Made by a program: the position numbers and the translations under genes
Origin: a virus
IMG/VR virus record: IMGVR_UViG_3300032242_001150
Coordinates: 1-21,341 of that record
Strand: one strand, 5' to 3'
Length of the DNA: 21,341 nucleotides
Shown: one piece after another, positions 1 to 21,341 of the stretch
How the letters are laid out: every line of letters begins with the position of its first letter
Numbering within the stretch: position 1 is the stretch's first letter
The notes under the pieces: generated by a model
What the model was told of the DNA's origin: nothing
Database searches by the model: none
The model's input: the letters and a program-made list of their open reading frames with translations, nothing else

Positions 1-1
1 T

Positions 2-1807
2 AATGTAAGTACTGGTAACGTAAATGCTAATTACTTTGTAGGTAATGGTGCATTCTTAAGTGGTCTACCTGCAAGTTATGCAAACTCTAATGTTGCAAAC
101 TATCTACCTACATATACTGGTAACATTGCTAGTGGTAATATTAATGTTAGTGGACAAATAATATCTAATATTGCTACAGGTACTGCACCTATAACAGTTA
201 TAAGCACTACACGTGTTAGTAACTTGAATGTTGACCGTGCTAATGTAAGTGACTATAGCAATGTATCATTACAGAGTACTGGTATATTCTATCCTGTATT
301 TGCATCTAGTAGTGCAAATGGTAGTTATACATTAGGTGCTAATGCTAACTTATCATTCAATGCTGCAACAGGAGCACTAACTGCTAATACTATTACTTCT
401 GCTAGCGGAATTGGCGGAACTATTACAGGTGCTAATTCTATTGTTGCTAATTACTTCATAGGTAGTAATTACCTATTCAATCCTAATGGTAGCATGTCAT
501 TAAGTGGCCCACTATCACAGATAACTGGTGCTAACTTAGTAAGTGCTAGTTATGTAACATTGCTTGCTAATGGTAATGTTACAATGAGTGGATCATTGTC
601 ACAAATATCAGGTGCTAATTTAGTAAGTGCAATAAATCTAAGTGGTAATTTAACAACTGTTGCTAATGGTAATATCACAATGAGTGGTACACAATCACGA
701 TTAAGTGGTGCTAACTTAGTAAGTGCTAATTACTTCACTGGAGTATTAACAACATCTGCACAACCTAATGTTACATCAGTTGGTACACTAAGTTCATTAT
801 CAGTAACAGGCAATGTCTCAGCCGGCAATTTTGTAGGTGCTAACTTAGTAAGTGCTAGTTATCATAGTGGTGACGGTAGTTTACTAACTAATTTGAACAG
901 TGGTAGTATAACAGGACAAGTAGCCAATGCATTAATAGCAGGTACAGTATATACTGCCGCACAAACTAATATTACAAGTGTAGGTACATTAACTGGACTA
1001 AAAGTTGGTAATGTATCAGACTATGCACAATTGGGTAATAGCACAATTACATTAACTAGTGCAGGTACTATTAGTGGCGGTAACCTAGTAAGTGCTACAT
1101 ATCTAACTGGTACACTAACTACTGCATCACAACCTAGTATTACAAGCGTAGGTACATTAACTGGATTAACTGTTATCAATAACGGTACTGTTACATTAAG
1201 TGGGCCAACATCACAACTCAGCGGTGCTAATTTAGTAAGTGCTAATTACTTTGTGGGTAACGGTAGTTTATTGACCGGACTACCCGCAAGTTATACAAAC
1301 ACAAATGCATCTGCATATCTTTCAAGTGGATCATTTACTGGAACAGCCAATGTAGGTAACTTAGTAAGTCAAGGTACTATATCTGCTACAGGCAATTTAA
1401 CAGTTGGTTCTTGGTTAACTGAACAACAAACTACTGAAGTTTTAACTAACATGGGTACTGTAAGTACTCAGTCAATAACATGTAATTTATCAATGGGTGC
1501 TACATTCTATGTTCCAACTGCAAGTTATGCGGTAGGTACTGATACTATAAACTTTACTAACGTACCTACAACAATGGATAGAACTATTGTTGCAACTGTT
1601 ATAGTATATCAAAGTGGTGGTGGTTTTATTAGACCGACAACTATACAAATTGACGGAGTTGGTTCACCGACTGTCCCGGCTATTAAATGGATTGGTGGTT
1701 CAGTACCAACTGCAACTGGTGGCGGTGTAGATGTATTCACATTTGCATTGATTAGAACAGGCGGTGCGTGGGCACAAATATTAGGATCAGGATCAGGATT
1801 CCAATAA
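2..1807 (+). CDS. Repetitive tail fibre protein (5' end outside window)
   Basis: The reading frame is open from base 2, so the N-terminus lies upstream; the first M/TTG at 224 is not a real start. The visible ~600 residues are rich in Ser, Thr, Asn, Gly and Val. They consist of imperfect repeats: GANLVSASY/ANYFxG blocks alternate with QPNxTSVGTLxxLxV blocks, a pattern typical of beta-structured shafts of phage tail fibres. The last ~120 residues (from about TEVLTNMG) are not repetitive and look like a globular tip with FTNVPTTMDRT and WIGGSVPTATGG. The gene ends in a tandem GGATCA run coding SGSGSG, and its stop overlaps the next start by one base (TAATG). Established: such repeat proteins form trimeric fibres. 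Inferred: host adsorption role. It could also be a long structural fibre joined to a separate tip. Confidence 0.8.
   Translation, partial: NVSTGNVNANYFVGNGAFLSGLPASYANSNVANYLPTYTGNIASGNINVSGQIISNIATGTAPITVISTTRVSNLNVDRANVSDYSNVSLQSTGIFYPVFASSSANGSYTLGANANLSFNAATGALTANTITSASGIGGTITGANSIVANYFIGSNYLFNPNGSMSLSGPLSQITGANLVSASYVTLLANGNVTMSGSLSQISGANLVSAINLSGNLTTVANGNITMSGTQSRLSGANLVSANYFTGVLTTSAQPNVTSVGTLSSLSVTGNVSAGNFVGANLVSASYHSGDGSLLTNLNSGSITGQVANALIAGTVYTAAQTNITSVGTLTGLKVGNVSDYAQLGNSTITLTSAGTISGGNLVSATYLTGTLTTASQPSITSVGTLTGLTVINNGTVTLSGPTSQLSGANLVSANYFVGNGSLLTGLPASYTNTNASAYLSSGSFTGTANVGNLVSQGTISATGNLTVGSWLTEQQTTEVLTNMGTVSTQSITCNLSMGATFYVPTASYAVGTDTINFTNVPTTMDRTIVATVIVYQSGGGFIRPTTIQIDGVGSPTVPAIKWIGGSVPTATGGGVDVFTFALIRTGGAWAQILGSGSGFQ
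527..1250 (+). repeat. Imperfect coding repeats in the tail fibre gene
   Basis: The block GGTGCTAAYTTAGTAAGTGC recurs near 527, 611, 707, 836 and 1224, with a weaker copy near 1078. Copies differ mainly at third codon positions (AAC/AAT) and spacing is uneven. Between them a second block coding QPxxTSVGTL recurs near 763 and 1131, with a variant near 961. They are in-frame protein repeats, not a noncoding array. Confidence 0.8.
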
Positions 1808-2346
1808 TGACAACATTTAATACTATTAGAGGTGGGTTTTCAGGAGTAGGTGGTGTTTTGAATACCATTGGACCTAAAGAAGCAGAATATATAGGAGCAA
1901 CTATGGTTTTTGCTCAAGCATCTGCACCCTTTCGTTGGACAAAGGTAACTACATATGACGATTACTGTATTCGTATTGTAAGCGGTACAGTTACTACTAG
2001 TGCTATAGGTAAAAATGTATCTACTATATTTGCGAATAATAATATATACTCAACCTCTGTTCCTGTACCCATGACCGTGCAATCACATACTACTCCAGTA
2101 TCAGAAATGTATCCACATACTCATCCTGTTACTGTGCAACCAGTTCCAAGTAATATATTCAAGGGAGGTGCTGGTAGTAGAACTATATTGACTGCACCCG
2201 GAACTCCTAGTCCTCAAGGTAGTTCATGGGCGCCAAGTGTGGCTTCTGGATCTGGTCATTCACATACTGCATATGCTAGTGTAAATGTAAGTAGTCCATT
2301 TAACTTTGCAGTTAAATATGTTGATGTTATTTTAGCTACGTATTAA
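1807..2346 (+). CDS. Tail collar/fibre-tip-like protein 1
   Basis: A 179-residue protein, first of three tandem paralogues. The shared core is an A-P-x-x-W-T-K motif (here APFRWTKV), then a DDYCIRIVSG block, a variable Gly/Ser/Thr/Pro-rich middle, two His-x-His sites (PHTHPV and GHSHTA), and the C-terminal signature KYVDVILA. Established: this layout occurs in phage collar and fibre-tip proteins, and His-x-His motifs in the T4 gp37 tip coordinate iron. Inferred: receptor binding or fibre-tip assembly. It has an extra N-terminal stretch (about residues 1-25) that its two neighbours lack. I chose the ATG at 1807, which overlaps the fibre stop, over an upstream in-frame ATG at 1768 that lies inside the fibre gene. 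Confidence 0.7.
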   Translation: MTTFNTIRGGFSGVGGVLNTIGPKEAEYIGATMVFAQASAPFRWTKVTTYDDYCIRIVSGTVTTSAIGKNVSTIFANNNIYSTSVPVPMTVQSHTTPVSEMYPHTHPVTVQPVPSNIFKGGAGSRTILTAPGTPSPQGSSWAPSVASGSGHSHTAYASVNVSSPFNFAVKYVDVILATY

Positions 2347-2350
2347 AATT

Positions 2351-2854
2351 ATGGCTTTAACTATTCCTTCAATACCAAGTGGTTCTATTTGTAAATTTCA
2401 ACAAACAACAGCACCTACCTTATGGACTAAACTAACGTCATATAATGACTATGCATTGCGTGTAACTAGTGGTACTGTAGGTACCGGTGGAACTAGAGCC
2501 TTTAGTGCAGTTTTTGCTAATCAGGTTTCGACTGCAGGGGGAACCTTAGGGGTAGTTACTGCTACTGTAAATCCTGCTGTCGGTGGAACTGTAGCGCATC
2601 AGCATATTGGTAGTCAGGTTAATTTAGGTGCGTATGTATACGATCCGGCACCCGCAACAGTACCTAGCCCTACAGTAGCATTTGGTACTTCAGGGGCATT
2701 GCCTGGCCCAACAACAGCAGTAGGAGGAGGAACAGCACACAATCATGGTATAACTGTTCCTGCAACATATACTAGTCCTAGTCCATTGTCAGCTTCAACT
2801 AATGCTGATTTTAGTATAAAATATGTTGATATGATTTTAGCGCAAAGGAAATAA
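2351..2854 (+). CDS. Tail collar/fibre-tip-like protein 2
   Basis: A 167-residue paralogue of the genes on either side. It starts MALTIPSIPSGSICKFQQTT, followed by APTLWTKL, a DYALRVTSGT block, a glycine-rich middle, His-x-His pairs AHQHIG and AHNHGI, and the terminal KYVDMILA. It starts 4 bases after the previous stop and has no obvious Shine-Dalgarno sequence, so translation may be coupled to the upstream gene. Inferred role: a receptor-recognition tip or fibre accessory protein. The central loops differ strongly from the paralogues while the framework is kept, as expected for receptor-binding proteins. Confidence 0.7.
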   Translation: MALTIPSIPSGSICKFQQTTAPTLWTKLTSYNDYALRVTSGTVGTGGTRAFSAVFANQVSTAGGTLGVVTATVNPAVGGTVAHQHIGSQVNLGAYVYDPAPATVPSPTVAFGTSGALPGPTTAVGGGTAHNHGITVPATYTSPSPLSASTNADFSIKYVDMILAQRK

Positions 2855-2855
2855 T

Positions 2856-3347
2856 ATGGCCCTATCTCAATATCCAGCATTCGTACCGGGAACGTTAACA
2901 TTTTTTCAACAAACAACCGCACCTACAGGATGGACAAAACAAATTACTAATGATAATTATACCTTAAGAATAGTCAGTGGAAGTGGTAGCACATCTATTA
3001 ATAATAGTGTAAATTTCAGTACTGCAATGGTTGATGTTACTTTTACCGGAACTGCATCATCTTCAGGTAGTACATCTAGTGATGATGCTGATTTACCGTC
3101 ACATAATCACACAGTTACTATGGTAACATATGGTGCATATGCACCTCACGCCGTAAAAGCTACTGCAGGGACACCAGGTACAGGTATAAGTGATGCTTTA
3201 GTTACAGTACCAAATGCATTTGATACTAATTCAAGTCCCGGGGCTCATGGTCATAGTATTTCAGGCTCAGCTGTTCCTGTCACGGGCGGTCCAGGAAAAT
3301 TTGCAGTAAATTATATCGACTTTATTTTAGCAAGCAAGAATACATAG
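2856..3347 (+). CDS. Tail collar/fibre-tip-like protein 3
   Basis: A 163-residue third paralogue. Visible motifs are LTFFQQTTAPTGWTKQ, DNYTLRIVSGSG, His-x-His pairs SHNHTV and AHGHSI, and the C-terminal NYIDFILASK. The start is one base after the previous stop (TAATATG), pointing to coupled translation. The APTGWTK motif is the closest of the three to the form common in phage tail collar/fibre proteins. It is followed by a small hairpin and the next gene. Inferred: part of the adsorption apparatus. Whether the three assemble together or are alternatives cannot be told from sequence. Confidence 0.7.
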   Translation: MALSQYPAFVPGTLTFFQQTTAPTGWTKQITNDNYTLRIVSGSGSTSINNSVNFSTAMVDVTFTGTASSSGSTSSDDADLPSHNHTVTMVTYGAYAPHAVKATAGTPGTGISDALVTVPNAFDTNSSPGAHGHSISGSAVPVTGGPGKFAVNYIDFILASKNT

Positions 3348-3367
3348 TAAATACTTCAAGAGGTATT
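3346..3367 (+). promoter_or_regulatory. Late-promoter-like AGTAAATA overlapping an RBS hairpin
   Basis: AGTAAATA (3346-3353) resembles the T4 late element TATAAATA. The 7-base arms at 3350-3356 and 3361-3367 pair around a CAAG loop, with one G-U pair. The arm and loop contain the GAGG ribosome site of the gene starting at 3370. RNA started downstream of the element would lack the left arm. Pattern seen; function inferred. Confidence 0.3.
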
Positions 3368-3369
3368 CT

Positions 3370-3702
3370 ATGGAATTAAAAAGAGAGAATTATTGCCCAT
3401 TATTGAAAAAAGAATGTGTGGGTCTAAAATGTGCATGGTTTGTTAAAGTAGAGGGATATGATATCAACACTGGTAATCGTGTAGATGAATGGAATTGTAC
3501 AGTTGCATTACTACCCATGCTAATGATTGAGAACTCAGGAATGCAAAGACAAACCGGTGCCGCAGTTGAAAGTTTCCGTAACGAAATGGTTAAATCAAAT
3601 GAAGTATCACAAAAACTATTCATCGCTGCAGCTACCAATCAATTAGAGAATCTGGGTACTATGCTAATAGAGGATGGAGATAGTGATGGTACAAAGCAAT
3701 AG
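3370..3702 (+). CDS. Small four-cysteine phage protein, function unknown
   Basis: A 110-residue protein. The N-terminal third carries four cysteines at 9, 16, 21 and 43 in the order YCPLLKKECVGLKCAWF ... WNC, a spacing that could bind zinc or an iron-sulphur cluster. The middle (QTGAAVESFRNEMVK) looks like an amphipathic helix and the tail is acidic. From memory the pattern CPL-K-x-CVG-CA-F recurs in uncharacterised phage proteins near tail genes, but I can name no family. The ATG at 3370 has a good GAGG site just upstream. The C-terminus overlaps the next gene. Confidence 0.65.
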   Translation: MELKRENYCPLLKKECVGLKCAWFVKVEGYDINTGNRVDEWNCTVALLPMLMIENSGMQRQTGAAVESFRNEMVKSNEVSQKLFIAAATNQLENLGTMLIEDGDSDGTKQ

Positions 3703-3943
3703 AATAACAATTATTCCAAGTGACGGGGCAGTATACTTAGATACAGGAGTATACTCCTCACTTGATTTATCTACTTGCGGAATACCAAGTGATGTACATG
3801 CATTGCAATGGTTAAATGGCAAAGGTCATATTGAATATGTTGGACATCCTATACCAAATTTAGATATTACCGTATTACCTGATTGGGTAAATAAATGTAT
3901 TGAAAAATGGGAAATAGCACATAAGTTAAATTCACCTTTATAA
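3686..3943 (+). CDS. Small phage protein with HALQW motif, function unknown
   Basis: An 85-residue protein. It contains a short beta-rich N-terminus (ITIIPSDGAVYLDTG), then SDVHALQWLNGKGHIEY, which resembles a motif I recall from small proteins in phage tail regions, and a helical C-terminus ending KWEIAHKL. I chose the ATG at 3686 because GGAG lies six bases upstream. The in-frame ATG at 3674 has GAGG directly against it, too close for a ribosome site. It overlaps the preceding gene by 17 bases and is followed three bases later by the oxygenase gene. No function can be assigned. Confidence 0.6.
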   Translation: MVQSNRITIIPSDGAVYLDTGVYSSLDLSTCGIPSDVHALQWLNGKGHIEYVGHPIPNLDITVLPDWVNKCIEKWEIAHKLNSPL

Positions 3944-3946
3944 ATC

Positions 3947-5122
3947 ATGCATAAGTCAATAAACGAAAATAATTATCTCTATATCCCTAACTTTATATCA
4001 CCTGAACGTGCTAATGAGTTATCAAAAAACTTTATAAATTTTTGCAAAAAACAAAATTTAGTTGGTGATAGTCAAGCAGAGAATAGCCATTCAGCATATA
4101 ACTATATAGATTTTTTAGAATTACTATGCGAAAAGACTGTTGAAGTAGGAATGTTTTTAGGAGAAACTGTATTACCCACATATTCATATGCTAGAGTATA
4201 TAAAGAAGGAAGTACATTATCTCGCCATAGAGACAGAGCAGAATGTGAAATAAGTATTACACTTCATCTTTCCGGAGATACAGGTTGGCCTATATATATT
4301 CAAAAACCAGACGGTGAAGAAATATCATTAGATTTAGACACAGGTGATGCAATGTTGTACAGGGGTGATATTGCCGATCATTGGAGAGAACGATTTGAAG
4401 GTAAAGAGTATGTACAAGTATTTCTACACTATGTAAGAAGTAGAGGACCAAATAACAATTCATATTTTGATAAAACAAGAAATAATATGATTTTAATGGA
4501 CAACCCGGTAGAAGAATTATCTGATAAAATAAATCCAAAGTCTATTCCAAAAGTAACTTACAGTAAAAACCTAGATGATTATATTCAAATATTTGATAAT
4601 ATAGTTCCCATTGAACTATGTGATAGTTTCTTAAATGAATATATCAACAGTAACGAATGGAATAATACACATGTAGGGTCTGGTAATATTGATAAAACTA
4701 TTAGAAATTGTGATGTTATACCAACATCAAATATTCAGGTAATCGCAAGAAATCAAGATATTAGAAAATTATTAGATGACCAGTTGTTTATGTGTGCTAA
4801 TAACGCTATTAAACAATATAATAAAGTATTCCCTGAAGCAAAAATTGAGCAAGATAGTGGATATGAACTATTGAGATATAATGAAGGACAGTTTTATATT
4901 CAACATACAGATAGTTTCAGAAATCATCCTAGAGCAGTATCCTGTTCATTTATGATGAATGACGATTATGAGGGTGGGGAATTTGGATTCTTTTGCGGGG
5001 AAAAACAGTATAAAGTTAAGAAAGGTTCAGTTATTATGTTCCCTAGCAACTTTATGTACCCGCATGAAATAATGCCCGTAACTAAGGGAACACGTTATTC
5101 CATTATAACTTGGTTCATATAA
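3947..5122 (+). CDS. Two-domain 2-oxoglutarate/Fe(II) dioxygenase
   Basis: A 391-residue protein with two double-stranded beta-helix oxygenase domains in tandem. Domain 1 (about 1-165) shows SRHRDRAECE (H94-x-D96) and a distal His at 145 in ADHWRE. Domain 2 (about 205-391) has the prolyl-4-hydroxylase-like set: H320-T-D322, H373 in MYPHEI and R383 in GTRYSIITW, the expected 2-oxoglutarate-binding arginine. YEGGEF and the MFPSNF turn are typical of the family. Established: these enzymes use Fe(II), O2 and 2-oxoglutarate to hydroxylate protein, nucleic acid or small-molecule substrates. The substrate here is unknown; a virion or fibre protein or a host protein are possibilities. Both domains seem to keep metal ligands, so neither is an obvious dead copy. 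Confidence 0.85.
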   Translation: MHKSINENNYLYIPNFISPERANELSKNFINFCKKQNLVGDSQAENSHSAYNYIDFLELLCEKTVEVGMFLGETVLPTYSYARVYKEGSTLSRHRDRAECEISITLHLSGDTGWPIYIQKPDGEEISLDLDTGDAMLYRGDIADHWRERFEGKEYVQVFLHYVRSRGPNNNSYFDKTRNNMILMDNPVEELSDKINPKSIPKVTYSKNLDDYIQIFDNIVPIELCDSFLNEYINSNEWNNTHVGSGNIDKTIRNCDVIPTSNIQVIARNQDIRKLLDDQLFMCANNAIKQYNKVFPEAKIEQDSGYELLRYNEGQFYIQHTDSFRNHPRAVSCSFMMNDDYEGGEFGFFCGEKQYKVKKGSVIMFPSNFMYPHEIMPVTKGTRYSIITWFI

Positions 5123-5180
5123 ATTCCATTAAATCCTATTAATAGGATTACAGATAAATACATAATACACGGAATTTATT
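5119..5180 (+). promoter_or_regulatory. Nested inverted repeats, late-promoter-like element and RBS
   Basis: An outer inverted repeat ATAAATTCC (5119-5127) / GGAATTTAT (5171-5179) encloses a perfect 18-base palindrome (5132-5149) and GATAAATA (5153-5160), close to the T4 late element TATAAATA. The right arm contains the GGA of the likely ribosome site for the gene at 5181. In read-through RNA this site could be paired; RNA started about 6 bases after the element would lack the left arm. Structure seen; switch inferred. Confidence 0.45.
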
Positions 5181-5831
5181 ATGAAAATCAGTCATTTACA
5201 AGAAGGTACAGTTGCAGGGGATCCTGGGATTACTCAGAATGCCGGTGACGCACCTCGATTTGGCCGCAATCCAACCGTACTAGAAAAAGAAAAGAAGACT
5301 GATAAAGTAGAAGAAACCACTGCAGGGTGTGTTGCTACAGTCGCAGCTCCAATTGGTAAGATGAACAAGCGTAGTAATAGTATATTCTCAGGAATTAAGA
5401 CTAGTAAAAAATATGCCAATAGCAGTAAAGCCGGTATCTATGAAGATGAGATAAGCGAAGAAAATCTACTTGCTAAACAAAAAAAAGAAGAACTATTCAA
5501 AAAAGCAAAACTACGTGATTTGGGTAAACGTAGAACAATATCTGATGTACTTCTCAGAAAACAAATTGAACAAGCAATGTTAGAAGAAATGGATATGATG
5601 GAAGAAGACGACAACAACTTCTGGTATCATGGTCCTCATGCAGTCGCACAAGAACTACATAGAATACATAACAAACCTACAATAACAACAGAAGATATAC
5701 ATCAATTATGGGAGGGATATCCTCCAACACATATAAGTGTTATTAATAATAAACCTTTTATGGAAAAGCCTGATGTTGCTAGTATATTAAAAGCACATAA
5801 GGAATTAATAGAGAGTGGTGAACTAATATGA
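5181..5831 (+). CDS. Putative internal head protein with capsid-targeting-like N-terminus
   Basis: A 216-residue protein. Its first eight residues, MKISHLQE followed by G, fit a T4-type capsid-targeting peptide ending at an LxE|G site for the prohead protease. Then come a Gly/Ala/Thr-rich segment (TTAGCVATVAAPIGK), a basic stretch (MNKRSNSIFSGIKTSKKY), a Lys/Glu-rich helical region (about 85-140) with an acidic MEEDDNN patch, and a more folded C-terminus (NFWYHGPHAVAQELHRIHNK; HQLWEGYPP). No catalytic motif is recognised. It is first in a translationally coupled run; its stop overlaps the next start as ATGA. The internal-protein role is inferred from the N-terminus and context only. Confidence 0.6.
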   Translation: MKISHLQEGTVAGDPGITQNAGDAPRFGRNPTVLEKEKKTDKVEETTAGCVATVAAPIGKMNKRSNSIFSGIKTSKKYANSSKAGIYEDEISEENLLAKQKKEELFKKAKLRDLGKRRTISDVLLRKQIEQAMLEEMDMMEEDDNNFWYHGPHAVAQELHRIHNKPTITTEDIHQLWEGYPPTHISVINNKPFMEKPDVASILKAHKELIESGELI

Positions 5832-6823
5832 AAATAAATCAAATTATAATTGTAGAAAATAAACTAAATGAATTTGCTCCAGCAGGTGCGGGTGATGATA
5901 GAGAACCCGATGGAGATGAAATATTATTTAAATTAGCACAAAAATGGTGGCTAGGTACCGAACAAGATATGATTCGTGCAGAACGTGCATTGGCATCAAT
6001 GGGTTGGGAAATTGGTGAAGACGAAGGTAGTTATGATAATGGTGGTGTGTTTGTTGTACGTGCCGGTGATGAACACGGTAAAAGTTATCAATCATGGCCG
6101 CATGAAGAATTAGTAGACGAAGGACAAACAAGTGATATGCGTAGTTTCTTTAGTACGCAACAACCACTTAACCCCGCAACTCCCATACCTTCTATGGGTT
6201 CAAGCACTGGTCCAACAATTGCTACTGTTACTAGACCAAATGAAAGTATGGAAGAAGGTGAAAATTGGAGTAAGCATAACAATCCACGTGCAGGTGGTAT
6301 GAGTCAAAAATCTGTAAAGAGTTATCGCCGTAGTCACCCAGGTAGTAAAATTCAAACTGCTGTAACTACTAAGCCTAGTAAGTTAAAGAAGGGTAGTAAA
6401 TCTGCAAAGCGCCGTGCTAGTTTTTGTGCAAGAATGCGTGGCATGAAGAAGCATCGCACTGGTGCTAAGACAGCACGTGATCCAAATAGCAACATTAATA
6501 AGAGCCTTCGTAGATGGCATTGCGAGAGTGTAGAAGAATTGCAACAGTTACTAATGATTGCTGAACAGAAGATTAATGAAGCAAAGAATTGGAAACAACA
6601 AGCCGCTATTGCTATTGCTAAAAAGAATGAAGTCAAAGAAGGTAAGCCTGAAGAAAAAGAAGCAGATTACGGTGATGACTACCAAGATATGGTAAAACGT
6701 GTAGGTCAAAAGGCAAAACAACAAGAGTTGGCAAAGAAGAAAAAAGAAGAAAAGCCAAAAGAGTTAGACGAGTCTACTGAACAATTAAACAAAATAATTA
6801 AACTGTCAGGATATAAGAAATGA
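5828..6823 (+). CDS. Modular basic protein, putative internal head protein
   Basis: A 331-residue mosaic. MKINQIIIVE then N fits a targeting peptide with an IxE site, and LNE at 13-15 gives a second. Module 1 (about 12-96) is an acidic globular domain (FAPAGAGDDREPDGDEI; KWWLGTEQDMIRAERALASM; GWEIGEDEGSYDNGGVFVV). I recall this type from uncharacterised proteins of uncultured phages. After a Thr/Pro linker, module 2 (about 146-232) is very basic, with KKGSKSAKRRASFCARMRGM and RRWHC; C200 and C232 are its only visible cysteines. The tail is a Lys/Glu-rich coiled-coil-like region ending QLNKIIKLSGYKK. The basic module could bind packaged DNA. Start and stop both overlap neighbours as ATGA. Confidence 0.65.
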   Translation: MKINQIIIVENKLNEFAPAGAGDDREPDGDEILFKLAQKWWLGTEQDMIRAERALASMGWEIGEDEGSYDNGGVFVVRAGDEHGKSYQSWPHEELVDEGQTSDMRSFFSTQQPLNPATPIPSMGSSTGPTIATVTRPNESMEEGENWSKHNNPRAGGMSQKSVKSYRRSHPGSKIQTAVTTKPSKLKKGSKSAKRRASFCARMRGMKKHRTGAKTARDPNSNINKSLRRWHCESVEELQQLLMIAEQKINEAKNWKQQAAIAIAKKNEVKEGKPEEKEADYGDDYQDMVKRVGQKAKQQELAKKKKEEKPKELDESTEQLNKIIKLSGYKK

Positions 6824-8064
6824 ACATTATAGAGTTAATGGAAGGTGCAACACCTAAACTACCAGGAGCATTTAATGGTGTTAAAGTAATGACGCCACAA
6901 CAGTTCGTTTCTACTCAAGGTGATGAAGAGGTAGATGAAGCAACTGTATTACCAGCAGACCAACGTGAATTAAGTGGGCAAGAGTTTCAAGATTACATGA
7001 CACGTATCAAGGGTACTGATGATATAGACAAGAAGACTGGTCAAGTTAAAGTAGACAAGAAGGGTATTCCTAAGTATACAACAGGTAAGACAAAGACTGA
7101 CAAGTATAAGATGCCATATATACATCGTAGTAGTGCATTAGAATACTACGATGAAGGTGGTAAACGCTTCAAAGAGGAAGCAGTTATCAATGCATTGAAA
7201 CAACGCCCTAAAAAGTTACTAAAGCAAAATGAAAAGATGAAGCATAGTAATGGCGACTTAGAACAATTTTTCAACGTTGGCTTTGCAGCATTAACTGGTG
7301 TAGCAGTTGACGAATCAACAGATAAATTAATCATTGTAAACACATGTCCAGGTGCAGGTAGTTGTAAAATAGATTGTTTTGCAATGAAGGGTGGCAAGAT
7401 TCAATTCAAAGCGGCTTGGTTAAGTGATGGTCGTATATTAACATATCTGTTAAATGATCCTACTGGATTCTTTGATACACTAAGCAATGAAATTGGTAAA
7501 GAAGAAAGTTTGGGACAAAAGGGTGGTTATAGTGTTACTATACGTTGGCATGATGCCGGTGACTTCTTTAGTCCAGAATACTTAGACCTAGCATTAAAAA
7601 TGGCACAAAAGCATCCTAAGGTTAAGTTCTACGCTTATACTAAAATGGCAGGTGCTGCATTAGCACAAAAGCCAAACAACTTCATTATCAATTGGAGTGA
7701 AGGTGCTAATACATCACAAGAGAAGCAAGTTAAACAAAACGATCCTAATTTAGATAAGACTAAGAATAGTCGTATTGTTCCTGAGAAGTTATTCTATGAC
7801 TTACTAAAGAAAGATGCTAAAGGTAACTTAGATAAAGGACCAGATGGTCAATGGCAAGTTGCTGATTCAGAAAAATTACAAGAGTTAAAACAACGTTTGG
7901 CACAAGCATATGGTATTAGTGCTAATAGTATCTTATCATACGATGAGTACATGAGTAAGCCTAAGGTCGGTGGTATAAAGTATAATGTTATTGTTGCGCC
8001 GGGTGAGGGTGACGTAAGTGCTAATGACCAAAACGTTCTTTCTACATTATTATTGAGACACTAA
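6820..8064 (+). CDS. GP88-like phage protein with capsid-targeting-like N-terminus
   Basis: A 414-residue protein. MNIIELME then GA is a good LxE|G candidate site; VDE|A at 38-40 is another. The core (about 150-300) resembles the phage gene product 88 family: TCPGAGSCKIDCFAM with C176, C182 and C186, then VTIRWHDAGDFFSPEYLDLA (R242, H244, D248), then KVKFYAYTKM. In family members I recall a CPG(A/T)-C-C cluster followed by R-x-H-x-x-GDF. Biochemical activity is unknown; the conserved Cys/His/Asp set suggests a metal or catalytic site. The first ~140 residues look like a charged linker. The ATGA overlap upstream and the three-base gap to the Dps gene indicate one transcript. Family call moderate; packaging inferred. 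Confidence 0.6.
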   Translation: MNIIELMEGATPKLPGAFNGVKVMTPQQFVSTQGDEEVDEATVLPADQRELSGQEFQDYMTRIKGTDDIDKKTGQVKVDKKGIPKYTTGKTKTDKYKMPYIHRSSALEYYDEGGKRFKEEAVINALKQRPKKLLKQNEKMKHSNGDLEQFFNVGFAALTGVAVDESTDKLIIVNTCPGAGSCKIDCFAMKGGKIQFKAAWLSDGRILTYLLNDPTGFFDTLSNEIGKEESLGQKGGYSVTIRWHDAGDFFSPEYLDLALKMAQKHPKVKFYAYTKMAGAALAQKPNNFIINWSEGANTSQEKQVKQNDPNLDKTKNSRIVPEKLFYDLLKKDAKGNLDKGPDGQWQVADSEKLQELKQRLAQAYGISANSILSYDEYMSKPKVGGIKYNVIVAPGEGDVSANDQNVLSTLLLRH

Positions 8065-8067
8065 AAT

Positions 8068-8508
8068 ATGTTATCAGATAGCCTAAAAATATTATTAGCA
8101 AGCACACAAAGTTTTGCTATCAAAACACAGAACTTTCATTGGAACGTTGAAGGAAGTAATTTCCCTCAATATCATATGTTCTTAGATACATTATACCAAG
8201 ATGTAAATGAAACTATTGATCCAATCGCCGAATATGTAAGAGTACTAGGTAGTTATACACCTGGTAGTTTACAACGTTACGGTGAGTTAACAATCATTGA
8301 GGATCAAACAAAGATTCCACGTGCCCAACTAATGTTTGTTGAATTATTACAAGATACTGAAAAGATGGGTGATTTAGTTGTTCAAATCTTTGACCAAGCA
8401 ACACAAGACCGTCAACAAGGTATTGCTAACTACATGGCAGAACTTCAAGATTTATATGGTAAGAAAGCATGGTTCATTCGTAGTATATTGAAAGTAGAAC
8501 GAGAGTAA
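8068..8508 (+). CDS. dps: Dps-family DNA-protection ferritin
   Basis: A 146-residue four-helix Dps-type protein. The ferroxidase ligands are all present with the spacing of E. coli Dps (H51, H63, D67, D78, E82): here H24 (QNFHWNVEG), H36, D40, D51 and E55 (DPIAEYVRVLG). The C-terminal helix (GKKAWFIRSILK) is also family-like. Established: Dps forms 12-subunit shells that oxidise Fe(II) with peroxide, store iron and often bind DNA. There is no long Lys-rich N-terminal tail, so DNA binding by the E. coli mechanism is not evident. It lies three bases after the GP88-like gene in the putative internal-protein run but lacks a targeting peptide. It may protect phage or host DNA from oxidation, or sequester iron. 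Confidence 0.85.
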   Translation: MLSDSLKILLASTQSFAIKTQNFHWNVEGSNFPQYHMFLDTLYQDVNETIDPIAEYVRVLGSYTPGSLQRYGELTIIEDQTKIPRAQLMFVELLQDTEKMGDLVVQIFDQATQDRQQGIANYMAELQDLYGKKAWFIRSILKVERE

Positions 8509-8515
8509 ATATATA

Positions 8516-8587
8516 ATGAATAATTATCCAGTATATCCCGAAGATGACGGCTACGATAGATTTCGTAACCCATATAGTCCTGTGTAA
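8516..8587 (+). CDS. Possible 23-residue peptide
   Basis: ATG at 8516 opens a 23-codon frame, MNNYPVYPEDDGYDRFRNPY followed by SPV and stop at 8585-8587. It fills the 82-base gap between the Dps gene and the next gene almost exactly. It is rich in Tyr, Pro and Asp with no hydrophobic segment. The upstream sequence is GAGAGTAAATATATA, a weak ribosome site, but AGTAAATA also resembles the late-promoter element, which would give a nearly leaderless RNA. It could equally be chance. Confidence 0.3.
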   Translation: MNNYPVYPEDDGYDRFRNPYSPV

Positions 8588-8590
8588 ATT

Positions 8591-9994
8591 ATGAGATTTA
8601 ATGAATTTAATAACGTAAATGAAGATATCGGTTTACCTACGGATAAGGGTGTGACTGATAAATTTGGTTCATATAGACCTGGTTCAGATAAAAAAGTTTG
8701 GGGTACAGGTAGTACTGCAAAGAATATACCAAGTTCATTAGATGATGTAAGACCTGGAAATACTGATAAAAAAGTTTGGGGTACAGGTAGTACTGCTAAA
8801 CCACCTTATCCTGTTGATAGTCTTGCTACTAATACTGGCACTTCATATAATTTAAAAGATGATCCATTGGGTAAGGCTAGCGCGGGCTCAAAAGAAATGG
8901 GACCTAATATATCGTCTAAGCCGTCTACTACTGCAACTACTACCCCTACTACTGCCACTACCACTAAACCCATACCTCCTATGTCTACTGCCGATAGATT
9001 TAGACAAGTAGATGCTGGTAATATTAAACCTAATATTAAACCTAATATTACTCCTAGCACAGTAGCGCCGGCAGCCACTGCTACAACTGCCACAACTGCT
9101 ACACCCGGTGCCGCTCAGGCTACCGGCTTCAATGCTGGTCAGAAAGTTAAAGCAGGTATTGATAGTCTTAGAGCCGGTGGCATAAATGGACTTAAAGCAG
9201 GAGCACAGACTTTAGGTAAAAAAGCCTTAGGTAGAGTAATACCGGGTGCTGCATCAGTGATGGATACAGCGGATGCAATCAGAAGATATAATGACGATGA
9301 TAAATCAGGAGCAGTAATTGCAGCACTAGGTGCCGCAGGCGGGTTGGTTCCTGGCCTTGGGCTACCGGTATCGTTAGGTGCAGCAGGTTTGAATCAAGCC
9401 ATAGATGCATATAAGAGAATGCCTGCAAAAGAAACCCCGCCACAACAAGCACCTACACAGCAACAAGCCGCACCCACACAACAAGCACCCACACAACAAT
9501 CTACTATACAACCACCAGCACAACCTAGACAATTAGAACAACCTAGAAAATCATATGCAGGTACTGCAGGTGCACAAGCAATTCAACGAGCGAATCCTGA
9601 TATTATTAAAAACGTTAATGATATAACAGCGGGCGATACAATTAATTTACCTAACGGTACACAATATACAATAAAACCCGGCGACACATTAGATAAAATT
9701 GCACAGAATCAATCTACAGCACAAGCACCAACAGTCACTCCTAGACCGTCAATTACGCAAACGCAATCATCTAATACGCCTTCAACAACACAAGCAACAA
9801 ATACAACAGATAACTCACCGGATGATACTTTCAGAAATCAAAATTTAGAAAGAATGAAAGACCAAGCAAATCAAGCTTCTACTACTTATCCATCTAAGAC
9901 TATTGTACCACCTGCTACAAAAGATGCATCTCAAGTACAAGCAGAAGAGGTTAATCCATTACACAGAATTAAATCACTTGCTGGTTTAAAATAA
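8591..9994 (+). CDS. Low-complexity protein with LysM halves, putative internal head protein
   Basis: A 467-residue protein. MRFNEFNNVNE then D is a weaker targeting-like N-terminus (VxE). A 13-residue unit (DKKVWGTGSTAK) occurs twice within residues 33-70. Thr-rich linkers (about 110-175) lead to a Gly/Ala-rich amphipathic segment (about 180-275; AVIAALGAAGGLVPGLGLPV) that could meet a membrane. A Gln/Pro/Thr linker follows (about 280-318). Next are two LysM-like halves in unusual order: NPDIIKNVNDITAGDTINLP, then YTIKPGDTLDKIAQNQ (about 336-374). Established: LysM binds peptidoglycan. It ends LHRIKSLAGLK, like the C-terminus of the gene at 5828. Inferred: a virion-carried protein contacting the cell wall or membrane during DNA entry. 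Confidence 0.6.
   Translation: MRFNEFNNVNEDIGLPTDKGVTDKFGSYRPGSDKKVWGTGSTAKNIPSSLDDVRPGNTDKKVWGTGSTAKPPYPVDSLATNTGTSYNLKDDPLGKASAGSKEMGPNISSKPSTTATTTPTTATTTKPIPPMSTADRFRQVDAGNIKPNIKPNITPSTVAPAATATTATTATPGAAQATGFNAGQKVKAGIDSLRAGGINGLKAGAQTLGKKALGRVIPGAASVMDTADAIRRYNDDDKSGAVIAALGAAGGLVPGLGLPVSLGAAGLNQAIDAYKRMPAKETPPQQAPTQQQAAPTQQAPTQQSTIQPPAQPRQLEQPRKSYAGTAGAQAIQRANPDIIKNVNDITAGDTINLPNGTQYTIKPGDTLDKIAQNQSTAQAPTVTPRPSITQTQSSNTPSTTQATNTTDNSPDDTFRNQNLERMKDQANQASTTYPSKTIVPPATKDASQVQAEEVNPLHRIKSLAGLK
8687..8796 (+). repeat. 32-base exact direct repeat (two copies)
   Basis: The same 32 bases, beginning GATAAAAAAGTTTGGGG, occur at 8687-8718 and 8765-8796, 78 bases apart and in frame. They code the duplicated DKKVWGTGSTA peptide. 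Identity at the nucleotide level suggests a recent duplication. Confidence 0.85.
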
Positions 9995-10028
9995 ACACAC
10001 CTTAGGGCCGTGTGCGCGGCTGCTGCGT

Positions 10029-10080
10029 AACAAAATCCATTCGCTACGGACTTTTGTTAAAGTGAGCACTTTTTTATTTT
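10029..10080 (+). terminator. Two hairpins and T-rich tract, probable terminator
   Basis: The arm AACAAAATCC (10029-10038) pairs with 10048-10058 (GGA, bulged C, TTTTGTT). Next come a five-base stem AAAGT/ACTTT (10059-10063, 10068-10072) and TTTATTTT. It lies after the LysM-half gene and before a late-promoter-like element, so it plausibly ends the upstream transcript. The second stem is short and AT-rich, so termination may be weak. The preceding stretch 9995-10028 is unusually GC-rich. Confidence 0.4.
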
Positions 10081-10082
10081 AA

Positions 10083-10090
10083 GATAAATA
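10083..10090 (+). promoter_or_regulatory. Late-promoter-like GATAAATA, near-leaderless
   Basis: GATAAATA differs from the T4 late element TATAAATA only at the first base. It ends five bases before the ATG at 10096, and no Shine-Dalgarno sequence is visible. If used as a T4-type late promoter, RNA would start at about the ATG, giving a leaderless message. The minus-strand gene at 16553 has the same arrangement. Confidence 0.35.
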
Positions 10091-10095
10091 TAAGT

Positions 10096-12414
10096 ATGAG
10101 AGCATACGAATTAGAAGAATCCGCCGTAGAAGAACTTAAGGATAGATTACCTAAACTTAAGTTACATAACTACGACACAATTGACCGTTTAATGCAACAT
10201 ATTTCCATTAAGCATAAAATCACGGGCAAGAAATTACATGACATGTTTGTTAGTAAATATGGTCATACACCTGACACTTGGGTTAAGAAAATCACAAACA
10301 AATTAAGTGAAGATGATATAGCAGAAGGTTTCAATGATGATAATTTCACAATTGATGATATTCACCGATTAGAACAGATTAAAGATTTTGAAACTCTAAA
10401 GGCTAGAGCCAAACATCTAATCAAGGGAAAACCTGCAAGACGCATGAAGCCTGAAAAAATCGCATATTTTTATAACAGAGTAGATACACTAACATCACCT
10501 ATGAAGGTTATTAAGATGATGTACGACTTGTTATTAGCCGGCGAGGGTATGAGAACGATAGGTTCACAAAATAGCACTAATCCAAATTTATACCAAAGAC
10601 GTTTTACCGAAGAGCAAGGTGTAGCGGAAGGTCACGCAGACCAACAACACAAAATCTTCAAGAAGAATGGTAAGCCAGTAGGTGAAGTTGGCATTGACGC
10701 AGAAGCAAGTCCTGGCAACGGCAAATGGTATATGACTTGCTATGGCGTAGTGAGTTACGGTGGTTACGATTCATACGAAGAAGCAGTGGCGGAACTAAAA
10801 CATTGTCTAAAGCAAGGTGTGGCGGAAGGCATCGAGACTGTTAATGGCGGTAAGTATAATGTTGATCCAAGCAAATATTATGTATGGGCTTGGGATGGTG
10901 CAGTAGTGTTATACGGGGAATATGATAACATACAAGATGCTAAAATAAATTTACCTAAGATAGAACAACGTGCTATTGAACGTTTAGGACCTTATGCAAA
11001 AGATGCATTTGAATTAAGTACAGGTAAAGATTTACTACAACGATATGGTAAAAAAAATGTGGCGGAAGAGTGGAGCAAAAAATACAAGAGCAGTATCAAT
11101 TGTAGCCACCCTAAAGGATTCAGTCAAAAGGCACATTGTGCCGGCAAACGCAAGCACAACGAAAGTGTCGAGATGGAAGATACATGTCCTGATTGCGGCA
11201 TGTGTCAAACACATGGAGACCATTCACACAACAACTTAGAAGAAGCATGTTGGAAAGGTTATCACAAAGAAGGTAATAAAAAGATGTTTGGTAAGACATA
11301 TCCAAACTGTGTGAAAAATACAAATGAAGAACAACTTGATGAAAAATGCTGGGATTCATATAAACAAGTTGGTATGAAAAATAAAGGTGGTAAACAAGTT
11401 CCTAACTGTGTACCAAAAGAAAGCATTGAAGAAGAAAAATGCCCGCATTGTGCAGGACCAATGTTCAGCGAAATGATGATGAACGAAAAGAAAGATGCTT
11501 GTTACTATAAAGTAAAGAGTCGTTATAAAGTATGGCCTAGTGCTTATGCTAGTGGTGCACTAGTTAAGTGCCGTAAGAGTCATGGCAATTGGGGCGACGG
11601 TGGGCAGAAAAGCGAAAGCATGACAGTAGAACAATTAGAAGAAAGTTTACATGATTGGTTTACTAAAGAAAAATGGGTTCGTATGGATACTAAAGGTAAT
11701 ATAAAAGGTCCATGTGCAAGAGAACCCGGTGAAGGTAAACCTAAATGTTTGCCACAAGCCAAAGCACATAGTTTAGGAAAAAAAGGTCGTGCTAGTGCAG
11801 CGCAACGTAAACGTAGAGAAGATCCTAATCCTGATCGTCATGGTGCTGCAATCAACGTCAATACAAAGAAAAAATCAAACGAAGGTACAGAACAACCTGT
11901 GACAGAACTTACTAAACAATCTGCCATCAAACAATATAAAGATATTCAAAACTACAAACCTAATTTTAAAACTAAACCAAAGTCTGACACAAAAGAATTT
12001 TTAAAAATTACAGTAGATAATCCAAACCAAAAAAAAAGTAAAGTAAGTGAGGGCGTAGAAGGCCCGGAAGATATTCAAAAGATAAAAGATTTTATTAAGT
12101 GGTCATATAAGACACTTAATATGCAAAAGCCTTATCCAAAGATTACACTTAGCAAAAATACTGAAGTAGCACAAGCAGGTCATCATACAGGTGTACACAA
12201 AGGTAATAATATTTGGGTATATGTCGGTAACAGAAATATGATTGATATCTTCCGTACCATATTCCATGAACTAACACATCATCGCCAAATGCAATTAAAC
12301 ATGATTAAAGACGGTGATAGTTATCCAGGTAGCCCAATTGAGATGTTGGCAGATATGGCTGCCGGCAAATACATCAAAGTTTACGGTAAAGATCACCCTG
12401 AAATGTTCCAATAA
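10096..12414 (+). CDS. Modular polyprotein-like protein with C-terminal zinc metallopeptidase
   Basis: A 772-residue mosaic. MRAYELEE then S is a targeting-like peptide. Later candidate prohead-protease sites separate modules: IAE77|G, VAE178|G, VAE244|G, VAE324|E, LEE383|A, LEE516|S and VSE652|G. Modules include a helical domain (about 10-160), a small domain with KWYMTCYGVVSYGGYDSYEE (about 180-238), one with YYVWAWDGAVVLYGEYDN (about 250-320), a basic INCSHPKGFSQKAHCAGKRKH, a CPDCGMCQTHGDHSH metal-like site (364-377), two CWxxY...PNCV repeats (385-405, 418-438), ACYYKVKSRYKVWPSAYASG, and DWFTKEKWVRMDTKG. The end (about 655-772) has HELTHHRQ (H724, E725, H728) with a downstream Glu (E749), as in gluzincin-type peptidases. 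Inferred: internal head polyprotein, with the peptidase acting in the capsid or host. Confidence 0.65.
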   Translation: MRAYELEESAVEELKDRLPKLKLHNYDTIDRLMQHISIKHKITGKKLHDMFVSKYGHTPDTWVKKITNKLSEDDIAEGFNDDNFTIDDIHRLEQIKDFETLKARAKHLIKGKPARRMKPEKIAYFYNRVDTLTSPMKVIKMMYDLLLAGEGMRTIGSQNSTNPNLYQRRFTEEQGVAEGHADQQHKIFKKNGKPVGEVGIDAEASPGNGKWYMTCYGVVSYGGYDSYEEAVAELKHCLKQGVAEGIETVNGGKYNVDPSKYYVWAWDGAVVLYGEYDNIQDAKINLPKIEQRAIERLGPYAKDAFELSTGKDLLQRYGKKNVAEEWSKKYKSSINCSHPKGFSQKAHCAGKRKHNESVEMEDTCPDCGMCQTHGDHSHNNLEEACWKGYHKEGNKKMFGKTYPNCVKNTNEEQLDEKCWDSYKQVGMKNKGGKQVPNCVPKESIEEEKCPHCAGPMFSEMMMNEKKDACYYKVKSRYKVWPSAYASGALVKCRKSHGNWGDGGQKSESMTVEQLEESLHDWFTKEKWVRMDTKGNIKGPCAREPGEGKPKCLPQAKAHSLGKKGRASAAQRKRREDPNPDRHGAAINVNTKKKSNEGTEQPVTELTKQSAIKQYKDIQNYKPNFKTKPKSDTKEFLKITVDNPNQKKSKVSEGVEGPEDIQKIKDFIKWSYKTLNMQKPYPKITLSKNTEVAQAGHHTGVHKGNNIWVYVGNRNMIDIFRTIFHELTHHRQMQLNMIKDGDSYPGSPIEMLADMAAGKYIKVYGKDHPEMFQ

Positions 12415-12417
12415 TAT

Positions 12418-12446
12418 TTGACTTCTACATGTAGTTAATGTATAAT
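12418..12446 (+). promoter_or_regulatory. Sigma70-type promoter before dsbA-like gene and polymerase
   Basis: TTGACT (12418-12423), a 17-base spacer, then TATAAT (12441-12446). This matches the bacterial consensus at 11 of 12 positions with ideal spacing. The spacer holds the 10-base palindrome CTACATGTAG (12425-12434), a possible regulator site. The start is predicted near 12453, just before the AGGAG ribosome site at 12458. Confidence 0.75.
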
Positions 12447-12467
12447 AACTACTTTATAGGAGCAGTT

Positions 12468-12728
12468 ATGGCAAGTAAAATCTTTAGCGGTGAACAAAAA
12501 ATCAAATTAACTCAGTTGGTGAATGAAGGCATGACAGTCTTACATGAGATTGATACCCTTAATGAGGGACTAAGCGATACTGTAAAGGCAATCGCAGAAG
12601 AACTAGAAGTTAAACCTAGTGTACTTAAAAAGGCAATTCGTGTTGCCCATAAAGCAAGTTTAACACAAACTAACCAAGACAACGAAGAACTTAACACTAT
12701 TTTAGAAACTGTGGGCAAGACACTTTGA
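12468..12728 (+). CDS. dsbA: DsbA-like double-stranded-DNA-binding late transcription protein
   Basis: An 86-residue, highly helical protein. I chose the ATG at 12468 (MASKIFSGEQKIKL) because AGGAG lies five bases upstream; the ATG at 12438 overlaps the promoter. Residues about 25-80 (EIDTLNEGLSDTVKAIAEEL followed by EVKPSVLKKAIRVAHK) resemble T4 DsbA, also under 100 residues, in the order of a helix with KDI/TVK, an acidic EEL turn, a (V/K)xxxxKxAI helix and a Glu-rich C-terminus. Established: T4 DsbA binds DNA and helps late transcription. It is directly upstream of DNA polymerase with a four-base overlap. The match is by eye on a short protein, so another small DNA-binding protein is possible. 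Confidence 0.5.
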   Translation: MASKIFSGEQKIKLTQLVNEGMTVLHEIDTLNEGLSDTVKAIAEELEVKPSVLKKAIRVAHKASLTQTNQDNEELNTILETVGKTL

Positions 12729-15433
12729 GTTATGTAGATGCCATCCACGCAAGGGATGAAGATAGAATTTATGTAGTAGAACGAGGGAATGACGGCAAGC
12801 GTTATTTCAATGAGTTCCCTGCAAACTATGTTTTCTATTATCCAGATAGAAAAGGTAAGTTTCGTAGTATCTATGAAGATTCACTAAGCAGATTTAGTAC
12901 ACGTAAGCGTACCGAATTTGAAAAAGAAAGACGAATGTATCATGGCAAACAATTGTTTGAAAGTGATGTAAATGTTGTCTTTCGCTGTCTCAGTGAAAAC
13001 TATTTAGGCATTGATGCACCGAAACTTCATACTTGTTTCTTTGATATTGAGGTTGACTTTGATCCTGAGAAAGGATTTAGTCCAACTGATGACCCATTCA
13101 ATCCAGTAACTGCAATTAGTTGTTACTTAGATTGGCTAGACCAATTAGTAACATTATGTATCGCACCTAAACATATGAGTGACGAAACAGCTAATGAAAT
13201 TGTAGGTAGATTTGACAACACAATGCTTTTCAAAACTGAAAAGGAAATGTTTGATGTATTCTTTCAACTAATTGAAGATGCTGATGTATTGACTGGTTGG
13301 AACTCAGAAGGATATGATATACCATATATGGTTAATCGTGTTACAAGAGTTATGTCAAAAGATGATACTCGCAAATTTTGTTTAATGGGTCAACTACCCA
13401 AGCCAAGAAAGTATGAACGTTTCGGTAAAGAAGAAACAACATATGACTTAGTTGGTCGCATTCATATGGACTATTTACAATTGTATAAGAAATACAATTA
13501 TGAAAGTCGCCATAGTTATAAACTAGATGCTATCGGTGAGATGGAAGTTGGTGAAAACAAAACACAATATGAAGGTACTCTTGACCAACTATACAATAAA
13601 GACTGGGAAAAGTTTTTAGAGTATAACAGACAAGATACTATGTTGTTGGTTAAAATTCATCGTAAGACAAAGTTTTTAGAATTGGCTAATCAATTGGCGC
13701 ATGAGAATACAGTATTATTACCAACAGTAATGGGTTCTGTAGCAATGATTGAAATGGCTATTTTTAATGAAGCCCACGCACGTGGATTAATGGTTCCAGA
13801 TAAAAAACATAGGAGTGAACATGAAGACGAACAACAAGCGGCAGGTGCCTTCGTTGCTACGCCCAAAACAGGTATGCACGAATATGTCGGAGCAGTTGAC
13901 ATTAACTCGCTCTACCCCTCGGTTATTAGAGCAATCAATATGGCAGGTGAAACAATCGTCGGTCAAGTTAGACAAACGCTTACCAACCAATATATGAAAG
14001 ACAAGGGTCTTAGGTTAGCACAAGAAAAGAAAAGATATAAAGCCGGCGATGATGATGTTGGTGGTGCTATTCTATGGGAAGGATTGTTTGGTGCATTAGA
14101 GTATACCGCTATTATGAACCAAGAACGGGGAACTATTCTTACACTTGATTATGAAGATGGTCGTAGTGAAGAAATGAGTGCGGCAGAGATATGGAAACTT
14201 ATCTTTGATAGTCACAAGCCCTGGATACTTAGTGCGAATGGTACAATCTTTAGTTATGAAAAAGAAGGTGTTGTACCTGGACTACTAAGTCGTTGGTATA
14301 GTGATAGAAAAGATATGCAAAAGAAATTGCGTGAATCAACTACTATTGAGGATCGTGAATATTGGGATAAGCGTCAATTGGTTCGTAAGATTTTATTGAA
14401 CTCTGCTTATGGTGCGTTGTTGAATGAACATTGCCGTTTCTATGACAAGCGTATTGGTCAATCAGTAACATTATGCGGTCGTCAAATTGTTCGTCATATG
14501 ATGAGCCAAATCAATGAGATTGTAACAGGCAAGTATACACACGAAGGTGATGCTATTGTATATGGTGATACTGATAGTTGTTATTTTAGTGCATATAATA
14601 CATTGAAAGAACAAATTGACAGTGGTGATTTGGTATGGGATAAAGATGTTTGTATTCAGTTATACGATAGTATTGCTGAAGAAACTAATGACAGTTTCCC
14701 TGCATTTATGGAGAAGGCTTTTCATGCACCACGCAAGAATGGTGAAATCATCAAAGCAGGTCGTGAACTAATTGGTGACCGTAGTATCTTTATCACTAAG
14801 AAACGCTATGCTATCAATATCTTTGACAAAGAGGGCAAGCGTAAAGATAAAGATGGTAGTAAGGGTGATGTTAAGGCTATGGGTCTTGACTTGAAACGTG
14901 CTGACACTCCTAAATATGTACAAGAGTTCTTGATGAGTGTATTGTGCATGGTAATTCAAGATGGTTATGGTCGTGAAGAAGTTATTGAAAAAGTAAAAGA
15001 GTTTAAACGAGTATTGTCAGAACAAGAAAGTTGGACTAAAGGTTCTCCCAAGAGTGTTAATAAACTAACGATGTATGCTGAAAAAGAAAAGCGTGAGGGC
15101 AAAACAAATATGCCCGGACACGTTCGTGCGGCAATCAACTATAACTATTTACGTAACATGAATGGTGACCAATATAGTATGAAAATCGTTGATGGTATGA
15201 AAGTGGTCGTATGTAAATTGAGAAGTAATCCACTTGGTTATACAAGTATTGCTTACCCAACTGATGAACTACGATTACCTAAATGGTTTAAAGACTTACC
15301 ATTTGATGATGAAGCAATGGAACAAACATTAGTAGATGAAAAGATTGACAACTTACTTGGTGTACTGGATTGGAAGATCCGAGAGAACACAGATGTGAGT
15401 ACAACCTTTGATGATTTATTCACACTCAGTTAA
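12725..15433 (+). CDS. 43: Family B DNA polymerase, T4 gp43-like
   Basis: A 902-residue replicative polymerase, close to the length of T4 gp43 (898). 3'-5' exonuclease motifs: FFDIE (D107, E109), GWNSEGYDIPY (N193, D198) and EYNRQD (D304). Polymerase motifs: A, DINSLYPS (392-399); B, KILLNSAYG (555-563); C, YGDTDS (613-618). The extreme C-terminus, TTFDDLFTLS, resembles the clamp-binding tail of T4 gp43. The start is TTG at 12725, inside the TTGA overlap with the preceding stop. It is preferred because the first downstream Met is residue 71 and would remove the T4-like N-terminal domain, and the frame closes shortly upstream. It synthesises phage DNA with the clamp. The end overlaps the convergent minus-strand gene by eight bases. 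Confidence 0.97.
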   Translation: MSYVDAIHARDEDRIYVVERGNDGKRYFNEFPANYVFYYPDRKGKFRSIYEDSLSRFSTRKRTEFEKERRMYHGKQLFESDVNVVFRCLSENYLGIDAPKLHTCFFDIEVDFDPEKGFSPTDDPFNPVTAISCYLDWLDQLVTLCIAPKHMSDETANEIVGRFDNTMLFKTEKEMFDVFFQLIEDADVLTGWNSEGYDIPYMVNRVTRVMSKDDTRKFCLMGQLPKPRKYERFGKEETTYDLVGRIHMDYLQLYKKYNYESRHSYKLDAIGEMEVGENKTQYEGTLDQLYNKDWEKFLEYNRQDTMLLVKIHRKTKFLELANQLAHENTVLLPTVMGSVAMIEMAIFNEAHARGLMVPDKKHRSEHEDEQQAAGAFVATPKTGMHEYVGAVDINSLYPSVIRAINMAGETIVGQVRQTLTNQYMKDKGLRLAQEKKRYKAGDDDVGGAILWEGLFGALEYTAIMNQERGTILTLDYEDGRSEEMSAAEIWKLIFDSHKPWILSANGTIFSYEKEGVVPGLLSRWYSDRKDMQKKLRESTTIEDREYWDKRQLVRKILLNSAYGALLNEHCRFYDKRIGQSVTLCGRQIVRHMMSQINEIVTGKYTHEGDAIVYGDTDSCYFSAYNTLKEQIDSGDLVWDKDVCIQLYDSIAEETNDSFPAFMEKAFHAPRKNGEIIKAGRELIGDRSIFITKKRYAINIFDKEGKRKDKDGSKGDVKAMGLDLKRADTPKYVQEFLMSVLCMVIQDGYGREEVIEKVKEFKRVLSEQESWTKGSPKSVNKLTMYAEKEKREGKTNMPGHVRAAINYNYLRNMNGDQYSMKIVDGMKVVVCKLRSNPLGYTSIAYPTDELRLPKWFKDLPFDDEAMEQTLVDEKIDNLLGVLDWKIRENTDVSTTFDDLFTLS

Positions 15434-16553
15434 ACCGGTCTCTAACATAATCGTCATAGTCTTTAAAAAGTAACATCAATGTTTCATGTGGGGTATTTGG
15501 ATTCGTTACTACGTTGGCCCTAACACGATTCCATGTGTTTTTTGCAAGTAGCATCAATGCTTCAGGTGGAGTGTTTATATTGGATGCTACGTGCAATTGA
15601 ATACTAACGACCGGGTCTTTTGCAAGTAGCATCAATGCTTCAGGTGGGGTGTTTCTATTTAATGCTACTAAATCTCTAACTTCCATATCCTTATCTTTTG
15701 CTAGTAACATTAATTGTTCAGGTGGAACTTCTGGTCTATCGGCAATTAATTTTTTTGCACGTAACGTCATTTTAGATACATCAATCTTAGAGAAGTCATA
15801 ATGTGCCCTAATATCCGAATGTGAATCTGAATGGCTAGTCTTACGTAGACGATAGTTACCCTCAGGACTATTGGAATTTACAAACTTGCAAAATTTATTA
15901 ACTACTTCTCTGAAGCCGGCTACATTAGTTCCATACACAGAGTCTGGAAAAAGTACCATGTGATTTTTGTAATAATATGGTTTTATCAATATTCGGCCCA
16001 ATGGGTTATCAATATTTTTGTCATTTTCTCTAATTAAGTATGCAATGATTGCTCCATTTTTAATGTCTGCTGGTATATATTTATTATTAACATTTGGACC
16101 ATCATTCAAATCCATGCATGAAACCCACCCGCGGTCTGTACTCATACCTGCAATATCAACCGGATCTCTTGAAAACACAACCATAAGAGGAGCAGCCTGT
16201 CGTGTAGCAGCCCTAATTGGGTCATTTGCAAATTTATTTAATAACTCTTTATCCTTGATTAATTTTCCAATTTTTATTTTTTTAGTTGAGTCACTGGATT
16301 TTTTTGCCAATCCACGCTTATAGTCATCAATTTCATATCCAAGATCAGAAATTTTGGTTTGCAGTTCTTTTTGAGTAGATGAAATTTCCTCACCTGAACT
16401 GGAAGGTTGGTCCTCTAGAGGTGCATAAATCCGAGACTTTCCTTTAAATATATTATCGTGTATATTAGCATCATATTTTGATCCCAAATCTTTATATAAT
16501 TTGGTGATTTGTTCAGGTGTTAACGCTTCAATTAAAAATTCATATACTCTCAT
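15426..16553 (-). CDS. LRV-like repeat protein, putative internal head protein
   Basis: A 375-residue protein on the minus strand, the only one in the window. MRVYEFLIE then A closely resembles the T4 internal-protein targeting peptide (MKTYQEFIAE|A), with an LIE site. After a charged helical region (about 15-110), a central domain (about 120-230) contains STDRGWVSCMDLNDGPN, IIAYLIREND and GRILIKPYYY. I recall this layout from uncharacterised large-phage proteins but cannot name it. The C-terminus has four 26-residue repeats with N-T-P-P-E-A-L-M-L-L-A-K cores (from 273, 299, 325 and 351), resembling leucine-rich variant (LRV) solenoids used for protein binding. No Shine-Dalgarno sequence is visible. 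Its isolated orientation between polymerase and clamp suggests an acquired gene. Confidence 0.65.
   Translation of the reverse strand: MRVYEFLIEALTPEQITKLYKDLGSKYDANIHDNIFKGKSRIYAPLEDQPSSSGEEISSTQKELQTKISDLGYEIDDYKRGLAKKSSDSTKKIKIGKLIKDKELLNKFANDPIRAATRQAAPLMVVFSRDPVDIAGMSTDRGWVSCMDLNDGPNVNNKYIPADIKNGAIIAYLIRENDKNIDNPLGRILIKPYYYKNHMVLFPDSVYGTNVAGFREVVNKFCKFVNSNSPEGNYRLRKTSHSDSHSDIRAHYDFSKIDVSKMTLRAKKLIADRPEVPPEQLMLLAKDKDMEVRDLVALNRNTPPEALMLLAKDPVVSIQLHVASNINTPPEALMLLAKNTWNRVRANVVTNPNTPHETLMLLFKDYDDYVRDRFN
15429..15737 (-). repeat. Four 78-base coding repeats (LRV-like)
   Basis: These code the 26-residue units above. On the plus strand the shared block GTAGCATCAATGCTTCAGGT is identical in the two middle copies (near 15548 and 15626). 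The outer copies (near 15470 and 15704) are diverged. Unequal conservation suggests the middle pair duplicated most recently. Confidence 0.7.
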
Positions 16554-16558
16554 TTATA

Positions 16559-16567
16559 TATTTATTA
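16559..16567 (-). promoter_or_regulatory. Late-promoter-like TAATAAATA on minus strand
   Basis: On the minus strand, TAATAAATA ends five bases before the ATG of the LRV-repeat gene, the same distance as GATAAATA before the ATG at 10096. Its last eight bases differ from TATAAATA at one position. It could start near-leaderless late RNA. In AT-rich DNA chance matches are common, so this is tentative. Confidence 0.35.
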
Positions 16568-16606
16568 CTTATTTAACCTTTCATCATCAATTGGGTACAT
16601 AAGTCA

Positions 16607-16635
16607 TTGACTAACACGATATATTCCACTATAAT
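16607..16635 (+). promoter_or_regulatory. Sigma70-type promoter before clamp gene
   Basis: TTGACT (16607-16612), a 17-base spacer, then TATAAT (16630-16635). Hexamers and spacing are identical to the promoter at 12418, while the spacers differ. The start is predicted near 16642, giving a leader of about 38 bases with AGGA at 16671-16674 before the ATG at 16680. Confidence 0.75.
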
Positions 16636-16644
16636 ACACAATCA

Positions 16645-16660
16645 AACTATTTAAATAGTT
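16645..16660 (+). promoter_or_regulatory. Perfect 16-base palindrome in clamp leader
   Basis: AACTATTTAAATAGTT reads the same on both strands and sits just after the predicted transcription start. It could be an operator for a dimeric repressor. As RNA it would form only an AT-rich, loop-poor hairpin, so a DNA-binding site is the likelier reading. Function inferred. Confidence 0.35.
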
Positions 16661-16679
16661 AACAAATTAAAGGAAAAAC

Positions 16680-17402
16680 ATGAAAGATTATTTGCAAGAT
16701 ATGATTGCACACACAAGTGCATTAGGATTTATTGACCTTATTAAGGTTACAGGCACTGACCAAGAAACTAAAATCAATGCTAGTTCTGAAAAACAAACAG
16801 TAATGATTACTGGTATATTTAAGAATCCTAGCGCAGATTTTATCGGTGTATTTGGTATGCCCAATCTACCTAAACTAAAAACTATTCTAAGTTTTGATGA
16901 GTATGGTGATGATAGCAAAATCTCAATGGTTCGTAATGGTGCAAACTTACCAGAGTCTGTTCACTTTGAAAGTAAGAACGGTGACTTTATAAACGATTAT
17001 CGTTTGATGAGTAAAGAAATTGCAGATGACCAAGTAAAGATTTTTGCATATAAAGGTAAAGACTGGGACGTTGAGTTTGTTCCTAGCGTAGAAAGTATCT
17101 TACGATTAAAGAAACAATCACAGGTTCATAGTGAAGAAGAAACATTTGCTACACGTACAGCAAATGGTAATTTATATTTTGACTTTGGTGATGTAAGTAC
17201 GCATAATGGTAACTTTGTATTCCAAGCAGGTGTTACTGGTACTTTGTCAAAGAAACTAAAGTGGCCTGTTACACACGTAATCAGCATTTTGAATCTTCCA
17301 GGTGATAAAATATTCCGTATCAATGGTGCAGGTGCATTAGAGATTACAGTTGACAGTGGTCTTGCAAATTATAGTTACTTGTTACCAGCACACATGAAGT
17401 GA
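16680..17402 (+). CDS. 45: Probable DNA polymerase sliding clamp (gp45-like)
   Basis: A 240-residue protein, near T4 gp45 (228). It begins MKDYLQDMIAHTSALGFIDL and is made of alternating short strands with few charged clusters, as in clamps. The segment LPKLKTILSFDEYGDDSKIS resembles the LNGFLGILSL...DDAEIS region of T4 gp45, and VTGTLSKKLKWPV and ITVDSGLANYSYLLPA fit clamp-like terminal strands. Established: gp45 is a trimeric ring that tethers gp43 and also activates late transcription. Its own strong promoter, and the polymerase and DsbA-like genes nearby, agree with this. The match is by eye and clamps diverge strongly. A good AGGA ribosome site precedes the ATG. Confidence 0.55.
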   Translation: MKDYLQDMIAHTSALGFIDLIKVTGTDQETKINASSEKQTVMITGIFKNPSADFIGVFGMPNLPKLKTILSFDEYGDDSKISMVRNGANLPESVHFESKNGDFINDYRLMSKEIADDQVKIFAYKGKDWDVEFVPSVESILRLKKQSQVHSEEETFATRTANGNLYFDFGDVSTHNGNFVFQAGVTGTLSKKLKWPVTHVISILNLPGDKIFRINGAGALEITVDSGLANYSYLLPAHMK

Positions 17403-17409
17403 GGCCTAA

Positions 17410-17802
17410 ATGATTAAGAGTATTATGTCCAGTGGACGTTATATGCAGATTACCAACACTTCATCTAGTACCTATGTAAATGGGTACTCAGGATTGCAAG
17501 GTGTAGGTAATATGCGGTATAATACTAGTTCACAGAATATGGAAGTGTTTGATGGTAATAATTGGGTTATGCTTAACATGTCTATCCCAAGTATAGGACT
17601 TAGTACTGATGCAGAAAGTTTGCTTGATTGGGCTAGAGAAAAGCGTAATGAAGAAATTGAATTACAAGAGTTAGCCAAAACACATCCAAGTATCAAAGAC
17701 TTAGTTAATGATATTGAAAATAAAAAAGACCAAATAAAAATGATTAAGACTTTAATAAAGAGCCCTGGTCATAATGTAGAACAAGAATTAATGAGACCTT
17801 AA
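17410..17802 (+). CDS. Fibre-like N-terminus plus coiled-coil protein, function unknown
   Basis: A 130-residue protein with two parts. Residues about 1-60 (MIKSIMSSGRYMQI; YSGLQGVGNMRYNT; QNMEVFDGNNWVML) resemble the short MRYNT...MEVFDGxxW motif found in phage fibre and virion proteins. Residues about 70-125 are Lys/Glu-rich and helical (LLDWAREKRNEEIELQELAK; DIENKKDQIKMIKTLIK), probably a coiled coil. A GAGG site precedes the ATG at 17410, and the stop overlaps the next start by one base. Its place between clamp and transglycosylase genes gives no clear role. A small virion or assembly protein is possible. Confidence 0.6.
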   Translation: MIKSIMSSGRYMQITNTSSSTYVNGYSGLQGVGNMRYNTSSQNMEVFDGNNWVMLNMSIPSIGLSTDAESLLDWAREKRNEEIELQELAKTHPSIKDLVNDIENKKDQIKMIKTLIKSPGHNVEQELMRP

Positions 17803-19361
17803 TGCAAGACGATTTATCAGCAAAACACAATGATGAGTGGGCAACATTCTTACCCGCAGTTAGCAGTTTTTATATTGCTGGCTTAGGTAAGCAACGTGAG
17901 GGTGAGAACTATTTTGATGCCGCACGTATCCCTCAACAATTCAATGGTGATGTTGAATGTCTTAACTTTTTGAATAAGCAACAAGGTCTTTACTATTATA
18001 AGTGGGGACTATATAGTGCAGGTCATGCTAATTTAGATCCAACTAAAGATGACCATAATGAATCTATCATTCGCAAACGTGATCCTAGTACATTTATGTT
18101 GGGCGATAGTGGTGGTTTTCAAATTCTAAAAGCACAATGGCCGGCTGACTGGAAAGATCCTAACTGCCCACGTGCTATGGTAAAGCGTAAAGCAGTATTG
18201 ACTTGGATGGATACATATATGAACTATGGTATGTGTTTAGATATCCCATCACAATCATTAACTACATATCATATCAAAGATCCAAAGACAGGTAAATCTG
18301 CACATGGTATTAAAACTATTGAAGATGCTATTAAAGCAACACATATCAATAACGAATACTTTATTCAACATCGTAATGGTGAATGTAAATTCTTAAATGT
18401 ATTACAGGGTCGTACTCATGCACAAAGTGATAGTTGGTATGAGGAGATGAAGAAGTATTGCGACCCGAATATCTACCCAGATAAACATTTTAATGGTTGG
18501 GCATTTGGGGGTCAGAATAAGATTGATGTTGAGTTAATGCTTAAACGTATGGTTGGTATTATCCATGATGGACTATTACAACCAGGTAAACATGATTTGA
18601 TTCATTGTTTGGGTACAAGTATATTAGAATATGCAGTATTGTTTACTGATATTCAAAAGGCAATACGCAAATATCATAACCCAAATCTAAAAATTACATT
18701 TGATTGTGCGAGCCCATTCTACGGTGCAGCAAAAGGTTTGGCATATTTCAACACTAGCATTGAACATAATAAGAAATGGTCATACAGTATGGAAAAAACT
18801 GCGGAGAAAAAGTCGTATGCAAACGACACTCGCAAATATCGTGATGCAGTATTGGCTGAAGGTATCCATAAAGTCTTTACAGATAGCCCAGTAACTGATA
18901 AACTATTGCTTAAGGATATGTGTTATCGTGGTCAGGGTTTCTTAGGTCAGCACGGTAAAGAAACAAAAACTAGTTGGGATACCTTAAGTTATACTTTGAT
19001 TCAAAGTCATAATGTTTGGATGCATATGACAGCAGTCCAAGAGGCTAATCGTAAGTATGAACAAGGTGTTATTCCTAGTATGTTAATGAATCAACGATTT
19101 GAAAAAATCTTATTCAAAGACATTATTGACCAAGTATTTGCATGTAAGACAAAAGAAGAATCTATTATTTTGATTGAAAAGAATGAAAAGTTATGGGAAC
19201 AATTCAGAAGTGGTAGTCAAGGCATGAGTGGTAAGAAAACTACTAATACAATTTCTATCATGGAATCAGGATTGTTTCAATTAGAATCAATAGAACCAGA
19301 AGTAGAAGAAGTAATAGAAGATAGTGATGACGAAATGGAAAAGGCATTAATTGATGACTGA
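17802..19361 (+). CDS. dpdA: DpdA/TGT-like 7-deazaguanine transglycosylase
   Basis: A 519-residue member of the tRNA-guanine transglycosylase superfamily, larger than bacterial TGT. The motifs occur in TGT order: GDSGGFQ (D102, general acid/base position), CLDIPS (D147, base recognition), VLQG (Q202, G203), GWAFGG (236-237), HCLGTS and FDCASP (D301, nucleophile position). No CxCxxC zinc cluster is visible, unlike tRNA-acting TGT. With phage context this favours DpdA, which swaps guanine in DNA for preQ0-type bases. Established: DpdA-type modification protects phage DNA from many restriction enzymes. The C-terminal ~40 residues are acidic. No preQ0 synthesis genes are in the window, so the precursor would come from the host or from genes elsewhere. 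A tRNA substrate remains possible. Confidence 0.75.
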   Translation: MQDDLSAKHNDEWATFLPAVSSFYIAGLGKQREGENYFDAARIPQQFNGDVECLNFLNKQQGLYYYKWGLYSAGHANLDPTKDDHNESIIRKRDPSTFMLGDSGGFQILKAQWPADWKDPNCPRAMVKRKAVLTWMDTYMNYGMCLDIPSQSLTTYHIKDPKTGKSAHGIKTIEDAIKATHINNEYFIQHRNGECKFLNVLQGRTHAQSDSWYEEMKKYCDPNIYPDKHFNGWAFGGQNKIDVELMLKRMVGIIHDGLLQPGKHDLIHCLGTSILEYAVLFTDIQKAIRKYHNPNLKITFDCASPFYGAAKGLAYFNTSIEHNKKWSYSMEKTAEKKSYANDTRKYRDAVLAEGIHKVFTDSPVTDKLLLKDMCYRGQGFLGQHGKETKTSWDTLSYTLIQSHNVWMHMTAVQEANRKYEQGVIPSMLMNQRFEKILFKDIIDQVFACKTKEESIILIEKNEKLWEQFRSGSQGMSGKKTTNTISIMESGLFQLESIEPEVEEVIEDSDDEMEKALIDD

Positions 19362-19590
19362 TTCGGTTTTAACCTCTATCATAGACAATAACGGTTCTGC
19401 ATACATGGAAAACAAAAACGAAGTAACATTTTATTCTGGTGAAAATCTTAAAGATGAAATGCTACGAATCACAAAAGATGGCTTTTATGTTCGTGGGGTA
19501 AAAGTGCCACAAGATGAACATGAGGCAGAATCAGTTTACAAAACCTTTCATCAATGGCTCACATGGGCAACACTTAATAGGACATTTTAA
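19354..19590 (+). CDS. Small conserved-looking phage protein, function unknown
   Basis: A 78-residue protein starting at ATG 19354, which overlaps the transglycosylase stop by eight bases (ATGACTGA). A TTG three bases earlier is less likely. It has a polar N-terminus, a strand-rich middle (EVTFYSGENLKDEMLRI) and the stretch GFYVRGVKVPQDEHEAESVY followed by FHQWLTWA. I recall that last pattern from short uncharacterised T4-like phage proteins. No catalytic or binding motif is evident. Its overlap with the gene before it and the one-base gap after it place it in the transglycosylase transcript. Confidence 0.55.
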   Translation: MTDSVLTSIIDNNGSAYMENKNEVTFYSGENLKDEMLRITKDGFYVRGVKVPQDEHEAESVYKTFHQWLTWATLNRTF

Positions 19591-19591
19591 A

Positions 19592-20122
19592 ATGGCAAGA
19601 ACTAAAAAGACAAAAGTAGTAGAACCTGTACAAGAAGTAGTACAAGAACCTACAATAATAGAAGAAATATTTGATCCACGACAAATGGCTTTATCAGAAC
19701 AACGCACACGTATTAGTGATGCGGCTAAGCGTATGATATGGGTCACGTTACGCCGTGAAGGTATTCATGCATACTATGATGCCAATCATGATCCTGCATT
19801 AAAGACAGGAGACGAATATGATGTATCATTCTTGGGAATGCCGCATCGTCATATATTTCACTTTACTGTGGGCATTCAAGTATTCCACAATAATCGTGAC
19901 ATTGAGTTCATTCAATTCAAACGCTGGATCGAAAATTTATTCGGTAAAGGCATGCTTGAATTGAATAACAAGAGCTGTGAAATGATAAGTGATGATTTAT
20001 ATCAGACTATCGCTACACGCTATCCGGATCGTGACATTGAGATTACTGTTTCAGAAGACGGTGAGAACGGTGCTACGATTTATTATAACACAACAAAACC
20101 ATACAATAGTATTGTAATTTAA
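19592..20122 (+). CDS. Conserved-looking phage protein, function unknown
   Basis: A 176-residue protein. I start at ATG 19592 (MARTKKTKVVEPVQEVVQE), one base after the previous stop. An in-frame ATG at 19514 lies deep inside the upstream gene and adds a shadow sequence. The N-terminal ~35 residues are a basic then Glu/Val-rich linker. The folded part has ISDAAKRMIWVTLRREGIHA, FLGMPHRHIFHFTVGIQVFH and NRDIEFIQFKRWIENLFG, followed by a mixed C-terminus. The His cluster HRHIFHF and RDIEF recall uncharacterised T4-like phage proteins. No function can be assigned. Confidence 0.6.
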   Translation: MARTKKTKVVEPVQEVVQEPTIIEEIFDPRQMALSEQRTRISDAAKRMIWVTLRREGIHAYYDANHDPALKTGDEYDVSFLGMPHRHIFHFTVGIQVFHNNRDIEFIQFKRWIENLFGKGMLELNNKSCEMISDDLYQTIATRYPDRDIEITVSEDGENGATIYYNTTKPYNSIVI

Positions 20123-20137
20123 GAGAGAAAAATTAGC

Positions 20138-20350
20138 ATGGCAAAAAACACATTTCAACCTAATCATAGAGTTCGTCAAATTTTTGAAGACTTGGAAAAG
20201 TATTTAGAATTTTGTGTAGACTTTGGTTATAAGTACGATGAATCAACATTGTACGATATGCGTAGTTATGTATTTAGGCAGTTCAACAAGTATATGACAG
20301 GTAAGCCTGCAAAGAACAGTTGGGATGAGGACGCACGTAGATATGCGTAA
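20138..20350 (+). CDS. Small conserved-looking phage protein, function unknown
   Basis: A 70-residue, mainly helical, charged protein: RVRQIFEDLEKYLEFCVDFG, YKYDESTLYDMRSYVFRQFN, then KYMTGKPAKNSWDEDARRYA. I recall similar short proteins in T4-like phages without a known role. GAGAG lies upstream of the ATG, a reasonable ribosome site. The next gene starts inside its last codons (ATGCGTAA), so the two are likely translated together. Confidence 0.6.
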   Translation: MAKNTFQPNHRVRQIFEDLEKYLEFCVDFGYKYDESTLYDMRSYVFRQFNKYMTGKPAKNSWDEDARRYA

Positions 20351-21341
20351 GTTATATTATATGGGCCTTGAACCATATAAGGCTCGCTATACTTTACAAC
20401 TAACAGAGTGGAATACACGTGTTTTTGAAAGACGTGGTATTGATTATGTTATTGTACCCGGTGATACATTAAGTAATGACCAGGCAATTGTAACTGGACA
20501 AGTATTAGATGCACATGGTCGCACATATTTCGGTATGTCACAACTAATGAATCTAATTAAGATGATGAAAGCCGGAGAACTATCTAATGAAGATGTTATC
20601 TACTTTGAAGATATGTTTCAACCAGGTATTGAAAGTCTTCCTTACATACTTAAACAAATCGACCCAATTAACCGCCCTAGGATTTATGTTCGCTGTCTTG
20701 CTCAGTCCATTGATCCTGATGATTTTGTTCATGTATGGGGTATGTCTAAGTTTATGGGTCACTATGAAAAAATGGTTGACTCATTTGTAGATGGTGTTCT
20801 TGCTTCAAATGAAGAAATGGTAATGAACATGAAGATTGCAGGCTGGGAAGCCCCGATCTATAATATATCAGGACTTGCATTTGGTAAGGATGAAGTACGT
20901 GAACGTGTTAGTGAAATTAAACCTTTTCTAACTCGCAAACATCGTATTGTATTTGCTGCACGATGGGATCAGGAAAAACAACCTGACTTCTTCATGGATG
21001 TTATTGAAGAATTCAATAATCGATATGGTAATAAAACTGCCGAATTTGCAATATTAAGTGGTGCACCGTTACGTAGCAACAACAGTAGTTATATGGAGCG
21101 CACATATAAGATGCGTAGTGAAGGTAGTCTTAAAATCTATGAAGATTTAGATAAGAATGCCTATTACAATATACTAAATGATAGTCGTATTCTATTCAAC
21201 TGTGCTTTGCAAGATTGGGTAAGCAATACAATTAGTGAGGCAGATGCATTGGGTTGTAATGTTTGTTATCCGGCTTATCGTAGTTTCCCAGAAACACTAA
21301 GCAATGATGCAAGCAGAATGTATTTGCCCTGGTCTGTTGAA
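20343..21341 (+). CDS. Glycosyltransferase-like protein (3' end outside window)
   Basis: ATG at 20343 opens a frame that stays open for 333 codons to the window edge, so the C-terminus is missing. The N-terminal half (MRKLYYMGLEPYKARYTLQL; DYVIVPGDTL; FEDMFQPGIESLPYIL) fits a first Rossmann-like domain. The second half has the GT-B pattern: RIVFAARWDQEKQPDFFMDV (200-220), AEFAILSG, YNILNDSRILFNCALQDW (275-292) and SEADALGCNV (298-307), as in GT4-like enzymes. Established: such enzymes transfer sugars from nucleotide donors; T4-like phages use them on DNA bases, surface sugars or proteins. The substrate here is unknown. It lies in the same gene run as the DpdA homologue, so DNA hypermodification is one option. 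Confidence 0.65.
   Translation, partial: MRKLYYMGLEPYKARYTLQLTEWNTRVFERRGIDYVIVPGDTLSNDQAIVTGQVLDAHGRTYFGMSQLMNLIKMMKAGELSNEDVIYFEDMFQPGIESLPYILKQIDPINRPRIYVRCLAQSIDPDDFVHVWGMSKFMGHYEKMVDSFVDGVLASNEEMVMNMKIAGWEAPIYNISGLAFGKDEVRERVSEIKPFLTRKHRIVFAARWDQEKQPDFFMDVIEEFNNRYGNKTAEFAILSGAPLRSNNSSYMERTYKMRSEGSLKIYEDLDKNAYYNILNDSRILFNCALQDWVSNTISEADALGCNVCYPAYRSFPETLSNDASRMYLPWSVE

Follow-up and report, generated by a model that had tools for sequence, protein, structure and literature searches.

Putative head-internal cargo of an uncultured jumbo T4-like phage: N-terminal tags and a block-built polyprotein

Known internal proteins and the tagged genes of the window

The closest described systems are the internal proteins IPI, IPII and IPIII of phage T4, in which an N-terminal peptide of about 10 residues ending in [FLI][IL]xE/ (the slash marks the known or predicted cut) precedes unrelated mature proteins, in a genome with a gp21-type protease (Mullaney and Black 1996; PMC9026906). 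In this peptide, residues 4 and 7 are the main determinants of targeting, and residues 8 and 10 those of processing (PMC9026906). T4 Alt, an injected enzyme, is cut by gp21 at two end sites, ITE-6 (N-terminal) and LTE-619 (C-terminal) (PMC5694885). The inner-body and ejection proteins of phiKZ and SPN3US have propeptides that are cut after xxE by a gp21-related protease, and they are ejected. In cyanophages, NMNAT, SAM hydrolase and an APH-like kinase were detected in virions by mass spectrometry (MS), and several of these enzymes start with MK-x(5)-FLxE/-type tags; the available parts of the two reports mention no targeting tag and leave contamination possible (PMC10665884, PMC9602691). Polyvalent proteins are phage proteins of mosaic, multi-domain build for which packaging was predicted, and their domains include metallopeptidase, ParB and ART-like ones; they were proposed to self-cleave or to act whole, and, as far as the accessible portion of that account goes, no conserved DNA linker or prohead-protease joint was described (Iyer et al. 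2017, PMC5512222).

The window analysed here (positions 1 to 21,341 of the IMG/VR virus record IMGVR_UViG_3300032242_001150, 21,341 nucleotides in all) belongs to a group that resembles these systems and departs from each of them. Its tag usually has 9 rather than 10 residues and an MRA start, and its cargo is far more numerous and much larger than the T4 internal proteins, with mosaic polyproteins that carry internal sites and with a C-terminal gp22-like tag. Alt has two end sites, whereas here exchangeable blocks are separated by as many as a dozen [LIVM]xE sites; phiKZ and SPN3US differ by an (S/A)xE motif, longer propeptides and the lack of a short tag common to unrelated accessory proteins.

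A preliminary description had singled out six N-termini as T4-like capsid-targeting peptides ending in [LIV]xE/. We recovered all six ORFs and starts at the coordinates reported for them, and the ending holds in 6 out of 6. On the plus strand, the predicted tags are MKISHLQE/G (5181..5204) of a 216-aa protein (5181-5831), identical in the orthologue of the relative G001 described below; MKINQIIIVE/N (5828..5857; MKINQITIVE/ in G001) of a 331-aa DUF6321/phrog_727 protein (5828-6823); MNIIELME/G (6820..6843) of a GP88-like 414-aa protein (6820-8064), with LxE/G kept in the family N-termini; MRFNEFNNVNE/D (8591..8623; MRFSEFNKINE/ in G001) of a 467-aa LysM-fragment protein (8591-9994); and MRAYELEE/S (10096..10119) of a 772-aa polyprotein, with E/SA kept in all relatives. 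On the minus strand, MRVYEFLIE/A (16527..16553) begins an LRV-repeat protein (15426..16553), an accessory cargo gene whose tag reached a score of 19.4 on the matrix described in the next section. The six proteins had been called otherwise unrelated; the window cargo does come from different Pfam families, but the statement is not strict, because the proteins at 5828 and 10096 both carry phrog_727 blocks.

Tag-like starts (M[KRN]x(3-8)[LIVMF]xE, genes of 80 aa or more) were present in 6 of the 21 window genes and in 50 of 1321 genes of five other T4-like phages, namely T4, RaK2, Phosso, Syn9 and Bellamy (p=1e-4). Taken alone, [LIV]xE carries little weight, as about 4-8% of genes have it by chance, and at residues 8-11 it showed little excess over internal positions in most T4-like genomes; counting it there was dropped as a tag test.

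An IMG/VR search with the 772-aa protein as query gave 19 loci. One of them is part of a 367-kb contig (G001) whose gene order is that of the window and whose DNA is 74-91% identical to it across the cargo and polymerase region, and another is part of a 148-kb contig (G002). Five window tags are kept in the G001 orthologues, and those of the proteins at 5828, 6820, 8591 and 10096 are kept at an overall identity of only 27-59%. Alignment of the N-terminal residues of homologues gave Leu at P3 in 45 of the 46 distinct N-termini of the 6820 family (a set pre-filtered on the motif), with P2 free. In G001, M[KR]xx[EQ][FLI] occurred at 13 of 320 true N-termini against 6 of 1842 internal Met (p=1.5e-7), and the enrichment at N-termini was present in other relatives too. 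Tagged genes were also sought beyond the window, as the preliminary description had proposed, and seven more starts were found in G001: MRASEFITE/A, MRANEFLIE/Y, MRATEFIAE/L, MRANEFISE/S, MKSNEFNVNE/A, MKINEIINE/G and MRDIISLLE/D.

The LRV-repeat gene of the window is absent at the matching place in G001, and a tagged G001 gene (253554-254486) has no tagged counterpart at that place in the window; cargo genes are thus gained and lost as units. GP88-like relatives among isolates were limited to four phage records, all of them distant. The cargo of G001 and its relatives included an Fe/Mn superoxide dismutase (E=7.5e-22), LysM plus GH19, and DUF6267, while the matches to GNAT, ParB_N and KptA-like domains were weak and below the Pfam cut-offs. 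A degenerate DNA pattern for MRAxEFIxE recovered at least 93 proteins whose mature parts, unrelated to one another, fall into at least 23 families, which bears out the proposal of a variable cargo that shares only an address label.

Tag matrix, virion proteomes and head genes

We built a scoring matrix exclusively from 20 distinct nine-residue N-termini of the contigs of freshwater relatives, and froze it before the T4 and S-CREM2 tests. Its consensus is MRAxEF[IL]xE/, with the strongest columns at a basic residue 2, E5, F6, I/L7 and E9; with the cuts superimposed, T4 residues 7, 8 and 10 are matched by the conserved F, I/L and E. Among 229 called T4 genes, ipIII ranked first and ipII second, followed by 61.1 (unknown protein), and gp21, gp22 and gp24 were all within the top 11. 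The window tags at 5181, 6820 and 8591 have low matrix scores; their case therefore rests on conservation and context.

The same matrix was applied to the 219 annotated proteins of the cyanophage S-CREM2 and compared with its published virion proteome (PMC10665884 Table 3). The top three of the 219 were all MS-detected non-structural virion proteins: gp154 (NMNAT-like; MKNFSSFLTE/A), the gp14 kinase (VKRFDAFLTE/E) and gp13 (MKDLHSFLTE/Q). With structural proteins excluded, 6 of the 10 proteins scoring 3 or more were MS-detected, against 22 of 185 others (p=7e-4), and the SAM hydrolase gp6 (MKDFDSFLEE/F) was among those detected. The high-scoring gp199 and gp16 were not detected by MS, and no tag is seen where the annotated gp12 (Cas9-like, present in virions) starts. 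Seven peptides of gp160 are listed in the virion MS data, and parts of this protein are homologous to blocks of the polyprotein of the window. The authors of that proteome cautioned that virion enzymes could be preparation contaminants (PMC10665884). NMNAT starts in other cyanophages are MKSFLQFLKE/A in S-SCSM1, where NMNAT is a virion protein (PMC9602691), MKKFSAFLSE/A in Syn9 and MKSLFQFLNE/A in Bellamy.

These results bear on whether the shared N-termini could be a product of chance or a feature of translation initiation, that is, a lysine/arginine-rich amphipathic start without any targeting role. [LIV]xE is indeed of low information and M[KR] N-termini are common in phage genes, but ipIII and ipII were recovered blindly, the matrix scores were associated with MS detection in S-CREM2, P2 changes between orthologues in which P3 and P1 stay the same, and the tag is associated with the linker described below; we regard this explanation as very improbable.

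The search for gp21, gp22 and gp23 proposed in the preliminary description succeeded in the syntenic relative G001, but no head genes lie on the window. Peptidase_S77 was not found in the window, and the record is only a 21-kb fragment. Both G001 and G002 encode the gp21 protease, next to the portal, an acidic core-like protein, gp22 and gp23, the gp22 and core-like assignments having been made by position. The gp23 proteins of the group have LxE/S/N/T/A at the predicted site in all 65 distinct sequences. The capsid-targeting reading is well supported by four independent lines: ipIII and ipII were recovered in T4, the S-CREM2 scores matched MS detection, a relative with this gene cluster encodes gp21, gp22 and gp23 and its gp23 family retains the LxE/ site, and at least 23 families share the tag. 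For the phage of the window itself there are no virion data; packaging of the cargo is inferred and, in our judgement, very likely.

Exchangeable blocks and the QGVAEG linker

The 772-aa protein (10096..12414, plus strand) has, from its DNA patchwork, its alignment and its matches to phrog_727 and other families, the structure of a cassette polyprotein: a constant N-domain, exchangeable blocks and a constant C-terminal HExxH metallopeptidase-like domain, with HELTHH at 12265..12282 identified by alignment and sequence. The middle of the protein is wholly different between relatives, while the tag with its N-domain and the HExxH C-domain are constant. We found no Pfam match for it; what it shows of the effector-domain set catalogued for polyvalent proteins is the HExxH domain, known from the alignment. 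Neither this cassette and linker structure nor the C-terminal tag shared with gp22 appeared in the preliminary description.

The best DNA matches change along the gene: aa 1-75 with G001 (88%), aa 75-173 with L009 (91%), aa 174-245 with L230/L236 (83%), aa 249-324 with G002 (99%), aa 323-418 with L208 (82%), aa 445-592 with L212/L218/L155 (80-82%) and aa 644-772 again with G001 (91%). The first four junctions coincide with IAE/G, QGVAE/G, QGVAE/G and NVAE/E. At IAE/G (aa 75-78; 10318..10329, plus strand, as are all the sites that follow) G001-like DNA stops and L009/L011-like DNA starts. The next junctions are the linkers QGVAEG at aa 174-179 (10615..10632), QGVAEG at aa 240-245 (10813..10830), which includes the conserved GGTGTGGCGGAA, and KNVAEE at aa 320-325 (11053..11070). 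A block at aa 249-324 (10841..11068) is 99.1% identical to DNA of the otherwise different phage G002. Further [LIVM]xE sites are LEE/A (11236..11244) ahead of a CWKGY cysteine block, LDE/K (11335..11343) ahead of a second CW block, and IEE/E (11425..11433) at the border where L212/L218/L155-like DNA starts. An AF2 model of the protein, built with six sequences, is poor (mean pLDDT 43.5) and uninformative on the exposure of the joints; only its dip at residues 68-82, around the IAE/G joint, was considered.

Conservation of the linker QGVAEG extends to the DNA, CAAGGTGTGGCGGAAGGC, with GTG in 25 and GCG in 22 of 32 copies. Its 12-bp core was in the reading frame in 28 of 28 copies from the first contigs, and in frame 0 of a called gene in 161 of the 168 copies from 80 loci; the other 7 lay in uncalled or truncated frames, mostly at contig edges, all of them open. 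A scan with the 18-mer found the linker in at least 120 viral contigs, where we estimate that about one would be expected by chance. Across G001, RaK2, T4, Phosso and two cyanophages, QGV[ATM]E occurred 19 times in tagged proteins and never elsewhere; QGVAEG was not seen in Syn9 or Bellamy. Tags were found in 26 of 71 linker genes and in 63 of 489 other genes (p=3e-6). The remaining 45 of the 71 linker genes with called starts lack a recognised tag; some of these starts may be miscalled, and some tagless linker genes have longer tag look-alikes, such as MFVDDLFDQKTLTE/A. In 257 Gb of bacterial genomes the linker had 26 scattered single matches, mostly in hosts of high GC; this is near chance for an 18-mer and therefore provides no clue to the host. 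In the literature found, QGVAEG is not mentioned in a phage context, and the lone GVAEG match was an immunology paper.

In linker copies with 1-4 mismatches, we counted synonymous and nonsynonymous changes per codon: Q 4:76, G 12:29, V 27:18, A 27:32, E 18:4 and G 38:74. Under a uniform mutation model E is constrained (p=3e-14; against Q, Fisher p=1e-12), V is constrained as well (p=2e-4), A is marginal (p=0.03) and both G are neutral; replacements of V are mostly M, L or I. These p values are optimistic, because the copies share descent. Constraint confined to V (P3) and E (P1) is what a protease site of the hydrophobic-x-Glu type would show; an element acting purely as DNA, or an unspecific spacer, would not give this pattern.

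Over all linker genes, 36% of the ends of DNA similarity had a G[VIM]xE linker no more than 18 nt away (6% for random positions), and 66% had any [LIVM]xE at such a distance (20% random). When every residue X was tried in [LIVM]xX, E was enriched 2.95-fold at the borders and the next best, N, 1.23-fold; with QGVAEG-type linkers masked, E was still enriched 2.33-fold. Among the 20 residues only E was clearly enriched, the best spacing was exactly one residue, and the preference at P3 was V, M, I, F, L. Recombination of blocks at the joints is visible at the DNA level.

That the joints are also cut is an inference. The linkers could be only recombination joints or flexible spacers, with real tags on mosaic proteins that act whole in the manner of polyvalent proteins. 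The conservation of the linker at the DNA level, in its GTG and GCG codons, fits a recombination joint, the termini of the protein at 10096 are constant, and multi-domain cargo is known from polyvalent proteins of the P1 DdrB type (PMC5512222). Selection in decayed linker copies is, however, restricted to P3 and P1, and at linker-free borders the enrichment again concerns [VMIFL]xE and no further residue pair, so that we hold such uncut proteins to be unlikely, if a serious alternative. Dicing of the polyprotein by gp21 at the joints, with shuffled arrays released as separate small proteins, is the inference that we favour to a modest degree. P3 is V in the linker and L at the gp23 site, and cutting by gp21 at VxE is therefore not demonstrated. 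Related sequences were counted as independent in most of our statistics, several regular expressions were composed once examples had been seen, gene starts were called with a simple script and the contig sets are redundant.

C-terminal tag, proposed mechanism and significance

Some cargo proteins end like the gp22 scaffold. The gp22 C-termini in G001, L151 and L164 are VIDLRRLAGL or VI[AD]IKRLAGL, and the window has LHRIKSLAGLK in the 8591 protein (9959..9991, plus strand; VIDLRRLAGL is the G001 gp22 equivalent) and LNKIIKLSGYKK in the 331-aa protein of 5828-6823 (6785..6820, plus strand), with similar ends in other cargo. LxRIxxLAGL-type ends were present in 8 of 208 tagged or linker proteins and in 1 of 942 others, gp22 excluded. 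That sole exception bears a linker-like KGVVEG. Copies of LxRIxxLAGL also occur beside linkers within GP88-like relatives. The inference that this peptide is a second core-binding label is evenly balanced.

A C-terminus common to cargo and gp22 would also suit scaffold-core assembly factors that are degraded or expelled before packaging, like T4 gp22, gp67 and gp68, and the many internal [LIV]xE sites would permit degradation to peptides. Against such a role, the cargo has catalytic folds (superoxide dismutase, GH19 and HExxH, with weak GNAT/ParB/KptA-like matches) and includes variable accessory genes, and relatives of its blocks were detected in mature S-CREM2 virions (PMC10665884); we consider it improbable.

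The explanation that we prefer, and hold with good confidence, is that the products of all six genes are cargo carried inside the head of a jumbo T4-like phage, some of it, more tentatively, made as a diced polyprotein. The tag and block-joint structure can be read from the sequence, while binding, cutting, retention and ejection are inferred by analogy with T4 (PMC9026906, PMC5694885). An N-terminal tag of 8-11 residues, in its best form MRAxEF[IL]xE/, would bind the prohead core, perhaps aided by the C-terminal gp22-like peptide, and tagged cargo would co-assemble in the prohead. There gp21 would remove the tag by cutting after [LIV]xE, a step that we infer for this phage as likely, and may also cut inside the head after [LIVM]xE at the block joints of a polyprotein made of exchangeable blocks of roughly 50-100 aa, whose joints encode [V/I/L/M]xE and often the 18-bp QGVAEG linker. 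The freed proteins would remain with the DNA and then enter the host by ejection; injection by the phage of the window is probable, with somewhat less assurance than for tag removal.

The term polyprotein is absent from the prohead-protease literature that we found, and arrays of linkers, should they be diced, would be the first prohead-protease-processed phage polyprotein cargo in the literature searched. More generally, it is an even question whether phages widespread in environmental metagenomes build injected cargo as a polyprotein of exchangeable domains, with one short in-frame DNA repeat serving both as the joint for swaps between phages and as the prohead-protease cut site that frees each domain within the head. 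If true, one gene may deliver several small proteins to the host, and if the joint is swap point and cut site in one, new combinations of host-takeover proteins would be functional without further adaptation. The tag offers an explanation for the recurrence of NMNAT, kinase and other enzymes in cyanophage virion proteomes, and for uncultured jumbo phages it allows injected proteins to be looked for in the sequence. Together, tag and linker yield a large catalogue of candidate host-takeover proteins.

Untagged and neighbouring genes of the window

The Dps/ferritin-like gene at window 8068-8508 carries no N-terminal targeting tag, despite its location amid the tagged cargo genes. The cluster of the 367-kb relative (G001) has such a gene too, and the 148-kb contig has one near its cluster. 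At window 3947-5122, the N-terminal half of a 2OG-Fe(II) oxygenase fusion was matched by PHROGs named as ferrochelatase (phrog_3531, E=1e-67). The phrog_12062 member of unknown function at window 16680-17402 adjoins the polymerase gene, and this position alone suggests a candidate sliding clamp.

Scaffold- and capsid-like segments

In proteins of L009 (10247-11953) and L011 (6877-8496), an internal block directly after the QGVxE linker resembles the gp22 C-terminus (e.g. LNRIRKLSGLDEA). The cyanophage virion proteins S-CREM2 gp160 (L128, 16343-17236) and S-SCSM1 gp97 (L136, 38122-38307) contain a segment similar to the major capsid protein N-arm (GFTGAAAPxGPxAGYDPLM), possibly a mimic for capsid binding.

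Tagged proteins in G001 and T4

The Fe/Mn superoxide dismutase of G001 (190891-191445) starts with MRDIISLLE, cut before D by prediction, and is possibly carried in the virion. Its gene adjoins that of a tagged LysM-GH19 protein. In T4, gp61.1 (18966-19130; 54 aa, unknown function), which begins MKTFKEFIKE with the predicted cut before D, ranked third by matrix score, behind ipIII and ipII, and may be a hitherto overlooked internal protein of this phage.
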